Below, piece after piece: positions 1 through 64,000 of a DNA stretch of 64,000 bases. The position numbers and the translations under genes were made by a program. Within the stretch, counting starts at the first letter, position 1; every line of letters begins with the position of its first letter. The DNA is from Desulfatibacillum sp. (GTDB lineage: Bacteria; Desulfobacterota; Desulfobacteria; Desulfobacterales; SpSt-501): NCBI GenBank assembly GCA_020725555.1, contig DYEU01000032.1:62001-126000 (forward strand). The letters run 5' to 3'. A model generated the notes under the pieces. It saw nothing but the letters and a program-made list of their open reading frames with translations. It had not been told where the DNA came from and searched no databases.

Positions 1-20
1 CGTACCGCAAGGCGAAATAA
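1..20 (+). CDS. possible 3' end of an upstream gene
   Basis: One plus frame enters the window open and stops at a TAA at 18-20, giving a C-terminal tail YRKAK. It would be the last codons of a gene lying to the left. With five codons this cannot be told from chance. Confidence 0.2.
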
Positions 21-35
21 CGGAATCACGCCCCA

Positions 36-73
36 GGGCCCGAAAGGCGGGCCCCCGCAGACGACCGCGGGGG
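36..73 (+). repeat. two overlapping inverted repeats before the RraA-like gene
   Basis: Bases 36-42 (GGGCCCG) pair with 48-54 around a 5-nt loop. Bases 52-58 (CCCCCGC) pair with 67-73 around an 8-nt loop. The two stems share bases 52-54, so they compete. There is no T run. They could be a weak terminator of the upstream gene or leader structure of the 123 operon. Confidence 0.35.
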
Positions 74-122
74 CGCCGCCCCGAGGGCCATACGGCCACG
101 CAAGGGCAAGGGAGAGAAAACG

Positions 123-773
123 ATGTACGATCAAGAGATCCTCGATGGGTTTCGCCGCGTCTCCACGGCCTCGGTCTCCGATGCCGTCGACAAGATCGCC
201 CGGACGCGAGGGTTCATGGACCCTCCGATCAAGCCGCGGATCAACGACAAAAAAATCGTCGGCCCCGCGGTCACCATCTTGGAGGCCCCCACGAACGAGG
301 CGCTGCCGCCGCAACACGCCTTGGATGCCATCGACGAGTCCCCCCCCGGCAGCATCATCGTCATCGGCGTTCTCGGAGACCGGGAGGTTGCGGTGTGGGG
401 CGGCCTGATGACGGCCGGGGCCGAAGTCAACGGTCTGGGGGGCGCGGTGCTGGATGCCGGCGTGCGGGATGTTGCGGAAATCCGCCGCGACTCCGGATTC
501 CCGGTTTTTGCCCGATGCGTCTGCCCGGCCACAACCGTGGGGCGATTCAAAACCCTCTCCTCGAACGAGCCGGTTCTCTGCGGAGGCGTCCTGGTTCGTC
601 CGGGAGACCTCATCGTGGGCGATCTGGATGGGGTCGTCGTCGTGCCTCAGCGTTCCGTGGAAGCCGTGCTGCGCATGGCCACCGAGATCGAAGAACGGGA
701 GGCCGAGCAGGCCCGATTGATTCGCCAAAACCGATCGCTGCGCGAGGGCCTGGCCAAGTACGGCCGGATTTGA
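123..773 (+). CDS. RraA-family protein (HMG/CHA aldolase or demethylmenaquinone methyltransferase-like)
   Basis: This 216-residue protein has the RraA fold signature: an N-terminal TASVSDAVDK segment, a central GGLMTAGA stretch, then LDAGVRD and a GDLIVGDLDGVVVVP C-terminal motif. In enzymes of the family the GxxxTxxA-like loop and the R-D pair bind Mg2+ and pyruvate; members act as 4-hydroxy-4-methyl-2-oxoglutarate aldolases or oxaloacetate decarboxylases, others as RNase E regulators. Context with a KDG-type kinase and KDPG aldolase favours a role in keto-acid metabolism. A purine-rich GGGAGAG lies just before the ATG. It is the first gene of a tight plus-strand group (next gene 11 bp away). 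The exact substrate is not visible. Confidence 0.85.
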   Translation: MYDQEILDGFRRVSTASVSDAVDKIARTRGFMDPPIKPRINDKKIVGPAVTILEAPTNEALPPQHALDAIDESPPGSIIVIGVLGDREVAVWGGLMTAGAEVNGLGGAVLDAGVRDVAEIRRDSGFPVFARCVCPATTVGRFKTLSSNEPVLCGGVLVRPGDLIVGDLDGVVVVPQRSVEAVLRMATEIEEREAEQARLIRQNRSLREGLAKYGRI

Positions 774-784
774 GGAGGGCAGTC

Positions 785-1729
785 ATGCCGCAGCCCGAAA
801 TCGTCGCGATCGGCGAGCCCATGCTGGAACTGAACGCCGAAGAGGAGGGCCCTCTCTCCGAAGCCACCCGCTTTCTCGTCGGCTGGGGGGGCGATACCTC
901 CAATTTCTGCATTGCCGCCAGCCGTGCCGGCGGAAACGCAGGATACCTGACCCGTCTGGGGGAAGACGAGTTTGGCGAAAGTTTTCTCGCCCTCTGGCAG
1001 AGGGAGGGGATCGACACCCGCCAGGTCCTCCGCGATCCGAGGGCCTACACGGCCGCCTATTTCATCTCTCGCCGTGGGCGGCAGCATTTCTTTACCTACT
1101 TTCGGAGAGATTCCGCGGCCAGCCGCATGCGCCCCGAGTTCCTCCCTTCCGCCTACATCGCCCAGGCCCGCCTGCTGCATGCCTCCGGCATCAGCCAGGC
1201 AATCAGCACGGGCGCCTGCGACGCCGTGTTCGCCGCGATCGGCATCGCGCGCAGCGCCGGCCGCCTGGTTTCCTACGACCCCAACTTCCGTCCCAAGCTC
1301 TGGCCCCTGGAGCGCGCACGGGCGGTGATCCACGAAACCTGTCGCCTGGCGGACCTCGTTTTTCCCAGCCTGGATGAGGCCCGTCTTCTCACCGGCCTCG
1401 ACGACGCCGAAGAGATCGCCCACTTCTATCTCGGGCTGGGCCCGAAGGTCGTTGCCCTGAAGATGGGGGCCGAGGGCTCGCTCGTCGCCACGGCCGAAGG
1501 GCTCGAGCGGCATCCCCCCTTCCGGGTGGAGTCGATCGACATGTCGGGAGCCGGCGACACCTTCGACGGCGCCTTCGTGACGGCCTTCCTGGAAGGGAAG
1601 TCTCCTTCCGCATGCGCGCGATTCGCAAACGCCGCTGCCGCGTTAACCACGACCGGATTGGGCTGCGTGAGACCGATTCCACGCCGCGAGGCGATCGAGG
1701 ACCTCATGCGCCGTCAGCCGTCGGCCTAA
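785..1729 (+). CDS. PfkB-family sugar kinase, KDG-kinase-like
   Basis: A 314-residue ribokinase/PfkB kinase. The start at 785 follows a GGAGGG site; a longer open frame extends upstream but lies inside the RraA gene. Visible motifs are an N-terminal GEPMLEL, a GGDTSN substrate loop near residue 37, a YDPNFRPKLW segment and the catalytic DMSGAGDTFDGAF near residues 252-264, whose last Asp is the general base. These are the hallmarks of 2-keto-3-deoxygluconate kinases, which phosphorylate KDG to KDPG. The KDPG aldolase two genes downstream supports this. Fructokinase or another sugar kinase activity is possible. Confidence 0.85.
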   Translation: MPQPEIVAIGEPMLELNAEEEGPLSEATRFLVGWGGDTSNFCIAASRAGGNAGYLTRLGEDEFGESFLALWQREGIDTRQVLRDPRAYTAAYFISRRGRQHFFTYFRRDSAASRMRPEFLPSAYIAQARLLHASGISQAISTGACDAVFAAIGIARSAGRLVSYDPNFRPKLWPLERARAVIHETCRLADLVFPSLDEARLLTGLDDAEEIAHFYLGLGPKVVALKMGAEGSLVATAEGLERHPPFRVESIDMSGAGDTFDGAFVTAFLEGKSPSACARFANAAAALTTTGLGCVRPIPRREAIEDLMRRQPSA

Positions 1730-1749
1730 AAAGCAGGGGAGATCCTGCC

Positions 1750-2721
1750 ATGCCGGCTTTCAAGGTCAGTGTCGTCTCCTTGGGCTATGCCTCGTATGCC
1801 CTCGAACGCTCGTTGTTGAGCCGAATCGACGCCGAACTCGTGCTTGCACCGCGGGACTGCCTGACGGAAGAAGAGGTGATCGCGGCCGCCCGGGACGCAG
1901 ACGCCGTTCTGGTGCGGGAGGCGCCAATCGGCTCCCGGGTCATTCGGGCCTTGACCCGCTGCCGTGCGATTGTCCGCTACGGCGTCGGCGTAGACAACAT
2001 CGACCTGGAAGCCGCGAAAATGCGGCACATCTATGTCGCCAATGTTCCGGGGTACGGGACCGAAGAGGTCTCCGATCATGCCGCGGCCCTTCTTCTCGCC
2101 TGCATCCGTCGCCTGCTCCAACGCGACGCCCGCCTGCGGCGGGGAATCTTGGAAAGCGACATCCAAGCACCGGTCTATCGCACGACGGGCAAAATCCTCG
2201 GTCTTCTCGGATACGGGCAGATCGGTCGGGCCTTTCATCGCAAATGGAAGGGGTTTCTCCCGGGTCGAGTGCTCGTCTTCGACCCGGAGGTGGCGCCGGA
2301 GGTGATCCGCGACAACGGGGCCGAGCCCGCAACCCTGGAAGAGCTTTTTTCCTGCTCCGATTATCTCTCCCTGCACGCCCCCCTCACGGAAAAGACGCGC
2401 CACATCGTCGACGCCGATCGCTTGAACTGCATGAAACCGACGGCCATTCTCGTCAACACGGCACGGGGAGGGCTGATCGACGAGGACGCCTTGGCCGCGG
2501 CGCTGGCAGCAGAGCGAATCGCGGGCGCCGGACTGGACGTCTTCGAAAAGGAACCCCCCCCCGCAGACCACCCGTTGCTTTCCCTGCCGAACGTCGTCCT
2601 GAGCGGCCATGTCGGGTGGTATTCCCGGGACGCGGTCCAAGAGTTGCAGCGCCGGGCGGCAGAAGAAGTCGTCCGTGTCCTCTCGGGGGGAACCCCTCAC
2701 AACTGGGTCAATCCCTGGTAA
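1750..2721 (+). CDS. D-isomer-specific 2-hydroxyacid dehydrogenase (CtBP/SerA-like)
   Basis: A 323-residue NAD-dependent dehydrogenase. The ATG at 1750 follows a GGGGAGATC site. The nucleotide-binding motif GYGQIG sits near residues 156-161. The substrate-binding Arg lies in NTARGGLIDED, an acidic Glu in FEKEPPP and the catalytic His in SGHVGW. The domain order (split catalytic domain around a Rossmann domain) matches C-terminal-binding-protein-like and phosphoglycerate-dehydrogenase-like enzymes. It lacks the ACT domain of full-length SerA. In this cluster it probably reduces or oxidises a sugar-derived 2-keto or 2-hydroxy acid; the substrate is inferred only. Confidence 0.85.
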   Translation: MPAFKVSVVSLGYASYALERSLLSRIDAELVLAPRDCLTEEEVIAAARDADAVLVREAPIGSRVIRALTRCRAIVRYGVGVDNIDLEAAKMRHIYVANVPGYGTEEVSDHAAALLLACIRRLLQRDARLRRGILESDIQAPVYRTTGKILGLLGYGQIGRAFHRKWKGFLPGRVLVFDPEVAPEVIRDNGAEPATLEELFSCSDYLSLHAPLTEKTRHIVDADRLNCMKPTAILVNTARGGLIDEDALAAALAAERIAGAGLDVFEKEPPPADHPLLSLPNVVLSGHVGWYSRDAVQELQRRAAEEVVRVLSGGTPHNWVNPW

Positions 2722-2759
2722 GTCGAGAACTGCCGGCAAAGGAACGGAAGGAGCCGACT

Positions 2760-3422
2760 GTGCTAAAAGAGGAGGTGTTCCGGATTTTGAAGGACGTCGG
2801 CGTGGTCCCCGTCGTGCGGGCCGAGGCCGCCGGAGACGTCCTCCTTGTCGTTGAAGCCCTCGTGGAGGGCGGTCTTCCGGTGGCGGAAATCACGCTGACC
2901 GTTCCGGAGGCTGTTCAGGCCATTCGCGCCTGTGCCGCGCGGTTCGGAAACCGCCTCGTCTTGGGGGCCGGCAGTGTGACCGATCCCCGGCAATGCCCGG
3001 AAGTCATCGAGGCGGGATGCCTCTTCGTCGTGACCCCGGTATTCAAACCCGAGGTGGTCGACCGTTGCCGCAGGGAAGGCGTCGGTGTAATCTGCGGGGC
3101 GCTGACACCGAGCGAAATCGTCTCCGCCTGGGAAGTCGGCGCCGACGCCGTCAAGGTATTCCCGGTGAAAGCCCTCGGCGGGGCCTCCTATCTGCAGATG
3201 GTGCACGAGCCCCTGCCCCAGATCCCCTTGGTACCAACCGGGGGAGTCACGCTGGAGACGCTCGAGGAGTATTTTCGGGCAGGCGCCCCGTTTGTGGGGG
3301 TCGGCGGCGATCTGGTGGATCGGCGCAGCGTGCAACGCGGCGACCGGGCGGCCCTCACCGCAAGGGCCCGCAGGTACGTGGAGGCCGTGCGCAGGGTGAG
3401 GGAACGCCTGGCGATCGCCTGA
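2760..3422 (+). CDS. eda: 2-dehydro-3-deoxy-6-phosphogluconate (KDPG) aldolase
   Basis: A 220-residue class I aldolase of the KDPG/KHG family. The GTG start at 2760 has an AACGGAAGGAG site before it. Motifs are VVPVVRAE (family motif VxPVxR with the substrate Arg), the ITLTVPEA segment with catalytic Glu replaced or shifted relative to EITLRT, GAGSVTD, VTPVFKPEV and the Schiff-base lysine in DAVKVFPVKALGG, followed by PTGGVTLE, which binds phosphate. The enzyme splits KDPG to pyruvate and glyceraldehyde 3-phosphate. With the kinase at 785 it makes a KDG to KDPG to triose route. Confidence 0.88.
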   Translation: MLKEEVFRILKDVGVVPVVRAEAAGDVLLVVEALVEGGLPVAEITLTVPEAVQAIRACAARFGNRLVLGAGSVTDPRQCPEVIEAGCLFVVTPVFKPEVVDRCRREGVGVICGALTPSEIVSAWEVGADAVKVFPVKALGGASYLQMVHEPLPQIPLVPTGGVTLETLEEYFRAGAPFVGVGGDLVDRRSVQRGDRAALTARARRYVEAVRRVRERLAIA

Positions 3423-3502
3423 CGGAAGAAGGCGTCAGCCTCTCTCCCGGCGAAGACCCCCTCCAGGTCACGGAGGCAAACGGGCCGCGGCAAGGAAACC
3501 CC

Positions 3503-4294
3503 ATGCGCGACATCCGGGAATTCCCCGCCGCATGGAAAGGCGGGGTGCGTTTTGTCCTCACCGACATCGACGACACCCTCACGGTCAACGGCCGGCTGCC
3601 GTCCGCGGCGCTCGCGGCGATGGAGCGGCTCGAGGCGGCGGGACGCGCCGTCATCCCCGTGACCGGCCGGCCGGCCGGCTGGTGCGATCACATCGCCCGC
3701 ATGTGGCCCGTGGCGGCCGTCGTCGGCGAAAACGGGGCCTTCTATTTCCGCTACCACCGCGCCGCACGGCGCATGGAGCGCCGCTGGGCCAAGACCGAAG
3801 CCGAGCGCCGCGCCGACCGCCTCCGCCTGGAGGAAATCCGGCGGCGCGTGCTCGCCGCGGTCCCCGGCTGCGCCGTCGCCGCCGACCAGGCCTACCGCGA
3901 AGCCGACCTCGCCATCGACTTCTGCGAGGATGTCCCCCCCCTTCCCCCCGCCGCCGTCGCGCGGATCGTGCGCATCTTCGAGGAGGCCGGCGCGCGGGCC
4001 AAGGTGAGCTCGATCCATGTGAACGGCTGGTTCGGCGACTACGACAAGCTCGGCATGACGCGGATCCTCTTCGAGGAGGTCTTCTCCCGCCGGCTCGAGG
4101 AGGCGCTCCCGGAGACCCTCTTCATCGGCGACTCCCCGAACGACCAGCCGATGTTCGCCCGCTTTCCGCACAGCGTAGGGGTCGCCAACATCCGCCGTTT
4201 CCTGCCGCAACTCGAGCACCCGCCGGCCTGGGTCACCCGCAGGGAGGGGGCCTGGGGCTTCTGCGAGATGGCCGGAGTGCTCCTTTCCGGTTGA
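3503..4294 (+). CDS. HAD-superfamily phosphatase (Cof / sucrose-phosphatase-like)
   Basis: A 263-residue HAD hydrolase. Motif I is DIDDTLTVNG with both catalytic aspartates; VTGRP carries the motif II Thr; the C-terminal GDSPNDQPMF is motif IV. A cap of about 110 residues (ENGAFYFRYHR through SSIHVNGW) lies between motifs II and III, as in type IIB HADs such as trehalose-, sucrose- and mannosyl-3-phosphoglycerate phosphatases. It lies 80 bp after the aldolase and before an ABC importer, so it may dephosphorylate a sugar phosphate in the same pathway. The substrate is not determined. The start at 3503 has a weak AAGGAAACCCC site. Confidence 0.8.
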   Translation: MRDIREFPAAWKGGVRFVLTDIDDTLTVNGRLPSAALAAMERLEAAGRAVIPVTGRPAGWCDHIARMWPVAAVVGENGAFYFRYHRAARRMERRWAKTEAERRADRLRLEEIRRRVLAAVPGCAVAADQAYREADLAIDFCEDVPPLPPAAVARIVRIFEEAGARAKVSSIHVNGWFGDYDKLGMTRILFEEVFSRRLEEALPETLFIGDSPNDQPMFARFPHSVGVANIRRFLPQLEHPPAWVTRREGAWGFCEMAGVLLSG

Positions 4295-4357
4295 CTTGCC
4301 TGCCCGCTCTCATTAGGCTGGGCGCCGCGGATTTTCTGCGGCCGCGCGTCGCCCAGC
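4291..4357 (+). promoter_or_regulatory. possible promoter and leader hairpin before the ABC importer
   Basis: TTGACT at 4291-4296 overlaps the stop codon of the HAD gene but has only a poor -10 (TAGGCT) at 17 bp spacing. Downstream, 4317-4324 (GCTGGGCG) pairs with 4350-4357, with an inner CCGC/GCGG pair, giving a long leader stem-loop about 90 bp before the importer start. Confidence 0.35.
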
Positions 4358-4448
4358 GCCGCGTTGCCCGCACGTCCCCGACGCGGAACCGGTTTTTCCC
4401 GGCGGATCCCCGCCGTTGGTTCAACCCTGCTGCCCAAAGGAGGACGTC

Positions 4449-5576
4449 ATGAGAAACGCCGTCGTGGTTCTCGCGCTGGTCGCCTTCGTCTGGGGCGCTC
4501 CCGTTTCTTTTGCCCTCGCCCAAGCCCCCGCCATCGAAAATGAGCTCTACCTCATCACCCCGGTTTCCAAGGATGTCCACGACCCGATGCTGAAGGCCTT
4601 CGCCGCCTGGGCCAAGAAAAAGTACGGCGTGGACGTGAAGACGAGCGCCATCCCGAAGGGAACGCCCGTCGCCTACGGCCAGATCCTCGAGTGGAAGGGA
4701 AAGCCGCAGGCCGATGTCTTCTGGGGCGGAGAGGGAACCCTGTTCGACAACCTCGCGGCCGAAGGGCTGCTCGAGAAGGTCCAGTTGCCCAAGGCCATGT
4801 GGGAGGCGATCCCCCCCGCCATCGGCAAGCCCGTGCCGCTGCCCCTCAAGGACCCCAAGGGGTTCTGGGTGGGGACGACGCTCGAACCTTACGGCTTGAT
4901 CTACCAGCCGAAGCTCCTCAAGCGCCTGGGCGTGGAAATCCGCGACTGGGAGGACCTTCTCAACCCCAAGCTCAAGGGCCAGATCGCCCAGTGCACGCCC
5001 GACCGCTCGAGTTCCAGCCACGCGAGCTATGAGGTTATCCTGCAGACCTACGGCTGGGAAAAGGGCTGGGAGTGGTTGAAAAAACTCGCCGCCAACACGG
5101 GGATTTTCACCGCGCGCTCGCGCGACGTGCCGAACGTCGTGGCCAAGGGGGAGTTCGCCGTGGGGTTCGCCGTGCCGAGCTACATGGCCTTCGCCGAGGT
5201 GCTGGCCGGATACGAACTCGTCTTCGTTTACCCGAAAAACGCCTACGTCACCCCCGAGCCGATGGCCGTCCTGAAGGGCGCCCCGCACCCCAAGGCGGCC
5301 CATGCCTTTATCGAGTTCTGCCTGAGCGAGGAAGGCCAGCTCCTGCTCTCCGGCCTGGGCGTCTACCCCATCACCCCCGGCCTCAAGGTCCAGGGCCCCG
5401 CGGGATCCAACCAGGAAAAGGCCGTCGCCTTCACCGGCGGGCTGCGCTCCTTCTTCGAAGTCGAGATCGGGAACGTCTACGACGACAAGATCGCGGGCGA
5501 AAAGAAGCGCATCGAGGAGGTCAATTCCTATTTCCGCAAAGAGATTGCGGAAAAGCACAAGGAGATCGTGAAGTAA
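4449..5576 (+). CDS. ABC importer periplasmic binding protein (FbpA/AfuA-type)
   Basis: A 375-residue extracellular solute-binding protein. A perfect AAAGGAGG lies 4 nt before the ATG at 4449. The first 24 residues form a Sec signal peptide (hydrophobic VVVLALVAFVWGAPVSFALA, cut probable after ALA-Q). The mature chain has the two-lobe pattern of the Fe3+/thiamine/2-aminoethylphosphonate binding group: ADVFWGG in the N-lobe, the hinge region around KLKGQIAQC, and GEFAVGFAVPSYM in the C-lobe. There is no adjacent Tyr-Tyr pair, the iron ligand of FbpA, so iron is unlikely. Related proteins such as AfuA bind sugar phosphates. The substrate is inferred from context only. Confidence 0.85.
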   Translation: MRNAVVVLALVAFVWGAPVSFALAQAPAIENELYLITPVSKDVHDPMLKAFAAWAKKKYGVDVKTSAIPKGTPVAYGQILEWKGKPQADVFWGGEGTLFDNLAAEGLLEKVQLPKAMWEAIPPAIGKPVPLPLKDPKGFWVGTTLEPYGLIYQPKLLKRLGVEIRDWEDLLNPKLKGQIAQCTPDRSSSSHASYEVILQTYGWEKGWEWLKKLAANTGIFTARSRDVPNVVAKGEFAVGFAVPSYMAFAEVLAGYELVFVYPKNAYVTPEPMAVLKGAPHPKAAHAFIEFCLSEEGQLLLSGLGVYPITPGLKVQGPAGSNQEKAVAFTGGLRSFFEVEIGNVYDDKIAGEKKRIEEVNSYFRKEIAEKHKEIVK

Positions 5577-5586
5577 GCGAGGGGCG

Positions 5587-5619
5587 GCCGGTCCCTCCGC
5601 GGCAGGCGGGGGGACCGGC
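5587..5619 (+). repeat. intercistronic stem-loop between binding protein and ATPase
   Basis: GCCGGTCCC (5587-5595) pairs perfectly with 5611-5619 and continues inward through a T-G wobble to CCGC/GCGG around a 5-nt loop, 14 pairs in all. No T run follows. Such structures after binding-protein genes protect the upstream mRNA and raise its level over the ATPase and permease. Confidence 0.6.
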
Positions 5620-5642
5620 GCCCGAACAAGGGCCCGGCACGG

Positions 5643-6749
5643 ATGAAGATCGACATCGAGGGGATCGTCAAGCGCTTCGGAACCCTGGAGGCGGTGAGCG
5701 ACGTCACGCTGCACGTCGGGGAGGGCGAGCTCTTCACCCTGCTCGGCCCTTCGGGTTGCGGGAAAACCACCACCCTGAGGGTGGTCGGAGGCTTCCACCG
5801 CCCGGACCGCGGCCGCGTGCTCTTCGGGGGGAGGGACGTCACGGCCCTGCCCCCCTACCAGCGCAACATCGGCATGGTCTTCCAGAACTACGCCCTCTGG
5901 CCGCACATGCGCATCTTCGACAACATCGCCTACGGGCTGCGGCTGCGCAAGTTCTCCGCCGCCGAGATCCGCGAAAAAGTGGCCCGGGCCATGACCCTGG
6001 TCAACCTGCAGGGCCTCGAGCGGCGCTACCCGGGCGAACTCTCCGGCGGCCAGCAGCAGCGCGTGGCGCTCGCGCGGGCGCTGGTTCTCAACCCCGACGT
6101 CCTGCTGCTCGATGAGCCCCTTTCCAATCTCGACGCCAAGATCCGCATCCAGGTACGGGCCGAGATCCGCAAGCTGCAAAAGGAGCTGGGGATCACGACC
6201 CTCTACGTGACCCACGACCAGGAGGAGGCGCTCACCCTCTCGGACCGCATCGCCGTCCTCGACCACGGCCGGCTGCTGCAGGTGGGCACCCCTCATGAGC
6301 TCTACGAGAAGCCCCGCAACGCCTTCGTCGCCGACTTCATCGGCATCAACAACCTGATCCCGGGCCGGGTCGCCGCGGTGTGGGACGGAGGCGGGCGGGT
6401 GCGGGTGGACAGCGTCGTCGGACCGCTCGAGGGAACGGGGGACGAGCGTCTCGCCGTCGGCGGCCGCTGTGTCGTCTGCGTCCGCCCCGAGTCGGCCCGC
6501 ATCGGCGCAGCCCCTGAGGGCGAGGTGAACCGGGTCGCCGCCGTGGTGAGCTTTCCCTCCTACATCGGCAACACCGTCCGCTACGACGTGGACATGAACG
6601 GCTTTCTGTTCAAGATCGATGTGCAGAACCCGCGCGGCAGCCGGGAACTCCCGCCCGGTGCGCCGGTGACCGTGTCATTCCCGGTGGAGGCCACCCTGGT
6701 GCTCCCGGCCGAAGGGGAAAGCGAAGGCGCGCCGCGGAGGGCGGCATGA
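5643..6749 (+). CDS. ABC transporter ATP-binding protein (PotA/FbpC-type)
   Basis: A 368-residue ATPase that powers the importer. Walker A is GPSGCGKTT (about residues 39-47), the Q-loop lies in VFQNYALWPH, the signature is LSGGQQQR, Walker B is LLLDEPLSNLD, and the switch His is in YVTHDQEEAL. A C-terminal regulatory (TOBE-type) domain of about 120 residues follows (IGINNLIPGRV onward). It overlaps the permease start by 4 bp (ATGA), so the two are translationally coupled. Confidence 0.93.
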   Translation: MKIDIEGIVKRFGTLEAVSDVTLHVGEGELFTLLGPSGCGKTTTLRVVGGFHRPDRGRVLFGGRDVTALPPYQRNIGMVFQNYALWPHMRIFDNIAYGLRLRKFSAAEIREKVARAMTLVNLQGLERRYPGELSGGQQQRVALARALVLNPDVLLLDEPLSNLDAKIRIQVRAEIRKLQKELGITTLYVTHDQEEALTLSDRIAVLDHGRLLQVGTPHELYEKPRNAFVADFIGINNLIPGRVAAVWDGGGRVRVDSVVGPLEGTGDERLAVGGRCVVCVRPESARIGAAPEGEVNRVAAVVSFPSYIGNTVRYDVDMNGFLFKIDVQNPRGSRELPPGAPVTVSFPVEATLVLPAEGESEGAPRRAA

Positions 6750-8464
6750 GCGCCACGGCGCAGGCGGCGGCCCCGGCCGGCCTCGGGGTGCGGGCGGCCG
6801 GTCGCTCGCTCGGCGGGCTTCTCGGCTACGGCGCGATCTGGGCCTTCATGGCCGTTTTCCTGATCTACCCCCTGCTGCACCTCTTCTACGACGCCTTCAC
6901 CACCGAGGCGGGCGAGTTCACGCTCGCCAACTTCCGCGACTTCTTCACCGACCGTTTCTACCTCCGGGCCCTGGGGAACTCGATCCTGCTCGGCGTCGGC
7001 ACCGTCGTCACCACCTCGCTCATCGGGGTCACCTTCGCCTTTCTTCTGCTGCGCTACGAATTTCCGGGCCGCCGCCTCTTCACCTACCTCTCCATCGTGC
7101 CGATGATCATGCCGCCGCTGGTCGGCGTCATGGGCTTCGTCTTCATCCTGGGCCGGGCGGGAACGGTCAACATCCTGCTCATGGACTACCTCGGCTTCGC
7201 CAAGCCGATCAACTTCATGTACGGCGTCCACGGCATCCTGATCGTCGAGACCCTGCACCTCTTCCCGCTCATGACGCTCAGCATCGTGGACGCGATGAGC
7301 AAGATCTCCCCCTCGCTCGACGAGGCCGCCGAAAGCGTGGGCGCCCGCGGCTTCCGGAAGTTCCGGGACATCACCTTCCCGCTCACGACGCCGGGCTACG
7401 TGTCGGGGGCGCTGCTCGTCTTCATCTGGACCTTCGCCGACTTCGCCACCCCGCTCGTGGTGGGTGTGGACGACCTCCTCGCCTCGCAGGCCTACCTCAA
7501 CATCGTGCAGTTCGTCGACCGGCGGCTCTTCAAGATGGGGATCGTGATCTCGGCCATCATGGTGCTGCTCGCCATCGTGTTTCTGATCGTCGCCAAGAAG
7601 TACGTCTCCATCAAGGACTACAGCTCGCTTTCCTACTCGGTGATCGAGCGCAAGACGCTCCCCCCCCTCGCCAAGGCGGGGGTGGTGTGCTTTCTCGGCC
7701 TGATCCTGATCCTCGCCTTCATTCCCTACCTGGGGATCGCCCTCGACGCCTTCGGCAAGGGCTGGGCGCTGACCCCCTTCCCCGTGCGGTACACGCTGCA
7801 GTACTTCGAGCGCGTCGCCTTCGAGACGCCGAAATTCATCCTCAACAGCCTGCTCTACGCCGGGATCTCGGTTCTGATCTGCATTGCGGTCGGCGTTCCG
7901 ATCGCCTGGGTTGGGGCGCGCACGCGGCTGCCGGGCCGCGAGGTCCTCGACTCCCTCACCACCCTGATCCTCGCCCTTCCCGGGACCGGGATCGGGATCG
8001 CCTACATGCGGGCCTTCCGCGACCCATTGCCCGGGATCGAGGTGGCCTTCATCGGCCTGTGGCTGGTGATCCCGGTGGTCCTGGGCGTGCGGCGGCTGCC
8101 CTACACCGTGCGCGGCACCTACGCCTCGCTCCAGATCGTCCACCGCTCCTACGAGGAGGCGGGCGAAAGCGTGGGGGCCACCCGGGCGAGGACCTTCGGC
8201 GACATCACGCTGCCGCTCATCTGGAAGGGCGTCCTGGTGGGCTCGCTCTACTCCTTCATCCTCGCGCTCCAGGAGGCGTCGGCCACGCTGCTGCTCGTCG
8301 TCCCGGGGCACGAAATGATGACCGTGGGCATATTCAATTTCTACATCGGGGGGTCGGTGAACGAAGCGGCGGCCCTCGGGTTCATCCTCATCCTGCTCGG
8401 GGCGGCCTGCCTGCTCGCCATCAACCGACTGGCCGGGACGCGCATGGGCGGCGTGTTCGGCTGA
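6746..8464 (+). CDS. ABC transporter permease with two fused membrane domains (FbpB/ThiP-type)
   Basis: A 572-residue inner-membrane permease. It contains two tandem BPD_transp_1 domains of about six helices each, with two EAA coupling loops, EAAESVGARGFRKF near residue 193 and EAGESVGATRARTF near residue 471, which contact the ATPase. This double-domain layout is typical of Fe3+, thiamine, 2-aminoethylphosphonate and sugar-phosphate importers. The last gene of the importer; a terminator facing the opposite gene follows at 8476. Confidence 0.9.
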   Translation: MSATAQAAAPAGLGVRAAGRSLGGLLGYGAIWAFMAVFLIYPLLHLFYDAFTTEAGEFTLANFRDFFTDRFYLRALGNSILLGVGTVVTTSLIGVTFAFLLLRYEFPGRRLFTYLSIVPMIMPPLVGVMGFVFILGRAGTVNILLMDYLGFAKPINFMYGVHGILIVETLHLFPLMTLSIVDAMSKISPSLDEAAESVGARGFRKFRDITFPLTTPGYVSGALLVFIWTFADFATPLVVGVDDLLASQAYLNIVQFVDRRLFKMGIVISAIMVLLAIVFLIVAKKYVSIKDYSSLSYSVIERKTLPPLAKAGVVCFLGLILILAFIPYLGIALDAFGKGWALTPFPVRYTLQYFERVAFETPKFILNSLLYAGISVLICIAVGVPIAWVGARTRLPGREVLDSLTTLILALPGTGIGIAYMRAFRDPLPGIEVAFIGLWLVIPVVLGVRRLPYTVRGTYASLQIVHRSYEEAGESVGATRARTFGDITLPLIWKGVLVGSLYSFILALQEASATLLLVVPGHEMMTVGIFNFYIGGSVNEAAALGFILILLGAACLLAINRLAGTRMGGVFG

Positions 8465-8475
8465 GAGCCCGGGCG

Positions 8476-8516
8476 AAAAAAAAGAAAGGCCCCCCGAGAA
8501 CCGGGGAGCCTTTCCG
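8476..8516 (-). terminator. rho-independent terminator of the cold-shock gene
   Basis: On the minus strand a GC-rich stem (AAAGGCTCCCCG pairing with CGGGGGGCCTTT around a short loop) is followed by TTTCTTTTTTTT. It sits 21 bp past the cold-shock stop codon. It may also stop plus-strand transcription from the permease. Confidence 0.85.
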
Positions 8517-8536
8517 TGTCAGGCGATCGGTAAGGA

Positions 8537-8740
8537 TCAGCCGACCGTCGTGACGTTCACCGCCGCGGGGCCTTTTTTGCCCTGCGTGATGTCGAACGTC
8601 ACGCGGTCGCCGTCTTTCAGCGTCTTGAAGCCGGATCCCGCGATGCCGGTGTGGTGGACGAACACGTCCTGGCCGTCTTCCGACTGGATGAAGCCGTAGC
8701 CTTTTTTGTCGTTGAACCACTTCACCGTTCCGTTGGCCAT
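8537..8740 (-). CDS. csp: cold-shock domain protein
   Basis: A 67-residue CspA-family protein, the usual size. RNP1 is KGYGFIQ and RNP2 is VFVHHT; the start [10 protein letters not shown] is typical. The ATG at 8740 has a GGAAAGGAGGG site 7 nt upstream; an earlier in-frame ATG at 8770 would put that site inside the gene, so it was not used. It binds single-stranded nucleic acid and acts as an RNA chaperone. It is a single-gene unit with its own promoter (8860-8889) and terminator (8476-8516). Whether it is induced by cold cannot be told. Confidence 0.95.
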
Positions 8741-8815
8741 CGATGCACCCTCCTTTCCTGAAATTCTCATCGTCTCATCCTTCAGGGTGCCGCCTTGGAA
8801 CGGATGCCCCGCAAG

Positions 8816-8848
8816 TCGAAAGGGCCCTTTGCACGAAAGGGCTTTCGA
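8816..8848 (-). promoter_or_regulatory. 5' leader hairpin of the cold-shock mRNA
   Basis: TCGAAAG (8816-8822) pairs with 8842-8848 and CCCTTT (8825-8830) with 8836-8841, interrupted by a GG bulge. It falls at the extreme 5' end of the predicted transcript, whose start is near 8853. A stem at that place would protect the mRNA from 5' decay or act as a thermosensitive leader. Confidence 0.65.
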
Positions 8849-8859
8849 TGATTGTTTTC

Positions 8860-8889
8860 AGTATAGCGCATTCCGGAGCCCGAAATCAA
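8860..8889 (-). promoter_or_regulatory. sigma-70 promoter of the cold-shock gene
   Basis: Minus-strand TTGATT (8884-8889) and TATACT (8860-8865) are separated by 18 bp. The predicted leader is about 110 nt, long as in many cold-shock mRNAs. Confidence 0.75.
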
Positions 8890-8923
8890 GGGACCGCAAC
8901 ATAAAAACCGGGAGGACCCCGCC

Positions 8924-9685
8924 ATGCACCCCTCGACCCGGCACTTTCGCGCCCTCGTTTCCTCGGATTGGAGCGAGTGCCTCTCCCCCACGGGACCGTT
9001 TGATTTCATCGCCTTCCATTTCCCCGAGCACGCCGCCCGCTGCGAGGAGATCTTCCGCCGCTACACCGGAAACCGCATCACGCTGGGCGAGGCCTGCGAG
9101 CATCTGGCCGCGCTGCTGCCGGGGCCGGTGAGCGCGGAGGCGATGGACGCCTACCTCGAGCGCGGATTCGCCGTCTACCGCGGCGTCCCGGAGCTGATCG
9201 CCTGGTGCCTCGAGCGGGACATCCTCTTCATGATCAACACCACGGCGATGATCGGCTATTTCCAGCGGGTGCTTGCCGCGCGGCGGCTCCCGCCTCTGCC
9301 CGCCCTCTCGGCGAACGCCTTCCTGCGCTATCCCCCCGCCCCCTCGGATCCGGGGCTGGTCTTCGAGTTGCGCGAAATCTCCGACAAGGGGGTCCACACG
9401 GCCGAGGTCGCCCGCCGCTTCGGCATCCCGCCCCGCCGCGTGGTCGTGATCGGCGACAGCGGCGGCGACGGCCCCCACTTCGTGTGGGCCCACCGCGCGG
9501 GCGCCTTCACCATCGGCAGCATGACCAAGGAGTCGCTCTCCCGCTACTGCGCCGAGCGCGGGGTGCCGATCGGCCACCGCTTCGGCGTGAGCTACGCTGC
9601 GGGCGAACCGCGGGACCCGGGCCGCGAGGGCGCCTTCGATTTCCGGGATCTCATCCCCGTGCTGCGCGGGGTTCTCGAGGGGTGA
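8924..9685 (+). CDS. HAD-like hydrolase with altered motif I
   Basis: A 253-residue HAD-superfamily protein. Motif I reads SSDWSEC: the nucleophile Asp is present but the second Asp (general acid/base) is Ser. Motif II is INTTA, a Lys sits in ISDKGVH and motif IV is IGDSGGDGPHF. A helical cap of roughly 60 residues follows motif I. The DWx start recalls phosphonoacetaldehyde hydrolase (DWAGT), though the rest of that motif is missing. Phosphatase, phosphonatase-like or non-hydrolytic roles are all open. It is divergent from csp; its start at 8924 follows a GGGAGGACCCCGCC site. Confidence 0.65.
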   Translation: MHPSTRHFRALVSSDWSECLSPTGPFDFIAFHFPEHAARCEEIFRRYTGNRITLGEACEHLAALLPGPVSAEAMDAYLERGFAVYRGVPELIAWCLERDILFMINTTAMIGYFQRVLAARRLPPLPALSANAFLRYPPAPSDPGLVFELREISDKGVHTAEVARRFGIPPRRVVVIGDSGGDGPHFVWAHRAGAFTIGSMTKESLSRYCAERGVPIGHRFGVSYAAGEPRDPGREGAFDFRDLIPVLRGVLEG

Positions 9686-9712
9686 GGCGCAACCCCGCGG
9701 CGGCGGCCGGGA

Positions 9713-10654
9713 TCACCCGCCGGGGGTGGGCGCCGGCCGGAGGCGGGCGCAGATCGTGAGCAGGTAGACCACGGCCATCGCCGCGGCCAGCCGCGGCAGC
9801 CAGGCGTAGAGGGGGCTCACCACGAAAGGCAGAAAGAGCAGCGGGTCCTCGATCATGGAATGGTTGATGCCGATCGAGAGCTGCAGCTTCTCCACCTCCC
9901 GGGCGCTCAGCTCCAGCTCGCGCGACTGCTCCATGATCAACGCCCCGCCGTAGGCGAGCCCGAAGAGCGCCCCCGTCAGCCAGAGCACGGTCGCCCGGCG
10001 ATCCAAGCCGAGGAGGGTGAGGATCGGGCCGAAGACGGCGACCAGGTACCCGATCCAGGCGAACGCCTTCATGAGCTCGATCAGGACCATGATGCCGAGG
10101 AGGATGGCGAGGACCTTGAGGCAGAGCAGAATCGTCTGCAGGCCCCATTGGGTAAGAAAGGGAAGCAAGGAGGCTTTTTCGTAGAGCGCGGCGGGGCCGC
10201 CGCCGTCGAGGGGTGCGGGATCGAGCCACCCGGCGACCAGCAGGCCCGTCACCCCCGCGGCCGCGAGCCGGACGGCGGTCGCCTTCCAGAAGGAGATGCC
10301 GGAGCGGGCCTGGATCACCCCCTCCTGGGGGAGGTTGTGGGCGATCAGGACGAAGACGGAAACGATCGTCATGTGCTCGGCCGTGAGCGGCAAAACGGCC
10401 ATGGCCGCAAGGCAGCCGTACACGCCGGCCGTGAGGCCGATGACGATGGGCAGGGCGGCGGCCGCCGGAAGCCGGAGGATCCCCATGGCGGGCTGCAGGA
10501 TGAAATCGAGGGCCGAAAGCCATCCGCTCCACTCGAGCAGCGCGGTGGCAAGCGAAATGGGCAGCCAGATCTTGAGCAGCCAGAGGTAGGCCGAAAACCC
10601 CTTGCGCAGTCCGCCCGCGAGCGCCCCTGCCGCCTTTTGCCGCCACGATGCCAT
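9713..10654 (-). CDS. nucleoside-recognition (Gate) domain membrane protein
   Basis: A 313-residue inner-membrane protein with about eight hydrophobic helices. The arrangement of WLKIWLPISLATALL, the GLTAGVYGC loop and the later KVLAILLGIMVLIELMKAF matches the Gate domain of SpmA/SpmB and YjiH proteins, which resemble the pore of CNT nucleoside transporters. The ATG at 10654 follows a GGGGAAGCG site; the longer open frame upstream reads into noncoding sequence. Function unknown: a transport or channel role is inferred from the family. It stands alone on the minus strand. Confidence 0.75.
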   Translation of the reverse strand: MASWRQKAAGALAGGLRKGFSAYLWLLKIWLPISLATALLEWSGWLSALDFILQPAMGILRLPAAAALPIVIGLTAGVYGCLAAMAVLPLTAEHMTIVSVFVLIAHNLPQEGVIQARSGISFWKATAVRLAAAGVTGLLVAGWLDPAPLDGGGPAALYEKASLLPFLTQWGLQTILLCLKVLAILLGIMVLIELMKAFAWIGYLVAVFGPILTLLGLDRRATVLWLTGALFGLAYGGALIMEQSRELELSAREVEKLQLSIGINHSMIEDPLLFLPFVVSPLYAWLPRLAAAMAVVYLLTICARLRPAPTPGG

Positions 10655-10830
10655 CGCTTCCCCGGTTCGCGTCGTTTTAAAAAAAACCACCGCCTCCCCC
10701 TCGCACCCGGGGGCGCGGCGGCGACCGGGAGGGATGATAGCCCGGAACGGGGGTCGATGCAATTTCCTCGAGGCCCCTCCGCTCAAGACCGCCCGGGGTT
10801 GGGCCGAAAACCCTCCTGGAGAGCGCGGCC

Positions 10831-11967
10831 GTGAATCCTCAAGTCCTCGAGCACATCCTCCGGGGGGAGATCCGGGTCTCCTCGCCGGAAGCCTTTGAAA
10901 GCCTTCTATCGGAGACCCCGGGGCATCCCGGGCTCCTGCGGCTCTACGCCCGCGTCCTCGAACACCACGGCCGCATCGACGCCGCCCGCCGGCGGTACTT
11001 CCAGGCGGCGGAGGGTTTCCTTGCCGGCGGCCGGGTCCTCGCCGGCTGGTCGGCCGCGATGCAGGCCTGGCGCCTGAAGCGGCCCGCGGCCGCGGAACTC
11101 GCCGCCTTCCACGACGCCATCGAGCGCACGCAACCGAACGGCACGCCCGCGGATCGGTTTCTCGGAACACTCTCCCGGGCCGAGCGCATGGCGGTCTTCG
11201 CCCGCTGCCTGCAAAGCGCCGTGCCCGCGGGGGCCGTTCTGCTCCGGCCCGGAAACCCGGTGCACCACCTCCATCTCCTGGTCGCGGGGACCCTGCGGGA
11301 AGCGCGCTACGAAACGGTCGAGGAGCGGCCCCGCCGGGACCGCCCCCCGGTACGCCTGCTCCGGGAGGGTGACGCCTTCGGCGAGATCTATCCCTTTCAC
11401 GAGCCGCGGCTTGGCCGTTTGCTGGTCGAGGGGGTCGAGCCGGCCGAGCTATTATCGATCGACCGCGGCCGGCTGATGCGGGCCTGCCGGCGTCACCCGG
11501 GCGTGGACCGAGCGCTCGTCAGCCTGCTGGGTTTGAGATCGGAGGCCGCGGGCGGGGGGGCGGCCGGGGGGGGCCGGCGGGGTGCGCGCTACCGCATCCC
11601 GGTCTCCATGAGCGTGGCGATCGAGGCCGCAGGTGAGGGGCTGAAGCCGCTCCGCCTCACCGGGCTCTCCTTCGACCTCTCCGTCTCCGGGGTTTCCTTC
11701 ATCCCCGAGGGGAACGGACTGCCTGCGGCCCCCGCCGGCCCGCCCGGCGAGGACCCCCTGATCGGGTGCCGGGTCAGGGCCGCGCTTCACGGGCAGGGGA
11801 TGACCCTGGAAATCAACGGGCGGATCGCCCGGCGACGCACGCTCCTCTTCGAGGGCCGGCGCTCCCCCGCGCTCGCCATCCAGTTCGACGGCCTCCCGCC
11901 CCGCCTGCGGGGCCTGCTCTTCGCCTTCGCCGGAGACCTCGCCGCCGGCAGAGCCGAAACGGGCTGA
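10831..11967 (+). CDS. cyclic-nucleotide-binding and PilZ domain protein
   Basis: A 378-residue soluble protein with a GTG start preceded by GGAGAG. Residues 1-90 look like a short TPR-type helical segment (LRLYARVLEHHGRIDAARRRYF). Residues about 108-230 form a cNMP/Crp-like beta-barrel (LQSAVPAGAVLLRPG, LREGDAFGEI). The C-terminal 130 residues hold a PilZ domain with RRGARYRI and the DxSxxG motif DLSVSGVSF, the two c-di-GMP contacts. It lacks a DNA-binding helix. Likely a sensor that joins a nucleotide signal to c-di-GMP output; targets unknown. Confidence 0.8.
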   Translation: MNPQVLEHILRGEIRVSSPEAFESLLSETPGHPGLLRLYARVLEHHGRIDAARRRYFQAAEGFLAGGRVLAGWSAAMQAWRLKRPAAAELAAFHDAIERTQPNGTPADRFLGTLSRAERMAVFARCLQSAVPAGAVLLRPGNPVHHLHLLVAGTLREARYETVEERPRRDRPPVRLLREGDAFGEIYPFHEPRLGRLLVEGVEPAELLSIDRGRLMRACRRHPGVDRALVSLLGLRSEAAGGGAAGGGRRGARYRIPVSMSVAIEAAGEGLKPLRLTGLSFDLSVSGVSFIPEGNGLPAAPAGPPGEDPLIGCRVRAALHGQGMTLEINGRIARRRTLLFEGRRSPALAIQFDGLPPRLRGLLFAFAGDLAAGRAETG

Positions 11968-12022
11968 GCCCCGGCCGCGCTCGCGGATGGCGCCGCGCCG
12001 CGGCATCTGCTAATCAGGCGGC

Positions 12023-12961
12023 GTGGATGAATTGCTGGCCGTTTCGCTGCTGGGCGAGGTGCTCCTCCCCGCTCTCCTCGCCGTCCGCTTCCTGCGGCTC
12101 GCCGATCCGGGCCCTGCCGCCTGGGGGGCGAACCTTCTGGCCTGCGCGGCCTGCGATGCGATGCTCTGGCGGGTGGGCCTCTGGCAGGTTTTTCCTTCGT
12201 CTCTTCTGTTCGGGTGGGCCGGGCTGCAGGCCGCGGCGGGCCTTGCCGCGTGGAGGCGGCGGCGCCTGCGCGGCGGCCGCAAGCCGCTCGGCCGTCTCCA
12301 CCCGCAGACGGCATCGAGCCTGGTGATCGCCCTCGTCGCCTCCGGCGTCCTGGCGAGCGCCCTCCTCGTGCCCCCGCCGCGGGAAGAGGAGACGGTCGAC
12401 CTCGACCCCCCCCTACGGGGGGGGGTCTTCCGGGTCATCCACGGCGGCGGCTCCCGCCTGCTGAACCCCCATCGCAAGACGCTCGCGGATGAGCGCCTGG
12501 CGGCTTTCCGGGGCCAGGCCCATGCGCTGGACATCGACCGGGTCGATGCGCTGGGACGCCGCGCCGCGGGCCTTCGCCCGCAGGACCCGCGGGCCTATTT
12601 CATTTTCGGGCACCCCGTGTTCGCCCCCTGCGGCGGAACCGTGATCGCGGTCGAGGCCGGGTTGCCGGACCTGGCGCCGCCCCGGATCGACCGCGACCAC
12701 CCGGCCGGCAATTTCGTACGCCTCGACTGCGGCGGCTTCGAAGTCCTTCTTGCCCATCTGGCGCAATCAAGCGTGGAGGTCGTCGCCGGTCAGCGGGTCG
12801 CCGCCGGGGACCTGCTCGGGCGGGTGGGCAACTCGGGCATGTCGCTCGAACCCCACCTCCACCTGCACGCCGAGCGGCGGGGGGAAGCAGGCGCCCGCCC
12901 CCTGGCGGTGCGCATCGAGGGCCGCCTCCTGGTCCGCAACGACCGCTTCAGTCCGCGATGA
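12023..12961 (+). CDS. membrane-anchored M23 (LytM-type) peptidase
   Basis: A 312-residue protein with a GTG start. Residues 1-110 carry three to four hydrophobic helices. The C-terminal M23 domain has HALDID (metal ligands His and Asp), GNFVRLDCG and HLHLH, the catalytic and metal His pair. Active LytM enzymes cut peptidoglycan crosslinks. The usual HGxxSxxxV region is here GNSGMSLEPHLHLH. It overlaps the convergent lytic transglycosylase by 14 bp, so two wall enzymes are arranged tail to tail. No good ribosome site precedes the GTG. Confidence 0.82.
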   Translation: MDELLAVSLLGEVLLPALLAVRFLRLADPGPAAWGANLLACAACDAMLWRVGLWQVFPSSLLFGWAGLQAAAGLAAWRRRRLRGGRKPLGRLHPQTASSLVIALVASGVLASALLVPPPREEETVDLDPPLRGGVFRVIHGGGSRLLNPHRKTLADERLAAFRGQAHALDIDRVDALGRRAAGLRPQDPRAYFIFGHPVFAPCGGTVIAVEAGLPDLAPPRIDRDHPAGNFVRLDCGGFEVLLAHLAQSSVEVVAGQRVAAGDLLGRVGNSGMSLEPHLHLHAERRGEAGARPLAVRIEGRLLVRNDRFSPR

Positions 12962-13679
12962 CGGGGGGTCCGACGGGAAAGGGGGTGGAGGAGAGGGTGA
13001 GGGGAACCTCGAAGTCGAGCCGATCCTCCTTGATCAGCCGGTAGTACTGGAGCACCTTCTCGACGTAGGCCCGGGTTTCCGGAAACGGCGGCACACCCCT
13101 GTGGCGGAGCACCGCCTGCTCGCCGGCGTTGTAGGCGGCCAGGGCGAGGCGGAGATCCCCGCCGAAGCGATCGAGCAGGCCGCGCAGGTAGCGGGTTCCG
13201 GCATCGATGTTTTCGGCGGGGTCGAACACATCGCTCACGTCGTAGGCCGACGCGGTGACCGGCATGATCTGCATGAGGCCGCGGGCCCCTCTCTTCGACT
13301 TCGCCCGCGGGTCGAAACGGGACTCGGCCATGATGATCGCGAGAATGAGATCCACATCGATGCGGTAACGGCCAGCGGCCTCGTGGAGGGCATGGTCATA
13401 GGGCAGCCAGTCGGGTTCCGCGTTCGGTTCGTAGGCGAAGGGGTGGGGAAGGCCATCGGACCAAGGACTCCCCTGCCGGTCGTGGGAAAGGGGGTCCACA
13501 TTTTCCGGGGCCGCAGCCACGCTCTGAATCCCACCCCCCCCGGCCACGCTTCCCCCCTCCGGCGCAAAGCGGATGTCGCTGATCGAAATCGCAAGCCCCA
13601 GAAGGCCGGCCACGACCCAGGGCCACAACCGCTCCCTAAGCCTGCGTGTTGCGCTGGCCTCTTGCTGTTCGAGAACCAT
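12948..13679 (-). CDS. lytic transglycosylase (SLT family 1)
   Basis: A 243-residue protein that cleaves peptidoglycan glycan strands. The ATG at 13679 has AAGGAG 9 nt upstream; a longer open frame before it is AT-richer and looks noncoding. An N-terminal membrane anchor (WPWVVAGLLGLAISIS) is followed by the SLT domain: IIMAESRFDPRA with catalytic Glu, GARGLMQIMP, DPAENIDAGTRYLRGL and ALAAYNAG. The size suits an MltC/MltE-like or Slt70-C-like enzyme. Confidence 0.88.
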   Translation of the reverse strand: MVLEQQEASATRRLRERLWPWVVAGLLGLAISISDIRFAPEGGSVAGGGGIQSVAAAPENVDPLSHDRQGSPWSDGLPHPFAYEPNAEPDWLPYDHALHEAAGRYRIDVDLILAIIMAESRFDPRAKSKRGARGLMQIMPVTASAYDVSDVFDPAENIDAGTRYLRGLLDRFGGDLRLALAAYNAGEQAVLRHRGVPPFPETRAYVEKVLQYYRLIKEDRLDFEVPLTLSSTPFPVGPPVIAD

Positions 13680-14043
13680 GGTTCCTGACTCCTTTTCCTC
13701 TGCGGTGAGCCGCCGTGATCGCCTCATGCCCCGCTTGCGCATCGCCCCCGTCGATGCCTCAAATGAGAAAAAGCAAAAATCGTGCAGGCCGGATTTAGAA
13801 ATTCGCTCTATTGAAATCAGGGAATTATGCCGCTCAGCCCCGGAGGGAAAGGAAGGAGTGCTTCTTTTCCCACCGAGACTTGGGTAAAACCATTCCGAGC
13901 CGGCCGGGAGGGAAGAGCTCAAGCACGAGAGGCATGCGGCGGATAATAGGGTATCCAGAGAGATGTGGCAAGGCTTTTTGTGGTTTCTTGCAGCCCTGAC
14001 CGACATATGGCATAAAAATTGCTTACTTCAGTACGGAGTGCCG
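13680..14043. other. intergenic region, 364 bp
   Basis: It lies between the divergent transglycosylase and PilZ genes and is AT-richer than its surroundings at about 13760-13830. It holds the sigma-54-type promoter at 14008-14023. A second TGGCAAG at 13965 lacks a matching -12 element. No RNA gene or ORF with coding bias was seen. Confidence 0.5.
14008..14023 (+). promoter_or_regulatory. sigma-54-type (-24/-12) promoter of the PilZ gene
   Basis: TGGCATA-N4-TTGCT with GG and GC exactly 12 bp apart, as in the sigma-54 consensus. The predicted start is near 14034, which leaves a leader of about 10 nt carrying the GGAG site. The activator could be one of the two NtrC-type regulators in this window. 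Confidence 0.65.
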
Positions 14044-14358
14044 ATGGCGAATATTGCCGAGAAGGAAGTAGCGGGGCGGAGGTGCCGGCGCGAAGATATC
14101 CGGCACCACTTCGAAGCCGAGGGGCGGCCGATCATGGCCGAGGCAGCCTCCCGCCGGGGGCGCTTTCGCGCTCAGGTCGTGAATCTGAGCGCGAGAGGGG
14201 CTCTGCTGCGGACGGATCATGCCCTCGCCATCGGCGAGGAAGTCGCGCTCACCATCCCCCTGGTGAGCAGTCGCGTGGTGCTCCGCGCCACCGGGGATGT
14301 GCTCCGCCTCGACCCGCGGGGGGCCGCGGTGCTCTTTCGCGTGGTCTTCAACTACTGA
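14044..14358 (+). CDS. PilZ domain protein
   Basis: A 104-residue single-domain protein. RRCRREDIR near the N-terminus supplies the Arg motif and NLSARGALL the (D/N)xSxxG motif of PilZ, with the first Asp replaced by Asn. C-di-GMP binding is thus likely but not certain. The start at 14044 has GGAG 5 nt upstream; using the later ATG would cut off the Arg motif. Transcription appears to depend on sigma-54. It overlaps recX (convergent) by 7 bp. Confidence 0.75.
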   Translation: MANIAEKEVAGRRCRREDIRHHFEAEGRPIMAEAASRRGRFRAQVVNLSARGALLRTDHALAIGEEVALTIPLVSSRVVLRATGDVLRLDPRGAAVLFRVVFNY

Positions 14359-14846
14359 TCCTCGGCCGTCTCCCCTGCGGCCACCCCCTTGAGCGCCTCG
14401 CGGAGGGCGGGCTCGGAAAACCCCCGGGAGCGAAGAAAGCGTTCGAGCTTCGCCTTGCGCGCCGGCAGACTCGGCGTGCGACCCAGCGTCGGCCACTTCT
14501 TTTCTGCCGCGCGGCAGGCGGCTTCGGCCTCCTCTTTCGGATCCTGGAAGCCCGCGGGGAGATGCTCCTCTTCGGAGGGGATGAGGCGCCGGCGGAACAG
14601 CTCCCGGCGCAACCGGAGAGACCCGAACCCCCGGCGCTTGAGACTTTCGGCCAGCTCGGCCGCCGCGCGCCGCTCGTCGAGGTAGCCGAGCCGGAGGCAC
14701 TCGGCGATGACCTTCTCAACGGTCTCACCGGGGATCCCCCGCCGCTCGAGCTTGACGGAGAGCTCGTAGGCGGAGTGCTCCCGCCGGCCAAGCAGGCGCA
14801 AGGCAAGGGCCATGGCCTGGCGAACCTCGGCATCTTCCAGAGGCAT
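14352..14846 (-). CDS. recX: RecX-family regulatory protein
   Basis: A 164-residue helical protein. RecX repeats are visible: ALRLLGRREHSAYELSVKL, RGIPGETVEKVI, LGYLDERRAAAEL, RRGFGSLRLRREL. RecX binds RecA and restrains its filament. No recA is in the window, so the usual recA-recX link is broken here. The start at 14846 was chosen because the family begins just before the helical repeats; the upstream extension is noncoding in appearance. Confidence 0.85.
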   Translation of the reverse strand: MPLEDAEVRQAMALALRLLGRREHSAYELSVKLERRGIPGETVEKVIAECLRLGYLDERRAAAELAESLKRRGFGSLRLRRELFRRRLIPSEEEHLPAGFQDPKEEAEAACRAAEKKWPTLGRTPSLPARKAKLERFLRSRGFSEPALREALKGVAAGETAEDQ

Positions 14847-14906
14847 GGTGACCGTTCCGGGCTCCTTGTCTCCGCAGAGACCGGCAGCGGCATCCCGGCC
14901 GGGCGG

Positions 14907-14922
14907 AAAACGGGCCCGTTTT
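14907..14922. repeat. 16-bp perfect palindrome between recX and flgM
   Basis: AAAACGGGCCCGTTTT is a perfect palindrome in the divergent recX/flgM region. It is followed by three A-tracts (14924-14928, 14932-14937, 14943-14949) that end just before the sigma-28 promoter. It could be an operator; the A-tracts could bend DNA or act as an UP element. Confidence 0.55.
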
Positions 14923-14951
14923 GAAAAATGCAAAAAAGTGTGAAAAAAAGC

Positions 14952-14978
14952 TAAAGTTTGCCGCGCACCTGCCGATAC
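14952..14978 (+). promoter_or_regulatory. sigma-28 (FliA) promoter of flgM
   Basis: TAAAGTTT-N11-GCCGATAC at 14952-14959 and 14971-14978 matches the flagellar consensus TAAAGTTT-N11-GCCGATAA at 15 of 16 bases. The start of transcription would be near 14985, giving a leader of about 100 nt. Confidence 0.88.
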
Positions 14979-15081
14979 CATCACCGGAGCGGGGCGGGGC
15001 GTTTGACCGCAACCGCAGGAGATGGTAGCATAAACTCGGCGGCTGGGCGAACGGCCGGCCTCATTTTCGAAGGAGAGCCTC

Positions 15082-15393
15082 ATGCAGGTCACCCCCAAAG
15101 ACCAGGCAACCCTTGTTGAGCTCTACGGCACGGCGAAGGTCGAACGCCCCGCGGGACGGCAGGCGGGCGATGCCGCGCCGGCAGGGGCGGCCCCGGCGGA
15201 CACGGTGGAGCTGAACGACGCTGCGGCACGCGTTCGCGAAGCCCGCGACCACATCCGCACCCTTCCCGACATCCGGGAAGAAAAGGTCGCCGAACTCCGG
15301 GCGCGCATCGAAAGCGGCACCTACGAAATCGAGCCCGAGCGGGTCGCAGCCAAGATGATCCGCGATGCCTTGCTGGAAGATTCCCTGTCCTAG
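15082..15393 (+). CDS. flgM: anti-sigma-28 factor FlgM
   Basis: A 103-residue protein, normal FlgM size. The N-terminal half is disordered and Ala/Pro-rich. The C-terminal FlgM domain (VREARDHIRTLPDIREEKV, RIESGTYEIEPERVAAKMI) binds FliA. AAGGAGAG precedes the ATG. The gene has its own sigma-28 promoter and a strong terminator, so it is a one-gene feedback unit: FliA makes its own inhibitor. No other flagellar gene lies in the window. Confidence 0.92.
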   Translation: MQVTPKDQATLVELYGTAKVERPAGRQAGDAAPAGAAPADTVELNDAAARVREARDHIRTLPDIREEKVAELRARIESGTYEIEPERVAAKMIRDALLEDSLS

Positions 15394-15417
15394 ACTCCAC
15401 CCCCCATGAACACGTCA

Positions 15418-15455
15418 AGGCGGCTCCGGGTGTTCCTCCGGAGCCGCCTTTTTTC
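15418..15455 (+). terminator. rho-independent terminator of flgM
   Basis: A stem of AGGCGGCTCCGG against CCGGAGCCGCCT around an 8-nt loop, followed by a run of T. It lies 25 bp past the flgM stop. Confidence 0.9.
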
Positions 15456-15639
15456 GCCCCCGTGGGGTTGCGCCGCGCTTTGCCCTAGCCGCCAAGGAGC
15501 CTATGGGAACAGACGGACCAGCCTCTCCCCGCGGCGCCGGTTCGAAAGGGGGGCCTCTCCCACCCCGTCATGAGCGCCTTTCGCCGTGCCGCGCGCGGCG
15601 TGATCACGGGCCGCAAAAGGGCCGTTTTCGCGGCGCCGG

Positions 15640-15960
15640 TCAGGTCTCGTTGCCGCTGAACTCGAACCATTCACGGCTCGTCTCGGCCTCGCGCAACGAC
15701 CGCGCGGATTCGGAACCATAGAGCAGGTGCTCGCCTTTTCCGGTCAGTCGCAGGTTGAGATCCGCGCCCTCGACCGGCTCGAGGATGCCGATGGCGACGA
15801 GTTCCTGAACGGCTTTCTTGAACAGTTTTTTCTCCTCGGAAGAAAGGCGCGGAAGATAGACCGCTTCCAGCCATTTCCCGGGGAGGGTATCGCCAGCCTC
15901 GGCGCCGATGGCGCGGAATTTGTCCAGAAGGTCCCGCTTGATCTCTTTTTTCTCCTTCAT
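15640..15960 (-). CDS. small hypothetical protein, winged-helix-like
   Basis: A 106-residue charged protein I do not recognise. The ATG at 15960 has GGAG 8 nt upstream. MKEKKEIKRDLLDKF is a basic helix; the middle (SSEEKKLFKKAVQELVAIGILEPVEG, then LRLTGKGEHLLYG) has the helix-then-beta-hairpin pattern of a winged helix. It lies 61 bp downstream of sppA on the same strand and could be cotranscribed. Confidence 0.6.
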   Translation of the reverse strand: MKEKKEIKRDLLDKFRAIGAEAGDTLPGKWLEAVYLPRLSSEEKKLFKKAVQELVAIGILEPVEGADLNLRLTGKGEHLLYGSESARSLREAETSREWFEFSGNET

Positions 15961-16021
15961 CGCACAGCCTCCGTCGCGCACGATCGCATGAACCGGATGC
16001 CTCGGCGTCCCGCCTCTTTCC

Positions 16022-17869
16022 TCAATCGATCCCTTCGCAGGCGAGGCAGTAGGCGTGGATGCCCCGCGGGTCCTTGAAGAGAAGGCCCAGGAGCCCTTCG
16101 ATCCCGGGCTGGAGGAGTTCCCCCGGAAGCAGAAGGTGCGCCAGCCCGCGGGCCAGATCGCGCCCCGCCCAGCGCTCCCGCAGCTCGCGGAGAATCTTCT
16201 CTTTTGACGAAAGCGGGGGCTCGAGGTAGTCGACGGCGTAGGTTTCCAGCCCGGCGCGTCGCGCGGCGGCGGCGACCGCCTCCTCGATCCCGCCGAGACG
16301 GTCGACCAGTCCGTTCTCCTGCGCATGACGGCCGGACCAGACCCGGCCCTCGGCCACGCGCCGCAGCTGTTCGTCGGAGAGCCCCCGCGAGCGGCCGACC
16401 CGTTCCAGGAAGGCGGCATAGCTCCGCTCGACCAGAAGGCGCAAGGCCTCGGCGGCGTGCGGGTTCAACGGGCGGCTGGGGTTGAGGGCGTCGGCGAGCC
16501 GGGTCGTGCCAACACCGTCGTTGCGGATCCCCAAGGACTGGAGGCCTTCGGCGAAGGAGGGGAAGAGCCCGAAAACGCCGATCGACCCCGTCACCGTAGT
16601 GGGAGCGGCCCAGATTTCATCGGCGGCGCAGGCGATCCAGTAACCGCCCGAGGCGGCCACCGAGCCGAAGGAGGCGATGACCGGTTTTCCCGCATGCCGG
16701 GCACGCTCGAGCTCCGCGAGCACCGTCTCGGCCGCCAGGGCGCTGCCGCCGGGGCTGTCGACCCGCAGGACCAGGGCGCGCACGGCGTCGTCCCCCACCG
16801 CACGGCGGATCTGCTGCACGAGCGGGGCCGATCCCGTCCGTCCGGCCCGGGGAAGTCCGTCCACGAGCACGCCCTGGGCGACGATCACCGCGACCTTCGG
16901 CCGCTCCTTTTCGTCCCGGCCGGTTTCGGCGCGCCGCGCCCGGAGGTAGGCGGCGACATCGACCTGCCGGAAGGAGCGCTCGGCGGGGTCCTCGCCGACC
17001 ATCGCCAGCAGCTCCTCGCGCACCGCATGGCGCGGCCGCACGGCATCGACGAGCCCCGCCGCCCGCGCCGCCTCCGCCGCATCACCGCCCGCGGCCGCCA
17101 GGTGACGCGGAAAGCGCTCGACGTAGTCCTCGATCGCCGCCGGCTCGAGCCCGCGGAGGCGCGCCACCTCCTCCTTGTAGGCCGACCACAGCACCCCGAG
17201 CAGCGCGGCGTTCGCCGTGCGATCCTCTTCCGACATGTCGCTGCGCTCGAAGGGTTCGGCGGCCGACTTGTAGACCCCCGCGCGAAAGACGTGGACCTTC
17301 ACCCCCAGCCGCTCCAGGGCCGGGTGCAGGTAGTGGCGATAGATGCCGTAGCCTTTGAGAAACACCCCGCCGAGCGGCGCCACGTAGACGCGGTCGGCGT
17401 GGGCGGCGAGGAAGTAGGACGATTGCAGAAAGTAGTCCCCCGCGGCGATGACGGGCTTTTTCGATTCACGGAAGCGCTCGAGCGCCGCCCCCACGGCCTG
17501 GAGCTTGCTCAGCTGCCCGCCGCCCAGCCGGCTTAGATCCAGGTAGACCGCCCGGATGCGCGGGTCGTCTTTCGCCAGGTCGAGCGCCTCGACGAGATCG
17601 CGCACCACGGTTTCCGCGGCCCCCTCCTCTTCGGGGAGAAGATCCTCCCAGGAGACCCCGCGGCTTTCCTGCTCCACGAGAAGGCCGCTGGGGGCGACGC
17701 GCAGGGCGGCGGAAGCGGGAAGGCGCGGTTCGCGGCCGCCGAACCCCACAAAGACGGCAAGGGCCAGGAATCCTAAGAAAATCAGGTTTGCCGCCACGCG
17801 ACGAGAAACGGTCAGGGTTTTCCAGAAACCAAGGAGGAGAACTTTCAGCAGGCGAAGCGCTTTTCTCAT
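16022..17869 (-). CDS. sppA: signal peptide peptidase SppA, 67-kDa type
   Basis: A 615-residue membrane-bound serine protease of family S49 with two tandem domains, as in the long E. coli enzyme. One N-terminal membrane helix lies near residues 25-42 (ANLIFLGFLALAVFVGF). The catalytic Lys is in the N-domain (VYKSAAEPF, about residue 201) and the Ser in the C-domain (FGSVAASGGYW, about residue 404). RVDSPGGSALAAE is the oxyanion-loop region. It removes signal-peptide remnants from the inner membrane. Confidence 0.92.
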   Translation of the reverse strand: MRKALRLLKVLLLGFWKTLTVSRRVAANLIFLGFLALAVFVGFGGREPRLPASAALRVAPSGLLVEQESRGVSWEDLLPEEEGAAETVVRDLVEALDLAKDDPRIRAVYLDLSRLGGGQLSKLQAVGAALERFRESKKPVIAAGDYFLQSSYFLAAHADRVYVAPLGGVFLKGYGIYRHYLHPALERLGVKVHVFRAGVYKSAAEPFERSDMSEEDRTANAALLGVLWSAYKEEVARLRGLEPAAIEDYVERFPRHLAAAGGDAAEAARAAGLVDAVRPRHAVREELLAMVGEDPAERSFRQVDVAAYLRARRAETGRDEKERPKVAVIVAQGVLVDGLPRAGRTGSAPLVQQIRRAVGDDAVRALVLRVDSPGGSALAAETVLAELERARHAGKPVIASFGSVAASGGYWIACAADEIWAAPTTVTGSIGVFGLFPSFAEGLQSLGIRNDGVGTTRLADALNPSRPLNPHAAEALRLLVERSYAAFLERVGRSRGLSDEQLRRVAEGRVWSGRHAQENGLVDRLGGIEEAVAAAARRAGLETYAVDYLEPPLSSKEKILRELRERWAGRDLARGLAHLLLPGELLQPGIEGLLGLLFKDPRGIHAYCLACEGID

Positions 17870-17954
17870 GCGCCGGTCTCGAGCAAAGGGCAGATGGGCT
17901 TCAAGCCGTAAAAATAACGCACAAGCGGACGTTGTCCAACGGGGGGCCGCGCGG

Positions 17955-17991
17955 AAAAAGAAAGGCCCCCTGGAGGGGGGGCCTTCCCGGG
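17955..17991 (-). terminator. rho-independent terminator of hsp20
   Basis: On the minus strand a stem AAGGCCCCCC/GGGGGCCTT is followed by TCTTTTT, 20 bp past the hsp20 stop. It separates hsp20 from sppA. Confidence 0.82.
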
Positions 17992-18011
17992 CCCGAAGCC
18001 GGAGATCAAGA

Positions 18012-18458
18012 TCAGTTGACCTTGATCTGCTTCGGTTTGTGTCCCTCGGGTTTCGGAACCTCCACCGTCAGCAGGCCGTTCTTGAATTCGGCCTTGATCT
18101 TCTCGGCGTCGACGTCCACCGGCAGGCTGAAGGAGCGCACGAACTTGCCGTAGGACATCTCACGGCGGTAGTAATTGTCCTCCTTGACCTCGTTTTCCGA
18201 TTTCCGCTCGCCCTTGAGCGTCAGCACGCCGTTTTGCAGGTCGAGGCTGATGTCCTTCTTTTCCAGACCGGGCAGTTCGGCCTTGATCACGACCTTGTCG
18301 TCGGTCTCGAACATGTCCACGGCCGGGACCCAAACCCCGTCCGCCCAGGGGTCTTCGCGGCGATCGGAACGGAAGAAGACATCATCGAAAAGACGGTTCA
18401 TGCGATCCCGCAGGGACACCATCTCTTTCCAAGGATTCCAACGGACCAGATCCATCAT
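18012..18458 (-). CDS. small heat-shock protein (Hsp20/alpha-crystallin)
   Basis: A 148-residue holdase chaperone. The N-terminal WNPWKEMVSLRDRMNRLFDD arm is typical. The alpha-crystallin domain runs from about residue 45 to 138 (VPAVDMFETDDKVVIKAELPG, GVLTLKGERK) and ends in the VEVPKPE strand; the C-terminal tail has KQIKVN in place of the IxI anchor. AAGGGGGG precedes tandem ATG codons at 18458. It has its own promoter and terminator. No CIRCE or sigma-32 box was seen. Confidence 0.93.
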   Translation of the reverse strand: MMDLVRWNPWKEMVSLRDRMNRLFDDVFFRSDRREDPWADGVWVPAVDMFETDDKVVIKAELPGLEKKDISLDLQNGVLTLKGERKSENEVKEDNYYRREMSYGKFVRSFSLPVDVDAEKIKAEFKNGLLTVEVPKPEGHKPKQIKVN

Positions 18459-18525
18459 CGTTCAACCCCCCTTTCGACTTGCTTTGTTTTGAGCTTGTAT
18501 GTAGGATTCATCAGTTTTCGAGCAA

Positions 18526-18553
18526 ATAATAAGTCGTTAATGAGTTGTGTCAA
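18526..18553 (-). promoter_or_regulatory. sigma-70 promoter of hsp20
   Basis: Minus-strand TTGACA (18548-18553) and TATTAT (18526-18531), 16 bp apart. The leader is about 60 nt. The match is to the housekeeping consensus, not to the sigma-32 consensus. Confidence 0.65.
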
Positions 18554-18586
18554 TAGGATAACATTACTTTTTATTCTTTTATCCTA
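18554..18586. promoter_or_regulatory. inverted-repeat operator candidate between hsp20 and the divergent gene
   Basis: TAGGATAA (18554-18561) and TTATCCTA (18579-18586) form a perfect 8-bp inverted repeat with 17 bp between. It touches the upstream edge of the hsp20 -35 box and sits 30 bp before the divergent gene. The surrounding 120 bp are strikingly AT-rich. Confidence 0.5.
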
Positions 18587-18615
18587 ATCAATAATAGAAC
18601 CGGGGTGCTGGGGGC

Positions 18616-19185
18616 ATGGAAGAATTCAAGTTGCCGACACCGGAGCTCAAGGACCTGCGCGGGAGGCAATCCGTGCGCGCCACGTTCAAACTCTCCCCGC
18701 GCGCCATCGCGGTGCTGAGCGCCGTGGCCGCGCACCTGGGAATCAAGCAGAAATCCCTTTTCGACCAGCTGATCGAAGACACCGCCAGCCTGCAGGCCAT
18801 CGCCCGCGAGATCGAACCGGTCGCCTTCCGCAGCCTGGAACGGGTGCAGAAAACCTTCGTCATCAGCCGCAGAACCCTGGTCAGCCTCGAAGAGACCGCG
18901 CGGGGCGCGAGCACCCCGCGCGATGCCCTGGTCGAGTATTCGATCCAGCGGCTGCTGCCGGTGCTCTTCGAGGAGCGCGAAAAGCACCGCAAGCGGAAAA
19001 CCCTGCGCGAGGATATCCGCCGCCAGGTGGCCGAGGCCGGGAAAACCCTGAAAAAGGCCGTCGCCTTGCTGGGCGAAGAGGACCCCTTGACGCTCCGCCT
19101 GGGGGAGGCGGTGCGCGGTCTCCACGCGCTCGAGACTTTCCTGGAGGAACTTCTCGAAAAAGGCGAGGCGATCGAGCGCTTCTAA
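18616..19185 (+). CDS. hypothetical protein with possible ribbon-helix-helix N-terminus
   Basis: A 189-residue charged helical protein with no clear family. Near the N-terminus QSVRATFKLSPRAIAVLSAVAAHLG reads like a beta strand plus two helices of an RHH DNA-binding fold, and a second such pattern (KTFVISRRTLVSLEETARG) follows at about residue 92. A long C-terminal helix (REKHRKRKTLREDIRRQVAEAGKTLKKAV) may be a coiled coil. Divergent from hsp20 with a shared AT-rich region, it could regulate hsp20 or itself. It overlaps the next, convergent gene by 4 bp. Confidence 0.65.
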   Translation: MEEFKLPTPELKDLRGRQSVRATFKLSPRAIAVLSAVAAHLGIKQKSLFDQLIEDTASLQAIAREIEPVAFRSLERVQKTFVISRRTLVSLEETARGASTPRDALVEYSIQRLLPVLFEEREKHRKRKTLREDIRRQVAEAGKTLKKAVALLGEEDPLTLRLGEAVRGLHALETFLEELLEKGEAIERF

Positions 19186-21299
19186 AGCAGACGCAAGGCG
19201 ACCATGGTCACGTCGTCCGCGAAGCGCTTTCCGGCGCTGAACCCCTCAAGCTCCCGGACGACGGCCTGCACGAGCGCCTGGACCGGCGCCCGGCCGTGAC
19301 GGGCGATCACCTCCCGCAGCCGGAGCGGACCGAAAAACTCGCCACCCGGCCCGGCGGTCTCCCAGATGCCGTCTGTCCCGATGAACAGCAGGCTGCCCGC
19401 CGGCAGGGGTCCTGCGCTCTCCTCGACAAAGACCGCCCGCGGGTCGACGCCGAGCGGCACTCCGGCGCCGCGCAGCTCCCGGAACCGCCCCGAAAACGGG
19501 TCGAACAGCAGGGCCGGCGTATGGCCGGCGCGGACCCAGCGGAGGATCCGCCGTTCGGCGTCGACGCTCACGAAGAACATGGTCATGAACGCGCCGCTTT
19601 CGCCGAAATCTTCGGCCAGGCGGCGGTTCACGTCGCCGAGCAGCGCCGCCCCGCCGCCGGCCGCGAGGGCGCGCATGCGCAACGTGGCGCGCGCCGTGGC
19701 CATGAGCAGCGCCGCCGGGATGCCGTGGCCGGAGACATCGGCCACGGCGACGCAGGGGGTGCCGGAGGCGTCTTCGAAAAAGTCGTAGTAATCCCCCCCG
19801 GTCTCATCGCAGGAGAGGCTTACCCCGGCCACCTCCAGCCCGGGCCAGGCGGGCGTCCGGTGCGGCAAGAGCTTCTGCTGCACCTCGCTCGCCAGAAGCA
19901 GCCCATCCCGCATGCGCAGGTGCTCCTCCAGCTTGGGGACCATGGCGTTGAAGGCTTCGATGACGCGGTCGCGCTCATCCCCGGTGCGCAGATCGACCCG
20001 CACATCGAAGCGGCCGCGGCTGAGCGCGGCGGCCGCCGCGGCGAGCGCCGCCATCGGCCGCGCAAACCGCTGGGCGCCGATCCAGGCGGCCGCCACCGCG
20101 ACCAGAACCGCGCCGACCGCCGCAGCGCTGACGATCCAGATCTCCTCCCGGGTGAAGGCTTCGATGGCCGCGGCCGCACGCTCGGGAAGCTGCGCGACGA
20201 CCGCGAGCGGAACGGCCACCAGGAAGGCGAGCCCCCCGTGCACGGGCGCGTGGGCCCAGAGGCAAGGCTCCCCGCGGAAGTTCATCTCGAGAAGGCCCGA
20301 GCGCCGCTCCCGGATGGCCTCGGCCAGCCGCCTCAAAGCCTCCGGGTCGGCTTCCTGCAGGGTTTCCGGGGCGGGCAACTCGTCCCAGTGAGTCCCCCGG
20401 CCGTCCCCCTCCCGCCGGGCGAAGACCAGGAGCCCCTCTCCCCGGCCGTCGGCGGCGGGGACCGCCTCCGCGAGAAAGGAAGATACGCTCGCGCTCCTCC
20501 AGAGGGTGGCCAGCGCCTCGGAGCGCAGCACCTCGCTCAGGAGCACCTCCAGACCGAGGACCGTCTCCGGCCCTCCGCCGGGAGGGGAGACCCGCTGCAG
20601 GACCGTGAGCAACGCGCGGCGGCTGCCCGCCTCGACGACGGGACCGATCCAGCGCGGCTCCCCGGTGGCGTCGAGCACTCCCGGCCGGCCGAGGGGATCG
20701 TATCCGGCGGGGAAGCCGCCCCGGCCCGGGTAGACGATCTGAACGCCGCTTTCGGTCACCGCGAAGGCCGCATGCAGCAAGGGACCCAGGCGTTGCGCCA
20801 GCTCGCGGAAGGCCTCCTGGAGGCCGGTCAGCCGGTCGATCTCCTCGCGGACCGACTCCGCGGAAAGGCCGGGCGCCAGCAGAACGGCCGGCCGTCGATG
20901 GCTGACCCAGTAGCCGCGGCCTTCCCCGGAATCCGATTCCTCGGCCGTCGTCGGCCGCCATTGGGACTCGGGAGGCCGGTGGAAGGGGTCGTCGAAGTCG
21001 GAGGCGAAAAAGACCTCCACCCGCGCCGGGGGCTCTTCGCCGAGGGCGGTCTCCGCCTCGCGGGCCAGCGCCGCGAGCGCGAACTCGAAGGAGCGCTTGC
21101 TCATCTGGATGATCGCCGCCGAATCCTCCGTGCTCAACCGCAGGATCTGCCGCCAGAGCGCGAGCATCTGCCGGCGGACAGCGGCGGAAATCTCGGCCTC
21201 CAGGCGGGCGATCTCCCGCCGTTCGATCCAGACGACGCCGCCGAGGGGCAGCAGGCTGAAGATCACCAGGACGAGAAAGAACTTGCTTCTCAGCTTCAT
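19182..21299 (-). CDS. membrane sensor with HAMP and SpoIIE-type PP2C phosphatase
   Basis: A 705-residue RsbU-like protein. A membrane helix lies at about residues 7-25, an extracytoplasmic sensor of some 350 residues follows, then a second helix near 388-408, a HAMP domain (RFARPMAALAAAA), and the C-terminal phosphatase from about residue 485 (ETGGDYYDFF, VADVSGHGIPAALLMA, GTDGIWE, FADDVTMVALRL). Metal-binding aspartates are all present. Such enzymes dephosphorylate anti-sigma-factor antagonists in partner-switching systems, but no antagonist or anti-sigma gene is nearby. Confidence 0.88.
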   Translation of the reverse strand: MKLRSKFFLVLVIFSLLPLGGVVWIERREIARLEAEISAAVRRQMLALWRQILRLSTEDSAAIIQMSKRSFEFALAALAREAETALGEEPPARVEVFFASDFDDPFHRPPESQWRPTTAEESDSGEGRGYWVSHRRPAVLLAPGLSAESVREEIDRLTGLQEAFRELAQRLGPLLHAAFAVTESGVQIVYPGRGGFPAGYDPLGRPGVLDATGEPRWIGPVVEAGSRRALLTVLQRVSPPGGGPETVLGLEVLLSEVLRSEALATLWRSASVSSFLAEAVPAADGRGEGLLVFARREGDGRGTHWDELPAPETLQEADPEALRRLAEAIRERRSGLLEMNFRGEPCLWAHAPVHGGLAFLVAVPLAVVAQLPERAAAAIEAFTREEIWIVSAAAVGAVLVAVAAAWIGAQRFARPMAALAAAAAALSRGRFDVRVDLRTGDERDRVIEAFNAMVPKLEEHLRMRDGLLLASEVQQKLLPHRTPAWPGLEVAGVSLSCDETGGDYYDFFEDASGTPCVAVADVSGHGIPAALLMATARATLRMRALAAGGGAALLGDVNRRLAEDFGESGAFMTMFFVSVDAERRILRWVRAGHTPALLFDPFSGRFRELRGAGVPLGVDPRAVFVEESAGPLPAGSLLFIGTDGIWETAGPGGEFFGPLRLREVIARHGRAPVQALVQAVVRELEGFSAGKRFADDVTMVALRLL

Positions 21300-21308
21300 G
21301 GCTCCGGA

Positions 21309-22109
21309 TCACCCCTGCGGCGCCAGGCACGCGCCGACCGCCGCCAGCACCCCGGGCTCGCCGACGAGCAGCGGCTCCTCGATCTTGCGGCCGTCGAGGT
21401 ATTCGTTGAGGTAGAAATCGCCCCCGTCGAGGCGCCGGAAACGGCCGCCGGCGGCCTCGAGGATGACCCGCGCGGCGGCGAGTCCCTGGAAGGTCTCGTT
21501 GGCGACGAGCGCCGCGTCGGCGCGCCCCATGGCGACGTAGCAGATGTGCGCCGAGGTGCAGCCGAAGGAACGGATCTTTCCCGGGAAGTTCGCGCGAAAG
21601 TGCTGGTGGAAGCGGGAATAGGTGAGCAGGACGCTTTCGTCATTCACCCCGCCGCCGGCGGGGATGCGGATCTCCCGCCCGCCCCACCAGGCGGAGCCGC
21701 CGGCACGGGCATGGAAGAGATCCCCGGTGGCGGGCATGAAGAAGACGCCGAAGACCGGCCAGTAATTCTCCAGCATCGCCAGCGACAGCCCCCAGAGGGG
21801 GATTCCGGCCTGAAAGTTGGCGACCCCCTCGAGGGCGTCGAAGCTCCAGAGACAGCGCCCCCCTTCGTGCGAGTAGCCCTCGGTCGGCTGGTCGAAGCGG
21901 AAGAGCCGGTGATCCGGGAACCGCCGGTGGAGCTCGCCCTGGAAAAACTCGGTGAGGGCGATTTCGGCCGCGGTCACCACCGCGTCGTCGAACTTCACCT
22001 GGGGCCGCCCCTTGCCGTAAAAGTCGAGCGCGATCTCGCCCGCGCGTCGGATCGCCTCCATACCGAACCCGACCAGTTCGTCCATCTGCAGCGTGCCGTC
22101 CTCGCTCAT
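21309..22109 (-). CDS. inositol monophosphatase-like protein, degenerate active site
   Basis: A 266-residue protein of the IMPase/FIG fold by overall pattern. The metal motif DPxDGTxN is SFDALEGVANF, the GEE motif is replaced by FRFDQPTEGYS and the C-terminal WDxAA motif by FQGLAAARVILEAAGG. Several metal ligands therefore appear lost or moved, so activity is doubtful. It starts 9 bp downstream of nothing on its own strand and is followed by the PP2C gene 9 bp later, so the two form an operon. A GGAGGG site precedes the ATG. Confidence 0.65.
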   Translation of the reverse strand: MSEDGTLQMDELVGFGMEAIRRAGEIALDFYGKGRPQVKFDDAVVTAAEIALTEFFQGELHRRFPDHRLFRFDQPTEGYSHEGGRCLWSFDALEGVANFQAGIPLWGLSLAMLENYWPVFGVFFMPATGDLFHARAGGSAWWGGREIRIPAGGGVNDESVLLTYSRFHQHFRANFPGKIRSFGCTSAHICYVAMGRADAALVANETFQGLAAARVILEAAGGRFRRLDGGDFYLNEYLDGRKIEEPLLVGEPGVLAAVGACLAPQG

Positions 22110-22196
22110 GCACCCTCCGTTTGCCGTGGTGGTTTCCGGGCCCGCGCTATCGCGAAGGCCCCTTGCGTTTCTGGATTCCCGGCCTGCGCGGGTCGC

Positions 22197-22225
22197 TTGA
22201 CAAGCCGCCCGCCGGGGGCTACCAG
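22197..22225 (+). promoter_or_regulatory. possible sigma-70 promoter of the HD-domain gene
   Basis: A perfect TTGACA at 22197-22202 is followed after 17 bp by a weak -10, TACCAG (3 of 6). The leader would be about 40 nt. Confidence 0.45.
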
Positions 22226-22273
22226 GCAGGGGTTCGATTTCGCCCCCGACCCTTGCACGACAGGAGACCCCTC

Positions 22274-22858
22274 ATGGAAGCCCCCCTGCCCTCCCGGGAA
22301 GACGCCCTGGCGCTCCTGCGCGAATACAACCAAAGCGAAGGCCTCATCAAGCACGCCCGGGCCGTGGAGGCGGTCATGCGCCATTTCGCGCGCCTGCGGG
22401 GCGCGGACGAGGAGCTCTGGGGCCTGGTCGGCCTGATCCACGACCTCGACTACGAACGGTTTCCCGAAGCGCATTGCCGCAAGACCGAAGAGATCCTGCG
22501 CGGGCGCGGCTGGCCCGAGACGGTCATCCGCGCCGCGGTCAGCCACGGCTGGGGCATCTGCTCCGAGGTCAAGCCCGAAAGCGAGCTCGAAAAGACCCTC
22601 TACGCGGTCGACGAGCTGACCGGGCTGGTGACCACCGCGGCCCTGGTGCGCCCCTCGCGCAGCGTGCTCGATCTCGAAGCCTCCTCGGTCCGGAAAAAAT
22701 GGAAAGACAAGCGCTTCGCCGCGGGCGTGAACCGCCAGGTCATCGAAAACGGCGCCGCCATGCTCGGCGTCGATCTCACCTGGCTCATCACCGAGACGAT
22801 CCGCGGCATGCGCACCGTCGCCGAGGAGATCGGCCTTCGCGGCACACCCCCCGCCTGA
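22274..22858 (+). CDS. HD-domain phosphohydrolase
   Basis: A 194-residue metal-dependent hydrolase. The ATG at 22274 has GGAG 7 nt upstream. HD-fold residues are the first His in LIKHARAVEAVMRHF, the HD pair in GLIHDLDYERFP, a later His in VSHGWG and an Asp in YAVDELTGL. Small HD proteins of this type hydrolyse nucleotides or act on RNA ends; the substrate is not known. It is convergent with the MFS gene, 18 bp away. Confidence 0.8.
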   Translation: MEAPLPSREDALALLREYNQSEGLIKHARAVEAVMRHFARLRGADEELWGLVGLIHDLDYERFPEAHCRKTEEILRGRGWPETVIRAAVSHGWGICSEVKPESELEKTLYAVDELTGLVTTAALVRPSRSVLDLEASSVRKKWKDKRFAAGVNRQVIENGAAMLGVDLTWLITETIRGMRTVAEEIGLRGTPPA

Positions 22859-22876
22859 AGACGACCCCGGGACGGC

Positions 22877-24301
22877 TCAGGAGGCCTGCCGGCGTCCGGG
22901 GGCCCGCAGCCTTCCCCGCGCGAGCGAAACCCCGGCCCCCACCAGGCAGAGCACCAGAAACACGGCCAGCGCCCCGCGCAGGCCGCTTAGAAAAACCGCC
23001 CGCTCGATCCCCCCGAGCGTCTCCCGGCCGACCCGGATCGCGAACATTAGCGTCACGACGCCCAGCGAAACCCCCTGGCCGATCAGCCGCATCGTGGCCA
23101 CCGAACCCGCGGCGACCCCGTAAAACCGGGCATCCACGGCGCTCAGGATGGCATTCATGTTGGGGGAGGAAAACAGGGCGAAGCCGAAGCCGAGCAGCGC
23201 AAGCGCCACCAGGACCGGGACGAGGCTCGCCGCGGCGGCGGCGTGCATCAGGCCGAACAGGGCGAGCGCCGTCACGGCCATTCCCGCAGATGCGGGAAAG
23301 CGGGGTTCCAGGCGGTCGGAGAGCCTGCCGGCGAACGGCGAAACACAGGCCATGAAGAGCGGCTGCACGCTCAGCACCAGCCCCGCCTCCCGGGGGGAAA
23401 GCCCCTGGATCACCTGCAGGCAGAGGCTCATGAGGAAGGTCACCCCGAAGGTCGCCGCGTAGTGGATCAGGGCGGCGAGGCAGGAGAAGGCGAAGACCCG
23501 GTTCTCAAGGAGCAGGCGCACTTCGAAAAGCGGCTCCGGGTGGCGGATCTCCCAGCGCCCGAAGAGGACCAGGCCGGCCAGGCCGGCCGCGAAAAGAGCA
23601 CCGCCCGCGGGATGGTGAAGGTCGGCAAGCCCCGCGAGGAGGGCGATGACGGCCGCGGCGTAGATCGCGGCCCCGATCCGATCGAGCCGCCCGCCGCAGG
23701 CCGGCGCCCATTCCCCTCTCAGGTTGCGGCCGGTCAGCCAGGCAAGCAGCAGGCAGAAAGGCGGCGGCAGGAGAAAAATCGCGCGCCACGACCACCCCTC
23801 GGTCAGCGCCCCCCCGACCAGGGGGCCCAGGCTCAGCCCGGCGTAGACCGCGGCCACGGTGATCCCCAGCACGCGGCCGCGCTCTTCCCGCGGGTAGACC
23901 GCGGTCACCAGCGCGACCCCCGTCGAGAACACGAAGGCGATGCCCACACCCTGGAACACCCGGCAGGCAAGCAACACCTCGATCGAGGGGGCGAGCCCGG
24001 CGGCCAGGGTGGCGGCCGCGACCAAGACCATGCCCAGTTGAAAGCACTTCTTGCGGCCGTGAAGATCGGCCAGGCGGCCCGCGGGGACGAGCGCGGCGGC
24101 GGCGGCGATCAGAATGGCGGTCGCCACCCATCCGAGCTGGACGGCGTCCGCGGTGAGGCTGCGGCCGATCGCGGGGAGGGCGACGTTGACCGCGGAAAGC
24201 ATAAACGGCGTGAGAAAGGAACCCGCGGCGGCCACCCCGAGGGCCGTTCGCCGTTCGCGGCGGTCATCGGCCGGGGCGGGAGGGCATGCGGAAGGGGTCA
24301 T
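22877..24301 (-). CDS. MFS drug exporter (DHA2/EmrB-like)
   Basis: A 474-residue inner-membrane transporter with about 14 hydrophobic helices. The N-terminal region GSFLTPFMLSAVNVALPAIGR and the motif C-like GPLVGGALTEGWSWRAIF are typical of the DHA2 family of proton-drug antiporters; motif A appears as GRLADLHGRKK. No partner MFP or outer-membrane gene lies next to it. The substrate is unknown. Confidence 0.85.
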   Translation of the reverse strand: MTPSACPPAPADDRRERRTALGVAAAGSFLTPFMLSAVNVALPAIGRSLTADAVQLGWVATAILIAAAAALVPAGRLADLHGRKKCFQLGMVLVAAATLAAGLAPSIEVLLACRVFQGVGIAFVFSTGVALVTAVYPREERGRVLGITVAAVYAGLSLGPLVGGALTEGWSWRAIFLLPPPFCLLLAWLTGRNLRGEWAPACGGRLDRIGAAIYAAAVIALLAGLADLHHPAGGALFAAGLAGLVLFGRWEIRHPEPLFEVRLLLENRVFAFSCLAALIHYAATFGVTFLMSLCLQVIQGLSPREAGLVLSVQPLFMACVSPFAGRLSDRLEPRFPASAGMAVTALALFGLMHAAAAASLVPVLVALALLGFGFALFSSPNMNAILSAVDARFYGVAAGSVATMRLIGQGVSLGVVTLMFAIRVGRETLGGIERAVFLSGLRGALAVFLVLCLVGAGVSLARGRLRAPGRRQAS

Positions 24302-24348
24302 GCGAAGCCCTGCTTAGCGGATTTCCCGCCGGTCCGCAACCGTCCGCC

Positions 24349-24377
24349 TTTACCCGGCGGGGGCCTTCGGCTATCAT
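24349..24377 (+). promoter_or_regulatory. sigma-70 promoter of the dus gene, possibly leaderless
   Basis: TTTACC (24349-24354) and TATCAT (24372-24377), 17 bp apart. Only 9 bp separate the -10 box from the ATG at 24387, and no ribosome binding site is present. Confidence 0.6.
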
Positions 24378-24386
24378 CGCCCGGCC

Positions 24387-25448
24387 ATGGTTCCCGCCGC
24401 ACGGCCGCCCGAGCTGATCCTCGCCCCGCTCAAGGGCTTCACGGACAGCCTCTTCCGCAACCTCTTCGCCGGGCATTTCGGGGGGTTCGACCGCGCCGTC
24501 GCGCCCTTCGTCACCGCCTGCCCCCCCGAGCGCTTCGAGGAGCGCCTGCTCCGCGACCTGTTGCCCGAGGAGAACCGCTCGCTTCCGGTCGAACCGCAGA
24601 TCCTCGGCGCCGCACCCGAGCAGGTCCTCTTTCTCTACCGGCGGCTTGCGGAGCTGGGCTACCGGGAGGTCAACTGGAATCTCGGCTGCCCCTTTCGCCC
24701 GGTCATGCGCAAGGGCCGCGGGGCAGGCCTGCTGTCGCAGCCCGAGCTCGTGGAGCGCTTTCTCGAGCGGGTCATGCCGGAACTGGCGGGGGCGCTCTCG
24801 ATCAAGATGCGCCTGGGCCGCCGCTCGCCGGAGGAGATCTTCGCCCTCGCCCCGATCCTCAATCGCTATCCCCTGCGCGCGGTGATCGTCCATCCCCGCA
24901 CGGCGCGCCAGATGTACGCCGGCCCTCCCGACCTTGCGGCCTTCGAGCGGTTCCTGGCATGCTGCCGCCACCCCGTGGTCTACAACGGCGAGATCACGGA
25001 CGCGGCGGCCTTCGAGGCCCTGCGACGGCGCCTGCCGCAGACGGCCGCGTGGATGATCGGCCGCGGGGCGCTGCGCGATCCCTTCCTGCCCGCGCGGATC
25101 AAGGGCCGGGACCTCCCCTCGCCGCAGGCCCGCCGCGAGGCCTTTTGGTCCTTTCACGACGAGCTCTGCGCCCGCTCTGCCGAGCGCCTCGACGGGGAGC
25201 CGCGGCGCTTGCTCAACCTCATGAAAGGCTTCTGGACCTACTTTGCGGATCTTTTTCCGGAGCCTGCGGAGGTCCGCCGCCGCATCCACCGCGGCTCCGA
25301 TCTCGACGCCCTGCGGACGGTTCTTTCCTCGTTGCGGCGGGAGGGGGGGGAAAGGAAGCCGCAGGGTGCGCCGCCCGGCGGCGGCGCACCCTGCGCCGGA
25401 TTCACCGGGCCACTTTCAGCACCTGGAAGCCGGCCCCCGGCCGCTTGA
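24387..25448 (+). CDS. tRNA-dihydrouridine synthase
   Basis: A 353-residue FMN enzyme that reduces uridines in tRNA. The FMN region is LAPLKGFTD at the N-terminus, the catalytic Cys is residue 101 in NWNLGCPF, followed by KGRGAGLL; KMRLG, IVHPRTARQMYAG and VVYNGEI are also diagnostic. It resembles DusC more than DusA/B, but I do not assign the paralogue. The last 30 residues (Gly/Pro/Ala-rich) are encoded by a hairpin that serves htrA, with which it overlaps by 47 bp tail to tail. Confidence 0.87.
   Translation: MVPAARPPELILAPLKGFTDSLFRNLFAGHFGGFDRAVAPFVTACPPERFEERLLRDLLPEENRSLPVEPQILGAAPEQVLFLYRRLAELGYREVNWNLGCPFRPVMRKGRGAGLLSQPELVERFLERVMPELAGALSIKMRLGRRSPEEIFALAPILNRYPLRAVIVHPRTARQMYAGPPDLAAFERFLACCRHPVVYNGEITDAAAFEALRRRLPQTAAWMIGRGALRDPFLPARIKGRDLPSPQARREAFWSFHDELCARSAERLDGEPRRLLNLMKGFWTYFADLFPEPAEVRRRIHRGSDLDALRTVLSSLRREGGERKPQGAPPGGGAPCAGFTGPLSAPGSRPPAA
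25361..25394 (-). terminator. 15-bp hairpin downstream of htrA
   Basis: Bases 25361-25375 pair perfectly with 25380-25394 around a CGGC tetraloop. On the minus strand it lies 7 bp past the htrA stop and is followed by a pyrimidine-rich tract (GGCTTCCTTTCC). It is inside the 3' end of dus on the other strand. Confidence 0.65.
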
Positions 25449-26829
25449 CGAGAAAGAGCACCGTCTCGCCGGACTTCACCTTCTGGTACTCCGCGCGCAG
25501 CTCCTGCACCGTCGTCACCGGCACGCGGTTGACCTCCTTCACGATGTCGCCCTGGCGCATCCCGGCCTGGTCGGCCTTGCCGCCGGCGCGGACCTGGACG
25601 ATGAGCACGCCGCGCTCTTCGGCCTCGATGCCGAACCGGCGCGCGGTCTCGGGGTTGAGGTCGGCGGCGCGGACCCCCAGGTCGTCGGATTCCTGGGGCG
25701 CCTGGCTGCGCACGGGCTGCTCGGCGTCCTTGCGCTCGGCGAGCTTAACGCGCAGGGTGAGCTCCTTGCCGTCCCGCAGGACCTTCACGGGCACCTCACG
25801 GCCGACCTCCATGCCGGCGACCGTCGAGGAGAGCTCCCGGCTGTTGTGCACGGGCTTGCCGTCGACGGAGAGGATCACGTCCTTGGCCTTCATGCCCGCC
25901 TTGTCGGCCGGGTCGCCCGGAAACACCTGGGTCACCAAGACCCCTCCTCGCGTGTCCTTGAGCCCGTAGTACTGGGCGAGCTCCGGGGTCATGTCCTGGA
26001 TGCCCACCCCCATCCAGCCACGCACCACGCTGCCGCGTTCCTTGAGCTGGGCGATGATGCTCTGCGCGAGGTTCACCGGGATCGCAAACCCGATCCCTTG
26101 GCCCTGGGCGATGATCGCCGTGTTGATGCCGACCACCTCGCCCTGAAGGTTGAGCAGCGGGCCGCCGCTGTTGCCGGGGTTGATGGAGGCGTCGGTCTGG
26201 ATGAAATCGTCGTAGGGGCCGGCCCCGATGAAGCGCCCCTTGGCGCTCACGATGCCGGCGGTCACGGTCTGCTCGAGCCCGAAGGGGCTGCCCACGGCGA
26301 GCACCCAGCTGCCCACCTCGAGCTTGTCGGAATCCCCGAGGCGCAGCGGCCGGAGGTCTTTGGCGCCGTCGATCTTGATCAGGGCGAGGTCCGTCTTGGA
26401 GTCGCGCCCGACGATCCGCGCGTCGAACTCGCGCTCGTCGGAAAGGCGCACCTTGATCTGGTCGGCCCCCTCGATCACGTGGTTGTTGGTGACGATGTAG
26501 CCCTCGGTGTCCAGGATGAAGCCCGAGCCCAGGCTCTGCTGGCGGAATTCACGCCCCGGCCCGCCCTCGCCGAAGAAGTCGCGGAACGGATCGCGCTCGC
26601 CGAAGGGGTTGCCGAAGAAATGGCGGAAAACCGGGCCCCCCTCCTTCAGGGTCTTCACGGTGCGGATGTTCACGACCCCGGGCTTCACCTGCTTGGCGAG
26701 CTCGGCGAAGTTGGGAAGCACGGTGGCGACGCTTTCCCGGGCCGCAGCCTCCGGGGCGATGGGGAACCCGGGAGAAAAGAGGACCACGGCCGCCGCGGCC
26801 GTGGCGATGAGGGTGCGGAGAAACGCCAT
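25402..26829 (-). CDS. Do-family periplasmic serine protease with two PDZ domains (HtrA/DegP)
   Basis: A 475-residue protease-chaperone. The ATG at 26829 has AGGAGG 6 nt upstream. A Sec signal peptide (FLRTLIATAAAAVVLFSPG) is followed by the trypsin domain with triad His in TNNHVIEG (about 115), Asp in SKTDLALI (about 145) and Ser in NPGNSGGPLL (about 220). PDZ1 spans about 258-345 and PDZ2 about 385-470. It degrades misfolded envelope proteins. The second PDZ is complete, which favours DegP/DegQ over DegS. Confidence 0.93.
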   Translation of the reverse strand: MAFLRTLIATAAAAVVLFSPGFPIAPEAAARESVATVLPNFAELAKQVKPGVVNIRTVKTLKEGGPVFRHFFGNPFGERDPFRDFFGEGGPGREFRQQSLGSGFILDTEGYIVTNNHVIEGADQIKVRLSDEREFDARIVGRDSKTDLALIKIDGAKDLRPLRLGDSDKLEVGSWVLAVGSPFGLEQTVTAGIVSAKGRFIGAGPYDDFIQTDASINPGNSGGPLLNLQGEVVGINTAIIAQGQGIGFAIPVNLAQSIIAQLKERGSVVRGWMGVGIQDMTPELAQYYGLKDTRGGVLVTQVFPGDPADKAGMKAKDVILSVDGKPVHNSRELSSTVAGMEVGREVPVKVLRDGKELTLRVKLAERKDAEQPVRSQAPQESDDLGVRAADLNPETARRFGIEAEERGVLIVQVRAGGKADQAGMRQGDIVKEVNRVPVTTVQELRAEYQKVKSGETVLFLVKRPGAGFQVLKVAR

Positions 26830-26913
26830 GTCGAACCTCCTGTCCGTCGGCATTGCAAACTTGGATAACATAGATCCGCTTCGGCCGTCCCGCAAGCCGG
26901 CGCGGGCCGCCCC

Positions 26914-28224
26914 TCAGTGCCCCATGAGATCCGGCAGCACGAGGGCGAGCCCCGGAAAGGCGGCGAGCAGGGCCGCCGTCAGCAGAACGGCCGCCAGAAA
27001 CGGAACCGTCCCCTTGAAGATCTCCCCGACCGGGACGGGTGCCGCCAGGCCCGCGATCGTGTAGACGTTGAGGCCCACGGGGGGGGTGATCAGCCCGGCC
27101 TCCATCATGAGCACGCAAAAGACGCCGAACCAGATCGGGGAGACGCCCAGGCCTGCAATCAGCGGGAAGACGACCGGCAGGGTGAGGACCAGCATCGAGA
27201 CCGCATCCAAAAAGCAGCCCAGGAGAAGGTACAGCGCCGTGAGCACCACCAGCACCCCGCCGGCAGAAAGCCCCAGGTCCGCGATCGCGGCCGCAAGCCG
27301 GGAGGGGATCGTGGACAGGGCGAGAAAGGTGCTGAAGACCGTCGCCCCGGCCACAAGGAAAAGCACCATCACCGTCACCCGGCTCGCCTCCGCGAGCGCC
27401 GCCGCCACCGCCTCGCGCGTGAGGCGCCGCCGGCAGGCGAGCAGGGTGAGCATGGCGAGCGCGCCGACGCCTCCGGCCTCGGTGGGGTTGATGCGGCCGG
27501 AGTAGATCCCGCCCATGACGAGCGCGAAGAGAAGGGCGCTCTGCCAGACGCCCTTCAGGGCGCGCAGCTTCTCGCCGGCGCTGGAGGGGTGCGGTTGGGC
27601 GGGGGCATGCGCCGGGAAGAGAAGGCTCCAGAAGACCACCACGGCGCCGTAGGCCGCGCAGAGGAGCCCACCGGGGAGAATGCCCGCGACCAGGAGCTTG
27701 CCGATCGATTGCTCGGTCAGCATCCCGTAGACCACGAACCCCAGGCTGGGAGGGATGAGGAAGCTCAGGGTGCCGCCCGCGGCCACCACCCCCGTGGCCA
27801 GCCGCGGCGAGTAGCCGAAGCGCCTCATCTCCGGCAGGGCGACCGACCCCATCGCCGCGGCCGCGGCCACCGAGGAGCCGCAGATGGCGGCAAACCCGGC
27901 GCAGGCCCCGAGGGTGGCGAGGGCGAGCCCCCCGGGCAGCCGCCGCAGCCAGATGTCGAAGCTGGTGTAGAGATCGCGGGTCACCCCGCCCGCGCCGGCA
28001 AGATGCCCCATGAACACGAAGAGCGGGATGAGGCTGAAGGGGTAATGTGCGGCCGTTTCGTAGAGAACGCGGGCCGGCACCGGCAGCGCGGCCTCCGGGC
28101 CGGCGAGGGCCCACAGCCCCGCGAGGCCGAGACCCATGAGCAGAAAGGCGATCGGCATGCCGCACGCAAGGAGCACCGGCAAGGCGAGCAGGCCGGCGGC
28201 GCCGAGCGCGGTGGGCTCCATCAT
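26914..28224 (-). CDS. dctM: TRAP transporter large membrane subunit
   Basis: A 436-residue protein with about 12 helices, of the usual DctM length. Typical segments are LIPLFVFMGHLAG, FAAICGSSVAAAAAMG, IPPSLGFVVYG and GLITPPVGLNVYTIAG, the last carrying the conserved substrate-channel residues. It forms the sodium-driven translocation unit with DctQ. It overlaps dctQ by 4 bp and ends a minus-strand operon. Confidence 0.93.
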   Translation of the reverse strand: MMEPTALGAAGLLALPVLLACGMPIAFLLMGLGLAGLWALAGPEAALPVPARVLYETAAHYPFSLIPLFVFMGHLAGAGGVTRDLYTSFDIWLRRLPGGLALATLGACAGFAAICGSSVAAAAAMGSVALPEMRRFGYSPRLATGVVAAGGTLSFLIPPSLGFVVYGMLTEQSIGKLLVAGILPGGLLCAAYGAVVVFWSLLFPAHAPAQPHPSSAGEKLRALKGVWQSALLFALVMGGIYSGRINPTEAGGVGALAMLTLLACRRRLTREAVAAALAEASRVTVMVLFLVAGATVFSTFLALSTIPSRLAAAIADLGLSAGGVLVVLTALYLLLGCFLDAVSMLVLTLPVVFPLIAGLGVSPIWFGVFCVLMMEAGLITPPVGLNVYTIAGLAAPVPVGEIFKGTVPFLAAVLLTAALLAAFPGLALVLPDLMGH

Positions 28225-28760
28225 CGCCTCCGGCGCAAGCGCCGCACCGCCGCCAGGGCCTCGAGCCCAAGAACGCCCGCCAGCAGCAGGCCGCCTGCGG
28301 CCACGAGCAGGCGAAACGGCCCCACGGGGATGCGCAGCTGGTCGGAGACCGCCTCCTCGGCGAACCCCTGCCGCACCCCCTCCAGCACGAGAACCGCGGT
28401 CACGGCCAGCATCGCCGCCGTGTTGAGGAGATGCACCCCTTCCCGCACCCGCGGCGGGAGACGGCGGAGCAAAAAGCCGACGGCGACATGCCCCTTCACC
28501 TGCTGGGTGTGGGCGGCCCCCAGGAACACGCAGGCGGCGAGCAGAAACTCCGAAATCTCGAAGACCCCGGGAAGCGGCCTGCCGAAAAGCGTACGGCCGG
28601 CGACATCGGCCCCGGTGAGCAGCATGAGGGGCAGCAGGCAGAGCATCCCCGCCCCCCCGGCCGCGGCGCTCAGGCGGCGGACGATGCGCTCGAGGGGGGC
28701 TTGCGCGGGTTCCACGACCCCTTCTCCTCGGACGGCGGGATCCCCCGGCGGATCCGCCAT
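28221..28760 (-). CDS. dctQ: TRAP transporter small membrane subunit
   Basis: A 179-residue protein with four predicted helices. LCLLPLMLLTGADVAGRTLFGRPLPGVFEISEFLLAACVF is the family signature region. The start at 28760 overlaps the stop of dctP as ATGA, so translation is coupled; an earlier start inside dctP would be possible but is not needed. Confidence 0.88.
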   Translation of the reverse strand: MADPPGDPAVRGEGVVEPAQAPLERIVRRLSAAAGGAGMLCLLPLMLLTGADVAGRTLFGRPLPGVFEISEFLLAACVFLGAAHTQQVKGHVAVGFLLRRLPPRVREGVHLLNTAAMLAVTAVLVLEGVRQGFAEEAVSDQLRIPVGPFRLLVAAGGLLLAGVLGLEALAAVRRLRRRR

Positions 28761-29836
28761 CACCGGGCGCGCAGTTCCGGGGGGCAGGCCACGACCCGGA
28801 CGCCCCGCCGGCCGCACTCCTCGTCCATCACCGTGACCGCCCGCCTGGCCGGGAGCCCCTTGCCTTCGAGTTCCTCCGCCCAGCGGCGGGTCACTTCCTG
28901 GAAGCGCTCGAACCAGCGCTCGGCCTCCGCCCGGGGAAGCTCGACGGTACGCACGCCGGCGCGCTCGATCTCGGCCAGCATCCGGGGGTATTCGCTGCGC
29001 GTCAGCCCCCCCGTGGTGCGGAACGGGTTGGCGGCGACCTCTTCGATGACCCTGCGCCGGCTTTCGTCCAGGCGGCTCCAGAAGCGGCGGTTCACCACCA
29101 CCCCCTCGGAGACGCAGCCGAAGGTCGTGACGAGGCCGTGGCGGAGGACCTCATGGAGCTTGAAGGCGAGGATGACGGGCGGGCAGGTCACGATGCCGTC
29201 GATCGTCCCGCTCTCGAGGGCGAGGTAGACGTCGCCGGGGGGCATGAAGACCGGCTCGCCCCCGAGGGCGCGGATGTAGTGGCTCTGGTGGCCGCCGGGG
29301 GTGCGGATCTTCATCCCCCGCAGATCCTCCATGCGGCCGACGGGCCGGCGGGTCCAGAGAAAGGACTGGATGCAGCCGTTCAGCTCGATCACGTGCACCT
29401 CGCGGAATTCCTCGCGCAGCACGCGCTCGTAGACCGCCCGGCCGATGTCCACGGCAAGGTCCTTGCCGTCCACCCAGGCCGCAAGCGAGAGCACATCGGT
29501 GAGCGGAAAGCGTCCGGGGGTGAAGGTGGCCGTGAAATAGCCCATGTCGGAGAGGCCGTCGCGGACGATGTCGAAGTGGGCCGGGGCCTTGCCGAGGGCC
29601 CCACCGGCGTAGAGCCGGTAGTCGAGGGCTCCCCCGCTGCGCCGGCGAATCTCCTCGAGCATGGGGGTCCAGACGGTGACCGTCTCGCGGCTGAGCGGGG
29701 GGTGCCAGGTGCTGAAGCGGAGAGGGTCCGGCCCCGCCGCGGCGGGGACCCACTCGAGCACCCCGCTCCCCAGGGCGGCTCCTCCCCAAAGGAGCCCTTT
29801 GAGAAAGTCCCTGCGTCCGATCCCGCACGTGCACAT
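28760..29836 (-). CDS. dctP: TRAP transporter solute-binding protein
   Basis: A 358-residue periplasmic protein. The start at 29836 has GGAGG upstream. The N-terminus has a Tat-type motif, GRRDFLKGLLWGGAALG. The mature part has the DctP fold: the carboxylate-binding Arg lies in GMKIRTPGG, with ALESGTIDGIVT after it. The substrate is an organic acid by family but the exact one is unknown. It heads dctPQM. Confidence 0.9.
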   Translation of the reverse strand: MCTCGIGRRDFLKGLLWGGAALGSGVLEWVPAAAGPDPLRFSTWHPPLSRETVTVWTPMLEEIRRRSGGALDYRLYAGGALGKAPAHFDIVRDGLSDMGYFTATFTPGRFPLTDVLSLAAWVDGKDLAVDIGRAVYERVLREEFREVHVIELNGCIQSFLWTRRPVGRMEDLRGMKIRTPGGHQSHYIRALGGEPVFMPPGDVYLALESGTIDGIVTCPPVILAFKLHEVLRHGLVTTFGCVSEGVVVNRRFWSRLDESRRRVIEEVAANPFRTTGGLTRSEYPRMLAEIERAGVRTVELPRAEAERWFERFQEVTRRWAEELEGKGLPARRAVTVMDEECGRRGVRVVACPPELRAR

Positions 29837-29894
29837 GACCCACCTCCGAATGCCCCCTCGGCCCGCGGGCCGGAAAACCGTCCCGCTTCGGGGC

Positions 29895-30494
29895 TCACGC
29901 CGTGCCGCCCGTCGCGCCGGGGGGCGGCTCCGGCCGGCCCGCACGGCGCAGGCCGGCAAGGAACGGGCGGGCGAAAAAGGCGGCCAGGGCCAGCACGGCC
30001 GCAAGCCCCGCGGCGAGCAGGACGACGCGCTCCAGCAGCACGGCCCCCGCAGCCGTCGCCGCCATGAGCAGCGCCACGGCGATGAGCGAGCCGGCATGGC
30101 GGATCCCGGAAAGATAGACGGAATAGGCGATCAGCAACACGAGCATGGGGCCTTGAGCCTCGGGCGCAAGCCCCCGCCGCTCCGCCAGCCAGAGAATCGC
30201 CCACACCGCCGCCGCCGCCCCCGCCCACTGCAGGGCCTGGTCGAGGAAGAGCTCACGAAAGGATGCCCCGCGCCCTCCCGCCAGGCAGACGCCCAGGCAG
30301 CCGGCGCCGATCATCCCGACCAGGGTGAGCCAGAAGCCGGGGGTGCGGGCGGCGGTGAAGGGCGCGGCGAAAAGCCCTGCCCCGCAGAGGCCGACGAGCG
30401 CCAAAAGCAACACCGTGCGCACCAGGGGTCGCCACCCCCCCGCGGCGGCCGCGCCGCCCGGGGACGCCGCCGATTCCATCGGGCCCGCGTCCAT
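29895..30494 (-). CDS. hypothetical integral membrane protein
   Basis: A 199-residue protein with about six hydrophobic helices (for example LVRTVLLLALVGLCGAGLF, MLVLLIAYSVYLSGI). The size and helix layout resemble TctB-type small subunits, but no motif confirms this. It lies 58 bp before dctP in the same direction and may be part of the operon. A second in-frame ATG lies five codons in. Confidence 0.6.
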   Translation of the reverse strand: MDAGPMESAASPGGAAAAGGWRPLVRTVLLLALVGLCGAGLFAAPFTAARTPGFWLTLVGMIGAGCLGVCLAGGRGASFRELFLDQALQWAGAAAAVWAILWLAERRGLAPEAQGPMLVLLIAYSVYLSGIRHAGSLIAVALLMAATAAGAVLLERVVLLAAGLAAVLALAAFFARPFLAGLRRAGRPEPPPGATGGTA

Positions 30495-30518
30495 CGTCTC
30501 CTTCCTTTCCTTGCGGTC

Positions 30519-30893
30519 TCATTCGTAGCCGAGCTCGATCAGGCGCTCCTCATCGATGCCCAGGAAATGGGCCACCTCGTGCACCACCGTGATCTCGATT
30601 TCCTCCTCGAGTTCCTCGCGGCTGGCGCACATCTCCTCGAGCGGCCTTTTGAAGATGTAGATCGTGTCCGGGTAGAGCGGCGGTTCGGTCGCCGAGCGCT
30701 CGTTCAAGGGAACCCCCGTGTAGACGCCGAGCGGCGGATCCTCGGGCGAGAAGCCCAGCTCCTCCAAGAGCGCGGGGTCGGGACGGTCCTGGACGGTGAT
30801 GACGACGTTGTCGAGGTGCCGCCGGATTTCCTCCGGGATGCGGCGGATCGCCCGCTGGACGATGCGCTCGAATTCGGCGCGGCTGAGCTTCAT
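30519..30893 (-). CDS. zincin-type metallopeptidase-like protein (minimal MMP family)
   Basis: A 124-residue cytoplasmic protein. The C-terminus holds VVHEVAHFLGI, an HExxH zinc site, followed by DEERL with a possible third ligand. Preceding residues GVYTGVPLNERS and YIFKRPLEE fit the small zincin family found in many bacteria, whose peptide substrates are unknown. GAGGAGG precedes the ATG at 30893. It lies 24 bp before the membrane gene and is the first gene of the TRAP-side operon. Confidence 0.8.
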   Translation of the reverse strand: MKLSRAEFERIVQRAIRRIPEEIRRHLDNVVITVQDRPDPALLEELGFSPEDPPLGVYTGVPLNERSATEPPLYPDTIYIFKRPLEEMCASREELEEEIEITVVHEVAHFLGIDEERLIELGYE

Positions 30894-30962
30894 GAAGCCT
30901 CCTCGAAGGCGGATGATAGAAGAGTCCATGTGGAAACTCAACCCGCCCGAGCGCCGCGGCGG

Positions 30963-30991
30963 TTGGAAAGCCCGGGGGGCCGTGGTAGAAT
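30963..30991 (+). promoter_or_regulatory. sigma-70 promoter of the 1055-aa gene
   Basis: TTGGAA (30963-30968) and TAGAAT (30986-30991), 17 bp apart. Transcription would start near 30999, 32 nt before the first in-frame ATG. Confidence 0.6.
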
Positions 30992-31030
30992 GGTCTGAAA
31001 CGCCTGCATGGCCCGGCCGCATGCCGGCCG

Positions 31031-34000
31031 ATGCGGAGGATTCCGGGCGCGGCCTCCGCCGCCGCGCACCCCGCGCTCATGGAGCACGCCGCCAAGATCC
31101 CGCCGCTCTATTTCGACCGCAAGGACCGCGATCTCATCCGGATCGTCAACGAGTCCCTGGACACGACCCGCGCCTCGCGCAAGCGCTATTTCCCCTACTT
31201 CCATCCCAACGGCATCAAGGAGCTGGCCGAGAGCAAGGGGTTGCGCACGGCCTACGCCGTGGCCTACCTGCTGAGTTCCCTCGAGGTCGGGGGCGTGGAG
31301 GACCGGCTGCGCGCGCTGCGCATGCTGCGCATGGAAGTGATCGACGCCGCCGAGGGCCCTCTCCCCAAGAACACGGCCCGCGTGCTTCTCGAGATCATGA
31401 AACACCTGGTGCGCGCCCGGGGGGACGAGCGGCGCCAGCTCGAGCTCGCCCACGATTTCCGCTTGGCGGCCTCCGGCAAGCCCCGCTTCATCCGCCGCAT
31501 GCTGCGGCGCTACCACCTGCTCGAGATGCCCGAGGCCTGGAACCAGATCGCCTTCGACGACCACGTCCACGACGTGAACACCAAGGGGCGGAAGTCCTCC
31601 TCGCACCTCATCATGGACGCCTGGATCAAGGGCATCCGGCGGCTGCGCGTGATCCACTACTACTACCTCGAGCCGCGCTTCGCCGCCGAGCTCTTCGAGG
31701 CGGCGCGCATCCTGGAGATCGACGTCCGCATCGGGATCGAATACTACGCCCGCTTCCGCGGCCGCTACGTGCAGCTGATCTGGGTCCCCCGGGGCTTCGC
31801 CGACAGCCAGGCCTTTCTCTGTTTCCTCGAGGAGCCCGCCGTCTCGCACCTGATGGAGGCCGGGCGCAGGGCCGCCCGCTGGCAGCAGCGTTCGGTGATG
31901 GAGCTGCTCGGAAAATTCAACGCCGTCCACCGCCGGGCGATCGAGCAGCGTCTGGGCGTGGAGCTGGCCCCGATTGCGGAATCGGAGTTCCTCGCCTTCG
32001 TCGGCATCGGTCAGAAATCGAAGCTGCACCTGTCCAAATTCATCGAGGACCGGCTCGTGCTCGCCCTCGAGCGCCGGGTCGCGGAGCTGCGCCGGGAGTT
32101 CCCCGCCGCCTCCGCCGAGCGCCGCGCCGAGATCGAGCGCTGGGTGGCGGAGGTGAACCGGTTGGACCTGGAGGCCTTCGTCGACGGCTTCCTCGAACCC
32201 GAGCGCAACCCGGAAATCCGCTACCCCGAGCAGCCTTCCACGGACCCGGACACCCCCGAGCTGCTGCGGCTCGGGCCCCGGGAGATCCTCGCGCGGCTCG
32301 CCGCCCTGCATTCCGGCTATCGCATCACGCTCAACCTGACCCATCTCACCGCGGCCGACGTCCTCGAACTCCTCTACGACTGCCAGGGGATGATCACGCG
32401 GCTCGAGCTCTTCAACCTCAAGGACTACACGGCGGGGAAGACCGAGCACATCGGGGACATCGGCCGCCTGATGCTCGCGGTGAACGAGGGCAGCGTCATC
32501 CACCTCAAGCAGGTGATCCGGGAGATCATCGCCGGGCTTTCCGCCGCGGACGACCCCCGCAGCGCCGCCCAGGCCGAGAAGCTCCGCGTGATCCTCTACG
32601 ACATCGAAAGCTTCACGTCGTATTACGCCGGCCGCGCCCTGAAGGCCCGCATCGGCAGCGACTCGACCGGCCGCTCGCCCCGCCTGCCGGGCATGGGCAT
32701 CGCCGTGCTGGAAACCCTCCCGGCGCGGGCGCGCCGAGAGGTCCGGCGGCAGGACCCGGCGCAATCCCGCATGCTGCTGCCGGTGCAGATGACGGTCTAC
32801 AAGACGGTGATCCACCTCCCCCGCGAAGCCGCACTCTCCGCCTCCCGGGAGTTCAACGGCTTCTCCGGGGAGCCGTCCTGGAACCCGTTCGGCCGGAACC
32901 GGGTCGTGCGCTGGCAGGTGGAGACCACGCAGACCCGGCTTGCCGAACCGGGAAACCTCGTGACCCTCGGCGGCTTCCGCCGCTCGATCGACAACGGCCT
33001 GCGGCTGGAGGCCCGGGAGGCGGCACCTCGCCCCGCGCTTCCCCCGCTGTCCTGCCTGAACAGCCGGCTCAAGAACGCGCTCAAGGTGCTCTGCGGCTTC
33101 CTGCCGGCCTTCGCCACCTTCTTTTTCACCCAGCCGTGGTGGCTCCTGGCCTACGGCGGGGCGGTGATCTGGTTTGCGATCACGGGGCTGAGGAACATCC
33201 TGCAATCCGTGCTCGGCGGCGGGGGGCTCCGGCGCTCGCCGCTCCTCAACTGGAGCGACTACGTGAGCTGGAGCCGCCTGACCGACTCGCTGTTCTTCAC
33301 GGGGTTTTCGGTCCCGCTGCTGGATTTCCTCGTCAAGACGGTCCTTCTCGACCGCGGCCTCGGGATCAACACCGGCAACCAACCGGCCGTGCTCTACGCG
33401 GTCATGGCCCTGGTGAACGGGGCCTACCTCTCGAGCCACAACGTCCTGCGGGGGCTTCCCCGCGAGGCGGTGGTCGGCAATTTCTTCCGGAGCGTGCTCT
33501 CGATTCCGCTCGCCTTCGCCGTCAACGCCGCCGCCGGCGCCGTGCTCGCCTCCGCCGGTGTCGCCTCCCCGGCCGCGGAGCTGCAGAAATGGGCGGCCAT
33601 CATCTCCAAGGCCTCCTCGGATACCGTGGCCGGCTTCATCGAGGGCATCGCCGACCGGCGCAGGAACATCCTGCTCCGCCTGCGCGACCTGCGCGTCAAG
33701 TTCGGCCAGCTCTTTGAAACCTATGCGCAGCTCGAGCTGATCCACCCCGAGGTCGAGGTCTTCACCGTGTTGCAGGAGACCCCCGCGGCGGAGCGCCGCT
33801 CCGCGGGGGAGGCGCGCGACCTCGAGCGGATCATCATGATCCACGCCCTCGACCTCTTGTATTTCTGGATGGTCCAGCCGCGCGGCCGCGATGCGCTCGA
33901 GCGTTTCCTGCAGACCCTGACCGAGGACGAACGGTTGATCTTCGCGAGCTCCCAGTTCACCCTGCAGCGCTGCCGCGAGATCAGCCAGCTTTTCCTGGAC

Positions 34001-34198
34001 GGAATCCTCGGGGAGAATTTCCCCAAGCCGCTCTCGTTCTACCTCGCCCGCTACGGGGAGTACCTCGAGGCCGTCAAGCGGCTCGCCTTCGCCGAAACCT
34101 CATCCCTCACCGCGCCGCCGCCGCGCCGCTACACGGTGAGGCCTCCCGTGCTGAAATGCCCCATCGCGCCGGGGAACCGGGAGGCGGACGTTCCTTGA
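31031..34198 (+). CDS. large membrane protein with PHP-like domain, function unknown
   Basis: A 1055-residue protein with no family I can name. Residues about 170-330 read like a PHP phosphoesterase barrel: FDDHVHD has the D-x-H-x-H motif (His178, His180), then SSHLIMDAWIKGI, His209 in VIHYYY where PHP enzymes have TDH, and GIEYY with Glu237. A charged helical stretch (about 330-400) and a second alpha/beta part (430-540) follow. Residues 686-845 hold about five membrane helices (FLPAFATFFFT, WWLLAYGGAVIWFAITG, LLDFLVKTVLL, VLYAVMALVNG, IPLAFAVNAAAGAVLAS). The C-terminus is helical and soluble. The start is uncertain; 31079 is an alternative and neither has a ribosome site. Confidence 0.75.
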   Translation: MRRIPGAASAAAHPALMEHAAKIPPLYFDRKDRDLIRIVNESLDTTRASRKRYFPYFHPNGIKELAESKGLRTAYAVAYLLSSLEVGGVEDRLRALRMLRMEVIDAAEGPLPKNTARVLLEIMKHLVRARGDERRQLELAHDFRLAASGKPRFIRRMLRRYHLLEMPEAWNQIAFDDHVHDVNTKGRKSSSHLIMDAWIKGIRRLRVIHYYYLEPRFAAELFEAARILEIDVRIGIEYYARFRGRYVQLIWVPRGFADSQAFLCFLEEPAVSHLMEAGRRAARWQQRSVMELLGKFNAVHRRAIEQRLGVELAPIAESEFLAFVGIGQKSKLHLSKFIEDRLVLALERRVAELRREFPAASAERRAEIERWVAEVNRLDLEAFVDGFLEPERNPEIRYPEQPSTDPDTPELLRLGPREILARLAALHSGYRITLNLTHLTAADVLELLYDCQGMITRLELFNLKDYTAGKTEHIGDIGRLMLAVNEGSVIHLKQVIREIIAGLSAADDPRSAAQAEKLRVILYDIESFTSYYAGRALKARIGSDSTGRSPRLPGMGIAVLETLPARARREVRRQDPAQSRMLLPVQMTVYKTVIHLPREAALSASREFNGFSGEPSWNPFGRNRVVRWQVETTQTRLAEPGNLVTLGGFRRSIDNGLRLEAREAAPRPALPPLSCLNSRLKNALKVLCGFLPAFATFFFTQPWWLLAYGGAVIWFAITGLRNILQSVLGGGGLRRSPLLNWSDYVSWSRLTDSLFFTGFSVPLLDFLVKTVLLDRGLGINTGNQPAVLYAVMALVNGAYLSSHNVLRGLPREAVVGNFFRSVLSIPLAFAVNAAAGAVLASAGVASPAAELQKWAAIISKASSDTVAGFIEGIADRRRNILLRLRDLRVKFGQLFETYAQLELIHPEVEVFTVLQETPAAERRSAGEARDLERIIMIHALDLLYFWMVQPRGRDALERFLQTLTEDERLIFASSQFTLQRCREISQLFLDGILGENFPKPLSFYLARYGEYLEAVKRLAFAETSSLTAPPPRRYTVRPPVLKCPIAPGNREADVP

Positions 34199-34232
34199 AC
34201 GGCCGGGGGGGTCGGCGCCGGGCACGGCGCGC

Positions 34233-34661
34233 TCAGCGGCGGCGGGGGCGAAGCGCCCGGTGTTCGCGCTCCAGTTCGGCGAGCAGCCGCTCCACGGTCC
34301 AGGTTTCCGATACGGGGGTGAGAACGGCCCAGAGGACGCCCTCGCCCCCGGCCCTGCGCCAGAGGGTCAGGAGACGGGCCAGGCCCGCCTGCGGGATCCC
34401 GGAGACGATCACGGCGCGCGGCAGATGGGAGGGGCGGCCCGCCCCGGTGCCGTCGGGGAGTTGAAGAAGCGCGGCGAGCGTGCTCGCGGCCTGCCCGGTT
34501 TCGACCCAGACCTTCGGCACCGCAGCGAGGCCGGCCCCGGAGGCGACGGCCGTGAAGCGGCGCGCGGCGGCGCGGGCGAAGCCGCAGAGCAGGAATTTCG
34601 GCGGCCCGTAAAGCGGTGTTTCGTCGGCGGCGAGTTTGGAGAACGTCCCCTCTTCGGTCAT
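34233..34661 (-). CDS. DUF3783 domain protein
   Basis: A 142-residue protein. The C-terminal half has the DUF3783 pattern: RAVIVSGI, then a central LARLLTLWRR helix, WAVLTPVSETWTVERLL and a closing LEREH. The function is unknown. AAGGA lies 9 nt before the ATG. It converges with the 1055-aa gene, 34 bp apart, and is followed upstream on its strand by a lipoprotein gene. Confidence 0.72.
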   Translation of the reverse strand: MTEEGTFSKLAADETPLYGPPKFLLCGFARAAARRFTAVASGAGLAAVPKVWVETGQAASTLAALLQLPDGTGAGRPSHLPRAVIVSGIPQAGLARLLTLWRRAGGEGVLWAVLTPVSETWTVERLLAELEREHRALRPRRR

Positions 34662-34686
34662 CCGGGAATTCCTTGGCGCGCCGGGC

Positions 34687-35220
34687 TCAGTAACCGATCC
34701 TCACGCCCACGCCGGCCCCCCCCGAGCCGATCCCGATCCCGATCCCGCTTCCGGCCCACGGATCCTCATCCAGCCAGGGCATGGCCGTCTGGATGAAGAC
34801 GATCCGGCGCTCCGGGTCGGCGCGGATCCCCGCGGAGAGGCTGGAGTACCAGACGCCGATCGTCTCTCCTTGAAGGTCCAGGATGTAGGCCCCGAAGGGA
34901 AAGCCGCCGGGCGCCGGAAAGCGCTCGACCAGCCCGACCACCTTCTCGAAGGTCTTGGACTGCGGGTCGACCTCCGTCCAGTGGATGTCCTCGACCCGCC
35001 AAGGCGGTTGGAGGCCGATCACGGCGTACGGGTTGTTCTCCTGGTAGTAGTACCAGTAGCGGTACCCGGGGTAGACGTGGAGGGTCTCAAACGCGCGGCC
35101 GACTTCCCGCGAGGCCCTCAGCGAGCCCCGGTTGCCGAACGCACAGCCGGAAACCGCCAAGACGACCGCAACCCCCAGGACCACGAGTGCCCGCGCGGTG
35201 GCCGCCCCTCGTTTCGTCAT
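34687..35220 (-). CDS. hypothetical lipoprotein
   Basis: A 177-residue protein. A signal peptide (ALVVLGVAVVLAVSGC) ends in a lipobox with the Cys near residue 25. The mature part is rich in aromatic residues (YPGYRYWYYYQENNPYAVIGL) and the tail is Gly/Ile-rich. It resembles no family I can name. The GGGGGAGG site precedes the ATG at 35220. It probably sits in the outer membrane; its partners are unknown. Confidence 0.72.
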   Translation of the reverse strand: MTKRGAATARALVVLGVAVVLAVSGCAFGNRGSLRASREVGRAFETLHVYPGYRYWYYYQENNPYAVIGLQPPWRVEDIHWTEVDPQSKTFEKVVGLVERFPAPGGFPFGAYILDLQGETIGVWYSSLSAGIRADPERRIVFIQTAMPWLDEDPWAGSGIGIGIGSGGAGVGVRIGY

Positions 35221-35329
35221 GGCCCACCTCCCCCGCGGATCCCCCGGGTCGTGCGGGGATCCGCCCTTGCGTTCCGAGGACAACGTAGCGCCGCTCGGCG
35301 CGCGAAGCAAGCCGCGGCCGGAGGGGGCC

Positions 35330-36244
35330 TCATCCGGGGAAGCACAGCCGGTCGCCGGCGGCGGCGAAACGGACGGCTTCCCCCAGTGCGGCGCGCAGCC
35401 GGCAGACCTCGGCCGCCCCCGAGCAGTGGAGCGGAAAGAGCGCGGCGGGCGCCTCGCGGGAGAGTGCCGCGATGGTGCGCTCCAGGCGCTCGTCGGAAGC
35501 CCCGCGCAGGTGCAGCCCGCCCACGATGCCGGCGATCCTGCGGTTTCCGAAACGCCGCCGCACCAGCCCCAGCATGCCCGCGATCCCGCCATGGCAGCAT
35601 CCCGTGACGAGCACCAGCCCCGCATCCCCCAGATCGGCGACCAGGCCGATGTCGTCGTCGATCTCGTCGCCGACCCGGCCGCCCGCCCCCGCGCGCAGGA
35701 ACCCTGCGGGCCTTTCCCAGGGCTCCCGCGGCGCGATCCCGCCGGTCGTCCACAGCCCCGGAGTCAGGACGAACGGCCCCGCCGCTTCGATCAGCTCCAC
35801 GCCCGCCCCCCGCACCTCGGCGGCCTCCAGGCCCGCCCCGATCTCGCTGAGCCGCGGCCGCGCGCGGTAGCGCGGCCCCCAGAACCGGGGATGGCAGACG
35901 ACCCGCCGCGGCCGCGGCGCCCCGGAGAGGAGCGCTTTCAGCCCCCCGGCATGGTCGTAATGGCCGTGGCTCAGGACGACGTCCGCGATCCCCCCGGGGT
36001 CGATCCGCAGGGCGTTGAGGTTGTGCCGCAGGACCGCGCCGCTTTGGCCGGTGTCGAAGAGGACCGTCCGCTCGCCGCGGGCGCCCTCGGCGTGAAGCAG
36101 GAGCGCCAGCCCGTGTTCCGCGCGCAGGTCGCGGGCCTCGACGCGGTTGTCGACGAGCAGGGTCACGGTCAGCCGCCGCAGGGGCTCCTCTCCTCCCCCG
36201 GCGTCCCCGGGCCCCGCGGCGGGCGACGGCGGCTCAAGGGGCAT
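35330..36244 (-). CDS. metallo-beta-lactamase-fold hydrolase
   Basis: A 304-residue MBL-fold protein. SHGHYDHAGGL is the HxHxDH metal site, GCCHGG supplies another ligand His and LHCSG a last one. The layout (VLFDTGQSG, LRHNLNALRIDP, GGLHLRGASDERL) matches the COG1237 group of MBL enzymes, which includes dihydropterin-pathway phosphate synthases. The start at 36244 overlaps the stop of the PPDK-like gene as ATGA, so both proteins are made together. Confidence 0.85.
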   Translation of the reverse strand: MPLEPPSPAAGPGDAGGGEEPLRRLTVTLLVDNRVEARDLRAEHGLALLLHAEGARGERTVLFDTGQSGAVLRHNLNALRIDPGGIADVVLSHGHYDHAGGLKALLSGAPRPRRVVCHPRFWGPRYRARPRLSEIGAGLEAAEVRGAGVELIEAAGPFVLTPGLWTTGGIAPREPWERPAGFLRAGAGGRVGDEIDDDIGLVADLGDAGLVLVTGCCHGGIAGMLGLVRRRFGNRRIAGIVGGLHLRGASDERLERTIAALSREAPAALFPLHCSGAAEVCRLRAALGEAVRFAAAGDRLCFPG

Positions 36245-39213
36245 CACGGGCCTCCCTCCCCTTCCTCCCCCGGGAGCAGCATGACCCCCTCCCCCCGCAA
36301 GCCGTCGATGCCGATGCGAAGGGGCCGCTCCCAACGGAGATGGAGAAGCGTCTCCGTTTCCGCCACGGTCGCGGCGGCGCTTCGCAGCCGCTCCCAGCGG
36401 ATGAAGGCCTGCGACCCGTAGGGGACGGTGAGGCAGCCGATGTGGAGGGAGGTGACGTTCTGGAAAAAATGGGTCCCCTGGGCGGGCTCGACGTTGAAGC
36501 CCTTGAGCCCCACCTCGACCAGCACCCGCACCCCCGAAATCTGCGCCCAGCTGACCCCGATCCCCATCGACGGGTCGGTCGACCCCCAGCGGCCGAACCC
36601 GACGAGAGCGTAAGGGCGCCGCTCCTCCACCAGACGGCGGTTCACCTCGCCGATCTCGCCGGCGATCTCCCGGGTCCGGGAGACATCGAAGGCCTCGGGC
36701 TTGACGCACAGGAGGTCGCAGACCCCCTGCACCCAGCCGTTTCCATGGGCGAGGTGCGAGTAGCAGAAGGCGCGCTCCTTGAGTTCCTCGGGGATCGCCA
36801 CCCGTTCCCAGCGGTGGCGCGAGGCCATCGGCCGCAGCTGAAGCGGGTAGAAGACGGGGCGCCCCTCCTCGGGCAATTCGCAGGCAAACTCGATCTCGAC
36901 CGGGATGCGCATGGAGCGCTCGCAGGCGGTCAGCAGCGCGGCAAGAAGCTCGCCAAAGCGCATCCGGGCGTCGCGCAGCACCTTCTGGAAGGTCACGATC
37001 CGCGGCCCCTCGTAAAAGAAGCTGTCCACGAGCAGCCCGCTGTCGGACTGGTAGACCGAGGCCACCTTCTGCAGGACGCCGTCGGCCTCGGCGGCCGCAA
37101 GCGGCAGCAGGCGCAGGCGCTCCATCGCGGCCGGGTTCCGCGGCTCCGGGACCGGCGCCATGTCCAGGGCGTAGAAATGCTTCTGGGTGAAATAGAGCCA
37201 GTCGCGCATGTCGGCGAACTGCGGCAGCAGGAGGGGGTAGCGGGGGCAGAACCGCACGATCGCCCCCCCTTCGACGACGGTCTTGCCCAGCCCGAGGGCG
37301 ACCTGCGCGACCCCGTCCTCCGGCTTCATGTACGAGAGGGGGTAGAAGTTCCGGCTCTGCGCCACCCCCGAGAAGGTGGGGTAGAACCACGGCCCGCGGC
37401 GGCTCCCGCCCAGCGTCTGCACGACGACGGACATGCGCTCGTCCTCCAGCCGGTAGCCGGTCTGCCGAAAGTAGGCCCGGGGATTTTCGCCGAAGGTGGA
37501 AGCCCAGACGAGCTTGAGGGCGGCGAGGAGCGAGGCGAGGCGCTCCGCGATCGTCTCCTCGCTGTTCGGCAGCATGTAGGTCGCGTAGATCCCCGCCAGC
37601 GGCAGGTTGTGGGAGTCCTCGAGGATCGAGGAAGAGCGCACGGCGAGCGGCTCGCCCACGGCCTGCAGCCAGGCCCGGAGGTCCTCCACGAGCTGCGGCC
37701 GGAGCCTTCCCTCGAGGAAGCGGCGCCGGAGTTCCGCGGGCTCGAGTCCGCCCTCGAGCGCGGGCTCCCAGAGGCGGTTGTCCTCCATGAAATGCACGAA
37801 CTCGTTGGCGCAGACCACGAGCGTCGGCGGGATCTGGATCGCCATCGCCGGGAACTGCGCGCGGAACTCCAGGCGCGAAAGCAGGTAGCGCAGAAACCCG
37901 ATGCCCCGCGCCTTGCCGCCGAGCGAGCCCTCCCCCAGGCGCATGAACTGCAGCTCCTTCGGGTTGCGGCCGGGAAGGAAGCGCGTGATGATGTCGCTTT
38001 GCTTCTCGTAGAGGACGGTTTCGATGACCCGGATCAGAAAGGACCGCAGCTCCTCGGCGTCCCGGAAGTCCTCCACGCGCTTGGGGTAGAGCTGCTCGGC
38101 GATCCGGATTTCGGTGCGGGCCATCATCCAGTGGGAAAAGTGCTGCCGAGCGGCGTGGTAGAGGAGCGAGGCGGCCGGCACCTCGCGCAGCCGGTCGAGG
38201 AGCTCGCGGGGGTTCCCCGCCCGGGCGATCTCGCGGCCGTCGGGCAGGCGGAAGATGAAATCCCCGAACCCCAGGGCCTCCCGCAGGAACCGCTGCAGGT
38301 CCTCCATGAGGCGCGTGGAGTTCTTGTCGATGAAATAGGCCTGAAGCGCCTCGGCCCGGGCGCGGTTCGTTTCCGGCTCGGCCGACTGGATGCAGATCGG
38401 CAGATCGGGCATGTCGCGGCGCAGCAGGCGCACCAGCGCGAAGCCCGCCTCGGCGTCCGGCCGGCCCTCCCGGCGGAAGCGTACGTCGGTGATCACCCCC
38501 AGCATGTAGGGCCGGAACCGGCGGTAGACCTCCACCGCCTCCTCGTAGCTCGAGGCCAGCAGCACCTTGGCCCGGGAGCGCATGCGCAGTTGGCGGTGGA
38601 AATGGTTGAGGCCCTCGTCGATCAGGCGCCGCGTGAGGTCCATGATCGCCGTGTAGATCACCGGCAGGAAGGTGGACACGTGGGCGACAGAATCCTCCAC
38701 GAGCAGGACCACGCGCACGCCGCCGGCCTGGGTGTCGTGGTCGGCGTTCATCCGGTCCTCGAGGGACTTGACGATGGCCACGAGCAGCGTGGGGTCGTTC
38801 TGCCAGAGAAAGAGCCGGTCGACGCCCGGGAGCGCCTCCCGCTCCCCCAGCCGCGCAAGCACGCCGGGATCGGTGACGAGCAGCACGACCGGCAGCTCCG
38901 GCCGCAGGGCCTTCACGCGGGGGGCAAGGTCGAGCGCGAGGTCCGCCTCCTCGTGCACCACGGCGAGCACGAGATCGACCGCGGCATTGGCGATGACCTC
39001 GAGGGCGCGCTCGATGCTTGCGACCTTGCGGATCAGGGGCACCGTGGAAAGCCCGCGGTCGGCGTACTGCTGCCAGATGCGCTCTTCGAGGGTGCCGTCC
39101 TCCTCGATGATGTAGGCGTCGTAGACGCTCGAGACGAGAAGGATCTCCCGGATCCTGCGGGTCATGAGCGAACGGAAGGTATCGAAGCGGTGCTGCAGGC
39201 TGTCGATGTCCAC
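36244..39213 (-). CDS. PPDK/PEP-synthase ATP-grasp protein with two receiver-like domains
   Basis: A 989-residue protein with a GTG start at 39213, preceded by GGAAAGGA at 5-nt spacing. Residues 22-155 and 167-310 read as receiver-like folds: the second has LLVEDS, an Asp in GVITDVRF and a Lys in YFIDKNST, the first lacks a clear phospho-Asp. Residues about 425-690 are the PPDK N-terminal ATP-grasp (GSLGGKARGIGFL, EPLAVRSSSILEDS, LAGIYATY), continuing to IEFACEL and PLQLRP. There is no phosphohistidine domain or PEP-binding barrel. A C-terminal domain of about 200 residues (GFGRWGSTDP, GTHFFQNVTS) ends it. It cannot make PEP; a regulatory or ATP-dependent role is inferred. Confidence 0.85.
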   Translation of the reverse strand: MDIDSLQHRFDTFRSLMTRRIREILLVSSVYDAYIIEEDGTLEERIWQQYADRGLSTVPLIRKVASIERALEVIANAAVDLVLAVVHEEADLALDLAPRVKALRPELPVVLLVTDPGVLARLGEREALPGVDRLFLWQNDPTLLVAIVKSLEDRMNADHDTQAGGVRVVLLVEDSVAHVSTFLPVIYTAIMDLTRRLIDEGLNHFHRQLRMRSRAKVLLASSYEEAVEVYRRFRPYMLGVITDVRFRREGRPDAEAGFALVRLLRRDMPDLPICIQSAEPETNRARAEALQAYFIDKNSTRLMEDLQRFLREALGFGDFIFRLPDGREIARAGNPRELLDRLREVPAASLLYHAARQHFSHWMMARTEIRIAEQLYPKRVEDFRDAEELRSFLIRVIETVLYEKQSDIITRFLPGRNPKELQFMRLGEGSLGGKARGIGFLRYLLSRLEFRAQFPAMAIQIPPTLVVCANEFVHFMEDNRLWEPALEGGLEPAELRRRFLEGRLRPQLVEDLRAWLQAVGEPLAVRSSSILEDSHNLPLAGIYATYMLPNSEETIAERLASLLAALKLVWASTFGENPRAYFRQTGYRLEDERMSVVVQTLGGSRRGPWFYPTFSGVAQSRNFYPLSYMKPEDGVAQVALGLGKTVVEGGAIVRFCPRYPLLLPQFADMRDWLYFTQKHFYALDMAPVPEPRNPAAMERLRLLPLAAAEADGVLQKVASVYQSDSGLLVDSFFYEGPRIVTFQKVLRDARMRFGELLAALLTACERSMRIPVEIEFACELPEEGRPVFYPLQLRPMASRHRWERVAIPEELKERAFCYSHLAHGNGWVQGVCDLLCVKPEAFDVSRTREIAGEIGEVNRRLVEERRPYALVGFGRWGSTDPSMGIGVSWAQISGVRVLVEVGLKGFNVEPAQGTHFFQNVTSLHIGCLTVPYGSQAFIRWERLRSAAATVAETETLLHLRWERPLRIGIDGLRGEGVMLLPGEEGEGGP

Positions 39214-39265
39214 GGGGGTCCTTTCCACGCCGGGGGCAGGGGGCACACCTCCCGCCCTGTTTCGA

Positions 39266-39295
39266 CTTATAGATTGCCGCATCCGGCCCTGGCAA
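39266..39295 (-). promoter_or_regulatory. sigma-70 promoter of the PPDK-like gene
   Basis: Minus-strand TTGCCA (39290-39295) and TATAAG (39266-39271), 18 bp apart, each 5 of 6. The leader is about 46 nt. Confidence 0.7.
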
Positions 39296-39508
39296 GACCG
39301 CGTCCCGGAAGGAGGCGGCGGAGACGGCCGCAGGGCCGGGACCAAGACCGCTTTCCCGGCGCCGGGGCGCGGTGATGACTTTTTCCTCACCGGGGAATCC
39401 CGCCCCGCCCCGGCGAAGACCCGCAGCCCCCGCAAAGGTTCCTTCCGCGCAGATGGATCGCGTGCCATTTCCAACGGTTCGGGAGACGACGGCCCCCGCC
39501 AGGGGTCC

Positions 39509-39524
39509 TGGCACGGCTCTTGAT
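39509..39524 (+). promoter_or_regulatory. possible sigma-54 promoter of the CxxC gene
   Basis: TGGCACG-N4-TTGAT: the -24 element is perfect and the spacing is right, but the -12 GC is GA. It lies 135 bp before the gene at 39659. Confidence 0.4.
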
Positions 39525-39658
39525 TACCCCGGTTGCGCAGTTCACGCCCTGCCGGGCGCCCGGGACTTGGCAGGCGGCGGGAGGCTGAGGCCCCCGACCG
39601 CCGGCCCGGACGCGCGCGGCGCTTTGGAAACCCTATCCCATGCGAAAGGAGACCGCGC

Positions 39659-40009
39659 ATGCACCCCGAAACCCTCCGCCACGCGAACCCCTTCCCCCCG
39701 ACCGCGGCCGTGGAACAGGAAGCCTTCGAGGCCCTCCTCCGGGCGAGCCTGTGCGCCAACTGCCGGCACCAGGACGGCTGCGCGTTTCTGGCGCAAACGC
39801 GGGTCCCGATTGTCGTGTGTGAACTTCATGCCTGCGGCGCCCCGGAGACACCCCGGCTGCGGCTGCTGCGAACCGCTCCCGCGCCGGCGGCCGCCGGGGG
39901 CGAGGGCGAGGCGGAAGCGGCCGGCCTGTGCGCGAACTGCGACCACCGGAGCGACTGCCGACTGCCGAAGCCCGCCGGCGGGGTCTGGAGCTGCGAGGAA
40001 TACCGCTGA
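39659..40009 (+). CDS. small protein with two Cys-rich metal-binding motifs
   Basis: A 116-residue protein. AAAGGAG precedes the ATG. The region is duplicated: CANCRHQDGC...VVCELHAC at about 40-65 and CANCDHRSDC...WSCEEYR at the C-terminus. Each CxxCx5C plus a later Cys could bind zinc or an Fe-S cluster. The linker is Ala/Gly-rich. The function is unknown. Confidence 0.7.
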   Translation: MHPETLRHANPFPPTAAVEQEAFEALLRASLCANCRHQDGCAFLAQTRVPIVVCELHACGAPETPRLRLLRTAPAPAAAGGEGEAEAAGLCANCDHRSDCRLPKPAGGVWSCEEYR

Positions 40010-40048
40010 AGGCGGCCGCACCCCGCGCGGGGAAGCTCCGCGCCGGTT

Positions 40049-40077
40049 TTGCCTTTTTCCCCGCAAGCGGATAGACT
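40049..40077 (+). promoter_or_regulatory. possible sigma-70 promoter of glutamate dehydrogenase
   Basis: TTGCCT (40049-40054) and TAGACT (40072-40077) with 17 bp spacing, each 4 of 6. Transcription would start near 40084. Confidence 0.5.
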
Positions 40078-40116
40078 CGGGGGAAACGATCCCCGCATGC
40101 AGGAGAACCCCGGCCG

Positions 40117-41400
40117 ATGAGCGAGACCTTGAACCCCTTCGAAACGGCCCAGGCCCAGTTCGACCGCGTGGCCGAGATGCTGGGCCTGGAGCCCGGCGTG
40201 CGCGAGCTGTTGCGCTGGCCGATGCGCGAATTTCACTTCACCATCCCGGTGCGCATGGACGACGGCACGATGCGGGTGTTCCGCGGGTTCCGCATCCAGC
40301 ACAACGACCTGCGCGGGCCGGCCAAGGGCGGCATCCGCTTCCACCCCCAGGAGACCGCCGACACGGTGCGCGCCCTGGCGACCTGGATGACCTGGAAATG
40401 CGCCCTGGTCGACATCCCCCTGGGGGGCGGCAAGGGGGGCGTCGTCTGCGACCCCCGGCGCCTGTCCCCGCGCGAGCAGGAACAGCTCTGCCGCGGCTGG
40501 GTGCGGCAGGTGTTCAAGAACGTCGGGCCGCAGCTCGACGTCCCCGCCCCTGACGTGATGACCAACGCCCAGCACATGCTCTGGATGCTCGACGAATACG
40601 AAACGCTCGCCGGAGGACACTACCCGGGGTTCATCACCGGCAAGCCGATCGGCATGGGCGGCTCTCTCGGGCGGCGCGAGGCGACGGGCTACGGGGTGAT
40701 GTACTGCGTGCGCGAGGCGCTCAAGCGCCGGGGGCGGGGCGTGAACGGCCTGACCGCCTCCTTCCAGGGCTTCGGCAACGTCGCCCAGTACGCCGCCCGC
40801 TGGTTCACCCGGAACGGCGGCACGGTGCTCTGCGTGAGCTGCTGGGACGGCCGCGAAAACACCGCCTATGCCTACCGCAAGGCGGACGGCGTCGACCCGG
40901 AGTTTCTCGCCTCCATCACCGACCCCTACGGCGCCATCGACCGCGACCGGGCCCGCGAGGCGGGCTACGAGGTGCTCCCGGGCGAGGCGTGGATCCGCCA
41001 GCCGGTCGACCTCCTCGTCCCCTGCGCCCTCGAGCACCAGATCCACGCCGGCAACGTGGGTGAAATCAGCGACCGCGTCTTCCTGATCGCCGAGGGGGCC
41101 AACGGCCCCACCACCCCCGACGCCGACCGTGTCCTTCAGGAGCGCGGGATTGCGGTGATCCCCGATTTCCTCTGCAACGCCGGCGGCGTGACCTGCTCGT
41201 ACTTCGAGCAGGTGCAGGCGAACATGAACTTCTACTGGGAACGAGAGGAAGTCCTGCAGCGGCTGGACGGGTTCATGACGCGCGCCTTCCACGCCATGGC
41301 GGATCTCGCCGAACAGCGGCGGGTGTTCAGCCGCGATGCGGCCTACATGATCGCCGTCGACCGCGTCGCCCAGGCGGCCCGGCTCCGCGGCCGGGTCTGA
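40117..41400 (+). CDS. gdhA: glutamate dehydrogenase (Glu/Leu/Phe/Val family)
   Basis: A 427-residue enzyme that interconverts glutamate and 2-oxoglutarate. Substrate-binding Lys70 is in RGPAKGGIRFHP, Lys94 in TWKCALVD and catalytic Lys106 in PLGGGKGGV; the conserved PAPDVMTN and the Rossmann motif QGFGNVAQ follow. The length suits the hexameric class of about 420 residues; coenzyme preference (NAD or NADP) cannot be read. GGAGAACCCCGGCCG precedes the ATG. Confidence 0.92.
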   Translation: MSETLNPFETAQAQFDRVAEMLGLEPGVRELLRWPMREFHFTIPVRMDDGTMRVFRGFRIQHNDLRGPAKGGIRFHPQETADTVRALATWMTWKCALVDIPLGGGKGGVVCDPRRLSPREQEQLCRGWVRQVFKNVGPQLDVPAPDVMTNAQHMLWMLDEYETLAGGHYPGFITGKPIGMGGSLGRREATGYGVMYCVREALKRRGRGVNGLTASFQGFGNVAQYAARWFTRNGGTVLCVSCWDGRENTAYAYRKADGVDPEFLASITDPYGAIDRDRAREAGYEVLPGEAWIRQPVDLLVPCALEHQIHAGNVGEISDRVFLIAEGANGPTTPDADRVLQERGIAVIPDFLCNAGGVTCSYFEQVQANMNFYWEREEVLQRLDGFMTRAFHAMADLAEQRRVFSRDAAYMIAVDRVAQAARLRGRV

Positions 41401-41438
41401 TCCGAGCGGGTCGGGCCCCTCCCGCATTTCCGGCGACG

Positions 41439-43079
41439 ATGCCCCGCACCCCGCGCGCTTCCGCCCCGGCACCCCGCGGGGGCGTTGGCCCGCCGGCAAG
41501 GCGGGAAGTCGAAGAATTCTTCGACGGCCTTTTCGCCCTCGCCGCTGAGGGCCGGCTGACGATCGCCGCCCTGCGGGAGATCGCCGTCCGCCTTCGGGAT
41601 TTCCTGGGCTGCCGGGCCGTTGAGATTCTCTGGGACGAGCGGAGGAGGCGATTCCACGCCAAGGCCCGGGAGACGGCGGTCTCCTGCTGGCGGGACCGAA
41701 ACGACGGCCCCTTAGGCGGCTGCCTGGAGCGACTGGAAACCCTCTCCCCGCGAGTCCGCCGGGCGCTCGCCGCGGGGCTGGCCTCGCCCAGGGGGCCGCT
41801 TCCGCGGGTCGTCTCCGCGCCCGCCCGGCCGGGGAGCGCGACCGCCCTGGTGCTCACGGCCGGCGACGCCCCCGCCGGCATCGCCGTCCTTTCCTTTTCC
41901 GGCAGCCCGTCGGAACGGCTCCTTTCCCCGGCACGACTCGAGCGCCTGGCGCGGCTGCTCGGCATGGCGCTCGTCCACAACCTGTCCCGCTTCGAGCTGC
42001 GGGAGCGCATCAAGGAGCTGAGCTGCATGTACCGCATCGCCGGCCTGGCGGTGGAGCACGCGGGGGACGAGGAAGGCTTCCTGCAGCACACCGTCGCCCT
42101 CCTGCCGGAAGCCTACCAGTACCCGGAGATCGCCTCCGCCCGCATCGTCCTGGGGGAACGCGTTTTCCGGACCGGGTCGTTCCCTGAAGGCCCCTGGATC
42201 CAGGGCGCGCCCATCCCGGTCGGGGGTGCGGCGTGCGGCCGCGTGGAAGTCGCCTACCGCGAGGCCCGGCCCGAAATCGACGAAGGGCCCTTCCTCCTCG
42301 AGGAACGGCGGCTGATCGAATCGGTGGCCCGGGAGATCGGCCTGTTTCTCGAACGCCGCCGGGCCGAGCGGGAGCAGGCGCAGCTGAAGGAACGGCTGTT
42401 CCACGCCGAGCGGCTGGCGACCGTCGGTACCCTGGCGGCGGGGGTGGCCCATGAGCTGAACGAACCGCTGACCGGCATCCTGGGGTTCGCCGAACTCCTG
42501 GAGGGGTCGGCCCGCCTGGAGGGGGAAGCGGCCGGCGACCTGCGGCGGATCCGGAACGCGGCCCTCCATGCCCGCGAAATCGTGCGCAAGCTTCTGCTGT
42601 TCTCCCGCCAGGTGTCCCCGCGTCCCGGCCGGGTGGACGTGAACGGGCTCGTCCGCGAGGTCGTCGATTTCCTGAAGCACCGCGCACGGACCTCCCCCGT
42701 CGCCATCGACGTGCGCCTGGATCCCGCGCTGCCCCCCATCCCCGCGGACGAGGCCCAGATCCGCCAGATCCTGATCAATCTCTGCCTCAACGCCATCCAG
42801 GCCATGCCCGCCGGCGGCCGCCTCACGCTGGCGACCCGCTTTCTGCGCGGCATGGTCCGGCTCACGGTCAGGGACACGGGCCCCGGGATTCCGGAGGAGA
42901 TCCGGGACAAGATCTTTCTTCCCTTTTTCACCACCAAGCCCGTCGGCCAGGGAACGGGACTCGGCCTTGCGGTCGTCCACGGCATCGTCAGCGCCCACCG
43001 CGGAGAAATCCGCGTGGTCCGCCGGGCGGGCGGCGCCGAGTTCCAGGTCACGCTGCCGGCGTCGCCCGGCAACGCCTGA
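41439..43079 (+). CDS. soluble histidine kinase with GAF-like sensor (NtrB-type)
   Basis: A 546-residue cytoplasmic kinase without membrane helices. The N-terminal 300 residues look like one or two GAF-type domains (LRDFLGCRAVEILWDERRRRF). The HisKA region has VAHELNEPLTG with the phospho-His near residue 339. The ATPase has NLCLNAIQAM (N-box), DTGPGIPEEI (G1), FFTTKPVGQGTGLGLAV (F and G2). It pairs with the NtrC-type regulator 12 bp downstream. The signal is unknown. Confidence 0.9.
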   Translation: MPRTPRASAPAPRGGVGPPARREVEEFFDGLFALAAEGRLTIAALREIAVRLRDFLGCRAVEILWDERRRRFHAKARETAVSCWRDRNDGPLGGCLERLETLSPRVRRALAAGLASPRGPLPRVVSAPARPGSATALVLTAGDAPAGIAVLSFSGSPSERLLSPARLERLARLLGMALVHNLSRFELRERIKELSCMYRIAGLAVEHAGDEEGFLQHTVALLPEAYQYPEIASARIVLGERVFRTGSFPEGPWIQGAPIPVGGAACGRVEVAYREARPEIDEGPFLLEERRLIESVAREIGLFLERRRAEREQAQLKERLFHAERLATVGTLAAGVAHELNEPLTGILGFAELLEGSARLEGEAAGDLRRIRNAALHAREIVRKLLLFSRQVSPRPGRVDVNGLVREVVDFLKHRARTSPVAIDVRLDPALPPIPADEAQIRQILINLCLNAIQAMPAGGRLTLATRFLRGMVRLTVRDTGPGIPEEIRDKIFLPFFTTKPVGQGTGLGLAVVHGIVSAHRGEIRVVRRAGGAEFQVTLPASPGNA

Positions 43080-43091
43080 GGCGAGGGTTGC

Positions 43092-44474
43092 ATGCCGCCG
43101 AATCCCGCCGCACCGGCCGCCGTGATCCTGGCCGTCGACGATTCGCCCGACGCCCTGGAGCTGATCCGCCGGCACCTGGCCCCGGCCGGCTACCGCGTGC
43201 TCACGGCCGCCACCGCGGAGGAGGCCGCACGGCGGATCGCGGAAGAACCCGTCGACCTGGTGATCACGGACATGAAAATGCCGGGGAAAAGCGGGCTGGA
43301 GCTCGTCCGGCATATCCGCTCCCGCTTCCGGGAAACCGCGATCCTCATGGTCACGGGCTATCCCTCCATCGGCGGCGCCGTGGAGGCGGTACGGCTGGGG
43401 GCCGACGATTACCTCGCCAAACCCTATACCCGCAACGAGTTGCTCCGTTCCGTGGCCCGGGCGCTCGATGCGCGCCGCCTGCGGACGGTTGCGCCCGCGC
43501 CGCCCCACCCGGCGGCCGGCATCCTGGGAACCTCGGCGGCCATGCAGCCGGTCTTCTACGCGATCGAGAAGGCCGCCGCCGTCAACGCCACCGTGCTGAT
43601 CACGGGGGAGAGCGGAACCGGCAAGGAACTCGTCGCGCGGGCGATCCACTACCGCAGCCCCCGCGCCCCCCACCCTTTCGTTCCCGTCAACTGCGGCGGC
43701 ATCCCCGAGGCGCTCCTGGAAAGCGAGCTCTTCGGCCATGTCCGGGGGGCGTTCACCGGCGCCACCGTCACCCGCGCCGGCTTTTTCCAGACCGGCCACC
43801 GCGGCACGATCTTCCTCGATGAAGTGGCCGAGACGAGCCTCGCCATGCAGGTCAAGCTGCTCCGGGTGCTCCAGGAAAAGGAGATCACGCTGGTCGGGTC
43901 CGCCCGGCCGCTCCAGGTCGACGTGCGGATCATCGCCGGGACGAACAAGAACCTGGAAAGCCTCATCCGGGCCGGGAGATTCCGGGAAGACCTCTATTAC
44001 CGCCTCCACGTCATCGGCATCGAGCTGCCGCCGCTGCGGGCGCGCGGCGAGGACGTGCTGCTGCTCGCGCGCCATTTCACCGCCAAGTACGCCGCCGACA
44101 TGGGGCGCTCCATCCCCGGCTACACCGACCGTGCCCTGGAGGCCCTGCTGCGTTACCCCTGGCCCGGCAACGTGCGGGAACTCGAAAATCTGGTGCAGCG
44201 CTTGCTGGCGATGGTCGAGGGCGAGACCATCGACGCCGCGGATCTGCCGGCGCAGATGCGCCCCGAGGTGTTCGGCGACGGGCGAGGCCCCGACCGGCCC
44301 CTCGCCGAGGTCGAGCGCGAATACGTGCGGCGGGTCCTGGAGCGCTGCGGCGGGAACAAGACCCGTGCGGCGAAGGTGCTGGGCATCGACCGCAAGACGC
44401 TGCGCCAAAAGCTCGGGCCCGGGCCGCAGGGGAGGGCTTCCGGCGGGCAAGCGGCCGGGCGGCCCGGGTCCTGA
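43092..44474 (+). CDS. NtrC-family sigma-54 response regulator
   Basis: A 460-residue activator. The receiver has VDDS, phospho-Asp60 in ITDMKMPG and Lys in LAKPYT. The AAA+ domain has Walker A GESGTGKE (about 175), the GAFTGA loop that contacts sigma-54, and Walker B FLDEV. The C-terminal Fis-type helix (CGGNKTRAAKVLGIDRKTLRQKL) binds enhancers. It answers to the upstream kinase. Its target may include the sigma-54 promoters found here. Confidence 0.93.
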   Translation: MPPNPAAPAAVILAVDDSPDALELIRRHLAPAGYRVLTAATAEEAARRIAEEPVDLVITDMKMPGKSGLELVRHIRSRFRETAILMVTGYPSIGGAVEAVRLGADDYLAKPYTRNELLRSVARALDARRLRTVAPAPPHPAAGILGTSAAMQPVFYAIEKAAAVNATVLITGESGTGKELVARAIHYRSPRAPHPFVPVNCGGIPEALLESELFGHVRGAFTGATVTRAGFFQTGHRGTIFLDEVAETSLAMQVKLLRVLQEKEITLVGSARPLQVDVRIIAGTNKNLESLIRAGRFREDLYYRLHVIGIELPPLRARGEDVLLLARHFTAKYAADMGRSIPGYTDRALEALLRYPWPGNVRELENLVQRLLAMVEGETIDAADLPAQMRPEVFGDGRGPDRPLAEVEREYVRRVLERCGGNKTRAAKVLGIDRKTLRQKLGPGPQGRASGGQAAGRPGS

Positions 44475-44494
44475 GGACCGCGCCGGTCGCCGCC

Positions 44495-45403
44495 TCAGGC
44501 GGGCGGGCCGAGGGTCACCCGGTTCCGACCCGCCCGCTTGCTTTCATAGAGGAAGCGGTCGGCACGGTCGAACAGCGAGGTCGGCGTGTCCGCCGTCGAG
44601 GCGGTCGTCCCCCCCAGGGAAATCGTGAGTTCGGCCTCGCCGGCCGTCCCCGGCAGACGCGAGCGGGCGACCAGGGCCCTGAGCCGCTCGGCGATCCCGG
44701 CGAGCGCCGCCAAGTCGGTGTGGGGGAAGATCCCGGCGAATTCCTCCCCGCCCCAGCGGCCGACCACGTCGAAGGGGCGCACCGCGTGCGCGATGGTGCG
44801 GGCGACGACGAGCAGCACCCCGTCCCCGGCCGCATGCCCGAAGCGGTCATTGACCCGCTTGAAGTGGTCGATGTCGCCGATCAGAAAACCGAACCCTGCG
44901 CCGCTGCGCCGCATTTCCTCGAGCCGGGCGTGAAGCTGGGCCTCCAGGTGCCGCCGGTTGGGGATCCCGGTCAGGGGGTCGAGCAGGGCGAGCTTGCGGA
45001 ACTCCTCGACCTGGAGGGAGAGGGCCGCGCGGGAGCTGAGGTCGCTGAAGATCTCGACCGCCCCGCAGGCGGTGGGTGCGCGACCCGGCAAGGGCGCGGT
45101 GCGCACCCAGACGGGCACGCGGTGGCCGTCCTTGTGCCGGAGGAAGACCTCGGCCTCGCGCGGAACCCCCCGGGAGATGCTCTCCTGAAGCGGGCAGTCG
45201 CCGGTGCACAGCGGCCGACCCCGGCCATCCACGTGCACGAGCAGGTTGTCGGCGCAGCGCGTGCCGATCACCTCGGCGGCGCTATAGCCCGTGATGCGCT
45301 CGGCGCCGCGGTTCCAGAAGGTGATCCGCCGGCGGCGATCCACGAAATAGACCCCGTCGGCGAGCTCCTCGATCAGCGTGCGGTACAAATTCTCCCGCGG
45401 CAT
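44495..45403 (-). CDS. diguanylate cyclase with PAS domain
   Basis: A 302-residue cytoplasmic enzyme making c-di-GMP from two GTP. A PAS domain lies at about 5-120 with a CTGDCPL patch resembling a PAC region. The GGDEF domain (about 130-300) has RWGGEEF at 216-222, and RPFD at 209-212, five residues before it, is the inhibitory I-site, so feedback by c-di-GMP is expected. The start at 45403 has AAGGA 9 nt upstream. There is no EAL domain. Confidence 0.92.
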
Positions 45404-45507
45404 GGCGGCGGTCCTTGCAAAGGGTCCCGGCTCCGGGTAGGCTTCAGGATACACCGACGGCCGCCGGAAGTCAACCTCGCCGGGCCGTCCGGGGAGAGGA
45501 GCCGCCG

Positions 45508-46542
45508 ATGCCCACGATGCAGGCCCTCGTCAAATCGGAAGCCGCCCCGGGGCTCCGCCGCATGGAGGTCCCCGTGCCCGAGGTCGGCATCAACGACGTC
45601 CTGATCCGCGTCCACAAAACCTCCATCTGCGGCACCGACCTCCACATCTACGAGTGGAACGACTGGGCGCGGCGCACGATCCCCGTGCCGCTGGTCATCG
45701 GGCACGAGTTCGTGGGCCGGGTGGCCGCCGTCGGCGCCAACGTGCACGACTTCCGGGAGGGCGACCTCGTCTCCGGGGAAGGCCACCTCGTCTGCGGGCG
45801 CTGCCGCAACTGCCTCGCTGGCCGCCGCCATCTCTGCCCGCACACCCGCGGCATCGGCGTCACCCACCCGGGGGCCTTCGCCGAATACCTCTGCCTCCCG
45901 GTCACCAACGTCTGGTACTGCGACCCCTCCATCGACACCGACGTGCTCGCCTGCTTCGACCCGCTCGGCAACGCCACCCACACCGCCCTCTCCTTCGACG
46001 TCCTGGGCGAGGACGTCCTCATCACCGGGGCGGGGCCGATCGGCTGCATGGCGACGGCGATCGTGCGGCACGCCGGCGCCCGCCACGTGGTCGTCACCGA
46101 CCCCAACCCCTACCGCCGCGAGATCGCCCGACGGATGGGGGCCACCCTCGTGCTCGATCCCGGCCGCGACTCCCTCGCCGACGCCCAGCGCCGCCTCGGC
46201 ATGAAGGAGGGCTTCGATGTCGGCCTCGAGATGTCCGGCCACCCCGCCGCCTTCCGCGACATGCTCGCCCAGATGTGCCACGGCGGCAAGATCGCTCTCC
46301 TCGGCCTCCTGCCCGGCGAGGTGCCGATCGACTGGGGCACGGTCATCTTCAACAGCCTTACCCTGAAGGGCATCTACGGCCGCGAGATGTATGAAACCTG
46401 GTACAAGATGACCGTCATGATCCAGAGCGGTCTGGACATCACGCCGGTGATCACCCACCGCTTCCCCTTCACGGACTTCGAGCGGGGCTTCGACGTCCTG
46501 CGTTCGGGACGGGCGGGCAAGGTCATCCTGGAGTGGGAATGA
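45508..46542 (+). CDS. tdh: L-threonine 3-dehydrogenase
   Basis: A 344-residue zinc alcohol-dehydrogenase-family enzyme. It oxidises threonine to 2-amino-3-ketobutyrate with NAD+. Catalytic-zinc residues are Cys in SICGTDLH and His-Glu in GHEFVG; the structural zinc is held by [25 protein letters not shown] is the coenzyme motif. GAGGAG lies 6 nt before the ATG at 45508; the upstream in-frame extension is noncoding. kbl follows 37 bp later, which settles the assignment. Confidence 0.92.
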
Positions 46543-46579
46543 GGCCCGCGGGGCGCGCCGCGGGCGCAAAGGAGGCGCC

Positions 46580-47806
46580 ATGTCCCTTCGGGCCCTCGAT
46601 CGTGCGCTGGAAGCGGAGACGGCCGCGCTCGCCGCGGAAGGGCGGGCCAAGCCGCCCGAGCGGGTGATCACGGGGTACCTGCCCCCGGAGGGCGACCGCG
46701 GGCCGCGGTACCGCCTGCAGGGCTCGGAGCGCCTTTTCCTGCGCATGAACGCGAACGACTACCTCTCGCTTTCCCACCACCCCGCGACCCTGCGCGCCGC
46801 GGAAGAGGCGAGCCGGGAGCTGGGGGTCGGGCCGGGAGCGGTGCGCTTCATCGACGGCACCTTCGCCCCCCACGTGGCCCTCGAGGCGGCGGTCGCCCGC
46901 TTCCTGGGCAAGGAGGCGGCGCGAATCTTCAGCTCGGCCTACGCGGCGAACCTGGGGCTCGCGCTGGCGATCACCCACCCCCGCACCTTCTGGATCGGGG
47001 ACGCGCTCAACCACAACAGCATCATCCGCGCCCAGCGCATCGCGGGGGTCCCCCCCGAGCGCCGGGCCGTCTACGCCCACAACGACCCCGACGACCTCGG
47101 GCGAAGGCTCGCCGCGGTGCCGGAGGGCATCGAGCGCGTGATCGTCGTCTTCGACGGGGTCTTCAGCATGCGCGGGGACCACGCCCCGCTCGCCGCGATC
47201 GTGCGGGTGCTCGCCCCCCACCGCGAGCGCTACCCCGGAGGGCTCGTCACGGTGATGGACGACTCGCACGGCATCGGCGCCTTCGGGGCGACCGGCCGGG
47301 GAGCGGCCGAGGTGTGCGGGGAAACCGCCGACATCGTGGTCGGCACCTTCGGCAAGGCCTTCGGGGCAAACGGCGGCTTCGTCGCCGCGAGCGCCGCCAT
47401 CATCGAAGCGCTCCGCCAGAGGGCCGACACGACCATTTACAGCAACCCCCCGGGGGTGGGCGATTGCGCCGCGGCGCGGGAGGCGCTCCGGATCTGCGAC
47501 GGCCCGGAGGGCAGGGCGCGCCTCGCCCGCCTGCAGGAGCTCGCCGGCCGTCTGCGCCGCGGGGTCTCCGCCCTCGGGGGACGCACCCTCCCCGGGACCC
47601 ACCCCATCGTGCCCCTGCTGACGGGCGACACGGGGCGCACGCGCCGCCTCGTCGAGCACCTGCACGGCCGGGAGATCCTCGCGACCGGCCTCGCCTATCC
47701 CGTGGTCCCCCGCGGCGAGGAGACCGTCCGCTTCCAGGTCAACGCCGACCACACCCCCGCGGACATCGACCGCGTGCTCGCGGCGCTCCAAGCCTTCCGA
47801 TGGTGA
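46580..47806 (+). CDS. kbl: 2-amino-3-ketobutyrate CoA ligase (glycine C-acetyltransferase)
   Basis: A 408-residue PLP enzyme of the alpha-oxoamine synthase family. The PLP lysine is in GTFGKAFGANGG (about 258), with DDSHGIGAFG before it, LNHNSIIR and ANDYLSL near the N-terminus. BioF is a close relative, but the tdh neighbour fits Kbl, which cleaves aminoketobutyrate with CoA to glycine and acetyl-CoA. AAAGGAGG precedes the ATG. It overlaps rsmD by 7 bp. Confidence 0.88.
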   Translation: MSLRALDRALEAETAALAAEGRAKPPERVITGYLPPEGDRGPRYRLQGSERLFLRMNANDYLSLSHHPATLRAAEEASRELGVGPGAVRFIDGTFAPHVALEAAVARFLGKEAARIFSSAYAANLGLALAITHPRTFWIGDALNHNSIIRAQRIAGVPPERRAVYAHNDPDDLGRRLAAVPEGIERVIVVFDGVFSMRGDHAPLAAIVRVLAPHRERYPGGLVTVMDDSHGIGAFGATGRGAAEVCGETADIVVGTFGKAFGANGGFVAASAAIIEALRQRADTTIYSNPPGVGDCAAAREALRICDGPEGRARLARLQELAGRLRRGVSALGGRTLPGTHPIVPLLTGDTGRTRRLVEHLHGREILATGLAYPVVPRGEETVRFQVNADHTPADIDRVLAALQAFRW

Positions 47807-48354
47807 GGATCATCGCCGGGGAACTCCGCGGCCGGCGGCTGCGCACGCCTCCGGGCCGCAGCACGCGGCCGACCGCGGACCGCACGCGGGAGGCGGTCTT
47901 CGACATCCTGGGCGATCTTCCGCGCGGCGCCTGGGTCCTCGACCTCTTCGCCGGCAGCGGCGCCTTCGGCATCGAAGCCCTCAGCCGGGGGGCGGTGGGG
48001 GCCGTCTTCGTGGAAAACGACCGCCGGGCCTTCGGCGTGCTGCGGGGCAACCTGCAAGCCCTTGATCTCGGCCGCCGCAGCCGCGCCTTCTTCCGCGACG
48101 CCGCCCGCGGCCTGGGCTTTCTCGCCCGCGGCTTCCGCTTCCGCATCGCCTTTCTCGACCCGCCCTACCGTGCCGGCCTCGTGCCGCCGGCGCTGCAGGC
48201 CCTGGCGGCCGCCGGCTGCATGGACCCGGCGGGCCTTCTCGTGGTCGAGCACGCCGCGGACGAGGAGGTGCCCGAGTCCGCGGGCCCCTTCCGCCGGAGC
48301 GACCTCCGCCGCTACGGCGACACCCTTGTTTCGTTTTATTCTTCCATGCTATGA
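47800..48354 (+). CDS. rsmD: 16S rRNA guanine-N2 methyltransferase
   Basis: A 184-residue SAM enzyme that methylates G966 of 16S rRNA. IIAGELRGRRL and PTADRTREAVFDIL are the family N-terminus, LDLFAGSGAFGIEALSRGA the SAM site and FLDPPYRAG the catalytic motif. The ATG at 47800 overlaps the kbl stop. The rsmD-coaD order is common in bacteria. Confidence 0.93.
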   Translation: MVRIIAGELRGRRLRTPPGRSTRPTADRTREAVFDILGDLPRGAWVLDLFAGSGAFGIEALSRGAVGAVFVENDRRAFGVLRGNLQALDLGRRSRAFFRDAARGLGFLARGFRFRIAFLDPPYRAGLVPPALQALAAAGCMDPAGLLVVEHAADEEVPESAGPFRRSDLRRYGDTLVSFYSSML

Positions 48355-48417
48355 GGCGTGGGCCGGTGCGCGCCGGCCGCCATGTCCGCCATCCCTAGAA
48401 CCCAGGGGGCCCCGCGC

Positions 48418-48933
48418 GTGGAACGCATCGCCATCTATCCCGGGTCCTTCGACCCCGTGACCTACGGGCATCTCGACGTCGTCGAGCGCGGGCTCCGGCT
48501 CTTCGACCGCATCGTCGTCACCATCCTCAAGAACCCGCGCAAGCAGTTCCTCTTCCCCCTGGAGGAGCGCCTGGAGATGCTCCAGGCGAGCCTGACCGAT
48601 TTCGCGCGGGTCGAGGTCGACACCTTCGACGGCCTGCTCGTGGAGTACGCCGCGCGCCGCGGCGCCCAGGCGATCCTGCGGGGGCTGCGGGCCCTGTCGG
48701 ACTTCGAGTACGAGTTCCAGCTCGCCCTCATGAACCGGCGGCTCAACCGCGACATCCAGACCGTCTTCCTGATGACCGGGATGCGCTGGATCTACACGAG
48801 CTCCTCGATCATCAAGGAGGCCGCGCAATTCGGCGGCGACATCGAAGGCATGGTCCCGCCCATCGTCCTCGAGCGGCTGGAACGCAAGTTCCCCCTCCTG
48901 GCCGAGGCCCGCCGGGAGCGGGCCGGCGGTTAG
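48418..48933 (+). CDS. coaD: phosphopantetheine adenylyltransferase
   Basis: A 171-residue enzyme that makes dephospho-CoA from 4'-phosphopantetheine and ATP. YPGSFDPVTYGHLD contains the TxGH nucleotidyltransferase motif, with later ILRGLRALSDFEYE and YTSSSIIKEAA. The GTG at 48418 was chosen because family members start two or three residues before the IAIYPGSFDP strand; upstream in-frame starts at 48382 (ATG) and 48358 (GTG) are alternatives. Confidence 0.93.
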   Translation: MERIAIYPGSFDPVTYGHLDVVERGLRLFDRIVVTILKNPRKQFLFPLEERLEMLQASLTDFARVEVDTFDGLLVEYAARRGAQAILRGLRALSDFEYEFQLALMNRRLNRDIQTVFLMTGMRWIYTSSSIIKEAAQFGGDIEGMVPPIVLERLERKFPLLAEARRERAGG

Positions 48934-48937
48934 GGGA

Positions 48938-49852
48938 ATGGACCTCTGGCAGCTCCAGATCTTCTGCCGGGTGGTCGAGACCCGCAGTTTTTCCAAGGCG
49001 GCGGAGGGGGTCCGCCTCTCCCAGCCCACCGTCAGCAGCCACATCAAGGATCTCGAGGACCACTTCGGCTGCGCCCTGATCGACCGCCTCAGCCGGCAGG
49101 CCGTCCCCACCCAGGCCGGCGAGCTGCTCTACCGCCACGCGCTGCGGCTTCTGGCGCTGCGCGACGAAATCGAAGCCGTCATGGCCCGCTACCAGGGCAA
49201 GACCCTGGGTCGGCTCACCGTGGGCGGCAGCACCATCCCGGGCGGCTACCTCCTGCCGCCGATCGTCGGCCGTTTCCAGAAGCGCCACCCCGGCGTCACG
49301 CTCGCCCTCGTGGTCGCCGACACCGGGGAGATCCTGCGGCGGGTGCTCGAGGGCGGCCTCGAGCTGGGGGTCGTGGGCGCCGCGCCGCGGGAGCGGCAGC
49401 TCGTGCACGAGGTGCTGGTCACCGACACCCTGCGGCTGGTCGTTCCCGGCGACCACCCCTGGGCGTCACGGCGGGAGGTGCCCTTCGCGCTGCTCCGCAA
49501 CGAGCCGTTCATCCTGCGGGAAGAGGGCTCCGGGACGCGGCAGGCGATCGAGGAGGCGCTTCGCCGCGCGGGGTTCGGGGTGGGAGATCTCCGCGTGGTC
49601 GCGGAGATGGGGAGCACGGAAGCCGTTCGCCAGGGCATCCGCGAAGGGATCGGCGTCTCAATCCTCTCGACGCTCGCCGTCCGGGAGGACCTCGCCGCCG
49701 GCCGCCTGGCGGCGCTGCGCGTGGAGGGGCTCGCGCTGACGCGGCATTTTCATCTCGTCCGCCACCGGCAGCGGACCCCGGCACCCCTGGCGCTCGAGTT
49801 CACGGCGTTTCTCAAGGAGAGCCTGAAGTTGCGGCGCCCCGAGGCGGCCTGA
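48938..49852 (+). CDS. LysR-family transcriptional regulator
   Basis: A 304-residue regulator. The winged HTH is at about residues 3-60 (VETRSFSKAAEGVRLSQPTVSSHIKDLE). The effector domain has the two-lobe pattern (PRERQLVHEVLVTDTLRLVVPGDHP). It resembles CysB/CbbR-like members. It lies 4 bp after coaD in the same direction. The target is not shown, since no divergent partner gene is next to it. Confidence 0.88.
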   Translation: MDLWQLQIFCRVVETRSFSKAAEGVRLSQPTVSSHIKDLEDHFGCALIDRLSRQAVPTQAGELLYRHALRLLALRDEIEAVMARYQGKTLGRLTVGGSTIPGGYLLPPIVGRFQKRHPGVTLALVVADTGEILRRVLEGGLELGVVGAAPRERQLVHEVLVTDTLRLVVPGDHPWASRREVPFALLRNEPFILREEGSGTRQAIEEALRRAGFGVGDLRVVAEMGSTEAVRQGIREGIGVSILSTLAVREDLAAGRLAALRVEGLALTRHFHLVRHRQRTPAPLALEFTAFLKESLKLRRPEAA

Positions 49853-49861
49853 GCGGCAGGG

Positions 49862-49877
49862 GGGGCCGCGCGGCCCC
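49862..49877. terminator. palindrome between converging LysR and pcm genes
   Basis: GGGGCCGCGCGGCCCC is a perfect 16-bp palindrome in the 35-bp gap between two stop codons. It lacks a T run, so a terminator role is only likely by position. Confidence 0.4.
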
Positions 49878-49887
49878 GGCCTTCGGC

Positions 49888-50547
49888 TCAGGGTTCCTTC
49901 CAGCCGTGTTCGCCCACCAGCTTCACGAAGCGGCAGCCCCCGAGACGGGCCTCCCGGAAGCCGGTTTTTTCACGGACGATGCGCACGAGTTCCTGGGTGT
50001 GCTCGTTGCCCACCGGGGCGACCAGGCGGCCTCCCGGCTTGAGCTGCTTCAGGAGGACCTCCGGCACGCGCGGGGCGCCCGCCGTGAGGAGAATGGCGTC
50101 GAAGGGGCTTTCCTCCTCCCAGCCCTTGGAGCCGTCGCCGTAGCGGGTGACGATGTTGAAGAGCTTGAGCTCGTCGAAGAGGCGCCGGGCGCGGAGGTAG
50201 AGGGAGCGGATCCGCTCGATCGTGAAGACCCGGTAGGCGATCTGCGCCAGGATCGCCGCCTGGTAGCCGGAGCCGGTTCCGATCTCGAGCACGCGGGAGT
50301 CCTTGTCCAGGGCCAGGGCCTGGGTCATTTCGGCCACGATGTAGGGCTGGGAGATGGTCTGCTGCTCGCCGATCGGCAGGGGGTAATCGCCGTAGGCTTG
50401 ATCGCGGAGGGCTTCGCTCACGAAGAGGTGCCGCGGGACCCGGCGCATCGCCTCGAGGACCGCCGGATCGGTCACGCCCCGGGCCTCGATCTGGCGGCGG
50501 ACCATTTCCTCCCGCAGGCGGGCGTATTTGGGGGCCTCCGGCTCCAC
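49888..50547 (-). CDS. pcm: protein-L-isoaspartate O-methyltransferase
   Basis: A 219-residue repair enzyme that methylates isoaspartyl residues. The N-terminal [17 protein letters not shown] is characteristic; [14 protein letters not shown] and [16 protein letters not shown] are the substrate and SAM sites, with [14 protein letters not shown] after them. It may form an operon with the cyclo-ligase gene 73 bp upstream. Confidence 0.93.
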
Positions 50548-50620
50548 GCCATCCCCTCTACCAGCGGGCCCTTAGAGGGTCAAGCGCCCCGGCGGGCCCC
50601 TCACCACGCAGCGCCCCGGC

Positions 50621-51208
50621 TCAGATCTTGTAGATCACCCGCTTGTCGGTGATGATGATGTCCACGGGCTTGTCGTGGTGCTCCAGCGGCACCTGGGAGA
50701 CGATCTGCTCCTCGAAGGCGAGCGCCACCTTGCGCGTCGTGATCGGCAGCTCCGGGATCAGCCGGTCGTAGCCCCCCCAGCCCGAGCCGAGGCGGCCGCC
50801 CTTTTCGTCGAAGGCGAGACCGGGGATGATGGCGATGTCCACCTTCTGGGGCATCACCGGTTTGCAACGCTCGGGCCGCGGCTCCAGCGCGCCGCGGGGG
50901 CCGGGCTGGAGGTCCTTCTCCGGGTGGTCGACCTTGAAGAACGAGGGCTTCTTCCGTTCGGGGTCGAAGGCCGGCAGGGCCAGGATCTTTCCCAGCGCGA
51001 GCGTCTTGCGCAGCAGCGGCTGGGTGCGGACTTCGTGCTCCCGCTCCGCGTACAGCAGAACGACCCGGGCTTCCTGGAAATTGGCGAGATCCAGGAGCTT
51101 GGCCTCGATCACCGCCGTCTTGGCCGCGCGCTGCTTTTCGCCCATGCGGTTGAGCACCTGGATCACGTCCTTGCGGAGCTGTTCCTTGGCGGAGCGGATC
51201 TCATCCAT
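50621..51208 (-). CDS. 5-formyltetrahydrofolate cyclo-ligase
   Basis: A 195-residue enzyme that converts 5-formyl-THF to methenyl-THF with ATP. The N-terminal basic helix (EQLRKDVIQVLNRM) and the GSGWGGYDRLIPE loop (family motif GxGxGYYDR) are visible. The start at 51208 follows GAGGGGG at 10 nt. It is divergent from serS. Confidence 0.85.
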   Translation of the reverse strand: MDEIRSAKEQLRKDVIQVLNRMGEKQRAAKTAVIEAKLLDLANFQEARVVLLYAEREHEVRTQPLLRKTLALGKILALPAFDPERKKPSFFKVDHPEKDLQPGPRGALEPRPERCKPVMPQKVDIAIIPGLAFDEKGGRLGSGWGGYDRLIPELPITTRKVALAFEEQIVSQVPLEHHDKPVDIIITDKRVIYKI

Positions 51209-51418
51209 CAGCGAAAACCCCCTCGTCGAAATTGAACGCCGCAACGCGCACGCAACCGCCGGGGAGCCGGCGGCGCACGATCCCCCTCGGGGAGCCCTCG
51301 TTTCCGCGCGGCCGCCCCTCGTCCCGCGCCGGCGTTGACCCGGCGGGTCGATTCCGATAAAGAAAAATTCGGATCTTGGGCGCACCCGTTGCGGAACGGG
51401 AGAGAATATAATCGATTT
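51209..51418. other. intergenic region between the cyclo-ligase gene and serS, 210 bp
   Basis: It contains a stem CCGCCGG-GGAG-CCGGCGG at 51258-51275 and the serS -10 box at 51407. Many bacteria carry 6S RNA upstream of the cyclo-ligase gene; I could not build a convincing 6S fold here. Confidence 0.4.
51407..51412 (+). promoter_or_regulatory. -10 box of serS, possibly leaderless
   Basis: A perfect TATAAT stands 6 bp before the serS ATG at 51419. No convincing -35 is present at normal spacing. A purine run GGGAGAG is too far away to serve as a ribosome site. Confidence 0.5.
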
Positions 51419-52693
51419 ATGTTGGATATCAAGTACGTACGACAGAACCTGGCCGCAGTCGAAGCGGCCCTCTCCCGCCGCGGCGGCGGGGTCTCCCTCG
51501 AGCCTTTCCGCCTCGCCGACGAGGAGCACCGCCGCGATCTCGCCGAGCTCGAGGCCCTGCGCCACCAGCGCAACCGCGTCACGGCGGAGATCGCCCGCCT
51601 GAAGAAAAGCGGGGACCCCGCCGAGCCCCTGGTGGCGCAAATGCGCGAGGTCTCGGCGCGCATCCGCGAACTCGAGCAGCGGGTCGCGCACGCCGAGGAG
51701 CGCCTGAACGAAATCCTCCTCGGGTTGCCGAACCTCCCGCACGCCGACGTCCCCACCGGCCGGGACAGCGCCGACAACCCGGTCGTCGCCTCCTTCGGGG
51801 AGCCGCCGCGGTTCGACTTCGAGCCCCGCCCCCACTGGGAGATCGGCAGCCGGCTGGGGATCCTTGATCCCGAGCGCGCCGCCAAGATCGCCGGCGCCCG
51901 CTTCCCCCTCTATTACGCGGCCGGGGCCCGGCTCGAGCGGGCCCTCATCAACTTCATGCTCGACCTGCACACCGGGGAGCACGGCTACCGCGAGGTGCTG
52001 CCCCCTTTCATCGTCAACCGCAGGTCCATGACGGCGACGGGGCAGCTGCCGAAATTCGCGCCGGACCTCTTCAAACTCGAGGGATGGGACTATTTTCTCA
52101 TCCCCACGGCGGAAGTCCCGCTCACCAACCTCCACCAGGACGAGATCCTCGAGGAGGAGGACCTGCCCCTGGCCTACACGGCCTACACGCCCTGTTTCCG
52201 CTCCGAGGCCGGCTCCTACGGCAAGGACACCCGCGGGCTCATCCGGCAGCACCAGTTCAACAAGATCGAGCTCGTGCGCTTCTGCCGGCCGGAGGATTCC
52301 TACGCGGAGCTGAACCGGCTGCTCGCCCAGGCGGAGACGGTCCTGCGCCGCCTCGAGCTGCCCTACCGGGTGGTCGAGCTGTGCACGGGCGACCTGGGCT
52401 TCTCCGCCGCCAAGACTTACGACATCGAGGTCTGGATGCCCGGCCAGGGGGCCTACCGCGAAATCTCCTCCTGCAGCAATTTCGAAGATTTCCAGGCCCG
52501 CCGCGGGGGCATCCGCTTCCGGCGGCGGGGGCGCAAGGGCACCGAGTTCGTGCACACGCTGAACGGTTCGGGGCTCGCCGTCGGCCGCACCTTCGCCGCC
52601 CTCTTGGAGAACCGCCAGCGCGCCGACGGCGCGGTGGACATCCCGGCCGTGCTGCGCCCGTACATGAACGGCATGGAGCGGCTGACCCCATGA
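51419..52693 (+). CDS. serS: seryl-tRNA synthetase
   Basis: A 424-residue class II synthetase. The N-terminal coiled-coil arm (residues 25-100) is followed by motif 2 ([15 protein letters not shown]) and motif 3 ([16 protein letters not shown]). The ATG at 51419 ([10 protein letters not shown]) is the family start. It overlaps thrC by 4 bp. Confidence 0.96.
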
Positions 52694-54198
52694 GGCTCGA
52701 GGATTTCGCCCCGCCATGGCGCGAGCGGCTTCTGCCCGCTCACCCCGGCCGGATGGTCTACCGCTGCCTCGGCTGCGGCGCCCAGTTCGGCATCGAGCGG
52801 CTGCTCTATGTCTGCCCGCAGTGCCGGGAGGTCCTGCTGCTCGAAGACCTCCACTTCGACCGGCTGCGGGAGCGCCCCGGGGCCGAGTGGCGGGCGATCT
52901 TCGACCACCGCAAGATGCTCACCCTCCCCGCCTTGCGCGGCATCTACCGCTACCACGAATTCATCGGCCCGGTCGTCCCGCTCGAGGCCGTGGTCTACCT
53001 GGGGGAGGGCCACACCCCGGTGATCCGCGCCAACCCCCCCTTGCGCGACCGGGCGGGCGTCGATTTCGGCTTCAAGCACGAAGGCCAGAATCCGAGCGCC
53101 TCGTTCAAGGACCGCGGCATGGCGAGCGCCTTCAGCTACATCCGCACGCTCCTCGCCGCCGGCCACCTGAGCCAGGTCCTCGCCGTCTGCGCCTCGACCG
53201 GGGACACCTCCGCCGCGGCGGCCCTCTACGCCGCCTACCTCCAGCCGGGCATCCGCTCCGCGGTGCTTCTGCCCCACGGCAAGGTCACCCCCCAGCAACT
53301 CTCGCAGCCGCTCGGCTCGGGGGCGGTCGTCTACGAGATCCCGGGCGTCTTCGACGACTGCATGAAGGTCGTGGAGGCGCTCTCCGAGGACTACCCGGTC
53401 GCGCTGCTCAACTCCAAGAACGCCTGGCGCATCCTCGGGCAGGAATCCTACGCCTACGAGATCGCCCAGGACTTCGACTACGACGTCGGCCGCCTCGTGG
53501 TCGCCGTCCCCATCGGCAACGCGGGCAACATCACCGCGGTGCTGAGCGGTTTTCTCAAGTTCCACGAGGCCGGCGTGATCCGCGAGCTGCCGAAGATCCT
53601 GGGCGTGCAGTCGGAGCACGCCGACCCCGTGGTGCGCTACTACGAGGAAGCCGACCCGGCGCGGCGCCGTTTCGTCCCCGTCACCGTGCGTCCGAGCGTG
53701 GCCCAGGCGGCGATGATCGGCAACCCCGTCTCCATGCCGCGGGTGATCCGCCTGGTGGACCGCTACAACCAGAGCGCCGGCCGCGAGCGGGTCTTCTTCG
53801 TGCGCGTGAGCGAACAGGAGATCATGGACTGGCAGCTCGCGGCGAACGGCAACGGCCACATCGCCTGCACCCACGGCGGGGAGGCGCTTGCGGGCCTGGT
53901 GCGCGCGAAGCAGGCGGGCTGGATCGGCCCGGAGGAGTTCGCCGTCCTCGATGCCACCGCGCATGCGCTCAAGTTTTCGGGTTTCCAAGAGCTCTACTTC
54001 GAGGACCGCTTCCCCCCCGAGTTCGGGATCCGGCCGAAGCCCGAGTTCCGGCGCCGGCCGGTCTTCATCCGGCCGGCCGATCTCGAACGGGTCCCCGCGC
54101 CCGGCGCCCCGCTCGAGGGCGAGGCGATGCGCCGCTTTGTCCGCCGCACCGCCGAGGAGATCGCCTCGCGGCTCGGCCTTGCGCGCACGGGCGCCTGA
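52690..54198 (+). CDS. thrC: threonine synthase
   Basis: A 502-residue PLP enzyme that makes threonine from O-phosphohomoserine. An N-terminal zinc ribbon ([10 protein letters not shown] with a later CPQC) precedes the catalytic part; the PLP lysine is in [10 protein letters not shown], with [13 protein letters not shown] and [10 protein letters not shown] after it. The ATGA overlap couples it to serS, an unusual pairing. The presence of thrC with tdh-kbl means threonine can be both made and degraded. Confidence 0.9.
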
Positions 54199-54241
54199 CC
54201 CCGCCGGGGTTCAACCCGCGACACGGGAGAGGAGACCTGCC

Positions 54242-55030
54242 ATGAACGCCAAACGCCCCGGATGGATCGCGCTCTGCGCCGCCGCCTGGCTGCTTGCCGC
54301 CTGTGCGGCGACGCCCCCCGAGCCGGCGTCCTCGCCGGAGCGGCCCGAACGCAACCCCGAACTCGCCGAGGCCGCCCGCCAGCTGGGCGAAGCCTACCTG
54401 GCCGGGGGCAATCTGGTCGCCGCGCTCCGCGAGCTCAAGCGGGCCGAGAGCCTCAACCCCGGCGATCCCATCACGCTCTTCGACATCGGGCTGGTCTACT
54501 ACTACCGCGAGCGCTACGACCAGGCGATCGAGCATTTCGAAAAGGCGCTGGCGATCAAGCCCGACTTCGCCCCCGCCATGAACAGCCTGGGCAACGCCTG
54601 GCTGGAAAAGGGCGAGTGGGACAAGGCGATCGCCGTCTACCGCAGGATCCTGGAAGACGCCTTTTACGCGACCCCCCATTTCCCGCTCTCCAACACGGGA
54701 CTCGCCTATTACCAGAAGAAGGACTACGCCCAGGCCGAGAAGTATTTCCAGGAGGCGCTGCGGATCCAACCCGACTTCCCGAACGCCGTGGGCGGCCTCG
54801 CCATGACCTACAACGCCACCGGCCGCCACGCCGAGGCCGCCCTGCGCCTCGAGCGGGCGATCAAGAAACATCCCGCCCTGCCGCAGCTCCACTACGAGCT
54901 CGGCCGTGCCTACCGCGGCACGGGCGAGCCGGACAAGGCGGCCGCCGCCTTCCGGCGCGCCATCGAGCTCGCCCCCGAATCGCCCCTCGCCGAGGAAGCC
55001 CTGCGCCAGCTGAAGGCTCTGGGGAAATGA
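54242..55030 (+). CDS. TPR-repeat lipoprotein (PilF/PilW-like)
   Basis: A 262-residue protein. A signal peptide ends in the lipobox LLAAC, so it is anchored in the outer membrane. At least five TPR units follow (for example ALRELKRAESLNPGDP, YDQAIEHFEKALAIKPDF). Such proteins help the PilQ secretin reach and assemble in the outer membrane. Its position tail to tail with the pilMNOPQ operon supports a pilus role; this is inference. AGAGGAG precedes the ATG at 54242. Confidence 0.82.
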   Translation: MNAKRPGWIALCAAAWLLAACAATPPEPASSPERPERNPELAEAARQLGEAYLAGGNLVAALRELKRAESLNPGDPITLFDIGLVYYYRERYDQAIEHFEKALAIKPDFAPAMNSLGNAWLEKGEWDKAIAVYRRILEDAFYATPHFPLSNTGLAYYQKKDYAQAEKYFQEALRIQPDFPNAVGGLAMTYNATGRHAEAALRLERAIKKHPALPQLHYELGRAYRGTGEPDKAAAAFRRAIELAPESPLAEEALRQLKALGK

Positions 55031-55043
55031 TCGGGTGCAAAAC

Positions 55044-55082
55044 GCCGCAGGGCCCGGTCGCTTGGCGACCGGGCCCTGCGGC
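55044..55082 (-). terminator. bidirectional terminator between the TPR gene and pilQ
   Basis: An 18-bp perfect stem (55044-55061 with 55065-55082) around a TTG loop. On the minus strand it is followed by GTTTTGC, so it terminates the pil operon best; on the plus strand there is no T run. Confidence 0.78.
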
Positions 55083-55103
55083 AATGCGCGCCCCGAGGGG
55101 GCG

Positions 55104-57782
55104 TCAGGTGAGTTTTCGCTGCTCGAGCTGGATGATGCGCGGGGTGATGAAGATCAGCAGTTCGTTTTTCTGATTCTCGATCTTCTCCGAGCGGAAGAGC
55201 CAGCCCACCGCCGGCAGCTTGCGCAACCCGGGAATCCCCGAATCCGCCAGCCGCTTGGTGTCCTTGAGGATGCCGCCGATCACGATCGTGTCGCCGTCCT
55301 CGACGAGGATTTCGGTCTTCGCCTCGTTGGTGGAGAGCGCGGGCTCCTTGGCCGTGGGGTCAATCACGTCGTTCTTGGTGAGCAGGATGTTCATCACGAT
55401 CCGCCGGTCCTGGGAGATGTTCGGCGTCACGTCGAGCAGGAGGTCCACGTTCTTGAAGCGCACCGTGGAGTTGCCCGAGGAATCCCGCTCCTGGTAGGGG
55501 ACCTCGAGGCCCTGCTTGATCGTCGCCTTGCGGCCGCTCAGGGTGATGATCTTGGGCGAGGAGATGACGTTCGACTTGCCCTCCAGCTCGCTGGCGGCGA
55601 GCTTGGCGTCGATGATCGAGATGTTGGTGCCGAAGAGGGTCGAGAAATTGAACCCGATCGAGTTGTTCGCCGTGAAGGTGGTGGGGATGTTGTCGGCGCG
55701 GAAGGCGGTGGGGCCGACCTTGAGCGCGCCGCCGATCTTGAAGGCGTTCACCGAGATCGTCCCCCAGTCAAAGCCGATCTCGCGGGTGAAGTTGCTCGTC
55801 GCCTCGACCACGCGCGCCTCGATGATCACCTGCGGGGTCACCCGGTCGATGCGCGCCACGATCGCCTTCGCCTGCCGCACCTTCTCGGGGATGTCGGTGA
55901 CGATCACCTGGTTGTTGCGCTCGTCGACCGAGGCCTTGCCGCGTTCCTTGGTAAGGATGTTGGTCACGTGCGGCAGGACGTCGGTCTTGGCGTTCGAGTA
56001 GTTGACGGGGATGTACTCGGTGACGAGCGGCTCGCCTTCCTCCTCCTGCTTGCGCGCCTCCTGCTCGGCCTTGAGCTGCGCCTGGCGCAGCTTTTCCTCC
56101 TGCTGGAGGGTGGCGAGGGTGGCGATGCGGATGATGTCCCCCTCGCGGGTCATGCCGAGCTGGTTCATCTTGAGCACGAGGTCGAGCACCTGGTCCCAGG
56201 GGACCGGCTTCTGCAGAGCGAGCGTCACCTTGCCGGTCACGTTCTTGTCGATCGCGAAGTTCTTGCCGCTGATCTCCTGGAGAATGCGGAAGACGTTGCG
56301 GATGTCCGTGTCGTAGAAATCCAGCGCGATCTTCTCCCCCGTGTAGACCTTCTCGTCGGGGGCGGAGAGATTCTCCACCCGCGAGGCGGCGCGCGGGGAA
56401 ACGGCCCGGGCCGGCGCGGCGGCCGAGAGCCCGGCCGGGGTCGGGGCCGGGGCGGCGGCGGCCGAGAGCACGGCCGGCGCAGCGCCGGCTTTCCAGGCGG
56501 GGGGCTCGGCCCCCTCGTAAGGCTTGGGCGGGATGCTGGAGGCGGCGACCTTCAGCCGGATCAGGTTCCCCTCCTGCTCGGCAGCGACCTCGACCTTTTC
56601 CCGGAGCTGCACGGAAATCACGGTCTCGGTGGGGCCCGCGAGCGGGGTCACGCGGTCGACGGCGCTCTCGAAGCGGGTCGTGATCAGCGGCCGGCCGTAC
56701 TTCTCGGGAAGGCGCGCCTGCCGCAGGCGCAGGCGCACCTCGCGCTCGCCGGCGGCGACGAGCTCGTGGTCGACCGGGTGGGTGGTCCCCACGATCACGG
56801 CCGAGCGGCCGCCTTCCTCCTCGGCGAACTCGAGCCGGTTGATCCACGCCGGCCGCTCCGCCTTCGGGGCGGCGGCGGCCGGCGCCGCGGCCGCAGGCGA
56901 TGGGGCTTCCGCCGCCTGCGGCGCGTCGCCGACGCGGATGAGCAACCCGTCCTCGAGGGGTTCCGCCCGGTAGCTCTTCAGGGCATCCCGGCGGGTCTCC
57001 AGGACCAGCCGCACCTTCTCCGGGGAGCCGAAATGGCGCACCCGGCTGACGGGACCGCCCGTGAGGCCGATGCGCTGCTCGCCCCGGAAGGGGCTTTTCA
57101 ACCCCGGAAAATCGAACACGATCCGCGGCGGCTCCTCGGCCATGGTGAAGGAACGGAAGCCTTCGAGGGTGCCGTCCGCCTGCAGCCGAATCACCGCCCC
57201 GCCGGAGGCGGCGTCGGCCTCGACGCGGCTCAGGGTCGTCGCCGGCCGGGTGGCCCGGCTCGGCGGCGGAGGCGCGGGCGCGGGGGCCGGGGCGGGCTGG
57301 AGATCGGTCTCCTTCGGCCCCGCGGCGGTCAGCGGTGCTTCGTCCGCCGTGGCGAAACGGATCACCAGGTCGGAGCCCTCGGCGTGAACCTCGTGCGCGA
57401 GGCTTCTCTTGAGGGCGATGAGCATCCGCACCGCCCGGCCGCCTTCCTGCTGGAACTCGCTCAGCCGGATGGCCTCGACCGCGGGGTTGTCCGGCGGCTG
57501 GATCGTCTCCTGCAGGCGGTCCAGCCCCGTTGCGGGAAAGAGCAGGACCAGCCCCGCGGGCTCCCGCTGTTCCTGGACCGTGTAGTCGAGCGGCCGGCTG
57601 CCGCGCACGGTCAGCACGAGGTGGGTCGGCTCCTCGCGGCTGACCACGTCGGTGATCCAGCGGTCGGCGCCGGGCGCCGTCACCTGCTGGGCCGCGGGCG
57701 CGGCGCAGCCGACAACCGCGGCCAGGGCCGCGATCAGCGCAAGGCGCTTCCAGTTGCGACGGGGATGGCGTTGGGTCGTCAT
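55104..57782 (-). CDS. pilQ: type IV pilus secretin PilQ
   Basis: An 892-residue outer-membrane secretin. The N-terminal signal ends in VVGC, a possible lipobox. Three AMIN-like beta domains that bind peptidoglycan are at about 45-100, 180-240 and 310-420. An STN domain (IALDFYDTDIRNVF), a secretin N-domain (VDERNNQVIVTDIPE) and the secretin core (VPYQERDSSGNS, DTIVIGGILKD, GWLFRSE) follow. It is the last gene of pilMNOPQ, one base after pilP. Confidence 0.94.
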   Translation of the reverse strand: MTTQRHPRRNWKRLALIAALAAVVGCAAPAAQQVTAPGADRWITDVVSREEPTHLVLTVRGSRPLDYTVQEQREPAGLVLLFPATGLDRLQETIQPPDNPAVEAIRLSEFQQEGGRAVRMLIALKRSLAHEVHAEGSDLVIRFATADEAPLTAAGPKETDLQPAPAPAPAPPPPSRATRPATTLSRVEADAASGGAVIRLQADGTLEGFRSFTMAEEPPRIVFDFPGLKSPFRGEQRIGLTGGPVSRVRHFGSPEKVRLVLETRRDALKSYRAEPLEDGLLIRVGDAPQAAEAPSPAAAAPAAAAPKAERPAWINRLEFAEEEGGRSAVIVGTTHPVDHELVAAGEREVRLRLRQARLPEKYGRPLITTRFESAVDRVTPLAGPTETVISVQLREKVEVAAEQEGNLIRLKVAASSIPPKPYEGAEPPAWKAGAAPAVLSAAAAPAPTPAGLSAAAPARAVSPRAASRVENLSAPDEKVYTGEKIALDFYDTDIRNVFRILQEISGKNFAIDKNVTGKVTLALQKPVPWDQVLDLVLKMNQLGMTREGDIIRIATLATLQQEEKLRQAQLKAEQEARKQEEEGEPLVTEYIPVNYSNAKTDVLPHVTNILTKERGKASVDERNNQVIVTDIPEKVRQAKAIVARIDRVTPQVIIEARVVEATSNFTREIGFDWGTISVNAFKIGGALKVGPTAFRADNIPTTFTANNSIGFNFSTLFGTNISIIDAKLAASELEGKSNVISSPKIITLSGRKATIKQGLEVPYQERDSSGNSTVRFKNVDLLLDVTPNISQDRRIVMNILLTKNDVIDPTAKEPALSTNEAKTEILVEDGDTIVIGGILKDTKRLADSGIPGLRKLPAVGWLFRSEKIENQKNELLIFITPRIIQLEQRKLT

Positions 57783-57783
57783 G

Positions 57784-58539
57784 TCACAGCTCTCCGGGCG
57801 GCTTGGGAAGTTTGAGCTCTTTTTTCTGCACCAGGCTCTTGCCGTAGACGTCTTCGTACTCTTCCTCGATCAGGACCTTGTCGGCCTGGATCTCGACCAC
57901 GCGGCCGGAATTGAGGCCGATGAAGGTCCCCTCGCGCAGGATGTAGCCCTTGCCCGAGGCCTCCTCGACCATCGCGCGGTTGCCCGTGGGTGCGGCCACG
58001 ATGGCGACCAGCTTCAGCTGCCCCAGATCGACGCGCTCAAGCGGCGTCTGCGGGAGGCGCTTCTTGGGCCGGATCGAAGGCCCGGCCGCCGTTCCTTCGT
58101 CGCGGATGACCGGCTCGAAGGGGTCGGGCTTGCCCTTGGGGTCGTAGGGCTCGCGCTGCGGGATGTTGAGGAGGGCCGCGACCTGGGCGTCGGAGACCGC
58201 CTGCTCCGCCGCCGGGGCCGGTGCCGGAGGCGAGGGCGGCAACGCGGCCTGGGCCTCCGGGGGGCCGAGGATCTTCGTCGGCGGGGGCGGCTGCGGCGGC
58301 TGCGGCGGCCGGGGGGCCGGCGGTGCCGGGGCGTCCGGCGGCGGCGCCGGGGCGGGCGCCTGGGCGACGGGGGGGGTGACCCGCGGCGCCGGGGCCGTGC
58401 GGTCGGCGGGGGCGTCGATCTTCTTCTTCACCACCGTTTGCGGCGAGGGCCCCGGGGACACGTCCTCGCAGCCTGCCGCCAGGCCGACCAAGAGCGCCAA
58501 GGGGATCGCGACGCGGAGGAATCGGGGTAGGGGTTTCAT
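57784..58539 (-). CDS. pilP: type IV pilus assembly lipoprotein PilP
   Basis: A 251-residue protein. A lipobox (LAAGC) is followed by a Pro/Ala-rich linker of about 80 residues, much longer than in most PilP proteins. The C-terminal domain (REPYDPKGKPDPFEP, ERVDLGQLKLVAIV, GKGYILREGTFIG) is the conserved beta fold that links PilN/PilO to PilQ. Confidence 0.9.
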   Translation of the reverse strand: MKPLPRFLRVAIPLALLVGLAAGCEDVSPGPSPQTVVKKKIDAPADRTAPAPRVTPPVAQAPAPAPPPDAPAPPAPRPPQPPQPPPPTKILGPPEAQAALPPSPPAPAPAAEQAVSDAQVAALLNIPQREPYDPKGKPDPFEPVIRDEGTAAGPSIRPKKRLPQTPLERVDLGQLKLVAIVAAPTGNRAMVEEASGKGYILREGTFIGLNSGRVVEIQADKVLIEEEYEDVYGKSLVQKKELKLPKPPGEL

Positions 58540-58561
58540 AGAGCAGCCCTTCGCAGTCCGG

Positions 58562-59263
58562 TTAAAAGTCCAGTTTCTTCGGCTTGGCCTTGCCCGGGGC
58601 GTGGTCCGCGGCCGGGGGCGCGGCGGGTTTCGCCGCGGCCGGCTTCGGCGCCGGCGGGCGTTTCTCCGGCGGCGGCTCCACGAACTTGTAGGTCACCGCC
58701 GTGCAGTTCGCGTTCAGGTCCCGTTGATCCTTGCCGCGTTGAATGGCGATGTTCTGGATGGTGACGATCCGCGAGAGGCGGGCGACCTTGTCGAAGAACA
58801 GGGCCATGTTGTGATAGTCGCCGCGGATGCTCATGGCGACGGGGATCTCGGCATAGAACTCCTTGGTGTTCTCCGGCTTGGGCTCGAAGAGCAGAAACTC
58901 CAGGCCGACCTCCTGGCCCGACTTGGAAACGTGGGTGAGCAGGGCGGGGATCTCCTGCCGGTCGGGCAGCGCGCGCATGGCGATCTTGAACTGCGCCTCG
59001 GCCTCGCGCATCTTGGCCTGGAATTTTTCCAGCTCGGCGGCGTTCACCTTGGCCGTGGCGAGCTTTTTCTCCAGGGTCTCGAGGTTCTTCTCGAGCGTTT
59101 CCATCTCCTCGTAGAGCGGGAGGTAGAGCAGCCAGGTCGCGGCGCCGAAGAACACCGCGATCACCCCGGCGACGATCGCCGCCCGCTGCCACAGCGCCAG
59201 CTTCTCGATCTTTTCCAGGAATCCGCCGCCGGTGATCCGGCCGAGCGCCTCTTGCGTGTTCAT
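58562..59263 (-). CDS. pilO: type IV pilus assembly protein PilO
   Basis: A 233-residue inner-membrane protein. One membrane helix (AAIVAGVIAVFFGAATWLLY) is followed by a coiled coil (ETLEKNLETLEKKLATA) and a ferredoxin-like domain (SGQEVGLEFLLFEP). The Lys/Pro/Ala-rich tail is unusual. It overlaps pilN by 4 bp. Confidence 0.92.
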   Translation of the reverse strand: MNTQEALGRITGGGFLEKIEKLALWQRAAIVAGVIAVFFGAATWLLYLPLYEEMETLEKNLETLEKKLATAKVNAAELEKFQAKMREAEAQFKIAMRALPDRQEIPALLTHVSKSGQEVGLEFLLFEPKPENTKEFYAEIPVAMSIRGDYHNMALFFDKVARLSRIVTIQNIAIQRGKDQRDLNANCTAVTYKFVEPPPEKRPPAPKPAAAKPAAPPAADHAPGKAKPKKLDF

Positions 59264-59838
59264 TTCCTGACCTCGCTTGCCGCCGCGAGCTGGAGCGGCG
59301 GTTTTTTCTGGCAGCTGATTTCAAAGGACTTCAGGCCGGTCTTCTGGATCTCGACGTGGCGCAGCGTCTTCAGATTCACCGCCGAAAAGAGGCCGCAGCC
59401 CTCCAGCCGGAGCATGAAATCGGCGACCGTCTTGTCGTCCATGGCGATGCCGCTCAGGTTCACGGCCTCGGCCTTGGCGTCGACCGCAGTCAGCCACATG
59501 CGCTTTTCGATGATCATCCGGGCCAGCGTGTCCATGAGCGTCACCGGCTCGTGGCGGCTGGCCTCGAGCTGCCGGATGACGGCGAGCTTCTGGTTGAGGT
59601 GGTCGAGCTTCTTCTTGATCTCCTCGATCTCGCGATTGATCTTCTCGTACTTCGCGAGTTCCTCCTGCGTGGCGGCGATGCGCTGCTTGAGGCCGTCCAC
59701 CTGGTTGTCGAGCAGCAGGAAAATCGCGAACATCGCCACGCCGGCCAGGATCAGCGAGAGGACGAAGATCGAGAGCTGGCGGCGGATGTTCTCCTTCTTG
59801 CGCGCGGTGCGGAAGGGGAGCAGGTTGATGCGAATCAT
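59260..59838 (-). CDS. pilN: type IV pilus assembly protein PilN
   Basis: A 192-residue inner-membrane protein. The N-terminal MIRINLLPFR is the conserved PilM-binding tail; a membrane helix (LSIFVLSLILAGVAMFAIFLLL) and a coiled coil follow. It pairs with PilO. Overlaps pilM by 4 bp. Confidence 0.94.
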   Translation of the reverse strand: MIRINLLPFRTARKKENIRRQLSIFVLSLILAGVAMFAIFLLLDNQVDGLKQRIAATQEELAKYEKINREIEEIKKKLDHLNQKLAVIRQLEASRHEPVTLMDTLARMIIEKRMWLTAVDAKAEAVNLSGIAMDDKTVADFMLRLEGCGLFSAVNLKTLRHVEIQKTGLKSFEISCQKKPPLQLAAASEVRK

Positions 59839-60890
59839 TTGTCGTCCACCCTTCTCAGGGCCAGCCCCAGGGCGATCGCCGCCTGGGGGGCGATGTGGCG
59901 GATGGTTTCCGCGTCGAAGCGTTTTTCCTCCCAGCCGAGTTTCTGGAGCGGGTTGAGCGTCTCCACGGCGATGGCCGCCTCGGCGGCGAGCCGGCGGCGG
60001 AAATCCTCGACGTGGGCCCCCCCGCCGCTCAGGAGAATGCGCCGGATGCGGTCATCGGGGTAGTTGGTGGCGAAAAAGTCGATCGCCCGTTTGATCTCCG
60101 TGCACCAGTCGGTGACCACCTCGGAGACGGCCCGGCCGAGCTCCTCGGCGGAAAGGCGGTCGGGATCCTCGCCGAGCTTGATCCTCTCGGCCTCGTCGTA
60201 GGAGCAGTTCAGGCGGGACATGATCTTCTGGTTGACCTGGGCGCACCCCAGGGCCACATCGCGCATGAAAACCGAGGATCCGGCCTTGAGGATGTTGAGC
60301 GAGGTCTTGCTGGCGCCGATGTCGACCAGGGCCACGTTTTCCTGGTCGGTGTCGTAATTGGCCTCGAAGATGTTCTGCAGGGCGAAAGCCTCCACGTCCA
60401 CGATGCAGGGGTTCAGCCCCGCCAGGCTGACGAGGTTGACGTAGTCGTTCACCATCTCCTTCTTGGCGGCCACCAGAAAGACGCTCATCTGGTTCGAGCC
60501 CGCCTCGCTTTCGCCGAGAATCTGGAAGTCGAGGTTGACATCGCTGATGTCGAAGGGGATGTACTGCTCGGCCTCGAAGTGGATCGTCTCCTGCAGCTGC
60601 TCCTCGCTGCGCGCCTGCACGTTGATCTTCTTCACGATGACCGAGTAGCCGCCGATCGAGACGGCGACGTTCTTTTCCTTGATGTGGTGCTCCTTGAAGA
60701 GCTCGCGGATGACCTCCGCCGCCGTGTCGGGATCGGCGATCGCGCCGTCCTCGATGGTCCCGGCCGGCAGGGTCGCCATCCCGAAGCGCTTGAGCTTGAG
60801 CCCGCTCTTGGTTTCCACCACCTCGGCCGCCTTGACGGCCCGCGAGCCGAGATCGAGACCCACCAGCGTGTCCCTCTTTGCGAATAGCAT
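59835..60890 (-). CDS. pilM: type IV pilus assembly ATPase-like protein PilM
   Basis: A 351-residue actin-like protein. GLDLGSRAVKAAEV is the phosphate-1 loop; VALVDIGASKTSLNIL and LLSGGGAHVEDF are the other nucleotide-binding parts. It anchors PilN on the cytoplasmic side. It starts 8 bp after the HTH gene. Confidence 0.94.
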   Translation of the reverse strand: MLFAKRDTLVGLDLGSRAVKAAEVVETKSGLKLKRFGMATLPAGTIEDGAIADPDTAAEVIRELFKEHHIKEKNVAVSIGGYSVIVKKINVQARSEEQLQETIHFEAEQYIPFDISDVNLDFQILGESEAGSNQMSVFLVAAKKEMVNDYVNLVSLAGLNPCIVDVEAFALQNIFEANYDTDQENVALVDIGASKTSLNILKAGSSVFMRDVALGCAQVNQKIMSRLNCSYDEAERIKLGEDPDRLSAEELGRAVSEVVTDWCTEIKRAIDFFATNYPDDRIRRILLSGGGAHVEDFRRRLAAEAAIAVETLNPLQKLGWEEKRFDAETIRHIAPQAAIALGLALRRVDDK

Positions 60891-60898
60891 GGTCGCGC

Positions 60899-61105
60899 TC
60901 AGTCCTCGAAGAGTTTGGGTTTCTCCGAAAGCTGGAACCCCAGGGCGAGCAGGATCTTGCGCTGGGTGTCCAGCCGACAGGGCATGCCTTTTTCGATGCG
61001 GCTGATCGTGATCGGCGAGACCTCGGCCCGGCGGGCGAGCTCCGCCTTGCTCAGAAGCAGCGATTCACGGACGGCTTTCAAGCGGTTGCGGGACATGGCC
61101 TTCAT
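60899..61105 (-). CDS. small XRE-family HTH regulator heading the pil operon
   Basis: A 68-residue protein, almost all HTH: LKAVRESLLLSKAELARRAEVSPITISRIEKG. A GGGAGG site 8 nt upstream supports the start at 61105; a later ATG at 61096 is possible. It is the first gene of the XRE-pilMNOPQ operon and may repress it through the palindrome at 61232. Confidence 0.85.
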   Translation of the reverse strand: MKAMSRNRLKAVRESLLLSKAELARRAEVSPITISRIEKGMPCRLDTQRKILLALGFQLSEKPKLFED

Positions 61106-61195
61106 CCGGCCCGCCTCCCGCGGCGAGCGCTTCCCGTCGGGGCGGCCGGGCGCGCGGGAACGGGGGCGGACCCTAATGATGCCAAAAGTTGCATA

Positions 61196-61223
61196 ATTAT
61201 CGGTTGCACCGGCGAGGTGTCCC
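61196..61223 (-). promoter_or_regulatory. possible promoter of XRE-pilMNOPQ
   Basis: Minus-strand GGGACA (61218-61223) and GATAAT (61196-61201), 16 bp apart. The -10 is good, the -35 matches 4 of 6. The leader would be about 85 nt. Confidence 0.45.
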
Positions 61224-61231
61224 TCCCAGGG

Positions 61232-61248
61232 TTGGCAAACGCTGCCAA
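61232..61248. promoter_or_regulatory. operator-like palindrome upstream of XRE-pil
   Basis: TTGGCA-AACGC-TGCCAA is a perfect 6-bp inverted repeat with a 5-nt spacer, 9 bp beyond the predicted -35 box. It has the size of an HTH-dimer site. Confidence 0.5.
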
Positions 61249-61537
61249 AGCAATTTTCGCGCCAGAGAGGCGAAGGCCGTCGTCGGGGCGGCGATGGTTT
61301 GCAACCCACGGATTTTGTTTCTTTCATGCTTCCCCGCGGCACCTGGCGGGCGCGGCGGCGGGAACTCCGCGCCCTGTCCGGGCGGCCCCCCGGCGGCAAG
61401 GAATCGCCGGGGCGTCAAAATTTTGTATGCCGGATTTCCAGGCTGAAAGCGGCCCGACGTCCGGTTGGGTTCGCCTGAGGGGTCTATCGGCCGGGTGGGA
61501 AAAAACCTGAGCGGTTTTTGTGCTCCGGGATGCAGGC

Positions 61538-61566
61538 TTGAAACGGCTCAGGGGACCTTCTATAAC
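61538..61566 (+). promoter_or_regulatory. sigma-70 promoter of the kinase gene, leaderless type
   Basis: TTGAAA (61538-61543) and TATAAC (61561-61566), 17 bp apart. The ATG at 61574 lies 8 bp downstream of the -10 box, so transcription starts at about the ATG. Confidence 0.72.
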
Positions 61567-61573
61567 CCGGCTC

Positions 61574-63052
61574 ATGGATCTCAGCCGACCGCTGGCCCCG
61601 GCCGCCGCGCGGCCGCCGCGCGAGGAGCGCATCAAGCCCTTCCGGCTCGTCAAGTACTTCGCCTTCTCGGGGCTGGTGCTCATCTTCTTCGTCACCGTCA
61701 TCCTCGCCATCCTCAACACCCACTGGGTGAAGTCGCTGCAGCGCAAGAAAAGCGAGGATTACGCACACGCGCTCATCGAGAACCTGAACCACCAGATTTT
61801 CCTGCAGTTCATTCTGCCCGTCGGGTTGCGCTACGGCCGGATCCAGCTGCGGAACCCCGAGCAGTTCGAGCGTATGGACCACGTGGTGCGCAGCACCCTG
61901 CACAGCTTCAAGGTGAAGGATCTGAACATCTACAGCATCAACGACACGATCTCCTACAGCTTCGACCCCGAGCGCATCGGCGTCCAGGCCGTCAAGGACC
62001 GCGCCCTCGAGGAGGCCAAGGCCGGCCGTTCGAGCTCGCGGCTCGTTCTGCGGGGGGACTTTCTGGAGGTCCTGCTCGGCTTTCCGCGGGAGGTCAGGCT
62101 GGTGACCTTCGCCCCGTTGCGCTGGGAGGAGCCCCTCGGCCGGATCTCGGACCCGGTGCTGGGGGTGATCGAAATCGCGCAGGATCTCTCCGAGGACTAT
62201 CAGGTGGTGTACCGCTTTCAGATCCTCGTCGTTGTCTCCTGCGCCGTGCTCCTGGGAGGGCTCTTCGTCGTGCTGCTGTTCGTGGTCAAGCGCGGCGAGG
62301 CGATCATCGAGAAGCGCGCCGAGGAGCGGCTGCGGCTCAAGGAGCAACTCAACCGCGCCGAGCGGCTCTCCGCCATGGGCGAAATGGCGGCCGGGATCTC
62401 CCACGAGATCCGCAACCCCCTGGGCATCATCCGCAGCTCGGCGGAGCTGCTCAAGAAGAAGCTCGCCCGCCTCGACCCGGGCAACAACCTGCCCGAGATC
62501 ATCGTCGAGGAGGCCGGCCGCCTGAACGCCATCATCACCGATTTCATCAGCTTCGCCCGGCCCCGCAGCCCCAAGCTCGCCCCCTGCCGGATCGAGGACG
62601 TGATCGACCGCAACATCGCCTTCCTGACCCCCCAGATCGCCGAGAGCCGCTGCACGATCGAAAAAACCGTCCTCACCCCGCTGCCCGAGGTCGCGGCCGA
62701 CGCCCCGCTCCTGCACCAGAGCTTCCTCAACCTGCTGCTCAACGCCGTGCAGGCCATGCCCAACGGCGGCCGCATCCGCATCATGCTCCAGGCCGACGCC
62801 GCCCGCATCCGGGTGGACATCGAAGACGAGGGCCCGGGCATCCCCGAAGAGCTCAAGGAAAAGATCTGGGATCCCTTTTTCACCACCAAGGAAAAGGGCA
62901 GCGGCCTGGGGCTGGGCATCGTGCGCAACATCATCGAGGCCCACGGGGGGGGCATCCGCATCGAAAACCGCGAAAGCGGCGGTGCGCGCGTGACCGTGGA
63001 GCTGCCGGTCCGGCCCGCCGAGCCCGCAGGGGACGCATGGAAACCATCCTGA
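61574..63052 (+). CDS. membrane histidine kinase
   Basis: A 492-residue kinase. Membrane helices at about 27-47 and 213-235 enclose a periplasmic sensor of some 165 residues. HisKA has [10 protein letters not shown] with phospho-His near residue 277; the ATPase has [21 protein letters not shown] and [16 protein letters not shown]. The start at 61574 has no ribosome site; a GTG at 61520 is an alternative. Being divergent from the pil operon, it could be PilS-like, but the fold of the sensor is not that of PilS. It overlaps the regulator by 16 bp. Confidence 0.9.
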
Positions 63053-64000
63053 TCGTCGACGACGAGAAGAACTATCTCCTCGTGCTGAGCGCCGTCCTCG
63101 AGGAGGAGGGCTACGAGGTGCTGACCGCGGTCAGCGGGGCCGAGGCGCTCGAGGTCCTGGCCTCCTCCGAGCCCGATCTCGTGCTCACCGACATGAAGAT
63201 GCCCGGCATGGACGGCATCGAGCTCCTCGAGCGCATCAAGGCCCGCGACCCCGACCTGCCGGTCATCATGATGACGGCCCACGGCACCGTGGACAAGGCG
63301 GTCGAGGCGATGCAGAAGGGGGCCTACACCTATCTCCTCAAGCCCTTCGACAACGAGCGCCTCATCCTCTACGTGCGCAAGGCCATCTCGCTCTTCCAGG
63401 TGATCCAGGAGAACCGCCGGCTGCGGCGGGCCATGCAGTCGCAGTACCGCTTCGGGCAGCTCATCGGCAAAAGCCGCTCCATGCAGGCCGTGTTCGACAC
63501 CGTGGAGAAGGTCGCCCCGAGCGGGGCGACGGTGCTGATCGAGGGCGAAAGCGGCACCGGAAAAGAGCTCGTCGCCAAGGCCATCCATTTCAACAGCCCG
63601 CGGCGCGACAAGCCCTTCGTCGCCGTGAGCTGCTCGGCGCTGGCCGAGACGCTGCTCGAAAGCGAGCTCTTCGGCCACGAGAAGGGGGCCTTCACGGGCG
63701 CGGTGGCGACCCGCAAGGGCCGCTTCGAGCTCGCCCACGGCGGGACCCTCTTCCTGGACGAGATCGGCGAGCTCTCGGCGGGGCTGCAAGTGAAGCTGCT
63801 GCGCGTGCTCCAGGAGCGGAGCTTCGAGCGCGTGGGCGGAACGCGGCCGATCACGGTCGACATCCGGCTGATCGCGGCCACCAACCGCAACCTGAAGGAG
63901 GAGGTCGCGCGCGGCCGCTTCCGGGAGGACCTCTTCTTCCGCCTGAACGTGGTGCACATCGTGCTGCCGCCGCTCCGCGAGCGCCGCGAGGACATCCGCC
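63037..64000 (+). CDS. NtrC-family sigma-54 response regulator, cut by window end
   Basis: The first 321 residues of a sigma-54 activator; the rest lies beyond the window. The receiver has IVDDE, phospho-Asp52 in LTDMKMPG and Lys in LLKPFD. The AAA+ part has [14 protein letters not shown] and LFLDEIGE, ending in the [11 protein letters not shown] region. It is the partner of the membrane kinase. Its DNA-binding tail is not visible. Confidence 0.94.

Follow-up and report, generated by a model that had tools for sequence, protein, structure and literature searches.

An uncharacterised, highly conserved inner-membrane protein with an altered PHP domain in sulfate-reducing and related bacteria

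Within a 64,000-nucleotide stretch of a Desulfatibacillum sp. contig (hereafter, the window), our analysis identified an uncharacterised inner-membrane protein, highly conserved among sulfate-reducing and related bacteria. It contains an altered form of the PHP domain, a known phosphate-cutting domain that depends on metal. At the membrane surface, the protein is likely to bind a phosphate compound and may also cleave it. The reading we prefer, at a probability of roughly 0.5, is that a variant PHP domain, coupled to the membrane, binds a phosphorylated ligand with no more than one metal in its site; it is preferred over a one-metal phosphoesterase, which is a serious possibility, and over a pure scaffold, which we consider unlikely. 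The 1055-residue open reading frame (ORF) that was originally predicted at positions 31031 to 34198 of the plus strand is a genuine gene, with relatives encoded in 396 genome stretches. The best 80 of these share 50 to 83% identity with it over the best segment, and 79 are near full length; one (L070) is cut by a contig end and was excluded from our 80-row alignment, A1. The GC contents of its codon positions 1, 2, and 3 are 0.68, 0.45, and 0.93, and comparison with the closest relative, L002, indicates purifying selection (dN 0.117, dS 0.541). The ORF of L002 begins at the position matching the ATG at 31079 (M17), which may be the true translation start and would give a protein of 1039 residues. 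The window protein had no matches among Pfam, NCBIfam, and PDB sequences at E values up to 10, and our limited family, structure, and literature searches are consistent with the earlier statement that no described protein has this build.

Within a sample of the phylum, 32 of 297 genomes gave a family match, the window's own genome counted, as did 27 of 58 close genomes, including all seven of its own genus, three members of a sister clade, and two short fragments with stops (G346 and G348). The best 80 records are titled as Desulfobacterales, Syntrophales, Desulfobulbaceae, and Desulfovibrionaceae, the remaining titles among them being MAGs labelled only Deltaproteobacteria, Proteobacteria, Thermodesulfobacteriota, or bacterium. 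The sister clade (L111, L170, and G329; approximately 28 to 29% identity) matches both the PHP and the membrane parts. No relatives were found on the plasmids and viral contigs searched, and the PADLOC anti-phage defence models returned no family for 21 members at E values up to 0.1. The dsrA gene was present in 28 of the 32 family-carrying genomes vs 116 of the 265 others (p = 2e-6, uncorrected for shared descent), a count that includes one genome (G235) whose two dsrA pieces score below the curated cut-off; the four family-carrying genomes without dsrA all belong to one family, f42. A first duplicate filter reduced 125 collected proteins to 111 and a second reduced these to 106 unique members, over which all residue counts below are given unless otherwise stated; one row (L109), without an ORF of sufficient length, was dropped.

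An AlphaFold2 model of the full protein, built from the 80-row alignment (pLDDT 83.3, pTM 0.83), contains an alpha/beta domain at residues 170-560 with a helical insertion at residues 269-425. Specifically, a conserved N-terminal helical region without a known family match (residues 28-160; positions 31112 to 31510, plus strand, as are all features given here) is followed by the first half of a variant PHP barrel (residues 170-268; 31538 to 31834), supported by the model, VIA, and profile alignment. The insertion (31835 to 32305) occupies, by model and alignment, the place of the lid of RNase AM-type proteins, and after it come the second barrel half (residues 426-560; 32306 to 32710; model and VIA) and a modelled beta-strand region (residues 586-645; 32786 to 32965) that lies inside the range, to 632-648, of the PHP structure matches. 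A membrane domain (residues 678-868; 33062 to 33634) and a C-terminal helical region seen in the models (residues 869-1026; 33635 to 34108) complete the protein.

The PHP fold that had been proposed for residues 160-560 was borne out by structure comparison. The top four Foldseek matches are PHP-type proteins, three of them with E values under 0.001, and the best VIA match is BAD_1165 (3e0f/3o0f), with a Z of 17.4, an rmsd of 3.1, and 255 residues for 3e0f. RNase AM (YciV/Rnm; 9etk; Z 15.9) and BAD_1165 likewise consist of a PHP barrel with a helical insertion, and the Chromobacterium amidohydrolase 2yb1, which we take to be the 3',5'-nucleoside bisphosphate phosphatase of NCBIfam model NF041577, reached a Z of 16.1. 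PHP rows other than these scored 8.8 to 12.5 (polymerase PHP domains about 10 to 12), PsfC scored 8.4, and other folds start near 6.

Homology to the RNase AM-type family (COG0613) was examined with a profile of 28 such proteins, drawn from 29 loci of related genomes (L127-L155, of which L155 gave none). With an alignment of 21 diverse family rows (A2), hhalign gave a score of 38.6 (E = 0.0003, 140 columns, probability 40%), whereas 60 column shuffles never exceeded 22.4, the reversed control gave 14.8, and N-terminal and C-terminal control regions of the same protein gave 16.1 and 9.7. The larger, less diverse A1 fared worse, scoring 29.7 (E = 0.005) with a probability of 7% and giving no alignment with this profile when run in global mode. 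The significant alignment spans just the first barrel half and the lid, where the HxH, GIE, and GQ...H motifs coincide: DLHIHS..SDGT of the RNase AM-type proteins pairs with DDHVHD..KGRK of the family, TDHD with the YYN region, GVEIS with GIEF, and GQ.GRPHIA with GQ.S.LHLA. The RNase AM-type proteins of the relatives bear a fuller set of metal-ligand motifs and, unlike the family protein, stand alone at approximately 280 residues, with neither the N-terminal helical region nor the membrane domain.

Family models gave fainter signals. Five of the 21 diverse members matched NF041577 at E values up to 10 (best 3.7e-4), with even the best member falling far short of the curated cut-offs (19.7 of the 400 bits required, and, for NF047791, 12.8 of 375). 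Among nine members scanned at E values up to 0.1, L111 and L113 matched PHP models at residues of approximately 175-265, L061 and L024 matched the unrelated model undeca_RfbP (E = 0.018 and 0.088, a strength similar to that of some PHP matches), and the other five had no matches. The A1 and A2 profiles retrieved only unrelated proteins from the PDB (E of 0.33 and worse). Long ORFs matching NF041577 at eight further places (L162-L169) were rejected as relatives on reading of their sequences, as their motifs look like those of error-prone DnaE-type polymerases; L170 is a sister member of the family. That the PHP resemblance arose by chance, the domain being some other barrel, could draw on the hhalign probabilities of 40% or 7% and on Pfam, which at E values up to 10 gave no relevant match in the 21 members. 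Set against the PHP-type Foldseek matches, the gap between VIA Z values of 15.9 to 17.4 and about 6 for other folds, and the shuffled and reversed controls, it is largely refuted and very improbable, and we hold the PHP fold and homology with high confidence. Neither a non-PHP fold nor an unconserved HVH, the two results named beforehand as speaking against the original prediction, occurred, as the HxH is conserved, E237 nearly so, and the predicted fold is PHP.

What the barrel has done with its metal site is best seen against a diesterase in which the alpha metal is held by two His, an Asp, and a bridging Glu, the beta metal by two His, and the gamma metal by an Asp and two His (PMC11656708, in excerpt). 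Of the nine metal positions of active PHP domains, just the four of the alpha site are retained in most members. In the motif I region (residues 176-188, D176-D-H178-V-H180-D181...K185-G-R187-K188; 31556 to 31594; alignment and conservation), the predicted DxHxH motif holds up well, with D176 and H178 in all 106 members and H180 in 99. E237, at the bridging-Glu position of a GIE motif (31739 to 31741; alignment and residue counts), was likewise rightly picked out (101/106), and the complete alpha set of H178, H180, E237, and D544 is present in 89 members, including the window protein. The gamma-ligand positions are replaced by K185 (103/106), Y210 (97/106), and T546 (94/106), and the beta-ligand positions by L436 (97/106) and, at position 248, by a variable residue that is mostly Q, N, K, R, or S; within A1, K185, Y210, and L436 are each found in 80 of 80 rows. 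By alignment and residue counts, H209 and Y210 (31655 to 31660) stand at the place of the TDH motif. This motif is indeed altered, as had been proposed from its reading as IHY, with H209 aligned to the TDH Asp and Y210 standing for the TDH His, in the gamma-metal His position. Nor is H209 the conserved His it had been thought to be, this position reading Y in 67 members, H in 38, and Q in one. Positions 436, 544, and 546, in the second barrel half, were placed by motif order, comparison with L111, and the range of the fold, outside any significant local alignment, and are less certain; on motif order and divergent member L111, G542-S-D544-S-T546-G (32654 to 32671) takes the place of the last PHP motif, GSD.H.

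Several conserved features went beyond those first noted, namely D181, the K185-G186-R187-K188 block after the HxH (the strongest), E459..N462, and G542-S543-D544. D181, R187, K188, D196, K200, E459, and N462 are invariant in all 106 members, E459 and N462 forming part of a conserved E459..N462..D465 motif (LELFNLKD; 32405 to 32425), and, because these seven never vary, the metal site is less constant than much of the charged putative pocket around it. In the insertion, Q328 and H333 are found in 105 of 106 members, aligned with GQ.GRPHIA, of which the GRP letters are not kept. The basic set itself is not absolute, as K185 gives way to Glu in both sister members and to Leu in L106, and H333 to Arg in L108. 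Where the PHP domain of a polymerase is a variant, the commonest substitute at six of nine ligand positions is Arg, whose positively charged side chain stands in for the metal (PMC3666897, in excerpt).

These residues bear on whether the PHP domain is a mere structural scaffold, with function residing wholly in the membrane domain, as has been proposed for E. coli DNA polymerase III, whose PHP domain contributes to stability and carries other residues at five of the nine ligand positions (PMC3666897, in excerpt). The E. coli alpha subunit offers a similarly ligand-depleted PHP fold (Z 11.8), located inside a polymerase and with its first site His replaced by Arg (PMC3666897, in excerpt); the family protein differs from it in keeping the alpha site in most members and in having Lys for the gamma-site Asp. 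Blocks of the membrane domain are among the most conserved of the protein, in line with a scaffold, yet they come after the motif I block, since residues 176-200 form the most conserved fixed 25-residue block (0.91, and 0.89 in a second computation). Its invariant charged residues go beyond what a pure scaffold would need. This is no proof, given that residues beside lost ligands can exceed the ligands in conservation (PMC3666897, in excerpt), and we regard a scaffold as improbable.

A stronger contender is an active membrane-bound phosphoesterase, in which the alpha metal, together with K185, R187, K188, D181, and H192, would make up a remodelled site with a single metal. Its substrate would be a phosphate ester at the cytoplasmic face of the membrane, for example, on a nucleotide or on a lipid carrier, and copies lacking the alpha ligands would be inactive partners or retired copies. 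The intact alpha set of most members, including its Asp position, favours retained metal chemistry. In the PHP domain of DnaE1, an Asp has been proposed to activate the attacking water (PMC5636811, in excerpt), and the alpha-site Asp position of the family appears, in our own matching, to correspond to it. Against such activity, the beta and gamma ligands are gone, whereas active PHP domains are described as holding three metals via nine residues (PMC5636811, PMC3666897, and PMC11656708, all in excerpt), and the alteration of one residue in a PolC domain goes with a lack of exonuclease activity (PMC5636811, in excerpt).

The 17 members that have lost alpha ligands speak to both sides. They comprise an E237S clade of five, a clade of seven with H180Y and D544S/N, three members with D544G, and two sister members with D544A, which parsimony on a FastTree tree (111 rows, five of them duplicates) resolves into five changes. 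That the seven H180Y copies form one clade suits an enzyme with retired copies, and a second family copy was seen in four of their seven genomes (G076, G109, G165, and G190); those fetched from two of them (L113 in G076 and L123 in G190) keep the alpha ligands, much as in enzyme/pseudoenzyme pairs. No second copy was seen in the other three (G138, G235, and G256), and the E237S and D544G/A members retain the remainder of the protein, both of which weigh against an active enzyme. The paralogue pattern thus supports an enzyme/pseudoenzyme pairing only in part. Because several lineages have dispensed with alpha ligands yet retain R187, K188, and D181, binding and signalling or regulation seem slightly likelier than turnover; a phosphoesterase is accordingly the lesser, if quite plausible, option beside ligand binding.

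The original prediction of about five membrane helices and long helical parts agrees with the five hydrophobic peaks of the protein and the long helices of the model, and modelling of the membrane domain in isolation (pLDDT 84, pTM 0.73) adds a sixth candidate, placing helices at residues 678-700, 704-730, 747-777, 785-806, 811-841, and 847-904. Lys- and Arg-rich loops mark the cytoplasmic side of membrane proteins (the positive-inside rule), and loops 728-746 and 807-819 carry means of 2.7 and 2.0 such residues, whereas loops 778-784 and 842-846 carry none. This pattern suggests a cytoplasmic location for both termini and the PHP domain, and it is towards that side that a set of conserved polar residues lies (R721, N722, H803, N804, R807, R820, K860, and D864). 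Searches of the PDB with the membrane domain found no convincing structure match (Foldseek best E 0.44; VIA best Z 5.9), which does not prove that its predicted fold is novel. Among 148 genomes of the phylum, a profile of this domain recovered family members in 15, plus one marginal 32-residue fragment in a sixteenth; that fragment aside, the domain appears restricted to this family. The Gcr-type membrane protein family PF10136, a candidate for the C-terminal domain, was not among the matches of 21 members and was found in none of 59 genomes, a search in which none of 14 controls gave a signal either.

The gene neighbourhood varies by lineage and gives no functional hint. Downstream in the window lies a PPDK-like gene (36244 to 39759) with PPDK_N and DUF5752 domains. 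Its recurrence beside the family gene, named beforehand as a supporting result, was not borne out; of 125 other loci, only L002 has the same arrangement, a count limited by flanking sequence, since 3 kb was available upstream in only 60 of 110 loci and downstream in only 57. At L052, a 40%-identical PPDK-like piece lies 6.6 kb away on the opposite side. Co-occurrence with PPDK in the 58 genomes, the two short fragments being excluded, is weak (p = 0.036, or 0.12 without the window's own genus). The sole other genome with the arrangement, G299, appears to be the same genome as L002, given a matching contig position. Across these 110 loci, with ORFs overlapping the gene set aside, no neighbour cluster recurred in more than 15, the most recurrent (15/110) being a histidine kinase family. 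In seven loci, two of which represent the same gene, convergent permease genes lie downstream; they are on the opposite strand and hence not in an operon with the family gene. Judged by their sequences, these permeases look UgpA/UgpE-like.

Returning to ligand binding coupled to the membrane, we propose that, in an inner-membrane protein of Thermodesulfobacteriota, a cytoplasmic variant PHP domain descended from RNase AM-type phosphoesterases is joined to a helical region on its N-terminal side and, on its C-terminal side, to a membrane domain with five to six helices. Its pocket would bind a phosphorylated ligand through K185, R187, K188, H192, and H333, and in about five of six members the alpha site (H178, H180, E237, and D544) would hold no more than one metal. 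The pocket would face the conserved polar patch that the membrane helices present to the cytoplasm, and it could couple ligand binding, or slow single-metal hydrolysis, to the membrane domain. The 3',5'-nucleoside bisphosphate phosphatase (NF041577), which family members match weakly, differs in this respect, its beta and gamma ligands being mostly replaced in the family. More tentatively, the protein may belong to a new class concerned with membrane signals or lipid phosphates, in which PHP has been rebuilt from a three-metal site to a one-metal site with lysine and arginine. It would read or cut a phosphorylated head group that a membrane domain of previously unseen fold offers on the cytoplasmic side, with pseudoenzyme copies in some lineages.

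A membrane protein of approximately 1000 residues that many sulfate-reducing and syntrophic lineages share at an identity of about 50%, and whose representative in the window matches no Pfam or NCBIfam profile, represents a sizeable annotation gap. If the proposed reading is true, the family would be a natural example of a three-metal phosphoesterase site remade around lysine and tied to a membrane domain, and it would be useful for the study of how enzyme sites turn into sensors.

Within genus g75, four of seven genomes carry two copies of the family gene, that is, relatives of the 1055-aa membrane protein with a variant PHP domain encoded at 31031-34198 (+). In the two genomes covered by our ligand comparison of paired copies, G076 (loci L112 and L113) and G190 (L122 and L123), one copy bears H180Y and D544S, and the other has its alpha-metal ligands intact; the altered copy alone was seen in three of the seven. 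Short family pieces containing in-frame stops (G346:C6:4538-4819 and G348:C30:9712-9924) are perhaps gene remnants. Further, the PHP nucleotidase model NF041577 matches weakly at the PHP domain of ~1000 aa ORFs at loci L162-L169, which we take to be polymerase-like; these were rejected as family members. Such matches falsely inflate family counts.

Divergent from the 31031-34198 gene lies a zincin-like metallopeptidase gene (30519-31022, -), which also adjoins the family gene in L002, the closest relative, L003, and L010. A small protein (39533-40009, +), without a match in a Pfam search, contains two Cys clusters (CANCRHQDGCAF... and CANCDHRSDCRL...), possibly a metal-binding repeat. Finally, the 1171-aa protein encoded at 36244-39759 (-) combines PPDK_N and DUF5752 with a long stretch at its N terminus. 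It has a second, 43% identical copy in the same genome, and a copy is present in 42 of 58 genomes, the window's own included.
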